A DNA stretch of 64,000 nucleotides from Chloroflexota bacterium (GTDB lineage Bacteria; Chloroflexota; Anaerolineae; Aggregatilineales; Phototrophicaceae). Positions 1 through 64,000 of this stretch are shown here, in pieces (positions within the stretch are counted from its first letter, which is position 1; each line of letters opens with the position of its first letter). The translations under genes were made by a program, and so were the position numbers. The stretch covers positions 24,425 to 88,424 of the forward strand of contig JAPOYS010000129.1 of NCBI GenBank assembly GCA_026706455.1. The letters are read 5' to 3'. The notes beneath the pieces were generated by a model. It did no database searches. It saw nothing but the letters and a program-made list of their open reading frames with translations, and was not told where the DNA came from.

Positions 1-328
1 GTTTCAGCAAGAGTTGGTTGCGCCGCCGCAGATCCGGCTGCCAGCGGGCGGGCATGCGCCGCAGCAGCGCGGACCCGACTCGGGCTGGCGTCAATCCCGT
101 GCGATAAACGGCGGTGCTGAGGCGGCTGATGTCGCGCCGCCCAAAGCCGGGCAGGTTGCGGTAGAAGACGTCCAGGTCGTAGCGAGCCGCGCGGAAGGCG
201 CGTTCCCAGTAGTGCTGCCCCATGCTGCGCGGGAAGAGGGATTTTTCACCATCCGGCGCGCGCGCCTGTTCTTTGACCAGTTCGTCAGGATGATGGAGAG
301 CGGCGATGAACAGGACTCGGCGAGGCAT
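1..328 (-). CDS. N-terminal part of a possible glycosyltransferase-like protein, runs off the window
   Basis: Minus-strand open frame from ATG (326-328) translates MPRRVLFIAALHHPDELVKEQARAPDGEKSLFPRSMGQHYWERAFRAARYDLDVFYRNLPGFGRRD... with no stop before the window edge; absent from the ORF track because it is truncated. Confidence 0.5.
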   Translation of the reverse strand, partial: MPRRVLFIAALHHPDELVKEQARAPDGEKSLFPRSMGQHYWERAFRAARYDLDVFYRNLPGFGRRDISRLSTAVYRTGLTPARVGSALLRRMPARWQPDLRRRNQLLLK

Positions 329-338
329 TGGCGGGGGG

Positions 339-1382
339 CTAATAGGCTTCTTTCCAGTAATTCTGCCAGAGCGCTTCGGGGCCTTCTGTGGCGATTCTTT
401 GGATTGTCGCCCACACCAGTTTGTCACCAAATTGGTGTGGAGAATCAGGGAATAACTTCGTGTGATTTTCTCGTATGAATTTCTCTTGTTTTGAAATATA
501 TCCTATGATGTCAGTGGGATTATTCCAATTCTCTTGCACAACAGACTCGTCCAAATTGCCATCCCTACAGAGCCAATATAGGCTAAGAAAAAGTACTGCA
601 GCGTCATCAACCAAACCGCGTACATCATGTATCGACTCCGAAATCAGGTCTTCAGTACTAAAGACATAATTTGCTGCTACAAACAGCGCAGACTTTTGCG
701 AGAATGAGACGCGCCTGTCACCTATCAAGTTAATGGCTAAACCAAGAAGCAGTGGCAAATACAGAAGCAGATCTGATGCAGGCTGATTAGGATTTCGACT
801 GACCCACTTATCGATTTTCTTGTTCCAACTCTGCTGCCAACTTATATTGTGAAGGCCGATGAAGCTGAATTCGGTTGTTCCATGCACTGTCCGTATATCG
901 GCCTCTTCCAACGCGTCGTTCATGTAGCCGACGATCGCTGCAGCAACTGGGGGCGGTACACGATAGTGATCATGTTTGGCCTTATTCCACCACATTCTTA
1001 CTCGATGAAGTCGAGATTTGTCGAGAAAGGCGAATTCTCTTCCAAACTGTTCCCGAAGCTGTTGAGCCAAATTCAATTCACTATAGAATTGAACCCATTC
1101 AAAAAAAGTGATGCGGTTGTTCTGCAGCCGACTTTCCATTGCAGTTCTTCGTTGGGAAATCTTTGCAGCTTCGTTTGGATTATCAATGATAAGTTTTTCT
1201 ATTAACCTCTCGACCAATATATCCAGAAGCAATTCAATGGCGCTGCCTGCCGTCAATGTGGCGGCATTGTGAAGGTGGAAACTGCTGCAGGCGTTGGATT
1301 CTTCGCGGCGTACAACAATTGCTGACAAACTAATCGACTTAAGAGCAACGTCGTCATATGCAGGCATTTCGTCGCTCCCCAC
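339..1382 (-). CDS. Hypothetical protein, possibly HEPN-like helical domain
   Basis: 347 aa ORF; alpha-helical N-terminal half with RLHRVRMWWNKAKHDHYR, resembling a degenerate HEPN RNxxxH-type motif; visibly lower GC than its neighbours. Confidence 0.5.
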   Translation of the reverse strand: MGSDEMPAYDDVALKSISLSAIVVRREESNACSSFHLHNAATLTAGSAIELLLDILVERLIEKLIIDNPNEAAKISQRRTAMESRLQNNRITFFEWVQFYSELNLAQQLREQFGREFAFLDKSRLHRVRMWWNKAKHDHYRVPPPVAAAIVGYMNDALEEADIRTVHGTTEFSFIGLHNISWQQSWNKKIDKWVSRNPNQPASDLLLYLPLLLGLAINLIGDRRVSFSQKSALFVAANYVFSTEDLISESIHDVRGLVDDAAVLFLSLYWLCRDGNLDESVVQENWNNPTDIIGYISKQEKFIRENHTKLFPDSPHQFGDKLVWATIQRIATEGPEALWQNYWKEAY

Positions 1383-2611
1383 TACACCCCGCGCAAATCC
1401 AGCAATCTTAGGGGATTCTCGATCAGTTCGCGCAGGTGGTTCATGAAGGTGGCGCCTTCGGCCCCGTTGCTGACGCGATGATCGACGCTGAGCGTCATGT
1501 TCATGCGACTGCCGACGCCGAGCGCGCCATCATCGCGAACAATCGGCACGCGCCGCGCCGACGAAATGGCCAGGATGCCGGCCTCCGGCGAACTGATAAT
1601 CGCCGAGAAATCTTTGACGTTGAAGGGTCCCAGATTGCTGATGGTGAAGGTGGCGCCGCGGATATCATCAGGCTTGATTTTGCCGCTGCGGGCGCGCTCG
1701 TACATCGCCTTGTTGCCCGCCGCCATCTCGCTCAGCGACGTCGTGTCAGCATCGTGACAGACGACATTCACGAGACCGTTTTCGGGCAGCGCGACGGAGA
1801 CGCCGATGTTGACGCGCTTGTGCTGGACGAAGCGGTCGCCGTAGTAATGCGTGTTGAGATTCGGGAACGCGCGCAGCGTCAGCGCCAGCGCCTTAATCAG
1901 CATGTCATTGACGCTGACCTTGATGCCGCGCTCGGCCAGGGCCTTGTTGATCTCGGCGCGCAAAGCCAGCAGCGGCTCGACATCAGCCTCGACTGTGACG
2001 TAGAAGTGAGGCGTGTTGCGTTTGCTGCGCACGGTGCCATCGGCGATGGCGCGGCGCATGCGTGAGAGCGCTGTGATTTCCACATCGTCTTGCGGGAGGG
2101 CGCCCCAGGTCGGCTGCGCTCCTTCTATCGGCGCGGATGGCGGAGACGGCGGCAACGGCGGCGTGGCGCTCAGACTCTCCACATCTTCTTTGACGATCCG
2201 CCCGCCGGGACCCGTGCCCTTTACGCGGCTGAGGTCGATGCCTTTGTCGGCGGCGATGCGGCGCGCCAGCGGCGACGCTTTGATGCGGCCGTCATCGCTC
2301 ATGCGCTGCCCGTTGGTCGTCCGCTCAGGCGCCGATGACTCGGCCTCAACCGCTGCCGGCGCGTCGCTGGGCTCGGCGGCGAGGGATTCGCCCCTAGCGC
2401 CGATGACGGCAATCACTGCGCCTTCCCCAAGTTCATCACCCGGTTCGGCCCGCAGCTCGAGCAGTTCGCCATCGCTGCCGGCTTCAATCTCGACCGTCGC
2501 CTTGTCCGACTCAAACTCGGCGATGATGTCGCTCGCGCTGACGCTGTCGCCAACATCTTTCAGCCAGTTAATCAGCAAGCCGTCCATCGCGAGTCTGATT
2601 TCGTGCGCCAT
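1382..2611 (-). CDS. pdhC: Dihydrolipoamide acyltransferase (E2) of pyruvate/2-oxoacid dehydrogenase complex
   Basis: Lipoyl motif ESDKATVEIEA, E3-binding domain (ASPLARRIAADKGIDLSRVKGTGPGGRIVKEDV), catalytic domain ending SVDHRVSNGAEGATFM. Confidence 0.93.
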   Translation of the reverse strand: MAHEIRLAMDGLLINWLKDVGDSVSASDIIAEFESDKATVEIEAGSDGELLELRAEPGDELGEGAVIAVIGARGESLAAEPSDAPAAVEAESSAPERTTNGQRMSDDGRIKASPLARRIAADKGIDLSRVKGTGPGGRIVKEDVESLSATPPLPPSPPSAPIEGAQPTWGALPQDDVEITALSRMRRAIADGTVRSKRNTPHFYVTVEADVEPLLALRAEINKALAERGIKVSVNDMLIKALALTLRAFPNLNTHYYGDRFVQHKRVNIGVSVALPENGLVNVVCHDADTTSLSEMAAGNKAMYERARSGKIKPDDIRGATFTISNLGPFNVKDFSAIISSPEAGILAISSARRVPIVRDDGALGVGSRMNMTLSVDHRVSNGAEGATFMNHLRELIENPLRLLDLRGV

Positions 2612-3598
2612 CTACAGGATCTCCTTGACTGCGTCGACAACCTTTTGCGCGTCGGGCAGGGCGAGCAGTTCAATATCTTTCGAGTAGGGCAGGGGAACAT
2701 CCTCGGCCGCGACGCGCTTGATAGGCGCGTCCATGTAATCAAACATGCGCTCCTGCAAGTTGGCGGCGATCTCCCCGCCGAAGCTGTACATGGGCAGCGA
2801 CTCTTCGACGATGACGCAGCGATTCGTCTTCTTGAAGCTCTTATACACCAGTTCCATATCCAGCGGGCGCAGCCAACGCAGATCGACCACTTCGGCTTCG
2901 ACGCCGTCGCGCGCCAGTTGACGAGCCGCCTGCAGCGCCCAATCGACGCCGCGCGCGTAAGCGACCAGCGTGACATCGGCGCCCTCGCGCTTGATGTCGC
3001 CCTTGCCGATGGGTATCAGGTAGTCCTCGTCAAGGTCATCGGGCATTGGGCTGGGCTTGGGATAAAGCGCGATGCTCTCCGTGAAAAGCACCGGATTGTC
3101 ATCGCGAATCGAGGCTTTCAGCATGCCGTAGGCGTCCAGCGAATTGGACGGGCAGCCGACAAAGAGGCCGGGGAAGTGGGCGAAGATCGGCTCAGGCGCG
3201 TGTGAATGGGAGGCGGTCGCTTGGTTGCCCCAGCCGCTGGCCGCGCGATATACCAGCGGGACCTTGAACATGCCGTCAAAGAAGTAGCGGACTTTGGCCG
3301 CGTGATTGGCGATGGCGTCCAGCGCCAGGAAGGCGAAGTTGATGGTCATGAATTCGGCCACCGGTCGCAAGCCGGCCATGGCCGCGCCCACCGCCAAGCC
3401 GCCGATCGCCATTTCGCTGATGGGCGTATCGCGGACGCGCCGCTCGCCGAATTCCTCCAGGAAGCCGCGCGTCACCCGGTGCGTGCCTTGCCAGTAAGCT
3501 ACCTCTTCGCCCATGACGAAGACATCCTCGTCGCGCTGCATTTCTTCTCGCAGCGCCCGGCGGATGGCTTCCCGCATGGCGACGTTTCTAGCTGCCAT
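2612..3598 (-). CDS. pdhB: Pyruvate dehydrogenase E1 component beta subunit
   Basis: MREAIRRALREEMQRDEDVFVMGEEVAYWQGTHRVTRGFLEEFGERRVRDTPISEMAIGGLAVGAAMAGLRPV typical of E1-beta; abuts the E2 gene. Confidence 0.94.
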   Translation of the reverse strand: MAARNVAMREAIRRALREEMQRDEDVFVMGEEVAYWQGTHRVTRGFLEEFGERRVRDTPISEMAIGGLAVGAAMAGLRPVAEFMTINFAFLALDAIANHAAKVRYFFDGMFKVPLVYRAASGWGNQATASHSHAPEPIFAHFPGLFVGCPSNSLDAYGMLKASIRDDNPVLFTESIALYPKPSPMPDDLDEDYLIPIGKGDIKREGADVTLVAYARGVDWALQAARQLARDGVEAEVVDLRWLRPLDMELVYKSFKKTNRCVIVEESLPMYSFGGEIAANLQERMFDYMDAPIKRVAAEDVPLPYSKDIELLALPDAQKVVDAVKEIL

Positions 3599-3670
3599 TG
3601 GTTCTGCTTTCTCTATTGTGTATCTCGCGCGCTAGCCACCATCTCGCCCCGACGGATTCGCTTTGATTGC

Positions 3671-3696
3671 GGGCGATTCACAGAATCGCCCCTACA
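3671..3696. repeat. Short palindrome with CGCCCCTACA end (same motif as 31481-31551)
   Basis: GGGCGATTCacaGAATCGCCCctaca; shares the CGCCCCTACA terminus with the 31.5 kb element. Confidence 0.55.
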
Positions 3697-3720
3697 GATT
3701 TGTTGCGCTGGCGGGCAAAC

Positions 3721-5831
<2,111 letters not shown>

Positions 5832-5840
5832 GGAAGAAAA

Positions 5841-6056
5841 ATGGCAAACGATTGCTCTATACACGCCGGCCAGCATAATGAGTTTCAGCGCAGAAAACTT
5901 GATGAAATCATGGGGAAGCTACCGGAGAATCAGTCCGGTGGCGGTCGACACAAATGTACGTATTGCGCATACGAACAAGGCTATGCGGACGGGATCAAAA
6001 GCGCCGGAAACAAGCTCAAGGAATTGCTGGACAAGTTTCTGGTCGGCTTACAGTAG
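5841..6056 (+). CDS. Small Cys/His-containing protein next to dam
   Basis: 71 aa, HKCTYCAYEQGYADGIKSAGNKLKELLDKF; starts 10 nt after the dam stop codon. Confidence 0.55.
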   Translation: MANDCSIHAGQHNEFQRRKLDEIMGKLPENQSGGGRHKCTYCAYEQGYADGIKSAGNKLKELLDKFLVGLQ

Positions 6057-6097
6057 AGACGGATTTACAGAACTTGGTTATGTGAGGAAGTCTGTAG

Positions 6098-6370
6098 TTA
6101 TAGGGCATTATCTTCAGGATTCGCGTCACCATATCCCAGCCGACCGCGCAGCCAGGCGAGCGACTCCCGGATAGACGAAACTTCCCCGCGAACCGAGGTA
6201 ACCTCACCGCGCAGAGAGTTAAACTCCCCGCTTAGGTTGTTGATGTCGCCTTTCAGCGAATCGTTGACGCGGTCAATCTTCGCGTCCAACCGATTGATGT
6301 CGTTGCGCAGCCAAAGAAATACCGCGATGACGGTGCCCACTGTGATGAGAAATTGCGCATTGGGGTCCAA
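6098..6370 (-). CDS. Small membrane protein with N-terminal TM and coiled coil
   Basis: 90 aa: FLITVGTVIAVFLWLRNDINRLDAKIDRVNDSLKGDINNLSGEFNSLRGEVTSVRGEVSSIRESL. Confidence 0.6.
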   Translation of the reverse strand: MDPNAQFLITVGTVIAVFLWLRNDINRLDAKIDRVNDSLKGDINNLSGEFNSLRGEVTSVRGEVSSIRESLAWLRGRLGYGDANPEDNAL

Positions 6371-6448
6371 GGGCTGGCTCCTAGGTGATCCAGATATCCT
6401 AGTTCAGATTATGGCGCAATTGCAAACCTGGGTCAACCAGGGGAACCT

Positions 6449-6799
6449 CTATTTCTCCCCATCCCCCTCGCCGCCGCCCAGCAAGCCAGCCACTACCACC
6501 ACAACCGCCGAGCCCAGCGCGCCGATGACAATCCCGCCGATGAAGGGCAGCTTGACCAAGCCGGTGATGCCGAAGATAGCTGCCAGCAGCGAGCCGACGA
6601 AGCCGCCGACCAAGCCCAGCAGGATATTGCCCAGCAAACCATAGCCCTCGCCCTGAAGCAGCTTGCCGGCCAGGTAGCCGCTGGCGCCCCAAACGAAGAG
6701 CGAGAGCGCCAAGCCGATCAGCTTGCCCAACATGCCGGGCAGAAACATCAGTACCAGAAATAATGCGATGGCCAGCCCTAGGCCCAGCTTGAATTTCAT
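6449..6799 (-). CDS. GlsB/YeaQ/YmgE-like small integral membrane protein
   Basis: Gly-rich TM protein SGYLAGKLLQGEGYGLLGNILLGLVGGFVGSLL. Confidence 0.75.
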   Translation of the reverse strand: MKFKLGLGLAIALFLVLMFLPGMLGKLIGLALSLFVWGASGYLAGKLLQGEGYGLLGNILLGLVGGFVGSLLAAIFGITGLVKLPFIGGIVIGALGSAVVVVVAGLLGGGEGDGEK

Positions 6800-6919
6800 G
6801 TTTCCTCGCCTCTCTCCAACTTCTATAGTATACGCGAATCTGTCAAGCGCGGTTGCGACGGCGGGAAGGCGGCGGCCAAACTTAGCAATGTAGCTAATCT
6901 TACGCTATGATTTTAGTGG

Positions 6920-9100
6920 TTGAGTGAATCGTATGGATCCGCAAACCTGAGCGGCAGCATGATCGATGCAATGGACGAGCGGGCGCCGGAACTGACGCCC
7001 GAGAATTTCATCAATCGCGAACTGAGCACGATCGACTTTCAGAAGCGCGTATTGGCGCTGGCGGAGGACGTATCGACGCCGCTGCTTGAGCGCGTCAAGT
7101 TCATCGCCATCGTCGGCAACAACCTCGACGAGTTTTACATGGTGCGCGTGGGCGCCTATTTTCAGCGGCTGCATTTCAACAACCCGACCATGCGGCCCGA
7201 TGGCATCACACCGATGCAGCTGCTGCGGCGCATCCACGATGAAGTCTCGGAGCTCATCGCGCGGCAGCGGCGCGTCCGGCGCGAAGTCTTTGACCTGCTC
7301 GCGCATGAGGGCGTGCGCTTCCTCACGACGGACCAGCTCAGCGAGAGTGAGCGCGACGCTATCACCTACTACTTCCGCTCCGAGGTCTATCCGCTTTTGA
7401 CGCCGCTGGCTGTCGATCATGCGCGCCCTTTTCCCTTCATCTCAAACTTGAGCTTGAATCTGGGCGTGTATCTGAGGCGCGCCAATGGCGATCTGGATTC
7501 GGGCATAGACTTTGCGCGCATCAAGGTGCCGGTCGATATCCTGCCGCGCATCGTCCACCTCGAGCAGGTCTTGACGAGTTACACCGGCGAAGTGCACGAT
7601 GGTTACCATTTCCTTTGGATCGAAGACATCATCGCCGATTATCTGACTGATTTGTTCCCGGGCATGCGGATCATGGAAGCCTTCCCCTTCCGCATCTTGC
7701 GCAACGCCGATATCGATTTCGAACATGAACAAGATGAAGACCTGTTGGATGTGAAGTCGATCATCGAGCAGGGGGTCAAGGAGCGGCGCTTCGGCTCGGT
7801 TGTGCGTTTGAGCGTGCCGGCCGGCATCAGCGAGCGCATGCTGAACCGGCTCGCGAGCTCGCTGGAGGTGCCGTCGACGCGCGAGGTCTTTCGCATCGAC
7901 GGCAAGCTGGGCTCGGCCGACCTCTTCAACTTGATGCAGGTCGATCGTCCCGATTTGAAAGACCCGCCCTATGTGCCGCGGCTGGCAAAGCCATTCGCGC
8001 AATCAGCTGATTTCTTCGAGGTGATTCGCAAGCAAGACGTCATCGTGCACCATCCCTACGATTCCTTTTCGCCGGTCGAAGACTTTTTCAAGCGGGCGGC
8101 GCGCGATCCCGATGTGCTGGCGATCAAAACCGCCCTGTACCGCGTCGGCAAAAACTCGCCGGTGGTCAATAATTTGCTGGAGGCGCGCGACAATGAGAAG
8201 CAAGTCACCGTACTGGTCGAACTCAAAGCGCGCTTCGACGAGGAGAACAATCTGGAGTGGGTGACGGCGCTGGAGGACAAGGGCGTGCACGTCATCTACG
8301 GCGTTGAGGAGTTGCCGGTCAAGACGCACGCCAAGATTTCGCTGGTCGTCCGGCGCGAGCGCGATGGCATGCGCCGCTACGTACACCTGGGCACCGGCAA
8401 TTACAACGCCGCCACCGCGCGTCTCTACGCCGACATCGGGCTCTTCACCTGCAACGAGCAAATCGCCGATGACGCCTCGCGCTTGTTCAATCGCCTGACG
8501 GGTTACGCGCCCGATACGACTTACAATCATCTGCTGGTGGCGCCGGAGTACCTGCAGAATTCCTTGCTCGCGCTGATGGACAATGAGATTGAGGCGGCGC
8601 GGCGGGGAAAAGACGCGCGCCTGATTTTCAAGATGAATCAGTTGGAAGAAGATCGCATCATTCAGAAACTGTATCAGGCGTCGCAAGCGGGCGTGCGGAT
8701 CGATTTGATCGTGCGGGGTTTGTGCTGCCTGCGGCCGGGCGTGCCCGGGCTCAGCGAGAACATTCGAGTCAAAAGCATCGTGGGCCGCTATCTCGAGCAC
8801 AGCCGCATCTATTACTTCCGCAATGCGCCCGAGCATCGCCAACTCTTCATGGGCAGCGCTGATCTAATGCGCCGCAACCTGCTGAATCGCGTGGAGGTGG
8901 TCTTCCCGGTGCTCGACCCGCGGATTCAATGGCGCGTCCTGCGCATCCTGCAGACGGATCTGCAAGATGTGAAGAATTCCTGGGAATTGCGCGGCGACGC
9001 CAGCTATGAACGTCTGTGGGACACGGAAGATGTGAACGCCTTCAATTCACACGCGCAATTCATGCAGGACAGCTTCGGCCTCTGCGAGACGCCGGACTGA
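6920..9100 (+). CDS. ppk1: Polyphosphate kinase 1
   Basis: PENFINRELSTIDFQKRVLALAED...NNLDEFYMVRV; catalytic region RYVHLGTGNYNAATARLYADIGLFT; 726 aa. Confidence 0.97.
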   Translation: MSESYGSANLSGSMIDAMDERAPELTPENFINRELSTIDFQKRVLALAEDVSTPLLERVKFIAIVGNNLDEFYMVRVGAYFQRLHFNNPTMRPDGITPMQLLRRIHDEVSELIARQRRVRREVFDLLAHEGVRFLTTDQLSESERDAITYYFRSEVYPLLTPLAVDHARPFPFISNLSLNLGVYLRRANGDLDSGIDFARIKVPVDILPRIVHLEQVLTSYTGEVHDGYHFLWIEDIIADYLTDLFPGMRIMEAFPFRILRNADIDFEHEQDEDLLDVKSIIEQGVKERRFGSVVRLSVPAGISERMLNRLASSLEVPSTREVFRIDGKLGSADLFNLMQVDRPDLKDPPYVPRLAKPFAQSADFFEVIRKQDVIVHHPYDSFSPVEDFFKRAARDPDVLAIKTALYRVGKNSPVVNNLLEARDNEKQVTVLVELKARFDEENNLEWVTALEDKGVHVIYGVEELPVKTHAKISLVVRRERDGMRRYVHLGTGNYNAATARLYADIGLFTCNEQIADDASRLFNRLTGYAPDTTYNHLLVAPEYLQNSLLALMDNEIEAARRGKDARLIFKMNQLEEDRIIQKLYQASQAGVRIDLIVRGLCCLRPGVPGLSENIRVKSIVGRYLEHSRIYYFRNAPEHRQLFMGSADLMRRNLLNRVEVVFPVLDPRIQWRVLRILQTDLQDVKNSWELRGDASYERLWDTEDVNAFNSHAQFMQDSFGLCETPD

Positions 9101-9197
9101 GGTTGGTATTGCCTAAGCGACCCGCGCGACAAATGCTGCATGAAGAGGCGACTCACCGAGCCGCCTTTCAAATTCGTTAACTGGTCTCCCGTATGCC

Positions 9198-10643
9198 CTA
9201 GTCTTCGTCGGGGAAGCGATACTCGACGGTGTAGGTCAGTTTTTCTTCCGCGCCTGGCGGCACTGCCAGTGCAAATTCGATGCTGGCGGCATCCACCTTT
9301 ACGAAGGGCGCCGAGCTTTCGATGATTTGCCAGTCGCGCCAGCGGTACAGCCGCTCGGGCAATCGAATCGTAACCGTTTCGTCTTTGCGGTTGAACAGGC
9401 GAATTTCGAAGGATTCGCGGGCGACGCGGCGCGAGACGAAATCGAAGTCGGTTTGAATGCGTTCGCCCGTCAAGTCGAAAGCCGCGCCGAGCGCAAGCGA
9501 CAGCGCTTCGCCCTTGGGACTGTGATCGATGACGCTCTCGCCGACGAGCAGACTGGCGCCATCGGCATCCGCCCGGTATACCCGCGCTCGTCCGGCGGGC
9601 AAGTCGGCGCCGAGGCCATTCTCATCGCCCGTGCTGAATTCGAGGTGACTCCAGACATCAGCGCTGGCGACGCCGCGGCCTTCAATATAGTCAATCGGCG
9701 AGTAGTAGCCGCGGAAGACGGGCGAGCTATCGAAGACGTAGGTGATATCGGCGGCGATACCCGCGCCGCGGATGAATTCGATCTGCTTCGTTTCCTCATT
9801 CGCGATGCTGACGGGCCGCGCAATCGCGTAGAGCTTGTATTCGCTGAGGTCGCGTTGTTCAAAGCCCGCGCCACCACCCATGTCGGCGTCTGCGCTCTGC
9901 GCAAACACCGCTCGTTCCTCGGCGAAGTCCGCTTCCTGCTCAATGCGGCTGATATCGCCGGCGACCAATTTCAGCGCGGCGTCTTGGTAGCTGCGTCCGC
10001 TGCCGTTGCTCAAAGTCACCAGCCCCGTTAGATCGAGGGCGGCCTCGTCCGCGCTGAGAAATACATTGTAATCTGCGGTCCAGTTCAAGCCGCCGGCCAG
10101 ATAATTCAACTCAAAGTCATGCGGTCCGGCGCTTGTGCTGTTCAGCAGCAATTGCAGCGTCGGTCCGGCGTAAAGATCAGCCGGCGGCGATGGGAACTGA
10201 AGGCTGCGGATATCGTCGAGTCTGATGAACACGATCTCCTGCGGACCGGCGCGCAGCGTAGCCTTTTCGCTGTCCAAGCGCAGCAGCTGGCCATCGTAGC
10301 GTTCGGCGCTGGACAGCGCAATCTCGACCGTCTCGCCGATATAACCCGCGAGCAAAGCGCCGGCGTCGCCGCGGTCATAGCGGTAGCTCTGCTCTAATAC
10401 GGTCGCGCCGACGGGATCGCTGAGCGACTTGACGTTGACCGATGCGGGAATGATCGTCGCGGCGACATCGCGCAGGGTAATGCTGTTCAGCCCTGTCTCA
10501 AGCGTCAACGTCCTGCCTTCGCGTATCAGGGCGGCGCCGGTGTTGTAGACTGTGAGCGAGACGTTCGCGCTGTTTTGCCCGCTGGTCATCATTACGCCAC
10601 CGAAGAGCAAGACGGCTGCCAAAGCGAGAATGCGCATGCGCAT
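9198..10643 (-). CDS. DUF4139-type secreted protein
   Basis: Signal peptide, NSITLRDVAATIIPASVNVKSL, C-terminal FEIRLFNRKDETVTIRLPERLYRWRDWQIIES...EEKLTYTVEYRF. Confidence 0.75.
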   Translation of the reverse strand: MRMRILALAAVLLFGGVMMTSGQNSANVSLTVYNTGAALIREGRTLTLETGLNSITLRDVAATIIPASVNVKSLSDPVGATVLEQSYRYDRGDAGALLAGYIGETVEIALSSAERYDGQLLRLDSEKATLRAGPQEIVFIRLDDIRSLQFPSPPADLYAGPTLQLLLNSTSAGPHDFELNYLAGGLNWTADYNVFLSADEAALDLTGLVTLSNGSGRSYQDAALKLVAGDISRIEQEADFAEERAVFAQSADADMGGGAGFEQRDLSEYKLYAIARPVSIANEETKQIEFIRGAGIAADITYVFDSSPVFRGYYSPIDYIEGRGVASADVWSHLEFSTGDENGLGADLPAGRARVYRADADGASLLVGESVIDHSPKGEALSLALGAAFDLTGERIQTDFDFVSRRVARESFEIRLFNRKDETVTIRLPERLYRWRDWQIIESSAPFVKVDAASIEFALAVPPGAEEKLTYTVEYRFPDED

Positions 10644-10655
10644 GAGGCGACTCCT

Positions 10656-11690
10656 TTATATGCGTACGGCTTGCGAGTGAGAATTGACGTTGATGGTGTA
10701 ATCGCCGGGTTCAAAGGCGCCCTCCAGGCTTATGGTGTCGCGGTACGGTTTCAGGATCATGGGGCAGACGACATCGGCCGGCACGTTTCGGTATACCTCG
10801 ATGTCAATCGTGCCGCCTTGGCGCCTCTGCTCCACCAATACCGGATACTCGCAGCCGTCGGGGTGTTCGCCCTGGACGTCGAGACTGATCCGCAGCGGCC
10901 GGGACTCGCTGAAGTTGACATCGACGCGGAAGATATTTGTCAGAACTTTGTCGCTATCGTTCACCATTTGCTCCTCTAGCGCTTCTAGGCGAAAGGCATT
11001 CACTGACAATAACGTATCTGTTGGGGAAAAGGTTGCGGGCAAATCAATTATGTCGTCGACCGACACGGCAAGAGCGGCGCAAACTGTGTCGGCGTCGATG
11101 GCGTTAAAGACGCCAAGCATAGCGCCGGCGGCCGCATGCCGAAGCGAATAAATCTCGGGGGTGGCGCAGCCGACCGCCTGCCAGCCCTGAATCCGCAGGC
11201 GCGCGCCCGCTGACTCGTCCGCTTCCAACAATCGGACCTCATCAATCGTGACTGGCAGCAGAGTCAATTCTATATAGCGCGCGCTCTGAGAGCGGGCATC
11301 TCCCGGTTCTCCCAGCCAGACCTGATCGTTGACGATGATGGTAGGCGGATTCGCCTTTGAGTCCAGCGCGAGCGCATGCTGGAAGGCCGTCTCCGCGTCG
11401 GCGCAGGGCGCGCCCTCCCGTATCTCCTGATATAGATGAATGTCGACATTCTGCGGAAAATATGTGATGCGCGTCCGCCATTTCACCTGACAGCTATGGC
11501 GCTGGATCCCGCTCAATTCCAGGACGAGCGGCGCATTTGGCTCGGCGCCCGCTGCGACTTCCAGCTTCTCGATCGTTGGCGCGACTCGTCGCGTCGTCGC
11601 GTCGTCGGGCGGCGCAATGTCGAGCAGGCCGAGAATGAGCATGATGGCGCCGAGTACAAGGTTGAGCTTAATCATCGTTGCCGCTCCCAC
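10656..11690 (-). CDS. Secreted/membrane-anchored hypothetical protein with three Cys-pair repeats
   Basis: N-terminal TM (MIKLNLVLGAIMLILGLLDI) then three repeats ending ...GCEYPVLVEQRRQGGTIDIEVYRNVPADVVCP... Confidence 0.65.
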   Translation of the reverse strand: MGAATMIKLNLVLGAIMLILGLLDIAPPDDATTRRVAPTIEKLEVAAGAEPNAPLVLELSGIQRHSCQVKWRTRITYFPQNVDIHLYQEIREGAPCADAETAFQHALALDSKANPPTIIVNDQVWLGEPGDARSQSARYIELTLLPVTIDEVRLLEADESAGARLRIQGWQAVGCATPEIYSLRHAAAGAMLGVFNAIDADTVCAALAVSVDDIIDLPATFSPTDTLLSVNAFRLEALEEQMVNDSDKVLTNIFRVDVNFSESRPLRISLDVQGEHPDGCEYPVLVEQRRQGGTIDIEVYRNVPADVVCPMILKPYRDTISLEGAFEPGDYTINVNSHSQAVRI

Positions 11691-12244
11691 TCTCCTTCGG
11701 CCAGGCGCCAGACCGCCGGCGTATCGTAGGCTTCATCCCAAGTAGTCGGGTGCGGAATGAGAGCCAGATACAGCGCGCCGGCGCAAGCGGCGCTCGGCTT
11801 CAGCAATGTATTCAAGAATCGATCCTGGGCCCGCCTGTCCTGGCACGCGACCAGCAGCTTGCCGTCCGCGGCGCCGCAGATGAGACGATTGATCGCGTAA
11901 AGCGCGGGCTTCCATTCGCGTGAAAAGTCGACCTCGATTTGCCAAAGCGCCTTGGCGACGTAGCGAAAGCTCTCCGACTTGCGCGCGTCCGTCACCCCCT
12001 CGCCGATGCGGCAAACGGCAATATCGTACAGCAACTGATTCGACCCGAAGTCGGGCTGATTGCCGCGCTGCGAAGAAGCGAAGATACGATGCTCGCCGTC
12101 ATCAAAGTTGATCTGCAACTGATCGATCAGGCGCCTGACGAAGGCGCGCTCACGGGCGCGGGTCAAGGAGCTGGCGGATGTGCCCATGACCAGCGCTTTG
12201 ATCGCCGCGTTGAAGCTGGCGTCCATGAGACCGCTGATATCCAT
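11672..12244 (-). CDS. Hypothetical protein, 190 aa
   Basis: ORF overlapping the start of the downstream ORF (10656-11690) by 19 nt; same strand, probable operon. Confidence 0.55.
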   Translation of the reverse strand: MDISGLMDASFNAAIKALVMGTSASSLTRARERAFVRRLIDQLQINFDDGEHRIFASSQRGNQPDFGSNQLLYDIAVCRIGEGVTDARKSESFRYVAKALWQIEVDFSREWKPALYAINRLICGAADGKLLVACQDRRAQDRFLNTLLKPSAACAGALYLALIPHPTTWDEAYDTPAVWRLAEGEWERQR

Positions 12245-12411
12245 AAGACAATTATACTATTGTCGATTCGCGGGAACTGTCGCGGGGACTGTGATTGGAG
12301 AGCAGCCGGGAATCGTCTCATGATGATCCCATGTCGCTGCTAGCAGGGCGAAGCCGCCACTATGACGAGCCGCGACAATGAAGCGGACGCTGGGGTGATA
12401 TACTACGTTCA

Positions 12412-13119
12412 GTGAGATGGAGTGGATCTTATGAAAGGGCAAACTTGAAAAGTGTAGCGCCCGAAGTGTATTCGGCGCTGCCAAGCCTGGCGCGGCCGGC
12501 GGCGTATATCTGTGTGCTTCGCGATGTCGACAGCGACAGATATCGGATTGAGGCAACGTCTCAGCCGAAATCGTTGGTTGACAGGGTGTTGGCTGAGCAG
12601 CGGCGCGAATTTGGCTTGGAACTGCTTTCCATTGTGGAAACGGAAGATATCAATGTCAGCGAAGCGCGTCTGTTTGAGCGCCACCACGCTAGGCTGGGCG
12701 CGGCATGGCTGGCGCTCGACGACTACCAATTGCGCGAGCTGCAAAAATCCGACTTGCAGGTTTACGCCCACCACAGCCGCTATATTCGCCCCGAGCAACG
12801 GCGGCGGGGCATGACCGCCGTCAACGGTGAAGCTCAGCGGGCAATGGACAGGCCTGGGCGGCGAAGCTCAATGCTCAAGTCAGACCATCGACCGTCGCTG
12901 CGCTGGCATACTTATGGCGCGAGCGCGCTCAGACGCAATCGGAGCGGCCAAGCGGATCGGGTCGAAGGCAATCGCCTCAGCTTGCGAGAGACCATCGACA
13001 ACGCTTTGACCGATCTCTGGCACAATCATCCTTGGAAATGCCTGCTCGTCCTTGCGCTGATTCTACTGTTCCTGCTGGCGACCGTTGATTGGTCTTGCAG
13101 CCCGCGCTTTGGCTGCTAG
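12412..13119 (+). CDS. Degenerate GIY-YIG (T5orf172/Mug113-like) domain protein with C-terminal TM
   Basis: AAYICVLRDVDSDRYRIEATSQPKSLVDRVL...ELLSIVETEDINVSEARLFERHHARLGAAWLALDDYQLREL; C-terminal CLLVLALILLFLLATVDW. Confidence 0.6.
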   Translation: MRWSGSYERANLKSVAPEVYSALPSLARPAAYICVLRDVDSDRYRIEATSQPKSLVDRVLAEQRREFGLELLSIVETEDINVSEARLFERHHARLGAAWLALDDYQLRELQKSDLQVYAHHSRYIRPEQRRRGMTAVNGEAQRAMDRPGRRSSMLKSDHRPSLRWHTYGASALRRNRSGQADRVEGNRLSLRETIDNALTDLWHNHPWKCLLVLALILLFLLATVDWSCSPRFGC

Positions 13120-13301
13120 ACCTCTCGATATGCGAAGCGCTGTGTGAACCAGTGGCAGACGCGCTACGAAACGCTGAGCGCCTCCTGCCCGGGCGCGCCG
13201 GGCAGAACTGAGTGGCGCGAAAGCGGAGGAACTGCCGAAGCCTTGCCAGTACCCGAAGGTGTTACAATCGGGCTGCGCGTTGAGGTCAGCCGGAGGAGAG
13301 C

Positions 13302-14729
13302 TTGCAGAACAAGAGCGGCCTGAGGCGGATCGCGGCCGATCGCGTGACGAGCCTGCCATGGCTGCCGCCGCCGGCCGGTTACATCATCCTCATCCAGGAT
13401 GTCGCCTATGGCAACCGCTACAAAATCGCCCGCCATCAGCGGCTCGACCGCAACCTGATTCGGCGTGGCGCCGATTTCCCCTTTGAAACCAAGGTTGTGC
13501 GGATTCTGGAAGCAGACAACGCGGCCGAGGCGGAGCGAGAGCTGCATGATGAACTCGCCCCGGGCGCGCCAGCGGGCGACTGGTTCGATCTTCAGCGCTA
13601 TCCGCCCGCCAAGCCAAGACCCGCGCCACAATTGGGTATGGTGTCATTGCGTGATTTGGCCCGCAACGACGGCGTAGCCGAGTCGCTGCTGCAGGGCTCG
13701 GAGATAGTCGACGCTACATCCCGTGCCTCTGAGCCGCAGAGGCGCGCAACGAGCGACGCGCGCGCGCTCAGTCGCCGCCGGCCGCGGGCGCTGCGCTGGG
13801 CTCTTCTCTTGATGTTGCTCGTCATTGCTGGCGTTCTCGCCGCCGCACACTCGAGCGATTTCCGAAATATCATTGATTCCATTCTGGATCCATCGCTGCC
13901 GGGGGCGAGTTCGCGTCGCGCAGTGTCGCCTACGACGAAGCCTGACGACGCCGGTCCGCGTTCCGCCCCGCCAGCAACGCGGATAACGCTGTCGCAGCCG
14001 AAGCTCCTGCTGGCTGGGAGAACTGAGACGTCCATCCGCATCAACTGGCACAGAATGCCCCAGGCGCTTAGCTACCAATTCGGCTACAGCGTCAATGGCG
14101 GCGCGTATTCGGCTTGGAAGTCCGTCAATCGATTTACACATAAGATAGCGGGCTTGTCGCCTGGCGACCGTGTGATATTTCGTCTGCGCGCCCGGCGGGA
14201 TGGCCTATATTCTCCACTTGCGCAGATCTCCGCGCGGACCTTGCCCGCGCCTTCGCCGACGCCGATTTCGCCCACAGCCACAGCTACCGCGACCAATCCG
14301 CCGCCGCTCAGCGAGCCAAGGTCCGAGCCTTCGCCGACGGCAACACCAACTGACACCCCCGCGCCATCGGCGACTCCCCTCCCGCCGACAGCCGCATCAA
14401 CCGCGACCCGGCCGCCGCCGACTGCCACACCGACCGCAACCGAAACCGCCATACTGACTGCGACTGACACGCCAGCGCCAACCGCTACCGCGACACTCGC
14501 GCCCGCGGTCAAATACGTCGTGGAGACGGTCGACAATCTGAACGCCAACGTTCGCGCTTGCCCCAGCACGACCTGTGACATCGTCGCGAGATACGCGCCG
14601 GGAACCGAAGTCGATGTCGTTGGCGAGGCGACAGGCGAAACCGTCTACGGGACCGATGTCTGGCTTGAGATCCGCCTGAATGATGGCAGCGCCTATATTC
14701 ACAGCGAGTTGGTCGCTGAGGCGGAGTGA
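13302..14729 (+). CDS. GIY-YIG-like domain - TM - Fn3-like - Pro/Thr-rich linker - SH3b protein
   Basis: AGYIILIQDVAYGNRYKIARHQRLDRNLIRR...VVRILEADNAAEAERELHDELAPGAPAGDWFDL; TM LRWALLLMLLVIAGVLAAA; Fn3-like IRINWHRMPQALSYQFGYSVNGGAYSAWKSV...RLRARRDGLYS; SH3b LNANVRACPSTTCDIVARYAPGTEVDVVGE; TTG start preceded by GGAGGAGA. Confidence 0.7.
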   Translation: MQNKSGLRRIAADRVTSLPWLPPPAGYIILIQDVAYGNRYKIARHQRLDRNLIRRGADFPFETKVVRILEADNAAEAERELHDELAPGAPAGDWFDLQRYPPAKPRPAPQLGMVSLRDLARNDGVAESLLQGSEIVDATSRASEPQRRATSDARALSRRRPRALRWALLLMLLVIAGVLAAAHSSDFRNIIDSILDPSLPGASSRRAVSPTTKPDDAGPRSAPPATRITLSQPKLLLAGRTETSIRINWHRMPQALSYQFGYSVNGGAYSAWKSVNRFTHKIAGLSPGDRVIFRLRARRDGLYSPLAQISARTLPAPSPTPISPTATATATNPPPLSEPRSEPSPTATPTDTPAPSATPLPPTAASTATRPPPTATPTATETAILTATDTPAPTATATLAPAVKYVVETVDNLNANVRACPSTTCDIVARYAPGTEVDVVGEATGETVYGTDVWLEIRLNDGSAYIHSELVAEAE

Positions 14730-14773
14730 AAAGTAAGGGTCAAGCCTTTTACTTCCCTCTGCGCGCTCGGTAG

Positions 14774-15541
14774 TTAAACATCCAGCGTCAAGCTGATCGG
14801 GCAGTGGTCGCTGCCCATTACATCGGCGTGGATCTCGGCTGTGACCATTTTGTCCAGCAGATCCGGCGATATGAAGAAATAGTCGATGCGCCAGCCGACA
14901 TTCTTGGCGCGCGCGCCGCTGCGCAGCGACCACCAGGAATAGGCGCCTTCCCGCTCCGGGTTGAGGTGTCGATAGCTGTCGATGTAGCCCTGCTCGACGA
15001 CCTTGTCCATCCAGTCGCGCTCCTCGCGCAGGAAGCCCGAGTATTTGGAATTCGGCTTGGGATGCGTCAGGTCGATCTCGTTATGCGCTGTGTTGATGTC
15101 GCCGCAGAAAGCCACCGACTTGCCCGCCGCCCGCAAGCCATTGGCATAATCGAGAAAGGCTTCTTTGTATTCCATCTTGAAGCGCAGGCGCTCCTCACTG
15201 CCCTTGCCGTTGGGCAGGTAGGTGCTCATCAGCGTGAAGTCGCCGTAGTCAGCGATGATGGTGCGCCCTTCGCTGTCGAATTTCTCAATGCCGAGCCCGA
15301 GTTTGACCTCTTGTGGTTCCGTCTTGCTGAACAAGCCGACGCCGCTGTAGCCCTTGCGTTCAGCGCTGACCCACCAGGCGTGATAACCGTCGGGCTGGCG
15401 CAATTCGGGATCCAACTGCTCCGGATGCGCCTTGGTCTCCTGAATCGTGAGAACGTCCGGCTTCTCGGCATGGAGCCAGTCGAGAAAGCCCTTTCTCTGC
15501 GCGGCGCGAATGCCGTTGACATTCCAAGAGTAGAGTCTCAT
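14774..15541 (-). CDS. xth: Exodeoxyribonuclease III
   Basis: MRLYSWNVNGIRAAQRKGFLDWL...LTIQETKAHPEQL...RIDYFFISPDL...GSDHCPISLTL. Confidence 0.95.
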   Translation of the reverse strand: MRLYSWNVNGIRAAQRKGFLDWLHAEKPDVLTIQETKAHPEQLDPELRQPDGYHAWWVSAERKGYSGVGLFSKTEPQEVKLGLGIEKFDSEGRTIIADYGDFTLMSTYLPNGKGSEERLRFKMEYKEAFLDYANGLRAAGKSVAFCGDINTAHNEIDLTHPKPNSKYSGFLREERDWMDKVVEQGYIDSYRHLNPEREGAYSWWSLRSGARAKNVGWRIDYFFISPDLLDKMVTAEIHADVMGSDHCPISLTLDV

Positions 15542-15694
15542 AGGTTTCTCCGCTTTCGCTACAATCTCTCATCACAATTATAGAACGCTGGCAAGCGCGG
15601 GATAAGGCGCAATCTTTCCGTAGATCCCGTCTATCCCAAGTAAGTGGGAGTGCGCTACTCTTGAAGCGCGTCAAACGATTATGGACGAAGCGAC

Positions 15695-16924
15695 ATGCTC
15701 AGGATTAACGAAAGCCGGCTGCTCAATGACATCGCAGAACTGGCGCGCATCGGCGCTACGGGCGATGGAGGCGTTTCTCGCCCGGCGCTGACGCCCGCCG
15801 ATCTGGAAGCGCGCGCTTGGTTTCGGCGGAAGATTGCCGAGGCTGGGCTCGACTACGCCATGGACGGCGCCGGCAATCAGTCGGCGATCCTGCGCAGCGA
15901 TCCGCCAAGCGAGAAGCGAATCTTGGCCGGCTCGCATCTGGACAGCGTGCCCAACGGCGGGCGCTATGACGGAGCGCTTGGCGTGCTGGCCGCGCTGGAG
16001 GCTTTGCGAACGCTCAAGGAGAATGACATAGCGCCGGCGCTGACCTTGGAGGCGGTCAACTTCACGGACGAAGAAAGCGCCATCATGGGCTTGATGGGCA
16101 GCAAGGCGCTGGTCGGCCAATTGACGGCGGCTGATTTTGAGCGCAGCCGGCTGGAAGCAGACGAGCTGGATCGCCGCTTTGCCGCCGCCGGCATCAGCCG
16201 CAAGTCCATGTTGCGCGCGGCGCGCGACGATGTGCTGGCTTGGGTCGAGCTGCATATTGAACAGGGAATGCGACTGGAATCAGCCGTCCTTGACATCGGC
16301 GTCGTCGACGCCATCGTCGGCATACGTTCGCTGCATGTGACCTTCCGCGGCGAGGCGGCGCACGCGGGCACGAAGCCCATGCATCTAAGGCGGGACGCGC
16401 TTTGGGGCGCGGCCCAGTTTGTCCTGCGCGCCAGACAGCATGTGATGGCGAACTACAGCCCGGGCGTCTGCAACGTTGGCCTGATCAGCGCCAGACCAGG
16501 CGCCTTCAATATCGTGCCGGCCGAAGTGTATTGCGCGCTGGAATTCCGACACGGCTCCGACGACGAGATGGATCGAATGCAGGCTGACTTGACGCGCCTG
16601 ATGAATGAGTGCGCGCTGGAATTCGACCTGAGCGTCTCCTACGAGGAGACGCCAGCCGTGATTCCGGCCGGCATGAACGAACAGGTAATGCGCGCAATTG
16701 AGCGTGGCGCGGATTCCCTTGGACTGTCGCATGAGCGAATGCTCAGTTTCGCCGGGCACGACACGCAGAACATGGCGTCGATCGCGCCCGCGGCCATGTA
16801 CTTCGTGCCGTCGGTCGCCGGCATCAGCCACAATCCCAAGGAATTCACGCGCGAGGCCGACTGCGTCAAGGGCGCCAATCTGATGCTGCATACGCTCTTG
16901 GAGCTGACCAAGGAATTCGGCTAA
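15695..16924 (+). CDS. Zn-dependent hydrolase, N-carbamoyl-L-amino-acid hydrolase/allantoate amidohydrolase family
   Basis: GSHLDSVPNGGRYDGALGVLAALEALRTL, FTDEESAIMGLMGSKALVG, GEAAHAGTKPMHLRRDAL, AGHDTQNMA. Confidence 0.92.
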   Translation: MLRINESRLLNDIAELARIGATGDGGVSRPALTPADLEARAWFRRKIAEAGLDYAMDGAGNQSAILRSDPPSEKRILAGSHLDSVPNGGRYDGALGVLAALEALRTLKENDIAPALTLEAVNFTDEESAIMGLMGSKALVGQLTAADFERSRLEADELDRRFAAAGISRKSMLRAARDDVLAWVELHIEQGMRLESAVLDIGVVDAIVGIRSLHVTFRGEAAHAGTKPMHLRRDALWGAAQFVLRARQHVMANYSPGVCNVGLISARPGAFNIVPAEVYCALEFRHGSDDEMDRMQADLTRLMNECALEFDLSVSYEETPAVIPAGMNEQVMRAIERGADSLGLSHERMLSFAGHDTQNMASIAPAAMYFVPSVAGISHNPKEFTREADCVKGANLMLHTLLELTKEFG

Positions 16925-19359
16925 GCGCCGGTCGGAACCCAGACGTTCTTGACTTGAATCGACTCGCGGAGAAACTCAGCGCCGGCGCCTTGCGCGGGGT
17001 CGCGCCAATCGCGTTGAATGCCATAATTGACCCAGGTCCGTTTCAGGTTGTGGATCGAGCGCGCTTCGACTTGGCGGCTGCCCTCCGCGTCACCAAAGTA
17101 CCATAGGCTGTCGACATCGTCATGCTCAACCAGCGTCTTCACCAGATGGTCGCGCTCGCCCGTGATGATGTTGACGACGCCGGCCGGCAAGTCGGATGTA
17201 TCCAGGATTTGGTAGAGATCCGTAGCGCTGAGCGGGCGCGGCGGCGACGGAATACAGACGACGGTGTTGCCGCGCGCGATGGCCGGCGCCACGAGCGAGA
17301 CGAAAGCCAGCAGCGGGTACTCGTCGGGGCAGGCGATGCCAACGACGCCGACCGGCTCGTGCAGCGCGGCGACCAAGCCCCGCATGGTCGTTTCCTGGAC
17401 GCGGCCGCCAGACTTGTCGGCCATTGCCGCCCAGTGAAACAGCCGCTCGATCGAGGCCGCCACTTCCGACTGCGCGTCATCTGCCGGGTCGTCCGTCATG
17501 GCGGCGATGCGCGCGGCGAACTCGTCGGCTCTTGCCGACAGGTTCTCGGCGATGTAGTACAGGATCTGCGCTCGATTATGCGGCGCGTAAGTTGCCCAGT
17601 TCTTGGCTTTATGCGCCGCTTCCACGGCGTCGCGCGCGTCTTTGCGATTGCCGTCGCCTGCCTGCCCGACCAGCGCGCCGGCTGGCGAAATGACCGGACG
17701 CGTATAATTGCCGTCCGGACGCTTCTGGACGCCGCCGATGTAAAGCTTCGCCGTTCGGTCCAGGCTATCCGACGGGCTGCGGCGAGCGTTTAGTTGAAGC
17801 GGGGCCGGTGGCGTATGCCTGCCCCAGTCGCTCGGCGGCTCGCCCAATTGGGGACTCGGCCGTTCCAGCCAGCGGGGACGCAGGTAGGCGTACAAGCCTT
17901 CTTCGCCGCCCTCGCGCCCGAAGCCGCTTTCGCGATATCCGCCGAAGCCGGAGGCCGCGTCAAACAAGTTTGTGCTGTTGATCCAGATGCTGCCCGCCTT
18001 GGTCTGCCGCGCCGTCTCCAGCGCCAGGCTGATGTTCTCGCTCCAGATGGAGGCCGCCAGCCCGTAGCGCGTGTTGTTCGCCAGCTCAACCGCTTCGGCC
18101 GGACTGCGAAAGCTCATCGCCACCAGGACGGGACCGAATATCTCTTGCTGGGCGACGGCGGCTGATGCCTCCAGATTGCTGAGCAGCGTCGGCGGATAAA
18201 AGCAGCCGCCCTCTGAAATCGGGGGCAGGTTGAGTTCGGGTTGATAGACATCGGCGCCCTCGCTGATGCCGCGCTGCACCCACTTGTCGATCGCTTCGTA
18301 TTGGACCGGGTCAATCAGCGAGCCGATGTCAATGCCCTTGTCCAGCGCGTCGCCGATGCGCAGGCGCGCCATCCGCCGCCTGAGGCGCGCGAGGAAGTCG
18401 TCGGCGATATTCTCCTGCAAGAGCAGCCGCGAGCCGGCGCAGCAGACTTCGCCCTGATTGAAGAATATGGCGTCGACGATGCCTTCAATGGCGCCGTCAA
18501 CGTCGGCGTCGTCGAAGACGACAAATGGCGACTTGCCGCCCAGCTCCAGCGTGAGAGCCGCGCCCGTGCCCGCCGTCGCCGCGCGGATGAGCCTCCCAAC
18601 CGCGGTCGAGCCGGTGAAGGCGATTTTATCGAGGTCGTGATGAGCCACCAGCGCCGCGCCCGTCTCGTCGCCGCCGGTCACGATGTTGACGACGCCCGGC
18701 GGTAAGCCCGCCTCGGCGATGATCTCGGCGAAGAGCAGAGCGGTCAGCGGCGTGTAGGGCGCCGGCTTGATGACAACCGTGTTGCCGGTCGCCAGCGCCG
18801 GCGCGATCTTCCAAGCCAGCATCAAGAGCGGGAAGTTCCAGGGGATCACGCCGCCGACAACGCCCAGCGATTGATAGTCGCCGAGTTCGCTTTCCGCCAA
18901 TTGCGCCCAGCCGGCGTGATAATAAAAGTGCCGGGCGACCAAGGGCACATCAATATCGCGCGATTCGCGGATCGGCTTGCCATTGTCGAGGCTCTCCACG
19001 ACCGCCAGCAGCCGGGCGTGCTTCTGAATGTTGCGGGCGATGGCGTAGAGATGACGCGCCCGTTGGTGCGGCCTCAGCGCTGACCAAGACTCGTAGGCGG
19101 CGCGCGCGGCTTTCACGGCGGCGTCGATGTCGGCGGCGGAGGCGTCGGCGGCTTGCGCCAGGGTCTCGCCGCGGGCTGGGTTGGAGACGTTGAAGTAGTG
19201 GCCATCGGCCGGCGCGGCCCAGGCGCCGTTGATGAAGAGGTCGAACTTGCGCTCGCGCGCGTCGAGCCAGGCTTGTGCGGCAGCGTCGGCTTCGGGCGCG
19301 GGTCCGTAGGGCAGGGTGTGGAAGAGTTGGGTTAGTTCGGGCATGAGGATGACCAACAT
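16921..19359 (-). CDS. Two-domain aldehyde dehydrogenase (ALDH16-like)
   Basis: N-terminal complete ALDH (LELGGKSPFVVFDDAD, FNQGEVCCAGSRLL) plus C-terminal partial ALDH domain (LYIGGVQKRPDG...PVGVVGIACPDEYPLLAFVSLVAPAIARGNTVV) with no second catalytic Cys motif. Confidence 0.9.
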   Translation of the reverse strand: MLVILMPELTQLFHTLPYGPAPEADAAAQAWLDARERKFDLFINGAWAAPADGHYFNVSNPARGETLAQAADASAADIDAAVKAARAAYESWSALRPHQRARHLYAIARNIQKHARLLAVVESLDNGKPIRESRDIDVPLVARHFYYHAGWAQLAESELGDYQSLGVVGGVIPWNFPLLMLAWKIAPALATGNTVVIKPAPYTPLTALLFAEIIAEAGLPPGVVNIVTGGDETGAALVAHHDLDKIAFTGSTAVGRLIRAATAGTGAALTLELGGKSPFVVFDDADVDGAIEGIVDAIFFNQGEVCCAGSRLLLQENIADDFLARLRRRMARLRIGDALDKGIDIGSLIDPVQYEAIDKWVQRGISEGADVYQPELNLPPISEGGCFYPPTLLSNLEASAAVAQQEIFGPVLVAMSFRSPAEAVELANNTRYGLAASIWSENISLALETARQTKAGSIWINSTNLFDAASGFGGYRESGFGREGGEEGLYAYLRPRWLERPSPQLGEPPSDWGRHTPPAPLQLNARRSPSDSLDRTAKLYIGGVQKRPDGNYTRPVISPAGALVGQAGDGNRKDARDAVEAAHKAKNWATYAPHNRAQILYYIAENLSARADEFAARIAAMTDDPADDAQSEVAASIERLFHWAAMADKSGGRVQETTMRGLVAALHEPVGVVGIACPDEYPLLAFVSLVAPAIARGNTVVCIPSPPRPLSATDLYQILDTSDLPAGVVNIITGERDHLVKTLVEHDDVDSLWYFGDAEGSRQVEARSIHNLKRTWVNYGIQRDWRDPAQGAGAEFLRESIQVKNVWVPTGA

Positions 19360-19528
19360 CTAGTGGATTGATAGCTTCGAATTTTAGCATAGAGCGTTGT
19401 TATCGCTGCTTAAAGTCGTGAGGGGGCGGCAAGTCCCGTCAATTTGACTCTGCCTGCGCGTCAAGTCTCATCGGAATTATTGGTCTGCGCCGTTGCAAGT
19501 CAATGCGGCTTCTGGCGGTGAATCCTCG

Positions 19529-20508
19529 CTACCGTAAGCCGAAAACGTCCGTAGCGAACTGTGCATAAACCAAAATGGCGGCGACTAGGATGAGGACGAC
19601 GGCAAGAAAATAGACAAGCATCCTTCTAGCGCGGAGTGTTTGCCGCGAATCTGTAAGCTGCATTTTCGACGGCTGCGTGTCTGGGCATACTTGTGTCGCC
19701 GGCTTGCTGAAGGCTGAATGCGCGCTCGGCGCCTGTTGAGCCGGCAACACTGCGGATTCACTGGATTGCCCATTCGCTGGGGCTTGGCGGGAGCGCGGCT
19801 GTTGCTTCGCCAAGTTTTTGATTTCTTGCAATTGTGACTCATCCAGTCGAAACCATTCCCAGTCCTTGTAAGGGCGCGTTCGGCAGGATTGAAATCGCTT
19901 GTGCAGAAAAGCCTCGGTTTCTTTCACCCGCTCGCTTTGCAGGATGTGAACATATTCCACATCGCCCGATGCCTTTTCCTCCAAATACTTGATGCGCTTG
20001 AGGGGATGACTCGTATACCCGATTTTGTAGTCTTCGGTGTAATGATCTTCAGGACATAAACGTAACCGCTCGGCAGTCGCTGTTTTGGCAAATGTTTATA
20101 GAAGCCGCCGGCAAAATATTTCAGATTCCAGCGTTCCAACTGTTCTGAGTCAACATCAATATGCCGCGAACAGTGCGCGGTGAATTGATCCAGGTCGCGC
20201 AATTGCGCGCTGTCCAAGCGGAACCAGCCACGGTGGTTGCGAATCCAGGACTTCTTATACCGTTGATGGAGCTGCTTCCTTAATCCAACCGCTTCGTCCG
20301 TCCTTAGTATGCGAACAAGCCTATATCGTTTCGCCGATTTGTTGCGCCAAAACTTTATGAGGGATTTGGGAAGATCGGCGCTCTCAATCAAGTGATTGCC
20401 GGTCTTCAAGTCATGGAGGATGCAGACGTAACCCCTCGGTTGCCGAAGACTAGGCAGTCTCTCGCAGCGATTGACAGGGATGCTCGATATCTTCCACCGC
20501 GTCTGCAA
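19529..20508 (-). pseudogene. Tandem GIY-YIG (T5orf172/Mug113-like) protein with C-terminal TM, split by a frameshift near 20030-20050
   Basis: ORF 19924-20508 carries PRGYVCILHDLKTGNHLIESADLPKSLI... and PSGYVYVLKIIT; the next frame continues EDYKIGYTSHPLKRIKYLEEKASGDVEYVHILQSERVKETEAFLHKRF...WEWFRLDESQL (ORF 19529-19984) then TM MLVYFLAVVLILVAAILVYAQ. Confidence 0.75.
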
Positions 20509-20694
20509 AGCGGTTCACCCTTCCATGACAGTAAAGCTAAATCAATATAGCGCAAGACTTGGCGCCTGTCTAGCTGAGCGCCGCCTGTTTAGTCTCCCGA
20601 TGCCAGCAGCCGGGGGTACGGCGCACTGTCCCTGTCGCCCCTTCTCTGCTACCCTCCCCACCTCACACCCACCCAATCCCAACAGGAGACCCCC

Positions 20695-21219
20695 ATGCCC
20701 AAGCAATACGCCCGCCCGCCCGCCATGACCATCGACCCCAAGAAGACCTACCGCGCCGTCATGCAAACCAGCAAGGGCGCGATCAACATTGACCTCTTCG
20801 CCGACCGCGCGCCGATCACCGTCAACAACTTCGTCTTCCTGGCGCGCGACGGCTTCTACGACGGCGTAATCTTCCACCGCGTTCTCGACGGCTTCATGGC
20901 GCAGGGCGGCGACCCCACCGGCAGCGGCCGCGGCGGACCCGGGTATCGCTGGGATGATGAGCCAGCGGCGCTATCGATCCCCCACGATGCGCCGGGCACC
21001 CTGAGCATGGCGAACGCCGGACCCAACACCAATGGCTCCCAGTTCTTCATCACCTTCGCGCCCACGCCGCATCTTAACGGCCGGCACGCCGTATTTGGGC
21101 GGGTCGCCGACGCGCCCAGCCTGGATGTGCTCAACGCGCTGCAAAGAATCGACCCGCAACGACCGAACGCGTCAGTCCTGGCCGACCAGATTACGCTGGT
21201 GTCGATCGAAGAATCGTAG
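20695..21219 (+). CDS. ppiA: Peptidyl-prolyl cis-trans isomerase (cyclophilin)
   Basis: [58 protein letters not shown]...[24 protein letters not shown]. Confidence 0.95.
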
Positions 21220-21582
21220 CCCGGCCCAAGGCGGCCGCGAGCGGATACGCCGCCTTCCGCAGACCTAACAGCTCTCGCCGAGCGATGGCATGTCGTTCGC
21301 GTCATTGATGCGTGCGGGTTATCGCTTTGGCTCAGCCAATTGCCGCTGCCCCAGCCAAGCGCTGGGCGCGCGCAGTGTACGCTGGAGTAAACGAAACGCT
21401 TACATGCTTGCTAGCGCCGTGGTTCTGCCGCTCTTGCATTGTCGCCAATCTATTGGCAGCGTTGACAATTGTGGTAACATAGCCAGATATTCGCTGAAGC
21501 ATAAAACTTAAAATGCTAGGATTATTTGTTTCATAATTATGTCGGAGTCTGCGCAATACCTGCTTCATCGAAAGGTCTTGAG

Positions 21583-22875
21583 ATGTTAGCGCATACAGTC
21601 ACAGGCCTCTCCTTCGAGTCCTTCAGAGCGTCTTCCGAAGGCAAGAAGGTGATTCTGCTTTATCCCTGGACGAATCATCGAAATATCTTTCTCAGTTATT
21701 TCCTGAATGATCTCGATGAAGGCTTGCTCTATTATCGGCTGCCCCAAGGTTCAGGCGGTTTGGCAAATTGGCTGCGCGGGCTGCTTGACGAGATGCGGGT
21801 TGTGTCGCCGGGCTTTGGGCAAACGCTTGCGGGTTCGCTGACCGATGGCGCGGCTGTGGAAATGGGCGCGGCTTTGGCGGCCGATCTGGGCGCGCTCGAC
21901 CAGGATCGCGTCGTCCTGTACCTCGATGAACTGGACAGGATACCGCAAGACGAGGAATTCCGTCAGTTCATGAATGCGCTGATCGCGCGTCTGCCGGCGA
22001 AGGCGCAACTGGCGGTAAATTCTCGCTTGCTGACCTACGATCCCTGGATCAGTTGGGTGAATCGCGATGAGGTAGTTGTCTTGGGTACGGAGCATCGCAG
22101 CAGCAACTTGTTATTCACCAGAGAAAGCAGCTTGAAACCGCAGTTGGAGGTTTACGCATTCGGGCGGGGCCACGCTGTTTCCAACGGTCGCGAGATTAGC
22201 AGTTGGGATGGCGCCCTGCCGCGCAACCTCTTCTTCTACTTCGTGGATAACCCCTTGGTCACGCGCGATCAGATTTTTGAGATATTCTGGCCCAAGCTGT
22301 CCATTCGCGACGCGACCAATGTATTTCATGTGACCAAACGAAAAATCACCGAACGGATATCCGCCTATGTCGACGACGGCAAAAATTATGAATTGACCAA
22401 TTATTCAACCGGCTTTTATGTGCCGAGCGAAAAGATAGTCCGCCATTACGATGTGGCCGATTTTGAACAGGCGATGGAAGGCGCGCTCCTTACGAACGAC
22501 GCGCACGAACGGGAACTGCTATATCTGCGAGCGATCGAAATATACAAGGCGCCATTTTTGCATCCGGTGAAATTGCCTTGGGTGGAAGTTCGGCGCAACC
22601 AGCTTAAAGCCATGTACGCCGAGGCCTTGATTGGCATGGCGCGTTTGAAATCCGACCAAGAGGCCTGGGACGAGGCGCTCGGCTACTATGCCCGCGCGCT
22701 TAAGGAGGCGCCGCATAGAGAAGACATTCATCGGGGCGCCATGCAGATGTACATCAACTTGGGACGAAACGCCGACGCGCAGCAGCAATATGTTCTCTTC
22801 GAGCGTATGCTCAAGAGAAAATTGGGTGTTAAGCCGTCGCGCGAAACTCAGGCGCTGCTGGCACAACTGGCCTGA
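21583..22875 (+). CDS. SARP/BTAD-type transcriptional regulator with degenerate NTPase-like N-terminus
   Basis: N-term GKKVILLYPWTNHRNIFLSYFLNDL (no GxxxxGKS/T), Walker-B-like RVVLYLDELDRIP; wHTH-like NPLVTRDQIFEIFWPKLSIRDATNVFHVTKRKI; BTAD-like TPR tail HREDIHRGAMQMYINLGRNADAQQQYVLFERMLKRKLGVKPSRET. Confidence 0.7.
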   Translation: MLAHTVTGLSFESFRASSEGKKVILLYPWTNHRNIFLSYFLNDLDEGLLYYRLPQGSGGLANWLRGLLDEMRVVSPGFGQTLAGSLTDGAAVEMGAALAADLGALDQDRVVLYLDELDRIPQDEEFRQFMNALIARLPAKAQLAVNSRLLTYDPWISWVNRDEVVVLGTEHRSSNLLFTRESSLKPQLEVYAFGRGHAVSNGREISSWDGALPRNLFFYFVDNPLVTRDQIFEIFWPKLSIRDATNVFHVTKRKITERISAYVDDGKNYELTNYSTGFYVPSEKIVRHYDVADFEQAMEGALLTNDAHERELLYLRAIEIYKAPFLHPVKLPWVEVRRNQLKAMYAEALIGMARLKSDQEAWDEALGYYARALKEAPHREDIHRGAMQMYINLGRNADAQQQYVLFERMLKRKLGVKPSRETQALLAQLA

Positions 22876-22995
22876 CCCGAATTAGGCTGAAACCGGCCTG
22901 CTCGCTTTCGGCTAAGCGCGTACAATGTTCGCAGGCGCAATTGATGGCGACCCGCCCGCAACAGCGCGCAGGCTGAAGAGAAACAGGCGAAGCTG

Positions 22996-23445
22996 ATGTT
23001 GCCTAATCAGTCCGACCATGAGAACCGCAGACAACTGAGCCCAGCGGCCGAGAACAGCCCGGTCGGCGAGCAGCGAGGCGTGCTGCTCGCGTCTCTGCTG
23101 ATGTTCATCGTCGGCTGGGGCGGGCTGCTGTATTTGATTGTTTCTACTCGTCCGCGGATCGGCGGCGAGATCTGGCTTTTCTTCATATTGCTGCAAATTG
23201 CGGTGACCGGCACGGCTATCCCGCTTTTGCGCCTGATTAGCCAGCGCCTGGCCTCCGCCGACGATCCCGTACCGCTGACCGGCGTTGTGGTCCGCCGCAG
23301 CGTGTGGATCGGCATCATCGCCGTCACTTGCTTCTGGCTGATGATCCCTCGCTATCTTTCGCCGCCTGCCATCTTGGTGGTTGTCCTGCTCTTTGTCGTC
23401 ATTGAGGTTTTCCTGCGCAATCGAGAACTGGCAAATGAGCGATAA
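22996..23445 (+). CDS. Small membrane protein (multi-TM)
   Basis: Hydrophobic 149 aa ORF whose 3' end overlaps the selA start. Confidence 0.6.
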   Translation: MLPNQSDHENRRQLSPAAENSPVGEQRGVLLASLLMFIVGWGGLLYLIVSTRPRIGGEIWLFFILLQIAVTGTAIPLLRLISQRLASADDPVPLTGVVVRRSVWIGIIAVTCFWLMIPRYLSPPAILVVVLLFVVIEVFLRNRELANER

Positions 23446-24793
23446 ACAGGCTCTGCTGCGGCGCCTGCCCTCGGTGGATTCCTTGCTTGCCCAGAGAGCC
23501 GTACATGAACTGACGCAGATTTATGGGCGTGGTCTGGTGGTCGAGGCTCTGCGCGCGCAACTGGCTGACACCCGACGGGAGTTGCTGGAATCACAACGGA
23601 CCGATTTCCGCGAGAGCGCGCTAATCGACAGCATTGAGCAAAGTCTGCGCCGCCGTCATAAAACAACATTGAGCCCGGTCATCAACGCAACCGGGGTCAT
23701 CATCCATACCAATCTGGGAAGAGCGCTTCTTTCAGTCAGCGCGCAAGGGGCGATGGCGTCGGCGGCCCGCGCCTACAATACATTGGAGTTTGATCTGGAG
23801 ACGGGCGCGCGTGGCAGCCGGCTGATTCACGCCGCGCGCATCCTGCGCGATCTGACCGGCGCCGAAGACGCCCTGGTGGTCAACAACAACGCCTCGGCTC
23901 TGATCCTCATCCTCAGCGCGCTGGCAAAAGGCCGCGAAGTTGTCATTTCGCGCGGCCAATTGGTGGAGATCGGCGGCGGCTTCCGCATACCGGCGATCAT
24001 GCGCGAGAGCGGCGCGGCTCTCGTTGAGGTGGGCACGACCAATCGCACGCGCATAGACGACTACGCTGAAGCGCTCAACGAACGTTCGGCGATGATCCTG
24101 CGCGCGCACGCATCGAACTTCAAGCAAATTGGATTCGTCCAGCAGCCAGCCCTGACCGAATTGACCGCCTTGGCGCGCGCCCGGGGTGTACTGGCGGTTG
24201 ATGATCTAGGCAGCGGCGCCTTGATCGATACCGCCCCTTTCGGGCTGGATCATGAGCCGACGGTTCAGGAGAGCGTCGCTGCCGGCGCTGACCTCGTCTG
24301 CTTCAGCGGGGACAAGCTGCTCGGCGGTCCCCAAGCCGGCATCATAGTGGGCAGCGCGAGCGCGCTGGCGAAACTCAAGAGTCATCCGCTGGCGCGCGCC
24401 TTGCGCGTCGACAAGTTGACCTACGCCGCCATGATCGCTACGCTTGAACATTATCGGCGCGGTGATGCGCTGGAACAGATCCCCGTCTGGCGGATGATCG
24501 CCTGTTCACTCGGGGATATCCGAGCGCAGGCGGAGTCCTGGTCGGCTCAAGTCGGCGGATCGGTCATCAGCGGCGAATCGGCCGTGGGTGGCGGCAGCTT
24601 GCCTGGTACGGCGCTTCCGACCGCGTTGCTCGCCATCGATTGTGCCTCGCCGCAGCGCGCTTTGGAGCAGCTGCGTCGTGCCGACCCGCCGGTGATCGCC
24701 CGTATCGCGGAGAACCGCGTGCTCTTGGACCCGCGCACGGTTTTGCCTGAGCAAGAAGCGGACCTCTTGCAAGCGCTCCAGTCCATCAATTGA
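23435..24793 (+). CDS. selA: L-seryl-tRNA(Sec) selenium transferase
   Basis: ATG at 23435; NATGVIIHTNLGRALLS, NNNASALILILSALAKGREVVISRGQLVEIGGGFRIPAIMRESGA, CFSGDKLLGGPQAGIIVG. Confidence 0.95.
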   Translation: MSDKQALLRRLPSVDSLLAQRAVHELTQIYGRGLVVEALRAQLADTRRELLESQRTDFRESALIDSIEQSLRRRHKTTLSPVINATGVIIHTNLGRALLSVSAQGAMASAARAYNTLEFDLETGARGSRLIHAARILRDLTGAEDALVVNNNASALILILSALAKGREVVISRGQLVEIGGGFRIPAIMRESGAALVEVGTTNRTRIDDYAEALNERSAMILRAHASNFKQIGFVQQPALTELTALARARGVLAVDDLGSGALIDTAPFGLDHEPTVQESVAAGADLVCFSGDKLLGGPQAGIIVGSASALAKLKSHPLARALRVDKLTYAAMIATLEHYRRGDALEQIPVWRMIACSLGDIRAQAESWSAQVGGSVISGESAVGGGSLPGTALPTALLAIDCASPQRALEQLRRADPPVIARIAENRVLLDPRTVLPEQEADLLQALQSIN

Positions 24794-24881
24794 AGCAGCG
24801 CCTAATTTCCTGTTAAACTTCTACCACTAGACCAGGCGGGGCGCGCAGGGCGTTTCGCCGGCTTCCATTAGGAGTTGGAGC

Positions 24882-26129
24882 ATGAAATCAGATCTCGATC
24901 GGCTGATGCGCGATCGCAAACTGGACGCCTTTATCGTCACCGGCGGCGAGGAATTCAATGCGGCGCGCTACTACCTAAGTGACGGCGCGCCTATCACTCA
25001 TGGAACGATCTTCAAGCTTGTTGATAGACGGGCTTTGCTGGCTTGCAGCCGCATGGAACTGGAAGAGGCGGCGAAATCGGGCTTGGAGGTCAAGACTGAC
25101 GCCGAACTCGGTTACCACCAGCGGCTGCAGGAGGCGGAAGGCGACAGCTTGCGGGCGACCGTGCTATTCTGGTCCGATGTCTTGGCGCGTCTTGGGTTGC
25201 GCGAGGGGCGCGTCGGTCTTTACGGAACCTGGCAAGTCAACAAGACGATCGCGCTTTACCAGATGTTGACGGCTGAGCTCGCTCAATACGAGTTCCTGGC
25301 GGAAGCCGAGGGGACGCTGATTGAAGAAGCCATGCTCACGAAAGACGCCGATGAGATCCGGTGCATCCGCTCGGTGGCGCAGCGAACCAATGACGTGATG
25401 GAAAAGGCTTGGGAATTCATCGCTGGCTTGCGGCGCGCTGGCGACTCCCTGCTCGACGGGGCTGGCCAGCCTGTAACCATTGGCGATGTCAAGGAGCTTG
25501 TGCGGCGCGAGCTGATGGCGCGCGGGTTGGAAGACACGGGCATGATTTTTGCGCAGGGGCGCGCGGCCGGCTTCCCGCATAGCCGGGGCGAGGCCGATAT
25601 GCCGCTGCGCGCCGGGCAGACTATCGTTTTCGACCTATTCCCGCGTGAGCTCGGCGGCGGTTATCATCATGATATGACTCGCACATGGTGCATAGGCTAT
25701 GCGCCGCCGGACGCGCAGGCGGCTTACGATACGGTTATGGAAGCATTCGATATTTCTGTCGAGGCATTCGGCCTCAACAAGCCGACGCATCTGATGCAAG
25801 AAGCGGTACTCGACTATTTTGAAGGCGCTGGGCACGCCACCATCCGTTCGAACTCAAGCACAATGGAGGGCTATTTGCATACCTTGGGTCACGGGGTGGG
25901 CATTGATATCCACGAGCGTCCCTCGATCAGTCACCTGCGCCGCGACGAACTGTGTCAAATCGGAAATATCTTGACCATAGAGCCCGGCTTGTATTATCCT
26001 GAGCGTGGATTTGGCGTACGGGTGGAAGACCTGTTTGTCGTTAATGAGAATGGCGAGCTTGAATCGCTGACGCCATTTCGCAAAGACCTGGTAATTCCCT
26101 TGCAAGATGACGGTGGGGCAGCGCAATGA
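24882..26129 (+). CDS. M24 family (Xaa-Pro) aminopeptidase
   Basis: FDLFPRELGGGYHHDMTRTWCIG, HTLGHGVGIDIHERPSIS, LTIEPGLYYPERGFGVRVEDL. Confidence 0.9.
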   Translation: MKSDLDRLMRDRKLDAFIVTGGEEFNAARYYLSDGAPITHGTIFKLVDRRALLACSRMELEEAAKSGLEVKTDAELGYHQRLQEAEGDSLRATVLFWSDVLARLGLREGRVGLYGTWQVNKTIALYQMLTAELAQYEFLAEAEGTLIEEAMLTKDADEIRCIRSVAQRTNDVMEKAWEFIAGLRRAGDSLLDGAGQPVTIGDVKELVRRELMARGLEDTGMIFAQGRAAGFPHSRGEADMPLRAGQTIVFDLFPRELGGGYHHDMTRTWCIGYAPPDAQAAYDTVMEAFDISVEAFGLNKPTHLMQEAVLDYFEGAGHATIRSNSSTMEGYLHTLGHGVGIDIHERPSISHLRRDELCQIGNILTIEPGLYYPERGFGVRVEDLFVVNENGELESLTPFRKDLVIPLQDDGGAAQ

Positions 26130-27544
26130 CGAACATGGCAGCGCAAATTCGTGTGGCGATTATCGGCTCCGGTCCTTCCGGCTTTTACGCCGCCGATCAT
26201 CTCTTAAAGCAGAGCGCCCCTGAAATCCATGTCGATATGTATGAGCGCTTGCCAACGCCCTTTGGTTTGGTGCGTGGCGGCGTCGCGCCTGACCACGCGA
26301 AAATCAAGTCCGTCACCAAGCTCTACAGTCGCATCGCGTCGCACGAGCGCTTCCGTTTCTTCGGCAATATCGAGTTTGGCAAGGATGTCAGCCGCTTTGA
26401 TCTCGGCGATCATTACCACGGCATCATTTACGCGGTTGGCGCGCAGACGGATCGGAAGCTAGGCATAGCGGGCGAGGATTTGACGAACAGCTACGCCGCG
26501 ACCGAGTTTGTCGGCTGGTACAACGGTCATCCCGATTATCACGATTGTGATTTCGATTTGACTGGCATCAAGCGCGTAGCCGTGATTGGCGTGGGCAACG
26601 TGGCGATGGATGTCGCGCGCATCCTGGCGCGGACGCCCGAAGAGTTGTACGGAACCGATATTGCTGACTACGCGCTGGCAACGCTGCGGCGCAGCGAAGT
26701 GGAGGAGATTTACATTCTCGGCCGGCGGGGACCGGCGCAGGCCGCCTTCACTAATCCCGAGATCAAAGAGCTGGGCGAGATGGCCGATGCCGATATAATC
26801 GTCGACTGCGACGACGCCTCGCTCGACGAACTGAGCGCTACGCATTTGAAGAAGGCCCGCGATCGCAGCGCCATCCGCAACGTCAAGATCCTCCAGTCTT
26901 ATGTCGATCGCGGGCTTACCGGGAAATCGCGGCGCATCATCCTGCGCTTCCTGGTATCGCCCTTCGAGATCATCGGCTCGAACAAAGTCGAAGCGATGAA
27001 GATCGTCAAGAATGAACTGTACTTGGACGACAACGGAAATCTGCGTCCGCGCGCGACCGACGAGCTCGAAACGCTGCCCTTCGATATGATATTTCGCTCA
27101 GTCGGCTATCGCGGCGTGCCGCTGCCCGATGTGCCGTTCTATGATCGCTGGGGAACGATTCCCAACGAGCAGGGACGCGTCTTAACCAAGAATGAGGGAA
27201 GAGAGCGCCTGCGAGGCAACTATGTTGTCGGTTGGATTAAACGAGGCCCTAGCGGCATTATCGGCACCAACAAACCGGACGCCATTGAGACGGCCGAGCG
27301 CTTCCTGGAGGACCTGCAGTCAGGGGATGTGCTGCAGCCGCGGGACACGCGCGCCGAATCCATCATCGAATTAGCGCGGATGCGCAAGCCGAACTTCGTT
27401 TCATTTGCCGAGTGGAAAGTCCTGGATGAGATCGAATTGCAGCGCGGCGCCGAAAGCGGGCGCAGTCGAGTCAAGTTCACGACGGTCGAAGAAATGCTGG
27501 AAGTTTTGGGCAAAGAGCCTGAATTGGCCCGCGCGGGAAAATAG
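26126..27544 (+). CDS. Ferredoxin/adrenodoxin-type NADP+ reductase (FprA-like)
   Basis: VAIIGSGPSGFYAADHLLK, YERLPTPFGLVRGGVAPDHAKIK, VAVIGVGNVAMDVARIL. Confidence 0.9.
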   Translation: MTNMAAQIRVAIIGSGPSGFYAADHLLKQSAPEIHVDMYERLPTPFGLVRGGVAPDHAKIKSVTKLYSRIASHERFRFFGNIEFGKDVSRFDLGDHYHGIIYAVGAQTDRKLGIAGEDLTNSYAATEFVGWYNGHPDYHDCDFDLTGIKRVAVIGVGNVAMDVARILARTPEELYGTDIADYALATLRRSEVEEIYILGRRGPAQAAFTNPEIKELGEMADADIIVDCDDASLDELSATHLKKARDRSAIRNVKILQSYVDRGLTGKSRRIILRFLVSPFEIIGSNKVEAMKIVKNELYLDDNGNLRPRATDELETLPFDMIFRSVGYRGVPLPDVPFYDRWGTIPNEQGRVLTKNEGRERLRGNYVVGWIKRGPSGIIGTNKPDAIETAERFLEDLQSGDVLQPRDTRAESIIELARMRKPNFVSFAEWKVLDEIELQRGAESGRSRVKFTTVEEMLEVLGKEPELARAGK

Positions 27545-27626
27545 CCTGGTCGGGTCGGGCGCCGCGCTTCAGCGGAAACTTAGTAGAATTACCTAAAATT
27601 ACGCAGATATATTTGGGTATAACTTC

Positions 27627-27655
27627 TTGACACGCGCCTGCATTGATGTTATTCT
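27627..27655 (+). promoter_or_regulatory. Predicted sigma70-type promoter
   Basis: TTGACA (27627-27632), 17-nt spacer, TATTCT (27650-27655), upstream of the AbgB-like gene. Confidence 0.5.
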
Positions 27656-27882
27656 GCGGTCAACAAGCTAAGATTATTATAGGCAGATTTATTCCGTCCC
27701 CCCGACGCCCCGCGCCCTGTGGGGCGTCTCCACGTCGCCGGCCTCCTGAACTCCGTTTCATCCTGCCTACTGTGCCATATTCGCCGTCATTGCCGTTCGC
27801 GCGCGGGCATTGCTCTCTTCTCATTTGTCGCCGCATGCGCTAAGCTCGGCGGTCCTACGTTTACCCAGGTTTGGAGAGCGCC

Positions 27883-29302
27883 GATGCAGGCACAAGATAT
27901 CATCCTCGGCTATATCAACGAAAACGAAGAAGAATTGAGCTATATCGCCAAAGACATTTGGGATCATCCGCAGGTGGCGCTGCAGGAAGAATATGCCGCC
28001 AAGCTGCTAGCCGAGAAGATGCAAGAGGCTGGCTTTACAATCACTTGGGGCGCGGGCGGGATGGATACCGCCTTCATCGCTGAGTGGGGCGACGGCGCGC
28101 CGATCATCGGCTTTCTCGGCGAATACGACGCGCTGCCTGGGTTGTCGCAAGCCTTGGCCAGCGAGAAGTCCCCGATTGATGCCGGCGGTCCCGGGCATGG
28201 CTGCGGACACAACCTATTTGGCACAGCCTGCATGGCATCGGTCTTGGCTTTGCAGGCGGCGATGCAGCGGACGGGCGCGCCGGGCGTCATTCGCTTTTAC
28301 GGCTGCCCGGCGGAGGAGACGCTGGTGGGCAAGACCTTTATGGCGCGCGCCGGCGTCTTCGACGATCTGGACGCCGCAATCAGCTGGCATCCGGGCGATA
28401 CCAATATCACCTGGAACGGCTCGTCGCTGGCGATGAATTCATTCAAGGTGAACTTTCACGGCCTTGCCGCGCATGCCGGCGGCTCGCCTTGGCTGGGCCG
28501 CAGCGCTCTTGATGGCGTCATGCTGATGGATGCCGGCGTCAATTATATGCGCGAGCACGTCCCGCCCGAGTCGCGGATTCACTCGGTGGTCACCAGCGGC
28601 GGGCAGGCGCCCAATGTAGTGCCAGCCTTCGCGCAAGTATGGTACTTCGCGCGCGCGCCGCGGCGTGAACAGGTCGAGGAGATCTACCAGTGGATGCAAG
28701 ACATCGCCAAAGGCGCGGCTCTGATGAGCGGCACAAGCCACGAAATCGAATTCATCACCGGCTGTTACGACTTGCTGCCGAACAAGGCGCTGTCCGATCT
28801 TCTGTATGCGAAGATGGCGGAAGCGGGCGATATGACCTTCACTGAACGGGAACGCCAGTTTGCGCGCGAATTGCAGGCGACATTTCCGGCGGGCTCCGTC
28901 CAGCATGGCTTTGACTGGATGAAGCAATCAACCAGCGCCGAACTGGACGAAGCCGCGATGGACGATCCACTGTGGGAAGCGGTCTATCCGCATTCGCCGA
29001 CGCCGCCGCGCCTGGGCGGCTCGACCGAAGTCGCCGATGTCAGTTGGATCACGCCGACGGGACAGATCACAACCACTTGCTGGCCCCTGGGCACGCCCGG
29101 TCATAGCTGGCAAACGGTGGCGTCTTCCGGCTCAAGCATCGGCGCCAAAGGCATGATCTTCGCCGCCAAAGCGATGGCGCTGGCTGGCTTTGACCTCTTG
29201 ACCAAGCCGGAGGTGCTGGCGGCGGCGCGAGCCGACTTTGACGCGGCGCGCGGAGACAAGACCTATGTCTCGCCGCTGCCGCCGGAAGCGACGCCACAAT
29301 AG
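27883..29302 (+). CDS. M20D amidohydrolase, AbgB-like (p-aminobenzoyl-glutamate hydrolase subunit B family)
   Basis: IGFLGEYDALPGLSQ, GPGHGCGHNLFGTACMA, YGCPAEETLVGKTFMARAGVFDDLDAAISWHPG, GGSTEVADVSW; ATG at 27883. Confidence 0.9.
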
Positions 29303-30466
29303 ATGAACTTGGAATCCGCTCCGCAGGGCGTCGTCGCCGGCAGCATTCCGCTCTTCGCCGGTCACCCAGCGCGCGAGCTCCTGCCGATCGACGGCTTGCG
29401 CCGCGTCATGAGCGCCGCCTGGGAAGGCTCGGACGCCGCGCGAATGCTGAATTATGGCGATGAGCAAGGCAATCGCCAGTTGATAGAGTTCTTGGCGGCT
29501 CGGCTGCGGCGCCGCGAACGCCTCGATATCAGCCGCGACAATCTGATGATCATCGGCGGTTCGACCGGCGGCGTCGGCATGCTGACGCAGCATCTCACCG
29601 TGCCGGGAGACGTCGTGCTAGTAGATGCGCCGTCTTATCGCGACGCCCTGCATATCTTCCGCGATCATCAACTGGAACTGCGCGCCGCGCCGATTGATGA
29701 CGAAGGTATCGTCATCGACGAACTGGAGCGAATTCTTCAGCAGTTGGCGGCTTCTGGCGTGGCGCCGCGTTTCTATTATGTTGTGCCCAATTTTCAGAAT
29801 CCGACCGGTATCACGCTGTCGCGGGAGCGCCGAGAGGCAGTCATTGCATTGAGCCGGGCTTATGGATTCGCCATCATCGAGGACGATGTCTATAGCGATA
29901 TACGATTTGGCGGCGCGTTGCCAGCGAGTTTCTTTGCCTTGGCGCGCGGGCAAAATGTATTTCGGCTCGGCAGCTTTTCCAAAACATTGGCGCCGGGCTT
30001 GCGCGTAGGCTGGCTTGTCGCCGAAGCGAGGCGCATCGCCGGCTTCGTCGGCAGCGGGATGCTGCGCATGGGCGGCGGCGCCAATCCCTTTAGCGCGGCA
30101 GTCGTCGCCGATTATTGCGGCAGCGGCGCTTGGGAGGCGCATGTCGAGTGGCTGCGCGGGCAATACCAAAAGCGGCGCGATCTCGCCTTGGCCGCGCTGA
30201 AAGCCTCAATGCCGGCCGGCGTGACCTGGACGCGCCCGCAAGGCGGCTACTTCATCTGGCTGCGCCTGCCGTCATCGGTCCACGCAGACGAGCTTGAAGC
30301 GCGCGCGCAAGAGGGCAACGTTTACTTCGCTTCGGGCAAGGGCTTTTACATCCATCCGGCCGCCGGCGCGCATCATCTGCGGCTGTCTTTCAGCTATGTG
30401 CCCCTGCCTGATCTGCAGGCCGGCATTGATGCGCTGGGCAGACTGATTGCGCAGTTGATGGCCTAG
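29303..30466 (+). CDS. PLP-dependent class I/II aminotransferase (MocR/LysN-like, no HTH)
   Basis: YGDEQGNRQLIEFLAARL, YVVPNFQNPTGITLS, IIEDDVYSDIRFGG, RLGSFSKTLAPGLRVGWLVA. Confidence 0.9.
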   Translation: MNLESAPQGVVAGSIPLFAGHPARELLPIDGLRRVMSAAWEGSDAARMLNYGDEQGNRQLIEFLAARLRRRERLDISRDNLMIIGGSTGGVGMLTQHLTVPGDVVLVDAPSYRDALHIFRDHQLELRAAPIDDEGIVIDELERILQQLAASGVAPRFYYVVPNFQNPTGITLSRERREAVIALSRAYGFAIIEDDVYSDIRFGGALPASFFALARGQNVFRLGSFSKTLAPGLRVGWLVAEARRIAGFVGSGMLRMGGGANPFSAAVVADYCGSGAWEAHVEWLRGQYQKRRDLALAALKASMPAGVTWTRPQGGYFIWLRLPSSVHADELEARAQEGNVYFASGKGFYIHPAAGAHHLRLSFSYVPLPDLQAGIDALGRLIAQLMA

Positions 30467-30472
30467 AAGACC

Positions 30473-31225
30473 GTGTCCGGAATCTCAACGACAAGGGATG
30501 TCAAAAGCGAAATCGCGCGGGCGGGCTACAGTGTGCTGCGCGCGGCCGACTTGCTGGTCAGCGACGAATTGCGGCAGGAGTGGTTGAGCCTCTCCATCGA
30601 TTATGCCGACTTGCCAGCGGACGAATATCTGCCCGGCGGCGCGCGCTATCGATACCGCCGTTATAGTCGCTTCCGCTTTTCCCCGCAGACAGGCAAGCTG
30701 GCGCGCTTGCCCCACAAAGATTATTTTCAGAGCGCCGAAATCAATCGAGTCACTGGCGGCATCATTCGCCGGTTCGCTCCCTTGTTGGCGACCACCTTCG
30801 ACAACCCGTTTTTGCGCGAACTAATCCGCTTTGACTTCGCTCAGTTTCCCCTTGAAGAGGCGCAAAGGCAGCGCGATTGGGAAGTGCAAGCGCATTTGAT
30901 ACGCGTCACCGCCGATGTCAGCGAGCGGGGACAGCCGACGCCGGAAGGCATTCATCGCGATGGCGCCGCCTTCGTGACCGTGCGCCTGGCTGAGTTGGTC
31001 AACGCGCAGGGTGGGCAGGTCTCCCTATACGATGATGATCGGCGGCATTTGACGACGTTCCGCCTCGAGCAGGCGCTCGACAGCTATCTCTTCAACGATG
31101 CGATTTTGTGGCACGCGGCCGAGCCCGTCGTGCCGGCGGACCCGGCGCATGGGGCGATTCGCAGCATCCTGACATTCGATTATCATCCAGGGATCGCCGG
31201 CGCTGACAGCGATTTCACAGATTGA
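30473..31225 (+). CDS. 2OG-Fe(II) dioxygenase family protein (free amino-acid hydroxylase-like)
   Basis: GIHRDGAAFVTVRLAELVNAQGGQVSLYDDD (HxD), distal LWHAAEPV and GAIRSILTFDY. Confidence 0.82.
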   Translation: MSGISTTRDVKSEIARAGYSVLRAADLLVSDELRQEWLSLSIDYADLPADEYLPGGARYRYRRYSRFRFSPQTGKLARLPHKDYFQSAEINRVTGGIIRRFAPLLATTFDNPFLRELIRFDFAQFPLEEAQRQRDWEVQAHLIRVTADVSERGQPTPEGIHRDGAAFVTVRLAELVNAQGGQVSLYDDDRRHLTTFRLEQALDSYLFNDAILWHAAEPVVPADPAHGAIRSILTFDYHPGIAGADSDFTD

Positions 31226-31252
31226 AAAAGAAAAGCCCGCCGGCGCGGACTT
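31224..31252 (-). terminator. Rho-independent terminator downstream of tRNA-Gln
   Basis: Minus strand reads AAGTCCGC GCCG GCGGGCTT followed by TTCTTTTTC (one C/A mismatch in an 8-bp stem). Confidence 0.6.
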
Positions 31253-31267
31253 CTCGATATCTGGGGA

Positions 31268-31340
31268 CAGGGAAGAAAGGACTCGAACCTTTAACCTTGC
31301 GCTCCAAAGGCGCCTGCTCTGCCGATTGAGCTACTTCCCT
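31268..31340 (-). tRNA. tRNA-Gln (anticodon UUG)
   Basis: Cloverleaf: AGGGAAG/CTTCCCT acceptor, GCTC..GAGC D stem, C-TTTGGA loop (TTG at 34-36), AAAGG-TTCGAGT-CCTTT T arm. Confidence 0.88.
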
Positions 31341-31480
31341 AAACCTCTTCAATCATAATCGAATGCGCTATAAGCTCAAGTGCGAGATGGTTTTTCCGTT
31401 AGGCGCGCCGCACAGCGCTTGATGGTTTCCAGTTCTGAGGGAGTGTCGAACTTGGTGGCCATAATTCACAAAAGATTGTG

Positions 31481-31551
31481 TGTAGGGGCGACGCTTGTGT
31501 CGCCCTCAATTGCCAAGACAGGTTTAGGGCGAGCCTTGGCTCGCCCCTACA
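31481..31551. repeat. 71-bp inverted-repeat element with 11-bp perfect termini and two internal hairpins
   Basis: TGTAGGGGCGA ... TCGCCCCTACA; internal GGGCGAcgcttgTGTCGCCC and GGGCGAGCCttGGCTCGCCC. Confidence 0.75.
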
Positions 31552-31674
31552 AATCGTTTGGGGCGGGTAACATCCTTCACATTAGACACTATCAGTTCTG
31601 ATATATTCTTGTGGACCAGTCTGTGTTGAGATAATATTTCCACATTCTATGAATTTATCATCCGGGAGCTGTTT

Positions 31675-32685
31675 GTGAGAGTAAAAACTTTTGCGCTAAT
31701 GATCGCGGCAATTGTGCTTTGCGCTGTATCACTCGCCCAGGGATCTTCCAACATCGACAACTGCTGCTCCGTCAACCGGCAGTGCGCGACGAATCGGGAA
31801 TGGGTCGCGGGCTATCACGCTTTCCAGCGAAACGAATGCCCGGCCGGCCAGTCAGCAGCCCCGGCCTCCGCGCCTGTTTCAGCGCCGGTGGGTCAGCCAA
31901 TTGACAACTGCTGCTACGTCAATCGGCAGTGCGCGACGGATCAGCAATGGGTCGACGGCTACTGGGCCTATCAGAACGGGCAATGCGCCGCGCCCGCTCA
32001 GGTTCAGCCAGCGCCGTCCGCGCAGCCCGCGGCCAGCGCGCCGGCAAACGTAGACAATTGCTGTTTCCTTGATCGGCAATGCCATAGCGACGACGAGTGG
32101 GAAAATGGTTATTGGGCATACCAGAATAATGAGTGCCCTGCCGCGCCCGCGTCCGTCCAAACTGCTTCGGTCGCGCCGTCACGACCGCGTATCGAAGGCT
32201 CGAGTCGGTTTGTTCGTCTGATTGCAAGATCGCTTAATCTGCTGAGGGACAAGGCGCCAGAATGGTATACCTATGTGATTAGCGCAATGGACACAATCGA
32301 CGAAATCCCGAATTCGGACCCGGATGCTGAAACTTGTTCTGCACTTGCGTTTAAGTCTTTCAGAAGAGTTGGAATCGAAACTTGTTACGCTTTCCCTAGA
32401 AACATCGGCCGGGGCGCGCCAATCATCATGGCTGGCACGCTTGCTCACGAAGCCTGCCATCTTCACACTTATCAAGCTGGCATTGTATATCCCGGTGGGG
32501 GAGCGCAAGAAGAATTTGAGTGTGTGCCACCCATGGAAGCGGTATATAAGCTGCTCGATCCGAATGGGTTGGGCGCGCGAGTTACCACTGCGGACGAATG
32601 GTACCGTGCTCTCAATTTCTTATGCTCGAAGGGCGATGAAGCATCTTGCCAAATGGCCGAATTGGTACATCTATATTATGACTAA
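31675..32685 (+). CDS. Secreted protein with three 4-Cys repeats and C-terminal HEXXH (HEACH) zincin-like domain
   Basis: GTG start preceded by GGGAG; signal peptide; repeats IDNCCSVNRQCATNREWVAGYHAFQRNEC / IDNCCYVNRQCATDQQWVDGYWAYQNGQC / VDNCCFLDRQCHSDDEWENGYWAYQNNEC; AGTLAHEACHLHTYQAG...QEEFEC. Confidence 0.8.
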   Translation: MRVKTFALMIAAIVLCAVSLAQGSSNIDNCCSVNRQCATNREWVAGYHAFQRNECPAGQSAAPASAPVSAPVGQPIDNCCYVNRQCATDQQWVDGYWAYQNGQCAAPAQVQPAPSAQPAASAPANVDNCCFLDRQCHSDDEWENGYWAYQNNECPAAPASVQTASVAPSRPRIEGSSRFVRLIARSLNLLRDKAPEWYTYVISAMDTIDEIPNSDPDAETCSALAFKSFRRVGIETCYAFPRNIGRGAPIIMAGTLAHEACHLHTYQAGIVYPGGGAQEEFECVPPMEAVYKLLDPNGLGARVTTADEWYRALNFLCSKGDEASCQMAELVHLYYD

Positions 32686-32874
32686 CTTGGAAAAAAGCGG
32701 GCAAACTGGCCTTTCGCGGTTTTCCCATGTATTCTGGTTGCCCCTTGTCCAAACGCTAGAGCACGATGAACGGTCGGCGCGGGAGGCGCATCGGAAGTAT
32801 GCTTTCGTCGGATGTCACGGTAGCATCAATCGAATTGGCAGCCTGTTATTTTGATACTGGGAAGGAACTGACCT

Positions 32875-34128
32875 ATGTACTCCAAATGGTTTGCTGTGCT
32901 TGTCGCAAGTATGCTGCTCCTGGGCGTCGCTTCTGCGCAGGAGTATGCCATTCGCGCCAATAGGGGGCTTAATCTGAGGGTCGCGCCCAGCCTCAATGCC
33001 GACATCGCAGACACAGTTTCATCGGGCAGCACTCTGCAAGTCGTGGGCAAGTTAAATCGCTGGTTGAAGATCTACCGCAATGGCAGGGATGTCTGGCTGG
33101 CGGATTGGGTCGACTACAGCCGTGTCGAGAGCAGCGAGCCAACCGGATCTCAGCCGCCGACAGCGCCAATCGACAACTGCTGCCACGTTGATCGCCAATG
33201 CCAAAGCGATCAGCAATGGGTCGACGGCTACTGGGCCTATCAGAACGGGCAATGCGCCGCGCCCGCCCAGCCCGCGGCCAGCGCGCCGGCAAACGTAGAC
33301 AATTGCTGTTTCCTTGATCGCCAATGCCAAAGCAATCAGGAGTGGATTGCCGGCTACCAGGCGTTTCAGAGAGGACAATGCGCCCCGCCCGTGCCCGCAA
33401 CCGGGGGCAATTGCTGTTCCCTTGGTTGGCATTGCCCAACCGAAGTGGAAAGGGCGCAGGGCTATTGGACTTATCAGATTAATCAATGCGCTGGTCTGCC
33501 GCAGACTTCCGGGATCGCGCTTACAGGACCCGTGCCCAGGATAGAGGGTTCGGGTCGATTTCGTCAACACATTGAAGCGACGCTGAGATTTATGAAGAGC
33601 GTAGCGCCGGCCTGGTACAACTACGTGATAACCGGTTTAGACTCAATCGTTGAAGAACCCGTCCACGTTGAGCCCTATCGTGATGGTCAGACGACAACAT
33701 GCTGGGCCTTCGCCAATTACCGCGAAAGAAAAGCCGCCGTGCAAACTTGCTTTATGAGTTGGATTATACGGCATAATGGCCCCGCGGAGTTCGATCAACT
33801 CTCTACGGCCGGGGCGCTAGGCCATGAGGCTTGCCACATACATACACATGAAGAGGGGAAGTATTTTGCGACGCAGGATGACGAGGAAGAGTTGTGCACG
33901 AAAATGGGAACGGGCGCAGCTGTACTCATTGCCAGCGCCCTGGCAACTGGTCTAAACCCGAATCGCGGAACGAAATACTTCAATAAAGATGAAGCATTGA
34001 ACTTGCTCAGGCAGTACTGCGCGGAAGGGTATCGATCAGATCTGTTTTGTCCGACGCTTCAAAGGCTGGAAAGCATATGGCGAAATGTGCCTTACGCGGT
34101 CTTTCCACCTGGGGCGCCTCAGTGGTGA
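32875..34128 (+). CDS. Paralogue: signal peptide - SH3b - three 4-Cys repeats - HEACH zincin-like domain
   Basis: SH3b NRGLNLRVAPSLNADIADTVSSGSTLQVVGKLNRWLKI; repeats IDNCCHVDRQCQSDQQWVDGYWAYQNGQC / VDNCCFLDRQCQSNQEWIAGYQAFQRGQC / GNCCSLGWHCPTEVERAQGYWTYQINQC; AGALGHEACHIHTHEEG...DDEEELC. Confidence 0.8.
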   Translation: MYSKWFAVLVASMLLLGVASAQEYAIRANRGLNLRVAPSLNADIADTVSSGSTLQVVGKLNRWLKIYRNGRDVWLADWVDYSRVESSEPTGSQPPTAPIDNCCHVDRQCQSDQQWVDGYWAYQNGQCAAPAQPAASAPANVDNCCFLDRQCQSNQEWIAGYQAFQRGQCAPPVPATGGNCCSLGWHCPTEVERAQGYWTYQINQCAGLPQTSGIALTGPVPRIEGSGRFRQHIEATLRFMKSVAPAWYNYVITGLDSIVEEPVHVEPYRDGQTTTCWAFANYRERKAAVQTCFMSWIIRHNGPAEFDQLSTAGALGHEACHIHTHEEGKYFATQDDEEELCTKMGTGAAVLIASALATGLNPNRGTKYFNKDEALNLLRQYCAEGYRSDLFCPTLQRLESIWRNVPYAVFPPGAPQW

Positions 34129-34131
34129 GCT

Positions 34132-34515
34132 TTAGCCGTCTCCGTTTTCGGGCTGACGCAGTCCGATCGCCTCGTCAAGCGGCACGACGAAAGCGACGCC
34201 GTGGTTCGGCTCCAGCAGGTCGCCCATGACGGCGCGCGCTTCATCCAGCAAGGTCGGCACCAATTCCTTGGGCACGACCGACAGCAGGACATGATTGTTG
34301 AGTTCCATCTCGCGCAGGACGTAGGCCATCATGCTGCTCATGGAGCTGGCGATGTGCAGCGGCACTTCCAGGCTGTCGCCCGTCATTTTGCGCTGCAAGC
34401 TGTGCAAGCCGAAGCTCTTGAGGACGGTGACGCCGGGCGCGCCCGCCTCTTGCCAGCGAACGGCGACATCCAAGCCGTTTTCTACATTGGACGTGATGAG
34501 GATGATCAGTTTCAT
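34132..34515 (-). CDS. PII-like signalling protein
   Basis: Short alpha/beta protein MKLIILITSNVENGLDVAVRWQEAGAPGVTVLKSFG...HVLLSVVPKELVPTLLDEARAVMG; stop-to-start adjacent to the antiporter. Confidence 0.6.
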   Translation of the reverse strand: MKLIILITSNVENGLDVAVRWQEAGAPGVTVLKSFGLHSLQRKMTGDSLEVPLHIASSMSSMMAYVLREMELNNHVLLSVVPKELVPTLLDEARAVMGDLLEPNHGVAFVVPLDEAIGLRQPENGDG

Positions 34516-34520
34516 ACTGT

Positions 34521-35957
34521 TTAGTCTCCTGTCGCTGCGCCCGCCAGCGCGGGATTGGCGATTTCGTCTTGGTTCTTGCCTTGGAAGACCCAGCGCACCA
34601 TCGGCGGCGTCAGCACGGTCGTCAGCAGGATGACCATGAACAGCGAGGCGTACAACTCGCTGCCGCCGTCAAGGATGCCACTGGACAAGCCGATTGAGAT
34701 AATGATCAGCCCGACTTCGCCGCGCGACACCATGCAGACGCCGACGCGCAGCGATTCGCGCATATTGAAGCCGCCCGCGCGCGCGCCAAAGCCGGCGCCA
34801 AGCACCTTGCTGAGCACGGCCATCAGCAGGAGCAGCAGCATGAAGGGCAGCGCGTCAAGCGGGAAAGCGCTGAGGTCCGTTTCCAAGCCGACATCGACGA
34901 AGAAAATCGGCACCAGAAATACGTAAGCCAGGTGGCTCATCGTTTGTTCGATATCGTGTTTCATGCCGGCGGACAATTTGCTCAAGCCGACGCCGGCGAT
35001 GAAGGCGCCGGTGATCGCGGCCACGCCACCCAGGTACTCGGCTGACCAACCGAATAGCAGGGCGCTGATCAAGGCGAAGATGGGTATGCCGTAGGCTTGC
35101 GACAATTGCGGCCGGCGCTGAATCCAACGCATGATCCGCGGCAAGACGTACCACGCCAAGGCAAAAGCGCCGGCGATGTAAGCCGCCATCTGAAAGATGA
35201 TGATGAGCAGCTGGCTCAGGTCGCCGCTCCCGCCCGCGCCGCCAGCGCCCGCCAGCACCAGGGTCAGCGACACCGCCAGGATCGCCAGCACATCGTCAAT
35301 CAGCGCCGTGGCCAGCAGGGCGTTGCCCTCTTTCGTGTGCAGGTATCCGAGTTCCAGCAAGACCTGCGCCGATATGCTGACGGAGGTGGCGGCCAGCGTC
35401 ACGCCAGCGAAAAGGGCGGGCATCATGTCGTAGCCGGCCGGCAGCGCCACCGCCAACGTAAAGGCGACCGGCGCCACGACGCCAAGCAGGCCGGCAAACA
35501 CCGCTACCTTGCCGACCTTCGCTAGTTCGCTCAGATGCACTTCCAAGCCAATGTTAAACATCAACAGCAGCACGCCCAACTCGGCGAATTCCTTGACTGT
35601 GCCCTGCAGATCGACGCCCTGGAGAATGCCCCAATGCAGCATATCAAGCACTGTCGGTCCCAGGATTAGGCCAACGATCAACTGACCCAGGACGCGCGGC
35701 TGATTCAAAAGACGGGCGATGGCGCCGCCAGCCCGCGATGCCAGCAGGATTACGCCCAGCGCCAGCATCAGCGGGATAAATGGATTCACGCCGGCGGCAT
35801 TTTCATCCGTCGTCGCCGCGAAGACCGACACCTGGCTGTGCGCCAAAATCAAGGCTAGGGGTATGGCCGCAATCATGAGATGGCGTGACAGTAGTCGGCT
35901 CATTCGATTGCCTTTCTCCAGCAGTGTTGGTTCGTCCACAAAACAAATTATAATCAA
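34521..35957 (-). CDS. CPA2-family cation:proton antiporter (Kef/NapA-like)
   Basis: LGQLIVGLILGPTVLDML, FAELGVLLLMFNIGLEVHLSEL, LATALIDDVLAILAVSL, GAFIAGVGLSKL, SRGEVGLIIISIGL. Confidence 0.92.
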   Translation of the reverse strand: MIIICFVDEPTLLEKGNRMSRLLSRHLMIAAIPLALILAHSQVSVFAATTDENAAGVNPFIPLMLALGVILLASRAGGAIARLLNQPRVLGQLIVGLILGPTVLDMLHWGILQGVDLQGTVKEFAELGVLLLMFNIGLEVHLSELAKVGKVAVFAGLLGVVAPVAFTLAVALPAGYDMMPALFAGVTLAATSVSISAQVLLELGYLHTKEGNALLATALIDDVLAILAVSLTLVLAGAGGAGGSGDLSQLLIIIFQMAAYIAGAFALAWYVLPRIMRWIQRRPQLSQAYGIPIFALISALLFGWSAEYLGGVAAITGAFIAGVGLSKLSAGMKHDIEQTMSHLAYVFLVPIFFVDVGLETDLSAFPLDALPFMLLLLLMAVLSKVLGAGFGARAGGFNMRESLRVGVCMVSRGEVGLIIISIGLSSGILDGGSELYASLFMVILLTTVLTPPMVRWVFQGKNQDEIANPALAGAATGD

Positions 35958-35996
35958 TGGCGCAAATGTGGATAGCGAACAAGAAAGGCGGCTCCA

Positions 35997-37144
35997 TGAA
36001 GATAAAGGATCTTGAGCTCTTTACGCTACCGCCTCGCTGGCTCTTTCTCAAGGTATCGACCGACGACGGCTGCGTTGGCTGGGGCGAGCCGATCGTGGAA
36101 GGGCAAGCCGGCACCGTCCGCGGCGCGGTGGAAGATATGGCCGATTTTCTGATCGGGCGCGACCCGCGACATATCGAAGACATCTGGCAGACGCTGTTTC
36201 GCGCGCGCTTCTATCGCGGCGGACCCGTGATGATGAGCGCAATCGCGGGCCTCAATCAGGCGCTGTGGGATCTCAAAGGGAAATACCACGGCGTCCCGGT
36301 TTATGACTTGCTGGGCGGCAAGGTGCGGGACCGGATTCAAGTCTACGCGGGCCTCAGCGGCGACAGTCCGGCGGAAGTTGCGGCGCAAGCCCAACAGCGC
36401 AAAGACGAAGGCTTGCGGGCGGTCAAGATGGGCGCCGTCAATACCGTTCATTACATGGACAGTTTCCAGCATATAGACGAGGCGGTCGCGCGGGTGGCGG
36501 CCGTGCGGGGGCAAGTGGGGAACGATTTCAGTATCGCCGTCGATTTTCACGGGAAAGTGCACAAGCCGATGGCTAAGATGCTGATCCGCGAGTTGGAGCC
36601 CTACCACTTGATGTTCGTTGAGGAGCCGATCCTGCCCATGCACAACGAATCGCTGCGTGATATCAAGCGCTCCACCACGATCCCGATTGCCACTGGCGAG
36701 CGGATGTACTCGCGCTGGGATTTCAAGACGATTCTGGCGGAGGGCAGCGTCGACATTATACAGCCCGATGTCTCGCATGCGGGCGGGATCTCGGAAGTCG
36801 TTCGCATCGCGGCGATGGCGGAAGCCTACGATGTCGCTTTGGCGCCGCATTGCCCGCTGGGTCCCATCGCGCTGGCCGCGTGCATTCAGGTGGATGCAGT
36901 CGCCTACAACGCATTGATTCAGGAACAGAGCCTCGGCCTTCATTACAATCAGTCGGCCGATTTGCTGGATTACCTGGCGGATCCGTCCGTGTTCGATTAC
37001 AAAGACGGCTTTGTATCCATTCCGATTGGACCCGGCTTGGGCATCACGTTGGACGAGGACAAGATACGCGCCGCGTCCGATCATGGGCTGCGCTGGCGGA
37101 ATCCCAGCCTGCGCCGGACCGACGGGTCGGTTGCTGAATGGTAG
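35997..37144 (+). CDS. dgoD: Enolase-superfamily dehydratase, D-galactonate dehydratase-like
   Basis: WGEPIVEGQAGTVRGAVEDMADFLIGRDPRHIEDIWQTLFRARFYRGGPVMMSAIAGLNQALWDLKGK, DFHGKVHKPMAK, EEPILPMHNESL, QPDVSHAGGISE. Confidence 0.9.
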
Positions 37145-37154
37145 GGCGCCGGCG

Positions 37155-38300
37155 CTACCCAAAGCGCGCGACATCGACCGCGCCCGCCGAAACTCCGTTG
37201 AGGAGCTTGTCCACCGCTCGCTCGGCTGTGGCCGCCGCCAAAGCCAAGCCATGACCGGTGAAACCGACGGCGAAGCCGACGCGCGGCTTGCCCGGCAACG
37301 CGCCTACGAGCGGCAGCCCATCACAGCTGAAGCCCATGATGCCGCTCCAGCGCTGCGCGACCGGCGCTTGAACATCCGGGAAATACCGCGCCAGATAACG
37401 ATCGAGAAAGGCCTGCACCTTCGGATTGAGCCGATCTTCCGAGGTATTGTTTTCTTCGCGCTGATGCTGTTTTCGGCCCCCGCCGAGCAGGAAGCGTCCA
37501 TCGAAGGTGCTGCGGTAATACATATAGCCGTAATCGCTATAACCGCAGTAGGGCACGGGGATGTGATCCAGCGGCTCGGTGACCAGGCATTGCGCGCGCG
37601 TCGGCAGGACCTTGCCTTTGAAGTAGGGGTCAATCATCGGCGAGTAGGCATTGGTGCAGAGCATGACATAGCGCGCCTCGAAGATCACCTTTCTCGTGTG
37701 GACGCGAACGAAATCATGCTCTTGCTCCAGGCGATAAAGCTCGTTGTTAGCGATTACCTCGGCGCCGCTTTGCGCCACGACCGTTCTGGCGAGCAGGTAG
37801 GGCTGTACGCCGGCGTCAAGCGGCTGCTCGATCGCGGCGAAATAGCCGCGGCCGAGCGGATCCCGGCTGTAATACTCAATGTCGATCTTGTCGGCTGCGA
37901 GGGCGCGGGCGGCCAGCTCCAGTTCTCGCGCTTCTTCCGGGCTCTCCGCCAGCAGCAGGGAGCCGCTGTTGTCGATCGGCACGTCACAGACGCTGTTGGC
38001 TATGAATTCGCGCCAATGGCTGAAGCTGCGGCGCGACATGTCCCAGACCTCGCGCGCAACCGCATGTCCATATTTTTCGATGGCGCGGTGGTAGTAGGTA
38101 TCCAGCCCGCTAATCATGAAGCCGGCGTTGCGGCCGCTGGCGCCCAAGCCGACGTCGCGCGCGTCGGTGACGACCACGTCGCGGCCCTGGACTTGCCGGG
38201 CGAAGTACGCGGCTGCGCCCCCGGCGAGACCCGCGCCCACCACAAGGAAGTCGATTTCGCGCTCGATCTGCCCCGCGCGCTGCCAATGGGAAACGGTCAT
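37155..38300 (-). CDS. FAD-dependent oxidoreductase (DAO/glycine oxidase family)
   Basis: VVGAGLAGGAAAYFARQ, GLGASGRNAGFMISG, MGFSCDGLPLVGALPGKPRVGFAVGFTGHGLALA. Confidence 0.9.
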   Translation of the reverse strand: MTVSHWQRAGQIEREIDFLVVGAGLAGGAAAYFARQVQGRDVVVTDARDVGLGASGRNAGFMISGLDTYYHRAIEKYGHAVAREVWDMSRRSFSHWREFIANSVCDVPIDNSGSLLLAESPEEARELELAARALAADKIDIEYYSRDPLGRGYFAAIEQPLDAGVQPYLLARTVVAQSGAEVIANNELYRLEQEHDFVRVHTRKVIFEARYVMLCTNAYSPMIDPYFKGKVLPTRAQCLVTEPLDHIPVPYCGYSDYGYMYYRSTFDGRFLLGGGRKQHQREENNTSEDRLNPKVQAFLDRYLARYFPDVQAPVAQRWSGIMGFSCDGLPLVGALPGKPRVGFAVGFTGHGLALAAATAERAVDKLLNGVSAGAVDVARFG

Positions 38301-38553
38301 AACTTGTACCGTGTCCGCCCAACTTTGCCCGGCGACGAAATCAGCCGGGTCTCGGCGACTTCAGACGCGTCGCGGCATTGGCGGCAATCACAAATGGAAA
38401 TCTCGTCGCATAGCATGATTCCATTGATAGTAGTCGGCATTTCGCAATTGTCAACTTTCCGCGCGTGCTAGGACATCGGATAGATAAGTGTTAGAATGAA
38501 TTTGTCATCGTCAATCAATTGCGCCGGCATGGCGCTTTCACTGGAGGCTATCA

Positions 38554-40044
38554 ATGAGAACTATTAGGAGAACCGTCGTACTGTTCATGTTGTTGCTCAT
38601 GGCGCTGCCCCTTGCCGCTGTTGTGGCCGATGGCCATTTGCCCGATCTCGGCGGGCGCACAGTGGTTGTCGCGGTGGACAACGCCTACATCCCCTTCAGC
38701 TTTATCGACGAAGACGGCGAAGCGATGGGCTGGGATTATGATGTCCTGGGCGAAATCTGCGCGCGGCTGAATTGCGTTACGGAGTGGATCGAGACGGGCT
38801 GGGAGGGCTTGATCGTGGCCGTCTCGCGCGGCGAGTACGATGTCTCAGCCGGCGGCATCACCATCACCGATGAACGCGCGGAGATCGTCGATTTCTCAGA
38901 CGGGTACATCAGCACGATCCAGCGGCTGATGGTGCGGCTGGATGAGGCGCGCTTCGCTTCGGCGTCCGAGTTCGCGGCCGGCGACTTTGTCATCGGCGTG
39001 CAAGTCGCGACCACCAATTACATCGCCGCCGTTGATCTGGTTGGCGAGGACCGCGTCGTCCCCTTTGATTCCTTTGGATTTGCAGTGCAAGCGCTGATCG
39101 CCGGCGATATTGATGGCGTCGTCATGGATGATGTCGCTGGCCAAGGCTATGTCGGCGTCAATTCCGGCGATATCAAGCTGCTTGATGACGAGCTAGTCTC
39201 CGACGAACTCGGCTTCATTTTCGCCAAAGATTCCGAGTTGGTCGAGCCATTCAATATGGCGCTCGCCAGCATGCGCGAGGATGGCGCGCTGGACGCCATC
39301 AACGCCAAGTGGTTCCCGCCGGCGGAAGCCGAAGATGGGATGATGCTGCCTGATTTGGGTGGGCGCACAGTGACGGTGGCGGTGGAGAACGCCTACCCGC
39401 CATTTAATGTCTTGAATGAGGAAACAGGCGAAGGCGAAGGCTGGGACTACGACACGCTGGGCGAGATCTGCGCCCGCCTGAATTGCGCGCCCGAGTATAT
39501 CGAGACCAGTTGGGAAGGCTTGATTGTGGCGGTCTCCAACGGCGAGTACGATATGGCCGCCGACGGCATCACCATCACCGAAGAGCGCGCCCAGATCGTC
39601 GACTACTCGGACGGCTACATTGATGTCATCCAGCGCATGATGGTGCGGCTGGAGGAAGATCGCTTCGCCAACGCGGCCGAGTTCGTGGCCGGCGACTATG
39701 TTATCGGCGTGCAGGTGGCGACGACCAACTACATCGCCGCTTCCGAATTGCTGGGCGGTGACGAAGAGCGCATCGTTGGCTACGGCGAGTTTGGCTTGGC
39801 GGTGCAAGCGCTGATCACGGGCGATATTGACGCCGTGGTCATAGATGATGTGGCGGGTCAAGGCTATGTGGGTTTGAACGCCGAGAAGATCAAACTGCTG
39901 CCGGATGACCTGATCAAGCAGCAGTTGGGCTTCATTTATCCACAAGGCTCCGAATTGGTCGAGCCATTCAACATGGCGCTGGCGGCGATGCGCGAAGATG
40001 GCGCGCTGGACGCCATCAACGCCAAGTGGCTGGGTGACGGCTAG
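38554..40044 (+). CDS. ABC amino-acid substrate-binding protein with two tandem SBP_bac_3-type domains
   Basis: Signal peptide; [22 protein letters not shown]...[10 protein letters not shown] followed by a second copy [22 protein letters not shown]...[11 protein letters not shown]. Confidence 0.93.
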
Positions 40045-40087
40045 CCCGCCTCGCGCGCGGACGCGATAAATGTGTAAGCAAATCGGT

Positions 40088-40109
40088 GGGACAGAGTTTG
40101 CTCTGTCCC
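40088..40109 (+). promoter_or_regulatory. Intercistronic stem-loop between SBP and permease
   Basis: Perfect 9-bp stem GGGACAGAG-tttg-CTCTGTCCC; no strong T-tract. Confidence 0.6.
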
Positions 40110-40135
40110 GTCTGTTAGATTGCCGCAACTTGTAG

Positions 40136-41173
40136 ATGCGCCCCCAGGCATTGATGGATTCAGCAACTGCGTCGACAGAGCGTAACGAGCCGGATCTGGA
40201 CGAGGTCATCGCCGAATCGCGTGGGCGGGCGATGCGCTTTGCTCGCTTCTATACCTTGCCCTATTGGATCGTGTTCTTGGTCATCATCGGGATTCTGCTG
40301 GCGATCAGCATCATCACCGACAAGGTCTATTCCAATATATTCCAGCAGCTGATGGAAGGCGTCAGCATGACGCTCTTTGTCAGCATCGTCTCGTATTGCT
40401 GCGCGCTGACAATCGCGGTCATCGTCGGGATTGTCCGCTCGAATCCACCGGCGCCGCCGCAATCAACGGAGTCTTTTCGCAAAGGAATTGCGCGCGTGCT
40501 GCGAATCGGCCTATACAATGTATGCACGGTCTATGTGAGCGTCATGCGAGGCATCCCGATTCTGGTTGTGCTGCTGGTCACGGGCTTTATTGTCGTGCCG
40601 GCTTTACGCGAATTGATCAACAGCACCGTGGTCGAGAGCCTGCGCGATCTCTCGGACAATCCGGGCATTCCCGATCTCATTTGGCGCGGCAGCTCGGCCG
40701 GCACGGCGATCGTGGCGCTGGCGATCACGTACGGCGCCTATATGTCGGAGACGGTGCGCGCCGGTATCCAGTCGATACACAAGGGGCAATTTGAAGCGGC
40801 TTATTCAGTCGGTATGACCTATTGGCAGACGATGCGCTCGATCGTGCTGCCACAGGCTTTCCGCAATGTGCTGCCGCCGCTCGGCAACGACTTCGTAGCG
40901 ATGATTAAAGACTCGTCGCTGCTGGCTTTCCTGGGCATTCGCGATATCACGCAAATCGCCAAGACCTCGTCGGGCCGTTCGTTTCGCTACGTCGAAACCT
41001 ACGCTGTCGTCGCTTATATGTATCTGACCCTGGTCATCCTGGCGACGACCCTGGTCAACCTGATCGAAGACACGGTTAATATCGAGCGTGAGACGCCGCG
41101 CTTAATCGGCCGCTTGCAGGCGCTGATGCCGGGCAAGAAGAAACGCGAGCCGATCGTCGAGTCCTTTGACTAG
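40136..41173 (+). CDS. Amino-acid ABC transporter permease (HisM/GlnP type)
   Basis: LMEGVSMTLFVSIVSY, MRGIPILVVLL, AYSVGMTYWQTMRSIVLPQAFRNVLPPLGNDFVAMIKDSSLLAFLGI. Confidence 0.93.
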   Translation: MRPQALMDSATASTERNEPDLDEVIAESRGRAMRFARFYTLPYWIVFLVIIGILLAISIITDKVYSNIFQQLMEGVSMTLFVSIVSYCCALTIAVIVGIVRSNPPAPPQSTESFRKGIARVLRIGLYNVCTVYVSVMRGIPILVVLLVTGFIVVPALRELINSTVVESLRDLSDNPGIPDLIWRGSSAGTAIVALAITYGAYMSETVRAGIQSIHKGQFEAAYSVGMTYWQTMRSIVLPQAFRNVLPPLGNDFVAMIKDSSLLAFLGIRDITQIAKTSSGRSFRYVETYAVVAYMYLTLVILATTLVNLIEDTVNIERETPRLIGRLQALMPGKKKREPIVESFD

Positions 41174-41176
41174 CGC

Positions 41177-41617
41177 CTATTCGTTTGAGTAAAAGCCGAC
41201 CTTGTTGCCTTCGGTATCGCGCGCCCAGGCGACGAATCCGCCACCGGCGTTTTCGCCCAGCGCCGTCTTCGGCAGCAGGATTTCGCCGCCGGCTTCCGGC
41301 ACGCGAGCTAGCGCGGCATCCAAATCGCCCGTGATCGTGAAGTAAACCAGGGTGCCTTCGGTTGACGGGGTATAACCGTATTGCGGATTGTGGACCAGGC
41401 AGCCGCCAACTTGCCCGTCATGGGGAAAAACGCCGAGCATACTGCCCATCGTCTCACGCGTGTCGTTGATGAATAGTTGCTTGTCCAAGACCGTTTCGTA
41501 GAACTTGCGCGCGCGCTCAAAGTCTGCGACTGGAACCTCAAACCAATTGATTACGGACATATCGCTCTCCTCAAAGTTAATGCCAACGGCACAATGCAAA
41601 TCTAGGCATCTTAACAA
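41177..41617 (-). CDS. VOC/glyoxalase family protein
   Basis: NWFEVPVADFERARKFYETVLDKQL...GGGFVAWARDTEGNKVGFYS. Confidence 0.88.
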   Translation of the reverse strand: MLRCLDLHCAVGINFEESDMSVINWFEVPVADFERARKFYETVLDKQLFINDTRETMGSMLGVFPHDGQVGGCLVHNPQYGYTPSTEGTLVYFTITGDLDAALARVPEAGGEILLPKTALGENAGGGFVAWARDTEGNKVGFYSNE

Positions 41618-41676
41618 TTGTCCGCGGCCATACTGATTGCAATTGCGAAAGGAGCGCGGGGCAGGCGCCTGAAGCG

Positions 41677-42657
41677 CTATCGCTGGCTTTGCAGCTGAAC
41701 GTCTTCGTTTTCGGCCGCCGCCATCGCGTCGCCGGCGTCTTCGGCAATAGTCGACAGGCGTTGTCGCTGCAGCTGCTCGCTGCGCTCTAAACTGGCGTCG
41801 TCCTCAACCTCTTCAATGGCGTCCAGCAAATCATCATTGAGGCGCTGATTATAGAACTGCACTTCGTCCATCGCGTCGATGGTATCTTGCAGCTTGTCAA
41901 TCTCGTCCTTGATTTCAATGCTTAGGCGCTGGCCGCGGGTGCTGCCGGTGTCTTTCGTGCCGAGCAGCGACATCTGCGCGTACACGGTTCCCAGCGCGGC
42001 CAAGGTGCTTTCGAGGTGAATCTCGGCGCGCTTGATGGCGTGGGTGCCCGCCTTCAGCGTATTCTCTTGCTGCTGCAGGATTTCCAACTGGCGCATCCGA
42101 TCGCGGCGGGTCAGTTCATTTTTGTCGTTTTTGATCAGCCGCTTGACTTCGGCGATCTTGCGCGGCACATCTTGCAAATCACGGGCTGCGCGTTCATTGC
42201 CTTCAAAGAAGTCGATGCGGTTCGCCAGGTTGTACATGTGGGCGATCCAGTCGTTGATGTCGCTGATGAGCGTGCGCTTCCGCGTGCGCATGGCGCCGCG
42301 CGCGGCGTCCGCCAGCTTGAGCATATTGCGGCGGTATTCAAAGGCGTCGCGCAAGCGCTCGCGCGAGATTCGGTTGCGGATGTTGCGCAGGTCGTATTCG
42401 CGCTCGAAATCTTCCGCCAGCGCCTGTTCCGTCGCCTCCGGGTCGGTCAGCGTAGATGCGACCAGCACCGTCTCCGCCAAGCCGCCCAGGATGAGCCAGT
42501 ACCAGGGCTGCCATTCCATAAAGGGCAGGCTGACATCGCCTACGAACAAGAATAAAATGGCTGTCACCATGAGCGTGACGAGCGTCTCCCAGCGCAGCAG
42601 GGCGTTAGCCAGTAGCGTGCCGAAGACCTTCTGTCGAGCTTCGCTGTTGATGGTCAT
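41677..42657 (-). CDS. Membrane-anchored coiled-coil protein adjacent to pspA
   Basis: N-terminal hydrophobic segments (LVTLMVTAILFLFVG; WYWLILGGLAETVLVAS) followed by a long charged helical region. Confidence 0.6.
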   Translation of the reverse strand: MTINSEARQKVFGTLLANALLRWETLVTLMVTAILFLFVGDVSLPFMEWQPWYWLILGGLAETVLVASTLTDPEATEQALAEDFEREYDLRNIRNRISRERLRDAFEYRRNMLKLADAARGAMRTRKRTLISDINDWIAHMYNLANRIDFFEGNERAARDLQDVPRKIAEVKRLIKNDKNELTRRDRMRQLEILQQQENTLKAGTHAIKRAEIHLESTLAALGTVYAQMSLLGTKDTGSTRGQRLSIEIKDEIDKLQDTIDAMDEVQFYNQRLNDDLLDAIEEVEDDASLERSEQLQRQRLSTIAEDAGDAMAAAENEDVQLQSQR

Positions 42658-42776
42658 TTGCTTGACGATCCCTCATGCCCAAGGCGCCGCCTGCGCGGCT
42701 GTGCTGCAATTCGAATGCCGGAACCAGTCTGCTGAGTAGACGGACAGATCTCTTGGCATGACAGTCCGGACTCGCC

Positions 42777-43463
42777 TCAGTCGCGGCCCAGCAGACGCTG
42801 ACGGCGCTCTTCCAATTGCAATTCGACCTGTCCAATTCCGACCGTATCCTCGATTTGGTCGGAGAGCTTGGCGCTGGCCAGCTCGGCGCGCGCATCCTCC
42901 TGATCAATTTGCGAGTAGATGGAATCGAGCAGGCTGTCGATCTCTTGATCCCCCGAGGTATCGAGCTTGTCCATGCTCTTGAGCGTCTTGGACATGACCT
43001 TCTTCGTTTCCGCCAATTCGAGCAAGGAGCGCATTTTTTCGCGTTCCTGCTTGATGGTGGTCAAGCGCCCTTCCAGCTTGAGGCGCATATTCAACATGCC
43101 CTGATATTGCTCTTCCTGCGATTGCCATTGCTCGTAATATTCTTGCGCCAGCTCCTGCTTGGTGTTCAGTTCAGCTTGGGCGGCGGCCGCCAGGTCGTCT
43201 TTGCCGCGCAGGATCAGCGTGTCGATATCGCGATCCAGCTTATCCGACTGGTTCGAGAATTCTTCATACTTTCGCTTTAAGGTGCGGACCGAGCCGCCGA
43301 CCGTGGCCGCCGAATCCTCAAGCGCTTCCAGATTGCGCTCGACCTGCCGGATGTATTCATCCATGACTTTCAGCGAATTCGTCTCCAGCGCGCGGTCGAT
43401 CATACCGTGGAGGTTGGCGCTGAAAAGCGTTTGGACCTTCTGCAAAATGGATGGCATCTTCAC
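42777..43463 (-). CDS. pspA: PspA/IM30 family protein
   Basis: LFSANLHGMIDRALETNSLKVMDEYIRQVERNLEALEDSAATV and extended coiled coil; 228 aa. Confidence 0.88.
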   Translation of the reverse strand: MKMPSILQKVQTLFSANLHGMIDRALETNSLKVMDEYIRQVERNLEALEDSAATVGGSVRTLKRKYEEFSNQSDKLDRDIDTLILRGKDDLAAAAQAELNTKQELAQEYYEQWQSQEEQYQGMLNMRLKLEGRLTTIKQEREKMRSLLELAETKKVMSKTLKSMDKLDTSGDQEIDSLLDSIYSQIDQEDARAELASAKLSDQIEDTVGIGQVELQLEERRQRLLGRD

Positions 43464-43601
43464 GTTTTCCCTTTACTGAGTTTGACTTGGCAGGCGGCGG
43501 ATTTTAGCCAGTATAGCATAGGTCAAATTGGAATTTCAAAAGTCGATTCCGGTTGTATATTATTGTTTACGAGGGATTTGCGCGCGGGTTGCGCTGAAGG
43601 C

Positions 43602-44627
43602 TCAAGTCGCGCTGGGCATGCGCTGAATGGCCAGGAGATCAGAGAGGATGGCGCAGCCGGTTTCCAGCGGACCCGCGCCAGCGCCGATCAGCGTGATGTC
43701 CCCCATTAGGTCGGTCTTCAGGCTGATCGCGTTGGTCGATCCGCCAACGCCGGCCAAGGGCTCGTCCAGCGGCAAGCGCGTCGCTTTTACCGCGCCACCG
43801 TCGGGCCTGGCGCTGGCGATCAATTTGTAGCGCTGCCCGGCTGCGCGCGCCTCGGCGATGTCAGCGGCAGTGATTTCCGTTATACCGCTGACGTCCAGGT
43901 CGTCCAGCGCCAACGAGCGGCCGAAGAGGGCATTTGCCAATATCAAGACTTTGCCGGCCGCGTCCCAGCCCTCGACATCGCCGCTTGGATCGCTCTCGGC
44001 GTAGCCCAGCGCCTGCGCCTCGGAAAGCGCCTCGTCGTAGGACAAGCCCGCTTCCATCCGCGTCAGAATGTAGTTGGTCGTGCCGTTAAGGATGCCACGC
44101 GCGGACAGAATCTGGCAGCCAGCCAGCGCGTCGACCGCCAGCTGAATCGTGGGCGTGCCGGCCATCACGGTCGCTTCGTAGCGCATCTGCAGTCCCTTGG
44201 CGCGCGCCTTTGACTTCAGCCCGGCGTAATCCAAGGCGACCGGACCTTTGTTGGCCAGCACGAGATGCAAGCCCGCGTCAAGCGCGCGCCGACAGAAATC
44301 GAGGGCGGGCTGCGCCGTTTCCAGATTCGTCGGGCTCATTTCGACGAGCGCGTCGGCGTCGCCGGCCGCGATCATTTCATCGACTTCTAAGCCGCGGATC
44401 AGACCATCCTGTTCGGGATAGCTCGCGAAGCTGCCGGCCTGCGCCGCCTCCAGCAGTGATTGCAGCTCCAGCCCGGCTGCGTGATAGAGCGCGCCCTTGC
44501 TCGCCGTCGCGACGCCGATGATCTGGGCTGAGAAGTTCTCTTCCCGCAGGAGCTCCGCCGCCTTGTCTCGCAGGATCTGCGCGAAGCCCTGACCCACGAC
44601 GCCGAATCCAATCAGTATGAGCTTCAT
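43602..44627 (-). CDS. hom: Homoserine dehydrogenase
   Basis: GFGVVGQGFAQIL, VLANKGPVALDY, ATVMAGTPTIQLAVDALAGCQILSARGILNGTTNYILTRME, DVEGWDAAGKVLILAN. Confidence 0.93.
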   Translation of the reverse strand: MKLILIGFGVVGQGFAQILRDKAAELLREENFSAQIIGVATASKGALYHAAGLELQSLLEAAQAGSFASYPEQDGLIRGLEVDEMIAAGDADALVEMSPTNLETAQPALDFCRRALDAGLHLVLANKGPVALDYAGLKSKARAKGLQMRYEATVMAGTPTIQLAVDALAGCQILSARGILNGTTNYILTRMEAGLSYDEALSEAQALGYAESDPSGDVEGWDAAGKVLILANALFGRSLALDDLDVSGITEITAADIAEARAAGQRYKLIASARPDGGAVKATRLPLDEPLAGVGGSTNAISLKTDLMGDITLIGAGAGPLETGCAILSDLLAIQRMPSAT

Positions 44628-44753
44628 CGTCGTTTCCCATTCACCTCAATATGATTTCGCGCAACATGATACAACGGGCATTGTCAACCGGAACAGACTT
44701 GGTCGACGCCGGCTGGCTACATTATCTGTGAGCTTGCGCGTACGCTGGCTGCG

Positions 44754-45275
44754 CTAATTCGCCCGACTGAGCCCTTCGACAGCGGTAAGCGCCTTGTCGA
44801 CGCTTTCTTGCGGGCGCACGCCAATCTGCTGATCGACGAGAATGCCGCGCTCATCAATGACCCAGTAAGAACGCGTCGCCGAAATGGGCAGCTTGATGAA
44901 TAGCAGGTTGAAGCCCCATGCGTCCCAGGCGTCGAGCATCTTGTGATCGGGGTCGGAGAGCAGATCATATTGCAGGTTCTTGCGCTCTTTCCATTCAGCG
45001 AGCGTATCGACGCTGTCCGAACTGACGCCGAGGACGATGGCATTGTGTGATTCAATGCGCGGAAAGACATCGCGGAAGGAACAGGCTTGATTATTGCAAC
45101 CCATGGTATTGGCTTTGGGGAAGGCGAAGATGATCACGCGCGAGCCGCGATAATCGCTGAGTCGCACCGCCTGGCCGTTCTGATTCAGGAGTTCAAAGTC
45201 GGGCACAATTTCGCCGACGGAAGGCATATCTTCCGCTCCACCAACTGATACTGCCTTTCTTTCAGTATAACGCAC
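44754..45275 (-). CDS. bcp: Peroxiredoxin, BCP/PrxQ family
   Basis: VPDFELLNQNGQAVRLSDYRGSRVIIFAFPKANTMGCNNQACSFRD; peroxidatic Cys present. Confidence 0.9.
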   Translation of the reverse strand: MRYTERKAVSVGGAEDMPSVGEIVPDFELLNQNGQAVRLSDYRGSRVIIFAFPKANTMGCNNQACSFRDVFPRIESHNAIVLGVSSDSVDTLAEWKERKNLQYDLLSDPDHKMLDAWDAWGFNLLFIKLPISATRSYWVIDERGILVDQQIGVRPQESVDKALTAVEGLSRAN

Positions 45276-45322
45276 ATCAAGTACGGTAGGCCGTCATGCT
45301 TCAACGGAGGCGTCGTCTCGCC

Positions 45323-47362
45323 TCACTGACCGACGATCCCGTGTTCGGCGTCTTCTTCGCGCGCGACCCGCTGGCCCTCGGCGATGTCGACGCGGCTGAG
45401 CAGATAGCCGCCGAGCACAAAGAGCAGGATCAAACTGAGGATGGCGGGCCGGCTGCTGCCGAGCGCGATGCCGGCGAAGGCGAAAATCAACGGACCAATG
45501 ATTGCCGCGAACTTCTCCATGATGCTGTAGAAGCCGAAGAATTCGCCGCTCTTGGCGGAGGGGCACAAGCTGGCGTACAGGCTGCGGCTCAGCGCTTGGC
45601 TGCCGCCTTGCACCATCGCCACCAGCAGGGCAAGCATCCAGAATTCGAGCGTGGCGTTGAGGACGAAGCCCCAGCAGGCGACGATGCAATAGACGAAGAT
45701 TGACAGGAGGATGCTGCGGCGCGTATCCAGCCAATTCGACATGCCCACGAAGCGCGAGCGCAGCAGCCGCGCGGCCGCCAGCGCCAGGACTTCAAAGGCG
45801 ACGATGATCAAGGCGATGGTCGGCAGGCTGCTCTGGCGCTTTGGCGGCAAGACCTCGAGCTGCGAGATAGCGATGACGTTGCCCTTAGCATTTTCAGTTT
45901 CCTCCGAAATGTTGCTGATCTCGAGCCGGTGCAGCCCGGCTTCGGCGATTTCGAGCGTCGCGGTTTCGCCGTAGCGGACGGTCTCGCTGTAGGTGTCAAT
46001 CATGAGCGGCTGGCCGTCATCTGACAATAGTACGGCGCCGTCAAGCTCAAATCCAATAGGACCGCCGTCCGGCGCCAAGTGATAGGTGATCTCGATGTGG
46101 CCTCCGTTGAAGGCGAAATACTGCGCGGCGGACGGGTCGTCGCTGCGCAGATACGAGAGATCAGCTGGGCGGCCCGTCAGGATCGTGGTCAGCCGCCCGA
46201 GGATGTCGTCGCCGACGAGCGCGTCGCCGGAGACGATGACCTGGCTCCAGGCGCCGTCCAGCTCGAAGGCGCCGCCGTCCAAAGGATAGAGGCCTTCGCC
46301 GACGTAGTCGCCTTCCGGCTGGTAGGGCTCGGGCGGCGCGCCGCTGACATCGGCCGGCAGCGCGCTAAGCAAATACAGTCCGAGCAAGGGCAGGCAAATC
46401 GCATTGATTAGGATGAAGGCGAGATAGAAGGGAGCGCGGGCGTCGTTATGCGCCGGCAGGCGGCCGAAGATGATGCTGAAGGGGATGCCGGCGAATTGCA
46501 CCATTAGGATAGCCAGCACCAACTCTTCCAAGCCGAAGCCCAATTCCGCGCCGTAAATCGCGGCCACCGCAATAATTGTGCCGATGGCGTCGTTGTAGAT
46601 CAGGAAGGCGACTAGATACTTGAATAGTTCTCGATATTTCTTGATATTGCCGAAGGTCTGGCGCAACCGCCGCAGGCTGACGCCCAGCACGTTTTCACCC
46701 CGTTTTCGCGCTGTGGTCACCGATGGCGGTTCCGGAATATGGCGAAGGACTGGCAGAGAGAAAACCAGCCACCAGATGGCGACGCTCAGGAATGAAAGGC
46801 GAATGCCGGCGTTGTCAAAGACGCTGTCGGGAATGAAGAGGTACATGGCCACATTGATGGCGAGCAAGATGCCGCCGCCAAGATAACCCAGCGCATAGCC
46901 GCGCGTCGAAACCCAGTCGCGGTCTTCCGGCCGCGCGATGTGGGGCAGCAGGGCATCGTAGAATATGATTGAGCCGCCGAATCCGATCCGCCCGAGGATG
47001 AATACCAGCGATGCCAGCAGCCAATCGCCCGTGCTGACGAAAAGCAGCAAGCCCGTTCCTAATACGCCGGCGCCGATGAATATGGCGAGGAAGCGCTTCT
47101 TGTTGCGCATGACATCAGAAATCGTGCCGAGAATCGGCGAGAGGATCGCCAAGACGAAGAGCGAAAAGCTGAGGGTCAGCGACCAATAGGCGGTTGCCGT
47201 AGCTTCGCTGGGCAAGGTGCTGCCGGCGACGGCGCTGTAATAGATTGGCAAGAGGCTGGCGAGAATGGTGGTGGCGAATGCGGAGTTTGCCCAGTCGTAC
47301 ATCGCCCAGGCCTTGATGCGCCGTTTGTAAGTGGCTTCGTCGGGCCGCCCGTTTCCTGCCAT
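45323..47362 (-). CDS. MFS transporter, UMF1/Atg22-like, with large inserted soluble domain
   Basis: KAWAMYDWANSAFATTILASLLPIYYSAV; LSPILGTISDVMRNKKRFL; ~200 aa hydrophilic insert (DVSGAPPEPYQPEGDYVG...LEVLPPKRQ); C-terminal VQGGSQALSRSLYASLCPSAKSGEFFGFYSIMEKFAAIIGPL. Confidence 0.88.
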   Translation of the reverse strand: MAGNGRPDEATYKRRIKAWAMYDWANSAFATTILASLLPIYYSAVAGSTLPSEATATAYWSLTLSFSLFVLAILSPILGTISDVMRNKKRFLAIFIGAGVLGTGLLLFVSTGDWLLASLVFILGRIGFGGSIIFYDALLPHIARPEDRDWVSTRGYALGYLGGGILLAINVAMYLFIPDSVFDNAGIRLSFLSVAIWWLVFSLPVLRHIPEPPSVTTARKRGENVLGVSLRRLRQTFGNIKKYRELFKYLVAFLIYNDAIGTIIAVAAIYGAELGFGLEELVLAILMVQFAGIPFSIIFGRLPAHNDARAPFYLAFILINAICLPLLGLYLLSALPADVSGAPPEPYQPEGDYVGEGLYPLDGGAFELDGAWSQVIVSGDALVGDDILGRLTTILTGRPADLSYLRSDDPSAAQYFAFNGGHIEITYHLAPDGGPIGFELDGAVLLSDDGQPLMIDTYSETVRYGETATLEIAEAGLHRLEISNISEETENAKGNVIAISQLEVLPPKRQSSLPTIALIIVAFEVLALAAARLLRSRFVGMSNWLDTRRSILLSIFVYCIVACWGFVLNATLEFWMLALLVAMVQGGSQALSRSLYASLCPSAKSGEFFGFYSIMEKFAAIIGPLIFAFAGIALGSSRPAILSLILLFVLGGYLLSRVDIAEGQRVAREEDAEHGIVGQ

Positions 47363-47580
47363 GGCTTGGCGCCTTCCATTGCTCGTCGTCTTGCCCTTAA
47401 AGATACCTCGAGAGAGAAAGCGCGTCTGCCCTCTGGCCGCCATTATTGGGCGCTGCTGGCTGCGCTCGCCGCGTCTCTTCTCAAATTGAATCAGACTGGG
47501 CGACCATGTATACTGAAGCGCCGAATTTGTGAACCATAGGCGCCGCGTAAATTGGCGTAGCGCGCTGGACACAGAGTCAA

Positions 47581-49434
47581 ATGACAGTTGGCGGCGCAAT
47601 TCGCAAGACCCACGATCCCGGGCTTTTGCTCGTCCTGTTGCTGAGCCTATTTAACGCCGTACCATTGGCGAGCAATCCTGGCCTGCCTGACGGCGCGGAA
47701 ACGCTAACGCACAGCCTGCGCTGGCTCATGCTCGGGACTTTGCTGGTTTGCGCTGGCGGCATGTATCTGTTCTGCCGCCGCCGAAGCGGAGGCCTGGGCG
47801 CGGTCATCGCCGCCCTTGTCTACGTTTACAGTCCGTACATTATGCACTCGCTGCCTTATGCCCGCGGCGCCTTTCCTGAGTTGCTCGCCTTCGCCTTGTT
47901 TCCACTCCTGCTATGGCGCATTGACGCGCTGCGCGACAGGCCAAGCGGCGCGAATTTCGCCGCGGTATTTGCGCTGGCGACCGCTCTTGTCAGCGCCGAC
48001 TATTTGACGTCGCTGATGCTAACCGTGATCATCAGCGCCTGGCTGAGCTTCGAGACGGCGGTTCAGCGCTTCAACCGCGAAGCTGGCCAGGTGGATACGC
48101 GAACAGGCGCGCTGGCGCTTGCTGCGCTGCTGCTGGGCGTACTGGGCGCGGCGACGTTCTGGCTGCCGGCCTTGCTGGAAAGCGCTTCGGTACTCGCGGA
48201 CGCCTTCGCCGCGGTCGTCCCGCTGGAGTTGAGCCGCCAATTCGCGCCCATGGACCAGCTGCTTTCAGCGCCGCCTATCCAGGACGCGAGCGCGATCAAT
48301 GGCTTGCGCGAGTTCAGGCTGCTGGGCGCCGCGCAATGGATTGCCGCCTTGATCGGCGCGGGCGGCGCCTTGCGGCTGTACATCGTGGGATATCGCACGC
48401 GCCATCCGCAAGCCTTTCTAGGCGTCGCCTTCTTTGCAATGCTGGCGCTTACGTTGATATTTCTAATGACGCCGTCCGCGGGCGAAATGTGGATGGGCTT
48501 AGGCTTTCACCGGCGCTTGCCGTTTCCCGCGCATCTCTTGGGTCCGACGGCAGCCTGTCTCGCAATCGTCGCCAGCGCGAACGGATTCTGGCTGGAAAGG
48601 CTGGAAGCGCGCTATCGGATCGGCATGGTCGCGCTCGCCGTCGCTTTGCCGATCGTCACTGCTCTGCCCTTGCTATTCGTGCCGGAATGGCGACACCCGA
48701 GTCTGGACACATCGGCCGGCGGGTTCATTCCGCGCGACTTACTTTCGCTCCCGGCGGCGCGCGCTGCCGGGCATGTGGTGTCAGCGTTTTCGGTCGCGAT
48801 TCTGTGTTATGTCATCTGGCGCTTGCGCAATCGAGAGCGGATGGTCCGGCCCTACTGGTCAGTTCCTTCTCTATCAACTGCAAGCTGCTACGGTATTCTG
48901 CTGGGCGCGGGCATCGCCTTGTTGACCTTTGCCGTAACGTTCCGCGAAGGGATCGCCTGGTTGAAGTCGCCGCCCGGCGTCGCATTGCCCGCGCAGGTCC
49001 GGCGCGCGGATATATTTGAAGGCGGTCTGCAGCTGATCGGTTATGACCTGGGCAGCGGCAGCTTGCGAGCCGGCGACGCGCTCAGCGTTGCGGCCTATTG
49101 GCATGCCCCCGAAGAGACAGATGCCTATCATTCGAGTTTCTTGCAGCTTTCCAGCCGTGGGTCGCCGCAGGTTCAGTTCGAGAAGCCGCGCGCCGGCTCT
49201 CATGACTGGCGCGAGTCATGGCGCGCGCAGGGATACTTCGTCGATCGTTATGAATGGGCGCTCCCAAACGATCTCCCAGTGGGCGAATACGATCTCTTCA
49301 TCGGTTTGTTCGGTTGCGGGCGGACGCCAACGATTGACTGCGGAAAGGGTCCTCCGTCAACGGCAGTTGACGAAGACGGCGCCGCGATCGGAGACAGAAT
49401 TCGACTGGCCTCCATTCGAGTCGAAGCGCGCTAG
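47581..49434 (+). CDS. Large multi-pass membrane protein with C-terminal soluble domain
   Basis: Multiple TM segments; GGLGAVIAALVYVYSPYIMHSLPYARGAFPELLAFALFPLLLWRID resembles membrane glycosyltransferase/YfhO-like proteins. Confidence 0.6.
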   Translation: MTVGGAIRKTHDPGLLLVLLLSLFNAVPLASNPGLPDGAETLTHSLRWLMLGTLLVCAGGMYLFCRRRSGGLGAVIAALVYVYSPYIMHSLPYARGAFPELLAFALFPLLLWRIDALRDRPSGANFAAVFALATALVSADYLTSLMLTVIISAWLSFETAVQRFNREAGQVDTRTGALALAALLLGVLGAATFWLPALLESASVLADAFAAVVPLELSRQFAPMDQLLSAPPIQDASAINGLREFRLLGAAQWIAALIGAGGALRLYIVGYRTRHPQAFLGVAFFAMLALTLIFLMTPSAGEMWMGLGFHRRLPFPAHLLGPTAACLAIVASANGFWLERLEARYRIGMVALAVALPIVTALPLLFVPEWRHPSLDTSAGGFIPRDLLSLPAARAAGHVVSAFSVAILCYVIWRLRNRERMVRPYWSVPSLSTASCYGILLGAGIALLTFAVTFREGIAWLKSPPGVALPAQVRRADIFEGGLQLIGYDLGSGSLRAGDALSVAAYWHAPEETDAYHSSFLQLSSRGSPQVQFEKPRAGSHDWRESWRAQGYFVDRYEWALPNDLPVGEYDLFIGLFGCGRTPTIDCGKGPPSTAVDEDGAAIGDRIRLASIRVEAR

Positions 49435-50915
49435 TAGCCGCCGGCCGGATCGGGATAGGCATGACCGCCGCCGTAGCTGAACGATGGCGTGGGCGTCGGT
49501 CGCGGCGGCAAGGGCACGCGATAATCAATGGGCAGCGAGCCGATCACCGATTTTGTCGCCAGCGTGAAAAGCGCCATCCAGCCGCTGAGGCCGTCAACGC
49601 TTACTTTGACCCAGGGGCTGTAGGGGCTGCGCGCGAGCAGATGCAGCGGCGTCCCGTATGGCAGGGTGCGCTTAATGCGGAAAGCCGTATCGGGCGCTTC
49701 CCGCAGGTTGCCGCCGGCCGCCACATTAACCGACGCCGAACGGGCATGGATGCCTAGTCGTTGGGGCGGCTCAGGCGTCTCATCATACACCTTGCGGATT
49801 TCGCCCAAGCGGCGCGCCAGCAGCTCGGCGCTCATCCAGCCGGTTTCGCCATTGCCAAGCCGGATATGCAGCCACTGGCTGTCCCGGCTGATCCCCAAAA
49901 CACTCATCGTTTCGCCGGCCGGCACTTGATACAACAGGCGCGAGTTGATGTCGGGAGAAACACGCATGTTTACGCCACCCTGCGTCTGCGCGAAACCGGG
50001 CTGGGGTATCGGCACGGGCCGCTCGAACAGCAATATGGGCAGATCTTCGATCAGTTCATATTCGAGCAAGCCTGGTATGCCGGGCGGACCGGCCGGGCGG
50101 GTCCAATCGCCGGGCTTATAGCGCAGCGCGAGTTGCTGCCCGACATTCAATGCCGCCGACTGACCAAAAGCGGTCAGGACGATCTGCCCTTCAAAGGCGA
50201 TGAATTTGGTCGCGTGGTTCTGCGTCAGCACGATCAGCGTCCCGTTGATTTGTGCCGCTACGCCGTTGATATGCAAGCGGGCGGTCTGGCCGTACAAGCT
50301 TTGCAAGACCAGTACGCCATTTCCTGGAGCAGCGGAGCAATCGGCGGGCATTATGCCGCTTTCCACCGTCAATGAACGCCAGCGGGCGCCGCCGCTTTCG
50401 GATGATGCCCGGTGCTGGATCCGTACGCTGCCGATTAACAGGGCGTCGATCGAAAGTGTTTCCTCCAGCCGCAGCCAGACAAGCCCGATGCCGGGGCCGT
50501 CTGCGGTCGCTGGGATTTCTAGGGAGTCTACTCGAGCCGCTTCGATAAGGGCGCCCGGGGCGCGTAAGTCGTCCACCGGCGGTTCGACGATTGGGGGAAG
50601 CCCGCCGGTGCAGAAGTGGCCATCGGGTCCCGCCAGACATTGGTCGCTGGCCTCGCTATAGAGTTTGCCCAATTCCGGCGGGCAGCCGGCGCTCGCGTCA
50701 GCCAAGCGTTCCAATTGATCATTCACAGTTGGAGTTGAAATGGGGAGGAGACGCGCGGCTGTCGGCACCAGCGTCGGTTCCGCTGTCGGCGTCACGTAGA
50801 TGACGTGGGCTGTTGCTGGCGGCGCGTCCGCGAGGCCCCGCCGCGTCATTCTGGTCGGCGAACAGGCGACGCAGAACATGGCTATCAGCAGCGACCCAGC
50901 GATGCGCGCTTTCAT
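49431..50915 (-). CDS. Lipoprotein with FecR-like segment and two SH3b domains
   Basis: Lipobox-like LLIAMFCVAC; INGTLIVLTQNHATKFIAFEGQIVLTAFGQSAALNVGQQLALR; SH3b GVNMRVSPDINSRLLYQVPAGETMSVLG... and AGGNLREAPDTAFRIKRTLPYGTPLHLLA. Confidence 0.7.
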   Translation of the reverse strand: MKARIAGSLLIAMFCVACSPTRMTRRGLADAPPATAHVIYVTPTAEPTLVPTAARLLPISTPTVNDQLERLADASAGCPPELGKLYSEASDQCLAGPDGHFCTGGLPPIVEPPVDDLRAPGALIEAARVDSLEIPATADGPGIGLVWLRLEETLSIDALLIGSVRIQHRASSESGGARWRSLTVESGIMPADCSAAPGNGVLVLQSLYGQTARLHINGVAAQINGTLIVLTQNHATKFIAFEGQIVLTAFGQSAALNVGQQLALRYKPGDWTRPAGPPGIPGLLEYELIEDLPILLFERPVPIPQPGFAQTQGGVNMRVSPDINSRLLYQVPAGETMSVLGISRDSQWLHIRLGNGETGWMSAELLARRLGEIRKVYDETPEPPQRLGIHARSASVNVAAGGNLREAPDTAFRIKRTLPYGTPLHLLARSPYSPWVKVSVDGLSGWMALFTLATKSVIGSLPIDYRVPLPPRPTPTPSFSYGGGHAYPDPAGGY

Positions 50916-51111
50916 CCGAATCAGGCCAGCTCAGTAATCAAGACTAACGCGCCGCGCGGCCGAAAATTGGGGAGACGCGGCTTGCGCCCAACAGATTGCC
51001 GGGGGCGGATGCAATGCCAGATCGCGACGTGAGACGCCGGCTACGGTGCTTTTGGTCGCCCGATCTCCCGGCTGTTCACGCGCTGATGCGGACCTCATGC
51101 GGCGATCGCCC

Positions 51112-51696
51112 TCAGTCCTTCGCCAGAAACTTGAGCGCTTTTTCGATGCTCTTCTTGGGGCTGACCTTGAGCTGTTCGTCCAGCACTGTGCCGTCTTCGC
51201 CGATGATCCAGTGCGAGCGAATCACGCCCATATATTTCTTGCCGTACATCGACCGCTCGCCCCAGGCGCCATAGGCTTCAAGCGCCTGATGATCGGGATC
51301 GGAAAGCAGGTCATATTGCAGACCTTCTTCTGCGATCCATTTCGCCAGCGCGTCCGGCTCGTCGGGGCTTAAGCCAAGCACGACGGCGTCGGCGGTTTCG
51401 ATCTGAGCGAAGTTATCGCGGAAGCCGCAGGCTTGCACTGTGCGGCCTGAAGTGCCGGCTTTGGGATAAGCGAAGAGCAAGACCTTCGCTCCGCGATAGT
51501 CGCTTAGTTTTACTGATTTACCGTGCTGGTTAAGCAGTTCAAAATCGGGCGCCGCTTCTCCAATGGCTGGCATAACTCTTACCCTTCCTTTAGCTGTATT
51601 GACGATTCGACCTGCCGCGCTTTGCATCAAGATTATCAATTTTAGCGCATCGCGAGCGCGCTTGGCATGGCGGGAGCTGTGATTCACCCGGCGCAA
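51112..51696 (-). CDS. PrxQ/BCP-family paralogue lacking the peroxidatic Cys
   Basis: APDFELLNQHGKSVKLSDYRGAKVLLFAYPKAGTSGRTVQACGFRDNF; Arg where bcp at 44754 has Cys. Likely start is the internal ATG at about 51573. Confidence 0.85.
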   Translation of the reverse strand: MRRVNHSSRHAKRARDALKLIILMQSAAGRIVNTAKGRVRVMPAIGEAAPDFELLNQHGKSVKLSDYRGAKVLLFAYPKAGTSGRTVQACGFRDNFAQIETADAVVLGLSPDEPDALAKWIAEEGLQYDLLSDPDHQALEAYGAWGERSMYGKKYMGVIRSHWIIGEDGTVLDEQLKVSPKKSIEKALKFLAKD

Positions 51697-52778
51697 TTGA
51701 TCTCTCGCCGCGCCCGGTCAATCCCAAGCCAGAGCGCCGCCGTCGCCTGGGCTGGCATTATCAAGTGCAGGTCAGGCGGGAAGCGCGACAAGAAGGACTC
51801 GTCGCTGGCGATCGGCGCCATCACGAGACTGTCTTCCAAGGTCTCGTCGGCGGTCGCCAAGGGCATGTCACTCTGCCGGTCGCTGACGCGCGCGTACCAA
51901 GCCGGGTCATGAATCAGGAGCAGCGTGCTGATTTCCGGGCGCAGCGTCAAGAGGTTGAGCACGATGCCGGTCGCGCAGAGCTGCGCTTTTCCCGTCTCCA
52001 ACAAATCCAAGAGAACTTGCAGCGCCGGATGACAGTAAAAGAAATCCCACTGAGGCGGATTGATTTCTTCCGGCAGGCCAAACAGCTCCTCCAGCACCTC
52101 GCGCAGGATCTGGTGTTTCACGCTCCATTCACGCCGGTCACTGAAATCAGCGGTTGTCTGTTGAAACACCATTGCCGGCAAAAGGTGAAACATATTGCTG
52201 TCTATGGCAGTTGATTGGGAGCGTCTGGCCAGGATCGCCCGGTAGTCATCGCCGTCATTGAATACGGTTAGCGTGCTAATGCCGATGGCGGCGCTGCGTT
52301 GGTCTCCGCGGCTGAGCGCGTCCTGCGGCCTGAGCAGTCGGTGATAGGTTGCGCGTGCGGGCGCGCGCATGGAACCGTCTGCCAGGGCGGCGCGCGTTTC
52401 GCGCTCCAGAGCGGCGCAGGTCGCCAGCATGTCAAAGTAGCAGCCGATCGCTCCCCGCAGTTGCAGCGGGTTCTCACGGATATGCTTTAGCGTGAAGGTG
52501 GGTCCATTATAGAGGGCTGGCTTGCTATTCTGCAGATCATGCAGATAGCTGTAGTCGTAAAAGGCGAAGTCGCGCGCTTCGGCTTTTGGCAGCCAGGGAT
52601 CGAGCAGGCTGTCGACATCGTGGACTTGCGCCGCCGACGGAAAATAGACGGTCACCGGATGCGCGACGCCGCGGCGCGCAAAGAGCTCGCAACCATATAG
52701 CCGTTGCAAGTAATCGGTCATGGTCTTGTAATGCTTGTTGGCGGTGGGCATCTTGGCAGTGTCGGTAACTCTTGTCAC
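51684..52778 (-). CDS. Hypothetical protein with Nudix-box-like segment
   Basis: KHQILREVLEELFGLPEE resembles the REUXEEXGU half of a Nudix box; no upstream GX5E. Confidence 0.5.
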   Translation of the reverse strand: MTRVTDTAKMPTANKHYKTMTDYLQRLYGCELFARRGVAHPVTVYFPSAAQVHDVDSLLDPWLPKAEARDFAFYDYSYLHDLQNSKPALYNGPTFTLKHIRENPLQLRGAIGCYFDMLATCAALERETRAALADGSMRAPARATYHRLLRPQDALSRGDQRSAAIGISTLTVFNDGDDYRAILARRSQSTAIDSNMFHLLPAMVFQQTTADFSDRREWSVKHQILREVLEELFGLPEEINPPQWDFFYCHPALQVLLDLLETGKAQLCATGIVLNLLTLRPEISTLLLIHDPAWYARVSDRQSDMPLATADETLEDSLVMAPIASDESFLSRFPPDLHLIMPAQATAALWLGIDRARREINCAG

Positions 52779-52841
52779 TGTTATACTGCAACTGTATATC
52801 GGCTACCTTCGCTTTAACGGGAGTATAGAGGACTCCGGCCA

Positions 52842-52997
52842 ATGAACCCAGAAATTCTCACGTTCCTTTTCGCGTACTTGATGATTCTGCTGGTCGGATC
52901 AGTGGCGTTGAGCGTTTTTCTGCTCTATGACATAAAGAGCGGGAATTATCGGAGGTTTTTTTCTACTGACGAAGAGAATGAAGGTTTAACGGAGTGA
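52842..52997 (+). CDS. 51-aa single-TM small protein
   Basis: ATG...TGA reading MNPEILTFLFAYLMILLVGSVALSVFLLYDIKSGNYRRFFSTDEENEGLTE; below the ORF-track length cutoff. Confidence 0.5.
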   Translation: MNPEILTFLFAYLMILLVGSVALSVFLLYDIKSGNYRRFFSTDEENEGLTE

Positions 52998-53101
52998 GTC
53001 CAAAAGCTGCAGAACAATGGCTCGCGTGAATAGGGGTGAATACAAACTAGATGCCGGAAAATTGTCAGGCCACGTCTTATCACGAATTTAAGAAAGGCTA
53101 T

Positions 53102-54055
53102 TCATCCCCGTCTCTCGGAAAGGCGCGCCGCCAGCCACATCAGGCCATCAGCCGCCAGGCCCTGCGCCAGCGCCAGCAGCATAAGCCCGGCGCTTATCGT
53201 CCAGCCGTAGGGCAGGCGCTGCCAGATCTCGCCCAGGCTGCCCAAATGCGCCAGCAGCAGCCCCCAATCACCTAAGCCGATATAACTGAACATCAGCGCG
53301 AGATGCCAGTCGGCGGCGTCGCTTTGAATCATTTGCGCGATCGCAAAAGCGCCAGCCCCGGCGAATAGTACTAGGGCTGCCACAGCGATCAATTGGATGA
53401 TCAATGCGTAAATGCGCTCGCGGACGGCCACCGACAGCAGTATGCCAAATGCGCTCACGAAGGCAATCGCCGTCAGGGGCAAGAGCAGCGCAACTGTCAC
53501 GCTCAATGCGATCAGCAGCAGATCCAGCCGCCAAATGGGCAAGGGCGGCGTCGCCTGCGCGCCCAGCATCTCCGGGTAATAGCCGCCGAACGCGGTCAAA
53601 TCATAGAGCAGGCCGGCGATGAAGACACAACGCGCCAAGAGGATGAGCATGATGGGCGCGCGAAGGCGATAGAGTATGCTCGCCCAGCGCGCGCGCAGCA
53701 CCGCCCCGGCGCCGAACTCCGTCGCCCGCAAGTTATCCCAGGTCTTGCGGCTGCGTTCTTCGCCAACAACGGCCGCCCCGAAAAGCAGCGCCAGCGACAG
53801 GGTGAGGAGCTGCAGAATCAGTATCGGAAAATACAGGCTGCGCCAGATGAGGCTCGTGAGGTTTGCGCTGTCAGCGGGGCTGGCATTGACGGACCCGTAA
53901 ACGATGGCTGAGCCGCCTAGCAGGAGCGACAGCAGGGCAAGCTGGACGAGCAGGCGACGCCGGCTGCCCGCGCGGAAATGCGCCAACTCGTACTGCAAGA
54001 GCTGGTGTTCAGGCTGCGCCCATGGCGGAAGCAGCCAGTTGCTAAGCTTGCGCAT
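53102..54055 (-). CDS. ABC-2-like multi-pass membrane protein
   Basis: ~6 TM; LFGAAVVGEERSRKTWDNLRATEFGAGAVLRARWAS typical of ABC-2 permeases. Confidence 0.65.
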   Translation of the reverse strand: MRKLSNWLLPPWAQPEHQLLQYELAHFRAGSRRRLLVQLALLSLLLGGSAIVYGSVNASPADSANLTSLIWRSLYFPILILQLLTLSLALLFGAAVVGEERSRKTWDNLRATEFGAGAVLRARWASILYRLRAPIMLILLARCVFIAGLLYDLTAFGGYYPEMLGAQATPPLPIWRLDLLLIALSVTVALLLPLTAIAFVSAFGILLSVAVRERIYALIIQLIAVAALVLFAGAGAFAIAQMIQSDAADWHLALMFSYIGLGDWGLLLAHLGSLGEIWQRLPYGWTISAGLMLLALAQGLAADGLMWLAARLSERRG

Positions 54056-57000
54056 TGGAACCCATCAACTGGCCGATCGTCGCATCAAGCCGATCTAACT
54101 CGTGTTGGCATTCTTGGCTGGACAAAGCCACAGTCTGATTGCCGCGGATGTAATGAATATATGCCTGCGGCAAGCGCGCTAGACCAAACTTCTGCCGTAC
54201 TGCCGCCGCGTATATGCCCATCTGCAGGTGAAATCGTCTGGCATGCCAACTGTGACTGCCGTCTAGCACGTCGCTTGTTTTGTAGTCGATGATAGCCCAT
54301 GAGCCGTCCGCGCGCTGCAGCAGGACATCCAGCACGCCGTGCACAACGCGCTCGCCCAGCCGGAACATGAATGGCAATTCCGCGTAGAGCGGGCGATCGG
54401 CGGCGCGGGCGCTCGCTATCATGCGATAAACCTCGCTTTCCGAAAACGAGGCGAGCAATTCGCGCGCTTCGTCGGCCGCCCAGCGCAGAGCCTGCGCATC
54501 CGTCAATCCCTGCTCCCATGCGATGGCGGCGATCATTTCGTCGCTCGCGCCGCTGGCCGGGTCGAAGTTCGAGTAGCGCAAAATCTCGTGGGCGATCCGC
54601 CCAATTGTTCGCGGCGATGGCGGACCCAGCGCCTCCCCGCTGTCCGCATCAGCTTCGGCGCGCCCGCTGAATGCGCCGGCCTGAAAACGGCGCCCGAGCT
54701 CATCGCGCTCCTCGACTGAGCCGTGACGGTAGACGCCCAATTCCACCAGTTGCGTGACTGTGATATGGCTTGGCTTTGGCGCCTCGAATGGCGGCAGCGG
54801 TTGCAAGAGCGGCGGCGACAGCGGCGGATAGTCGTCGGCTCCTAGGGCCGAATCCCAGAGGCTCCCGTCGTTTTCGGCGAATCTGTAGATTTCACCGGCG
54901 GATAGCGGTGATGACGGCGTGATTATGCGAATATCGTGGCATGCGAATCGGCGCAGCTGCCCGCGCTCGCCCGTTCCCGGCTGGATCTCGCCAAGATTGA
55001 GGGCGGTCACAATCATGTTCAACCAGCCGCGCGCCGTCCAATTGCCTTGCCTTTTCCGCTTTAGGGAACCGCTGATGAAGAGATAATCCTGCGCTCGCGT
55101 CGCCGCAACATAGAGCAGGCGCTTGCGCTCCGCTGCTTCCTTCTGCGCCTGCAGCTTCAAAGCGCGTCGGTGGGCGTAGCCATTTACGTATTCCTGCGTT
55201 TCGTCGTTGTAAACGCGGCAGCTAAGCCCCGTCTCAGGATCGGCGAGCAGGGTTGGCGCGCCCCCGGCGCCGCGCTCCCAGGACGCGTCAGCCAGGATGA
55301 CCATGGGAAACTCCAAACCCTTGCTGGCGTGAACGGTCATCAGCCGCAGGTTGTCGCCCGTCTGCAGCAGGGCTTCGCCTTCGCGCGCTTCCCGCGATGA
55401 AAGATCCGCCAGATAACGGGAGAATTTACCCAAGGTGATCCTGCCGCTGACATCGGCCAGCTGCAGCAGCTTCTCTACATTTCCGCGTCGGCGGGCGCCA
55501 TCGGGCAAGCCGGTCAGGATGGCCAGATAGTTTGTCTTCGTGAGCGCCCGTCGAATCAACTCGGAGATTGTCACCGTGCCGGCTAGCCGACGCAGTTCGT
55601 TTAGGGTTTGCCTGGCATGCTGGATAAGCGGCCGATCTGCGGTCCGTATCGCCGGAAGCGCCCTCTCGTCAGCCGCTTCCAATGCTTGCCAAAGCGGCAA
55701 GGGTTCAGCATCGGCGCCATCGTCTTCCGCTAGGGCGCGCAGGGCGAAGAGCAAGTCATCGCTGAAGCAGAACATGGGCGAGCGCAATGCCGTCGCCAGG
55801 GACAGGCTGTCGGCTGCATTGTGCAGAAAGCGCAGCAAATCGAGCATATCCCAGACTTCCTGCCGGTCGTAGTAGCCGCGCCCGGCGACCGTCAGATAGG
55901 GAATCCCCTGCGCCTTGAAGACGTCTTCATACAGCGTCAGCTTGCTCGTCGACTGAAATAAGACTGCGATATCGCCATACTTTATGGCGCGGGTCAGTTT
56001 TTCGTCCTTGTCATACACCGGTCGTTTACCCTCGATCAAGCGCTTGATATGCCGCGCGATTTCATAAGCTTCCCAGCGGCGCATATCGTCGGCGGAAGGC
56101 GCTTGGCTCTCGCCCGAGCCGCCAAGCGCATGATCGTCGGGATCGTCGTCGGCGGGCGGCGCGAGCAACTGCAATTCAATCGCGGGCATGGATGGCGGCT
56201 TTTCGCGATTGGCGCTCATTGACTGGTCGAAGGCGACTTCGAAACTTGGGGCATTGTGGCTGTCGTCGCTGCGCAGGATTTTCTCGAAGAGCGCGTTCAA
56301 TTGCTGAACGAGCGGGCGATGCGCGCGAAAAGATCTAGAAAGCGGCAGCTCGCAGCCTGTTTCGAGCGTCGAGATCTGGTCGCGTACGCGATTGAAAACG
56401 CTGACATCCGCGCCGCGGAATTGATAAATGCTCTGCTTGGGATCGCCGACGAGGAAGAGCGAGCCGCCACGCCGCAGGTCGGCCAGCGAACGGATGATTT
56501 TCCATTGCGCCGCATTGCTGTCTTGAAACTCATCGACCAGCAGGTGCTTGAATTCGACGCCGCGGTATCGGTTTTGGACGGCTGGATCCTCTAACAGTTG
56601 CGCTGTTCGTTGCTCCAGGTCATCGAAGTCCAGTTGGGCGCGCGCTCGTTTCCGCTCGCGATATTTCGTTCTCACAAGCTGCACGAGCTCGTGCCAGAGC
56701 GGAAGAAGGCCGGCTGTCGCGCGGTCAAGCGTCGAGGGCGGTTCGCCAACCGACTGCAGCGCGGCATCGATTTGAAGGCGCAATTGGCGCAGGCAGTGCG
56801 CGGCGCGCGCTTTTGCTTCAGCCCCACCCCAGGCACTTGCCGAGCCTATGTTGCCAACAGCGCCATTTTTGTAGCATTCCTCCAATAACTGAACGACGGA
56901 CACAGCATTGTCGAACCCGGAAATGTCGCCAAGATAGCGCTTGTATTGCTCGTATAGCGCTCCGAGCCGGTCGCGACCTGGAACGTCTGGCAGAGTTTCA

Positions 57001-57647
57001 AACTCCCGAAATTCATCGCCGTTCAGAAGTTCGTGACGCGCGCGCAGCACATCGTCGCGCCAGCCCTGTTCCCATGTCTGAAATACCGCGTCAGCGTCAG
57101 TCGGCGGGGGCGGGTATTGCGAATTGATCAAGCCCGCCTGTTTGAGGGCGCGCTCAATCATAAAACCGTCGTACTCAGCGAACAGACTCGATAGCGGCGC
57201 TTCAAGCGTCGCCAGCACATCGTCGACCGTGTCGTCGAGGAGGATGGCGGCTTCGTTTTCGTCCAGCACCTCAAACATCGGATCGACGCTGGCTTGCGCA
57301 GCGTTCGCTCGCAGAATGTCCGCGCAGAGGCCGTGAATCGTGTCGATGCGCGCTCGATCAAGCTGCGCCAGATGACGCGCCCAAGGATCGCCATCGGGCA
57401 GCTTCAGGCGCCGCTCCAATTCTTCCCGCAGGCGATGGCGCATCTCGTAAGCCGCTTCCCGCGTGAAGGTAATCGCAACGATGGAATAGATGCGCCACTC
57501 GCGGTTGTCATGCAGCAGTTGCAGGAAGCGTTCGATGAGGACACGCGTCTTGCCCGTGCCCGCGCCCGCCACCACAAGCAGATTCTTGTCGCTGATGTGG
57601 ATGGCATCGCATTGTTCGCCGGTCGGCTGCACGACGATTTCCCTCAT
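54042..57647 (-). CDS. addA: AddA-like UvrD-family helicase-nuclease
   Basis: LLVVAGAGTGKTRVLIERF, FKHLLVDEFQDSNAAQWKII, FLVGDPKQSIYQFRGADVSVF, LRLMTVHASKGLEFPMVILAD, C-terminal nuclease WAIIDYKTSD. Confidence 0.92.
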   Translation of the reverse strand: MREIVVQPTGEQCDAIHISDKNLLVVAGAGTGKTRVLIERFLQLLHDNREWRIYSIVAITFTREAAYEMRHRLREELERRLKLPDGDPWARHLAQLDRARIDTIHGLCADILRANAAQASVDPMFEVLDENEAAILLDDTVDDVLATLEAPLSSLFAEYDGFMIERALKQAGLINSQYPPPPTDADAVFQTWEQGWRDDVLRARHELLNGDEFREFETLPDVPGRDRLGALYEQYKRYLGDISGFDNAVSVVQLLEECYKNGAVGNIGSASAWGGAEAKARAAHCLRQLRLQIDAALQSVGEPPSTLDRATAGLLPLWHELVQLVRTKYRERKRARAQLDFDDLEQRTAQLLEDPAVQNRYRGVEFKHLLVDEFQDSNAAQWKIIRSLADLRRGGSLFLVGDPKQSIYQFRGADVSVFNRVRDQISTLETGCELPLSRSFRAHRPLVQQLNALFEKILRSDDSHNAPSFEVAFDQSMSANREKPPSMPAIELQLLAPPADDDPDDHALGGSGESQAPSADDMRRWEAYEIARHIKRLIEGKRPVYDKDEKLTRAIKYGDIAVLFQSTSKLTLYEDVFKAQGIPYLTVAGRGYYDRQEVWDMLDLLRFLHNAADSLSLATALRSPMFCFSDDLLFALRALAEDDGADAEPLPLWQALEAADERALPAIRTADRPLIQHARQTLNELRRLAGTVTISELIRRALTKTNYLAILTGLPDGARRRGNVEKLLQLADVSGRITLGKFSRYLADLSSREAREGEALLQTGDNLRLMTVHASKGLEFPMVILADASWERGAGGAPTLLADPETGLSCRVYNDETQEYVNGYAHRRALKLQAQKEAAERKRLLYVAATRAQDYLFISGSLKRKRQGNWTARGWLNMIVTALNLGEIQPGTGERGQLRRFACHDIRIITPSSPLSAGEIYRFAENDGSLWDSALGADDYPPLSPPLLQPLPPFEAPKPSHITVTQLVELGVYRHGSVEERDELGRRFQAGAFSGRAEADADSGEALGPPSPRTIGRIAHEILRYSNFDPASGASDEMIAAIAWEQGLTDAQALRWAADEARELLASFSESEVYRMIASARAADRPLYAELPFMFRLGERVVHGVLDVLLQRADGSWAIIDYKTSDVLDGSHSWHARRFHLQMGIYAAAVRQKFGLARLPQAYIHYIRGNQTVALSSQECQHELDRLDATIGQLMGSNAQA

Positions 57648-57652
57648 CGCTA

Positions 57653-60600
57653 TCAAGCCCGCGGCAGCGTCTTGTGCCGGTTGGTGACGCGCTGGCGGCA
57701 AAAACGGGCGTATTCACAGTAGCTCACGCATTTGCCCGCCTCGAGTTTGCTGGCCTGCGCGGGGAACTGTCCCAGCCGACCCTGTTGTACATTGCGAGCG
57801 ATGTGCAGCCGAGCCGCTTCCAGAGCCGCCTTATCGTCTTCGCCATCGGCGGAATAGACGCCGGTTGGTTTCAGATTGCGCAGGCGCCAGAACAAGCCGC
57901 CGGTCAAGCGCGCTTCGCTTTGGCTGTGCCTTTCCGCCCAGTCCATTGCCTGCGCGTAGATGAACATCTGAAAGTCGCGGCCGATTTCCATTTGGCGCCG
58001 GCTGATAGCGCCGCTCCCCGTTTTGTAATCGACGAGGACCAAATCATCATCCGCCCAATCGATACGATCGATTTTGCCGGATACGCGCAGCGCCGCCATA
58101 TCGCCGGGCATCTCGATTCGGGCGTCGTCGAAGCGCCGCTCCAGCATCCTCACTTGACGCCGTTCGCCGAAGCGACCGAGCGGGCTATCGTCCGAAAAGT
58201 CCAACTGGATGAGGGCGGCCAAGCGCTTGCGCAGCAGCTTGGCTTCTTCGTCCCAAGTCGCGCCCGCCCGAAAGCCGAAGTCTTGCGGCGCGTCCCGCAG
58301 CATGGCCGGCGCCAACTCATCGAATATGGAAAGCGCCGCTTCCTGGTTGCCCTCATGTATTTCGAGGCTGCTTATTCTGATTCGACGATAGGTCGCTTCC
58401 AGGATGCTGTGAACCAGTTGACCCAGCTGCAAGGCGTCGATGCCGGCTTCCGGCTCTTCGACCGCATCCAGCTTCAGGATGCGCTTGGCGAAAAAGCGAA
58501 AGCCGCAAAGTCCGTAGTCCTTCAGCTGCGTGGCGCTCCAGACGCGCTCGCTCCCGAGCTGACGCGCAACGGCGCCAAGCAGGAGCGGATGCGAAAGGAC
58601 GCCGCTGTATTGATCGAACGGCGAAAAAGAAAGACGTCCGCGCTCTACTCGACGACCCGCAACGACGCGCCGCCACTGAGCGGCATATTCCGCTTGCCGC
58701 CCAATCCAGGCGCGCATCCGCAGCGCGGTAGCCACCCTAGCCGGGTCGCTCGCGTTCAGTTGATCGGCGACAGCCAACAGCAGCTCCTCGCCATTGGCGG
58801 CGTCCTGCGGGTTTAGGACCGAGCCAAGCGGCCGTGTCACAACAGGCTGATTGGGAAAGACTCGCGTCACTGCGCGCCAAAGATGACTTTCAAGCCAGAC
58901 CTTGCCGCCTTGAAAGGTCGGGCGCGACAAAATCAGCGACTCCCTCGGCAGGCTGATTAACTCATAAAACAAGCCTTGATCATCATTGCGCTCGGATTGC
59001 GTCGCCAGCGGAAGGCCGCGCGCCTTGAGGCTTTCGCGCTCTGAATCGAGAAATAGCGGCTCTTCCGATATCTCAGCGGGAAAGAGGCTTTCAGCCAGCC
59101 CGAGTATGTATACATGATTGTGGGGCAAACCACGCGCTGCGGCCGCGGTCGTCACCAGAATCTGCCCGGCGCGCGCGCTGCGGCCGGCGTCGATGGTAGC
59201 AGCCTGCAAAGCCTGCGCGAGATCCGAATAGAAGCGATTCCACTCCGTCTCGGGAGGGGTCCCGAAGGTCGCGCGCAGCACATCGTCGCTCGACAGAAGT
59301 TGACGCAGAACGCGCAGTAGGCTCAACAGCGCATTGACATCGCGCCGCCGGTCGGAGTCGAGGTCATCTTCAATGCTGCGGGCGCGCTCGAAAATGCGCA
59401 GCGAGAAGTCATTCACGGCTTTGCGCGATTCGGGAATCGGGCGGCCAGACCGCGAATCGGCGCCGATCAAGCGCTCAAGCCACTGGATATAGGTGAGGGC
59501 ATCGGCGCGCTCCGGCGGCCTAACAGCCTGGAAGAAAGCGGTCAGCCGCGCAGCCAACTCATCGATCTGCGCCCTTGTCATTAGCGTGGGCTGCCGGTCA
59601 TCGCCCTCCGCTTCGGCCAGTTGCCCGCCGAGCTCGAGGACTTCCAGCCAAGCCGCGAGGTCGCCGCCGAGGAAGCGCTGCTCGGCGCTGCGCCTGTCGA
59701 GCAGGTTTATCATTTCCGCGCTCATGCCCGCGTCAATATACGGCGAACGCAGGACTTCCAGCAGGTCGCGCCGGCGGAAATCGGGCGCGAGCGCCAGCAA
59801 GTCAATGACTGCGGCAATTGCAGGCACGGTATGGAGGGCGCGCTCCTGGTGCAGGCAGAGGGGCAGTTCGTATTCGTCGCGTCCACTGTCGAAATAAGGC
59901 GCGTAAAGATTCCAATCGCGAAGCGCTATCAGAATATCGTCCGGTCGAACACCGGCGAGCAGTTGGCGCTTGATCGCGCGCAGAACGCTTTTGGTTTCCT
60001 CGGCCGGGTTGGGCAGGGCTAACAGGTGAATGGCCTCACTGCTTGACGCCGGCGGCTCGTCGCGGAAGATCGTTCGGCCGAGATGATCTAAATCCTTATG
60101 GCGTTCGCCGGGCGCGCGCCCGATGGTCTGATGCTCAAGGCGCAAACCCGCGCCGCCAAAGGCGCTCTGCAGTCGCTCGCGAGCCAGAGCGCTGCGTTGC
60201 GGCAACGAGTTGGCGCTCGCCTCCGGCACATCCGTCAGCGTGATATGAAGGTCTTCGATCGCGCGCGCAAGCTCGGCGAGCATTTGCGCCTGGACGAGCG
60301 TAAACTGGTCATAGCCATCGACCAGCAGCAGGTCGACCTCGAGGGCAATATCGCGCCGCTCGCGCAGTGTCGCCAAGGCCAGCCAGCCTTCGCCCTCCAC
60401 ATCGGCCAATCCGCTGTCTGTGAGCAAGTCTTGATAGCGGCGGTATATCCTGGCGATCTCGCGCTCTTTTTTGCCGTCTGCCGCAGCGGCGAAGCGCTCG
60501 ACCTCTACTCTCGCCTGCTTCAATTCGTCAATCAGCGCGGCCAAGATTGTGATGAAGCCGCGGGTATCGGCGATGCGGCGGAAGTACCCGAGCTGACCCT

Positions 60601-60922
60601 CAGCCAACATCTGCGCCAGCAATCGACGCAGCAGCGCGCCGCGCGCAATGCCGTCCAGCCGCCTGACGGGCGCGCCCGCCATCTTGAGCAGGCGCGCGTT
60701 AAGCGTATAAAAGTTGAAGAATTCGATATTGAAGAAGGGGGAATCGGTCTCGTCCCCCTCGATCAGTCGCTGCCGAATGCTGAGCGCCTGCCGGCGGGTC
60801 GCCGTCAGCACCCATATTCGCGGCAATCCGTCAGGCCCTCTTCATATGAAATCGCGCAAGAGCGCCAGGGCGCGCTCAGTCTTTCCGACACCGAAGGGCG
60901 CCAAATGCAGGATCTGCGCCAA
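57653..60922 (-). CDS. addB: AddB-like nuclease/inactivated helicase, interrupted by in-frame UGA at 60842-60844
   Basis: Main ORF 57653-60826 with LVDYKTGSGAISRRQME nuclease motif and Cys cluster (DYGLCGFRFF...GKCVSYCEYARFC). In-frame upstream segment from TTG 60922: LAQILHLAPFGVGKTERALALLRDFI-UGA-RGPDGLPRIWVLTATRRQ. Confidence 0.85.
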
Positions 60923-60931
60923 GCGATTCTC

Positions 60932-61672
60932 CTAGCGATAGAGCAGGTTCACGACCTGCTGAACGGTCGCCGCGTCCAAGCGGCTCTGAGCGAAATAGCT
61001 GTCTTGCAGGCTGTGAATGAGTCGGCTGGCGTAGACCGCCGGGACGGCCGGCTCCTTTAAACTGAACACAACATCGGGCGCGTCGCGCAGAAAAACGACG
61101 GCGGCGTAGACGGGCACGGACCTCAGTTGAAAGTCGTTCAAGTATTCTTTCAGCTTCAAGGCGTCATTTACAGCGTCACGCGTGGGATTCCAACGGAGCG
61201 GGCGCCAGCTCCCCCTACGCGCGCGCCGCAGCCATTGCCCCTTCTCGTTGTAAAACTCGCCTTTGCGCCGCGTGATCCGCAGCACTAGAACACCGTGTTG
61301 GCTCACGAGCGCCGCGTCAATATAGCCGATCGAGCGCTTGCTGATATTGCGTATGTAGACGAAACGGCGGTCGAGCTCGGTGGCGAGACGCTCGCCAAGC
61401 TGCCAAGCGAGGGCGTTGTCCGTCTTCCAGGTGACCGCGCGCAGCGCCATGAGCAGGGAGACGCCGGCGAGGCCCGCCCCGAGCGACAGCATCGCCTTGC
61501 GCGTAAAGTCGTAGATTGCATAGCCGCGATTAAAGGGCACGACGAGGCTGAAGACGTGCAAGGCAATCCCCGTCACAGCCAGCGCCGCGCCCAATAGGAA
61601 GACGGCCGCGGCGGCCAGCAGGAAATCGCGCGAACGTCGGTTCAGCCGGCGCGTGGGGGCGACATTCTGCAT
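60932..61672 (-). CDS. Membrane protein with NERD (nuclease-related) domain
   Basis: Two TM segments then RFVYIRNISKRSIGYIDAALVSQHGVLVLRITRRKGEFYNEKGQWLRR...WNPTRDAVNDALKLKEYL. Confidence 0.75.
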   Translation of the reverse strand: MQNVAPTRRLNRRSRDFLLAAAAVFLLGAALAVTGIALHVFSLVVPFNRGYAIYDFTRKAMLSLGAGLAGVSLLMALRAVTWKTDNALAWQLGERLATELDRRFVYIRNISKRSIGYIDAALVSQHGVLVLRITRRKGEFYNEKGQWLRRARRGSWRPLRWNPTRDAVNDALKLKEYLNDFQLRSVPVYAAVVFLRDAPDVVFSLKEPAVPAVYASRLIHSLQDSYFAQSRLDAATVQQVVNLLYR

Positions 61673-61889
61673 CGCTGACAAATTGCCTGCTTTGCTTGCT
61701 TGACACTTACCTATGATGATAGCCCATCTCTTGCGGCTTGCAATCTGCGCTGTCCTTCGAGCGCGGGCGTTTCGGACCTTGACTATAATCAAGCGGTAGA
61801 GCGGCAAGGGTTGCCGCCTCTGTTTGACTGAGGCGGCTCGACGCCAAATAGCGCTTGTATTTGACCTGGCGCGCCGCTGTGGGATCGCG

Positions 61890-63179
61890 ATGAATAACGT
61901 GCCGCGTGAAGCGAATGACGAGGTGAACGCCAACCTTGGTGATGTTCACCGCTTCGGCCGGGCGAGCGAATCGCTCTTTCGGCGTTTGTATCGCGGGCTG
62001 AGCCAGCGGCAGCAGCTCGAAACTGAACTGGGGCGACAGCGCGAAATCGCTCAGCGCCAGACCACGGAAAGCGCCACGCTGCGGCGGCGAGTGCAACGAT
62101 TGGAAAGTGAAAGCCGGCAGCGCCGTACTGAATTGGAGCATCTAACGCGTGTATTCAGCAGCCTGGATGAAGGCATCATCGTACAGGATGTGAACGGCAA
62201 AGTGACGATGATGAATCAGGCGGCGCAGGATATGCTGGGCGGGAAGCGCGCCTTTTGGGATAGCGCGCTCGGCACGCTCTTCGAGCAGTACCGCGATGTA
62301 AGGGATGCGGCGGCCGAATTGACGCCCTTGGGCGAATCGGTCGAGTTGCCGCTGAACAACCGCGTCGCGCGCGCGCAGTTGATCGCCATCGGCGACGAGT
62401 CGAATCGGCGCATTGGCACCGTGGTCATTCTGCGCGATGTGACCTATGACGCGCTGGCTGAGCGTCTGAAAGACGGTTTTGTGGCGCATATCGCGCGCGA
62501 CCTGGAAAAGCCTGTCGGCGTGATCAAACTGGCGAGCGAATTGCTGAGCGCGCTGCCGGAAGATTCCGCGGTCAACCAGCGGCTGCTGGAGAAGCTGCTG
62601 CGCAATGTTGACCTTCTTGATCAGCTCGCGCTCGAATTGGTCGATATCTCACGTCTTCGCGCCGGCGTCTTCGATGTCAGACGGGCGCCGGTTTCTGTCG
62701 AGACCGCGATCTGGTCGGTGGTCAATGGCATTGATGCCGAAGTCAAAAGCCGCGGCATTGATCTACTGGTGATGACGCGCGGCTTGCGCGGCGTGCAAGT
62801 CCGCGGCGATGATACGCGTTTGCAGTGGGCGCTGGGCCACCTGATTCGCAATGGCGCCGTCTACAACCGGGAAGGCGGTTATGTGGCGGTGGCGGCGCGC
62901 GTGGAGCCACGCGACGCCAAGCCCTACGCGCTCATCAGCGTCAGCGACAATGGTTTTGGCATCGGGCAAGAAGATCTGCCGCATGTTTTCGATCGCTTCT
63001 ATCGCGGCAGAGCCAGCGAAGGAGCAGCCCAGCCGCCGGGCTTGGGCCAGGGCTTGTACGTATCGCGCGCGATCTGCCAAGCGCATGGCGGCTTTCTGGA
63101 CGTGCAGAGTCAGTTGAAGGTGGGTAGCATATTCACAATGGGGATTCCAGTGCCGCCGCAGGCCGCCAACGCCGCCTAG
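61890..63179 (+). CDS. PAS-domain histidine kinase-like protein with substituted H-box
   Basis: PAS FSSLDEGIIVQDVNGKVTMMNQAAQDMLG; H-box FVAHIARDLEKPV; HATPase DNGFGIGQEDLPHVFDRFYRG and GLGQGLYVSRAICQAHGG. Confidence 0.88.
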   Translation: MNNVPREANDEVNANLGDVHRFGRASESLFRRLYRGLSQRQQLETELGRQREIAQRQTTESATLRRRVQRLESESRQRRTELEHLTRVFSSLDEGIIVQDVNGKVTMMNQAAQDMLGGKRAFWDSALGTLFEQYRDVRDAAAELTPLGESVELPLNNRVARAQLIAIGDESNRRIGTVVILRDVTYDALAERLKDGFVAHIARDLEKPVGVIKLASELLSALPEDSAVNQRLLEKLLRNVDLLDQLALELVDISRLRAGVFDVRRAPVSVETAIWSVVNGIDAEVKSRGIDLLVMTRGLRGVQVRGDDTRLQWALGHLIRNGAVYNREGGYVAVAARVEPRDAKPYALISVSDNGFGIGQEDLPHVFDRFYRGRASEGAAQPPGLGQGLYVSRAICQAHGGFLDVQSQLKVGSIFTMGIPVPPQAANAA

Positions 63180-63256
63180 CTTTCCCGCGTACGCCGAAGG
63201 CCAAGGACGCGGACTGGATCGCCCGCTCGTTGGCAGCGCTCCTTGGAAGCCGGCCC

Positions 63257-63754
63257 ATGCCTTATTTGATCGACGGTCACAATCTCATCGCCAGCCTGCC
63301 GGGCAGCAGCCTTGATGACCCCGACGATGAGGCAAAACTGGTTATCAGGCTGCGCGGCTTTGTCGCGCGCCGCCGGAATCAATGCACCGTAGTTTTTGAC
63401 GGCGGCCTGCCGGGCGGATTTTCGGCGATGTCGAATAAGTCGGTCAAAGTAATCTTCGCCGCCGACCAGCGCAGCAGCGCCGATCGGGTCATCCAAAGGC
63501 GGATTCGCCGGACGCCTGATCCAGCCAATTGGACACTCGTCTCGTCCGACAATGAGCTGCGGCAAGTTGCAAGCAGCCGAGGCATGCGGCAAATGAAATC
63601 AGCCGAATTCGCGCGCCTCATGCAGTCGGGCGGGAGCGATCTAGCCGAGCCAGGCGAAGAGATCAACCCCGTAATCCCGGATGATGAACTTGACCACTGG
63701 CTCCGCGTCTTCGGCGCCGACGGGGAAGGCGAGCCAGATGACGAAAACTCGTGA
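63257..63754 (+). CDS. NYN-domain (YacP-like) RNase-type protein
   Basis: MPYLIDGHNLIASLPGSSLDDPDDEAKLVIRLRGFVARRRNQCTVVFDGG...ADRVIQRRIRRTPDPANWTLVSSDNELRQVASSRG. Confidence 0.85.
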   Translation: MPYLIDGHNLIASLPGSSLDDPDDEAKLVIRLRGFVARRRNQCTVVFDGGLPGGFSAMSNKSVKVIFAADQRSSADRVIQRRIRRTPDPANWTLVSSDNELRQVASSRGMRQMKSAEFARLMQSGGSDLAEPGEEINPVIPDDELDHWLRVFGADGEGEPDDENS

Positions 63755-63861
63755 CGGCTAATGGCGCAGGCGACGCGGTGTCGAGCGCGGCGCCGCCACT
63801 TTCGGCGCTAGATTTCGGCTTTACGCGCGTGCCCATTCTGGAGTAATATGATGAGGGCATT

Positions 63862-63935
63862 CGGGGCGTGGCGCAGCCCGGTAGCGCGCACGGTTTGGGT
63901 CCGTGAGGTCCCCGGTTCGAATCCGGGCGCCCCGA
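63862..63935 (+). tRNA. tRNA-Pro (anticodon UGG)
   Basis: CGGGGCG...CACGG-TTTGGGT-CCGTG...CCCGG-TTCGAAT-CCGGG-CGCCCCG. Confidence 0.93.
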
Positions 63936-63946
63936 CTTGAAACAGC

Positions 63947-64000
63947 GCGGGTATGGTGTAATGGTAGCACTCCACCCTTCCAAGGTGTCAGTACGGGTTC
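63947..64000 (+). tRNA. tRNA-Gly (anticodon UCC), truncated by window end
   Basis: GCGGGTATGGTGTAATGGTAGCACTCCACCCTTCCAAGGTGTCAGTACGGGTTC; CTTCCAA anticodon loop. Confidence 0.88.

Follow-up and report, generated by a model that had tools for sequence, protein, structure and literature searches.

A genus-expanded family of secreted modular proteins from Chloroflexota with a predicted zincin-fold metal site and probable peptidase function in its HEACH members

Two adjacent genes lie within the 64,000-nucleotide stretch of a Chloroflexota genome that was analysed here (the window). Their products join repeated four-Cys modules (NCC modules) to a domain carrying a HEACH motif, which raises the question of whether they are secreted zinc peptidases. 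HEXXH together with a downstream Glu is the zinc site of gluzincin metallopeptidases. The answer favored here is that the proteins belong to a genus-expanded family of secreted modular metalloproteins in which the HEACH copies are most likely extracellular peptidases (probability roughly 0.55).

A sequence-only reading of the locus had described two open reading frames, each encoding a signal peptide and three four-Cys modules; both were recovered at the same positions with these features, the signal peptides being judged by eye (Table 1). The signal peptides were hydrophobic with an A-x-A-like end (by eye, SLA/QGSS in protein 1 and ASA/QEYA in protein 2, the slash marking the end). As that reading had reported, the domain shared by the two proteins started with RIEGS[SG]RF and contained HEACH[LI]HT; an ExxC segment lay 17-21 residues downstream. 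Its account of the domain content held for the modules and the HEACH domain and overlooked an SH3_3 domain in protein 2 (39.2 bits against a cutoff of 27; Pfam PF08239). Protein 1 had no SH3_3 match in Pfam, and most paralogs share the N-terminal SH3_3 domain of protein 2. A 494-amino-acid protein with two SH3_3 domains was also encoded at window positions 49431-50915 (-) and was unrelated to the NCC family.

Table 1. Coordinates of the two NCC proteins and their features within the window (a slash marks the end of a signal peptide).
Feature	Position	Strand	Basis
Protein 1, 336 aa: signal peptide, NCC modules (3), predicted zincin-fold domain with HEACH	31675..32685	+	ORF list, paralog search
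Protein 1 signal peptide, MRVKTFALMIAAIVLCAVSLA/Q	31675..31737	+	by eye from sequence
Protein 1 NCC module 1, NIDNCCSVNRQC...NECP	31750..31842	+	
Protein 1 NCC module 2	31897..31989	+	
Protein 1 NCC module 3	32047..32139	+	
Protein 1 predicted zincin-fold domain (IEGSSRF...)	32191..32682	+	alignments
Protein 1 HEACH: two His ligands, putative catalytic Glu	32446..32460	+	pattern match G000:C87:56870-56884
Protein 1 ExxC: predicted third-ligand Glu, Cys covarying with HEACH Cys	32512..32523	+	
Protein 2, 417 aa: signal peptide, SH3_3, NCC modules (3), predicted zincin-fold domain with HEACH	32875..34128	+	
Protein 2 signal peptide, MYSKWFAVLVASMLLLGVASA/Q	32875..32937	+	by eye from sequence
Protein 2 SH3_3 domain (PF08239), residues 31-76	32965..33102	+	Pfam E=7.7e-10
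Protein 2 NCC module 1	33166..33258	+	
Protein 2 NCC module 2	33292..33384	+	
Protein 2 NCC module 3, divergent GGNCCSLGWHC subtype	33400..33492	+	
Protein 2 predicted zincin-fold domain	33541..34125	+	AlphaFold2 pTM 0.80; Foldseek
Protein 2 HEACH, model residues 107-111, within helix 95-116	33823..33837	+	
Protein 2 ExxC, model Glu128 to Cys131, within helix 124-148	33886..33897	+	

The repeat had been called Cys-rich, and its conserved Cys positions bore this out. Module positions N4, C5, C6, C12, G21, and C30 were invariant in 24 copies from the window and three related contigs. A wider set, 280 distinct modules drawn from 129 members, also showed strong conservation at the Trp, Gly, and Ala positions; the Cys counts in this set are a consequence of the search pattern. 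An Arg replaces the module Trp in module 3 of protein 2. All 129 distinct members combined NCC modules, one to five apiece, with the metal domain. A model of the 31-residue module (pTM 0.47) contained a single helix at residues 15-26 and matched no PDB fold. The module had no match above cutoff in Pfam, NCBIfam, PHROGs, or PADLOC and none among PDB sequences. It was present in 34 of 98 genomes of the taxonomic family, distributed as the metal domain is, and among 400 genomes of the phylum the genome of the window was its sole carrier. The module matches listed for that genome all fell inside the open reading frames of its nine paralogs. Targeting and inhibition had both been proposed for the repeat; targeting would fit better, since the modules, joined by flexible Pro/Ala linkers, separate the SH3 domain from the metal domain.

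The fold of the C-terminal domain was predicted with AlphaFold2 using the protein 2 domain as query and an eight-row alignment from the window and related contigs, the protein 1 row included. The model (mean pLDDT 79, pTM 0.80) was compact and of alpha/beta type. After a small sheet came helix 95-116, which contained HEACH, and helix 124-148, which contained the conserved Glu128. A HExxH helix within a compact alpha/beta domain is thus predicted, as in zincins of the clan MA type. In a Foldseek search of the PDB the ChlB HExxH oxygenase domain ranked first (E 0.065), and further top matches were PPEP-1/2/3, M34, selecase, and deuterolysin, with a few unrelated proteins between; taken singly, each of these matches was weak (best E 0.065, TM 0.3-0.4). 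In BFVD, a set of viral models, the best E-value (2e-4) was reached by an IrrE-like protein and an unnamed one, with M48 and SprT next. The zincin fold is called because most top-ranked Foldseek matches agree on it, each PDB score being weak. Both model and Foldseek thus supported the zincin-type fold that had been expected, with HExxH followed by a Glu on the next predicted helix. That the proteins are secreted and carry a zincin-fold domain with a metal site is very probable. The domain itself had no match above cutoff in Pfam, NCBIfam, PHROGs, or PADLOC, and no PDB sequence match even when searched as a profile. No peptidase family in Pfam or NCBIfam reached its curated cutoff, the best being SprT-like (11.7 bits against 25.6). 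With profile and database searches giving no match over either the module or the C-terminal domain, the earlier view that the combination belongs to no named family stands.

The first rank of ChlB among the PDB fold matches would also suit a non-hydrolytic metalloenzyme on a zincin scaffold, for example an Fe(II)/alpha-ketoglutarate HExxH oxygenase. Secreted proteins, however, would have little access to alpha-ketoglutarate or reductant. The TIGR04267 model (alpha-ketoglutarate HExxH hydroxylase) did match one paralog (17.5 bits against a cutoff of 40, E=0.0032), but the match lay mostly upstream of the HExxH motif, far under cutoff, and no RiPP genes were recognized nearby. Other HExxH proteins annotated as peptidases have turned out to be oxygenases (PMC12636437); for the NCC family this function is highly improbable.

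The ligands of the predicted metal site were conserved nearly without exception. Both HExxH His residues were invariant in 135 of 135 distinct homologous domains, which rules out a chance HEACH motif, and the predicted third-ligand Glu of ExxC was found in 132 of 133 filled rows. Position 2 of HExxH was occupied by Glu (115 domains), Tyr (10), Asp (9), or Asn (1). Both window proteins carry Glu there, as do about 85% of members, and it is replaced in 15% (20): constraint on this residue, which adjoins the first His, is not absolute, and the predicted metal ligands stay constant. At least nine changes between Glu and non-Glu were required on a quick tree of 144 rows. Eight Tyr-bearing members formed one clade (support 100) in which dN/dS was 0.19-0.36 in the twelve closest pairs, indicating purifying selection and not decay. 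No invariant Tyr, His, or Arg fit for transition-state stabilization was recognized after the ligand helix. The HEACH Cys and the ExxC Cys occurred together in 131 rows and singly in none, with only four rows lacking the pair, two of them gapped. This joint presence or absence modestly suggests a disulfide between the ligand helices. Paralogs L015 and L090 carried HEAAH or HEAGH and had neither the Cys of HEACH nor the ExxC segment that follows it. The proposal of an extracytoplasmic Zn-peptidase fares differently in its two parts: the extracytoplasmic location is supported, and peptidase activity is left as a probable function, the Glu being replaced in 20 of 135 domains with the ligands kept.

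The same pattern feeds the main rival to the peptidase reading, namely a secreted metal-binding non-peptidase that would be a bacterial functional counterpart of the fungal zincophore Pra1, with Zn captured or structural and the position 2 Glu tolerated and not required. Invariant ligands around a variable position 2 and a monophyletic Tyr clade kept by purifying selection would both follow from it, as would sister families that are uniformly HDATH or HDAFH, and Pra1 itself was among the Foldseek matches. Pra1 has a deuterolysin-like fold that lost its catalytic acids and retained Zn binding (PMC12663325). Retention of Glu in 85% of members, however, exceeds what free drift would be expected to leave. 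The Pra1 triad (HRxxH and His) was also absent: position 2 was E, Y, D, or N, and the predicted third ligand was Glu, as in gluzincins, where Pra1 has His. No zinc transporter was recognized by Pfam in the flanks of the window locus, nor at six other loci of the same genome, where protein starts only were covered. A Pra1-like function of the domain is judged rather unlikely.

Weak matches within the phylum pointed to secreted proteins elsewhere in Chloroflexota that have HDATH, HDAFH, or HNAVH in place of HEACH and lack NCC modules. These were homologous over most of the domain (hhalign probability 97.5-98.0), and nine HDATH sequences of one distant family all kept His, His, and ExxC. The HDATHSE or HDAFHSK proteins (L058, L128, L174-L183) resemble the NCC family in this homologous domain and its His, His, and ExxC; they differ in carrying Asp where the catalytic residue would be, in lacking NCC modules, and in the single copy found per genome. 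In these proteins HDATHSE or HDAFHSK was invariant, the ExxC was ERFC-like, and the sequences ended in DGTHCDLDHDGDCDWDDYQNRNW, an EF-hand-like acidic tail. L058 had no match in Pfam or NCBIfam, and a plasmid search with the distant HDATH relatives gave no match. Asp may be older than Glu at position 2, since distant relatives carry it with the ligands and ExxC kept. A tentative extension, possible but doubtful, is an undescribed secreted HEACH/HYACH/HDATH superfamily whose conserved function would be His/His/Glu metal binding. Proteolysis would be absent or gained only in some branches, and the NCC branch would have radiated to at most 20 paralogs in a genome, serving at the surface as receptors or in metal binding.

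The NCC family itself was nearly confined to one genus. The genome of the window contained nine paralogs on seven contigs, and 33 of 34 congeneric genomes had 1-20 domain matches each, counts that come from partly fragmented genomes in which copies may be missed. Within the taxonomic family but outside the genus, one genome had clear copies and one a weak match. An order-level search of 154 genomes found no additional carriers, and domain matches occurred in 4 of 400 phylum genomes, the genome of the window counted. Public relatives were Chloroflexota MAGs; a virus origin was set aside, no relative being found in IMG/VR scans. The window pair occupied a site that was syntenic in many congeneric genomes, pointing to vertical descent accompanied by changes in copy number.

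The gene order at the window locus was 2OG-Fe oxygenase, two NCC genes, a 127-amino-acid gene, and a Na-H exchanger. The 127-amino-acid conserved protein (window 34132-34515, -) adjoins the exchanger gene, had no Pfam match, and showed 66-98% identity at this site throughout the genus. Conserved functional neighbors were considered and rejected, as six other loci of the same genome have unrelated neighbors. A HYACH gene was paired with an upstream HE[AS]CH gene at five of eight loci; no pairing is claimed, as paralogs cluster anyway and the flanks are short. Genome G092 had a cluster (L045:75-1923, L079) of adjoining HEACH, HYACH, and HDACH paralogs with overlapping open frames. At L077:850-1968 a stop codon divided a HEACH paralog, located upstream of a HYACH gene, into two frames; this paralog is possibly a pseudogene.

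Median pairwise dN/dS was 0.57 for the domain and 0.36 for the modules, the domain thus evolving faster. Together with the copy number per genome and the tandem paralog clusters, this would fit a lineage-specific diversifying effector against rival bacteria or a eukaryotic host, the NCC array binding and the metal domain acting. Against this, no toxin trafficking domain or immunity-like neighbor was recognized, PADLOC gave no match, and the C-terminal domain is one family and not polymorphic. An effector role is improbable.

For the favored reading, secreted metalloproteins with peptidase activity in the HEACH copies, the following mechanism is proposed. The signal peptide would direct export, and the SH3_3 domain, if present, together with between one and five NCC modules, disulfide-bonded and spaced by Pro/Ala linkers, would hold the protein at the cell wall or an extracellular target. 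SH3_3 domains are found in bacterial cell-wall proteins, which makes surface anchoring of the members bearing them plausible. The zincin-fold domain would bind a divalent metal through the HExxH His pair and the Glu of the next helix, and we infer that this metal is most likely Zn; a disulfide would tie the two ligand helices. In HEACH copies, both window proteins included, the Glu beside the first His would act as general base for cutting extracellular peptide bonds. These copies are probably cell-surface or extracellular peptidases, a view that follows from established zincin chemistry and is weakened by the natural substitutions of the catalytic Glu. The predicted metal site persists in the HYACH and HDACH paralogs, which are probably conserved metal-binding non-peptidases, acting as non-hydrolytic binders or partners. 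Roles in protein-protein interaction and regulation are among those given in a review of metallopeptidase pseudoenzymes (PMC11266112).

The analysis adds an unnamed zincin-fold family (as predicted) and an unnamed four-Cys module, which co-occur, are nearly confined to one Chloroflexota genus among the genomes searched, and are strongly amplified. With gluzincins and other zincins (PPEP/Zmp1, IrrE/M78, M48, SprT) the family shares, in the predicted fold, the HExxH helix, a Glu on the next helix, and a small alpha/beta core, and with PPEPs also secretion. It differs from them in showing no significant sequence match, in its near-invariant inter-helix Cys pair, in its NCC array, and in the replacement of the catalytic Glu in 15% of members. 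The ChlB/TIGR04267 hydroxylases share a zincin-like scaffold with HExxH and include the best PDB fold match; they are intracellular RiPP enzymes, whereas the NCC family is secreted and its sequence match is under cutoff. Bacterial SH3_3 cell-wall proteins (PF08239) have in common with protein 2 and most paralogs the N-terminal domain; there it accompanies known hydrolases, and here a new metal domain together with NCC modules. Fungal Pra1 is likewise secreted, disulfide-rich, and of zincin fold, with the catalytic acid lost and metal binding kept, but it is HRxxH+H and hexameric. In the NCC family the predicted third ligand is Glu, the catalytic Glu is kept by most members, and no relation to Pra1 in sequence was found. 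The natural Glu/Asp/Tyr/Asn series, in which the ligands are constant and a Tyr clade is conserved, provides a test set for the passage from a metallopeptidase scaffold to a non-catalytic metal binder.
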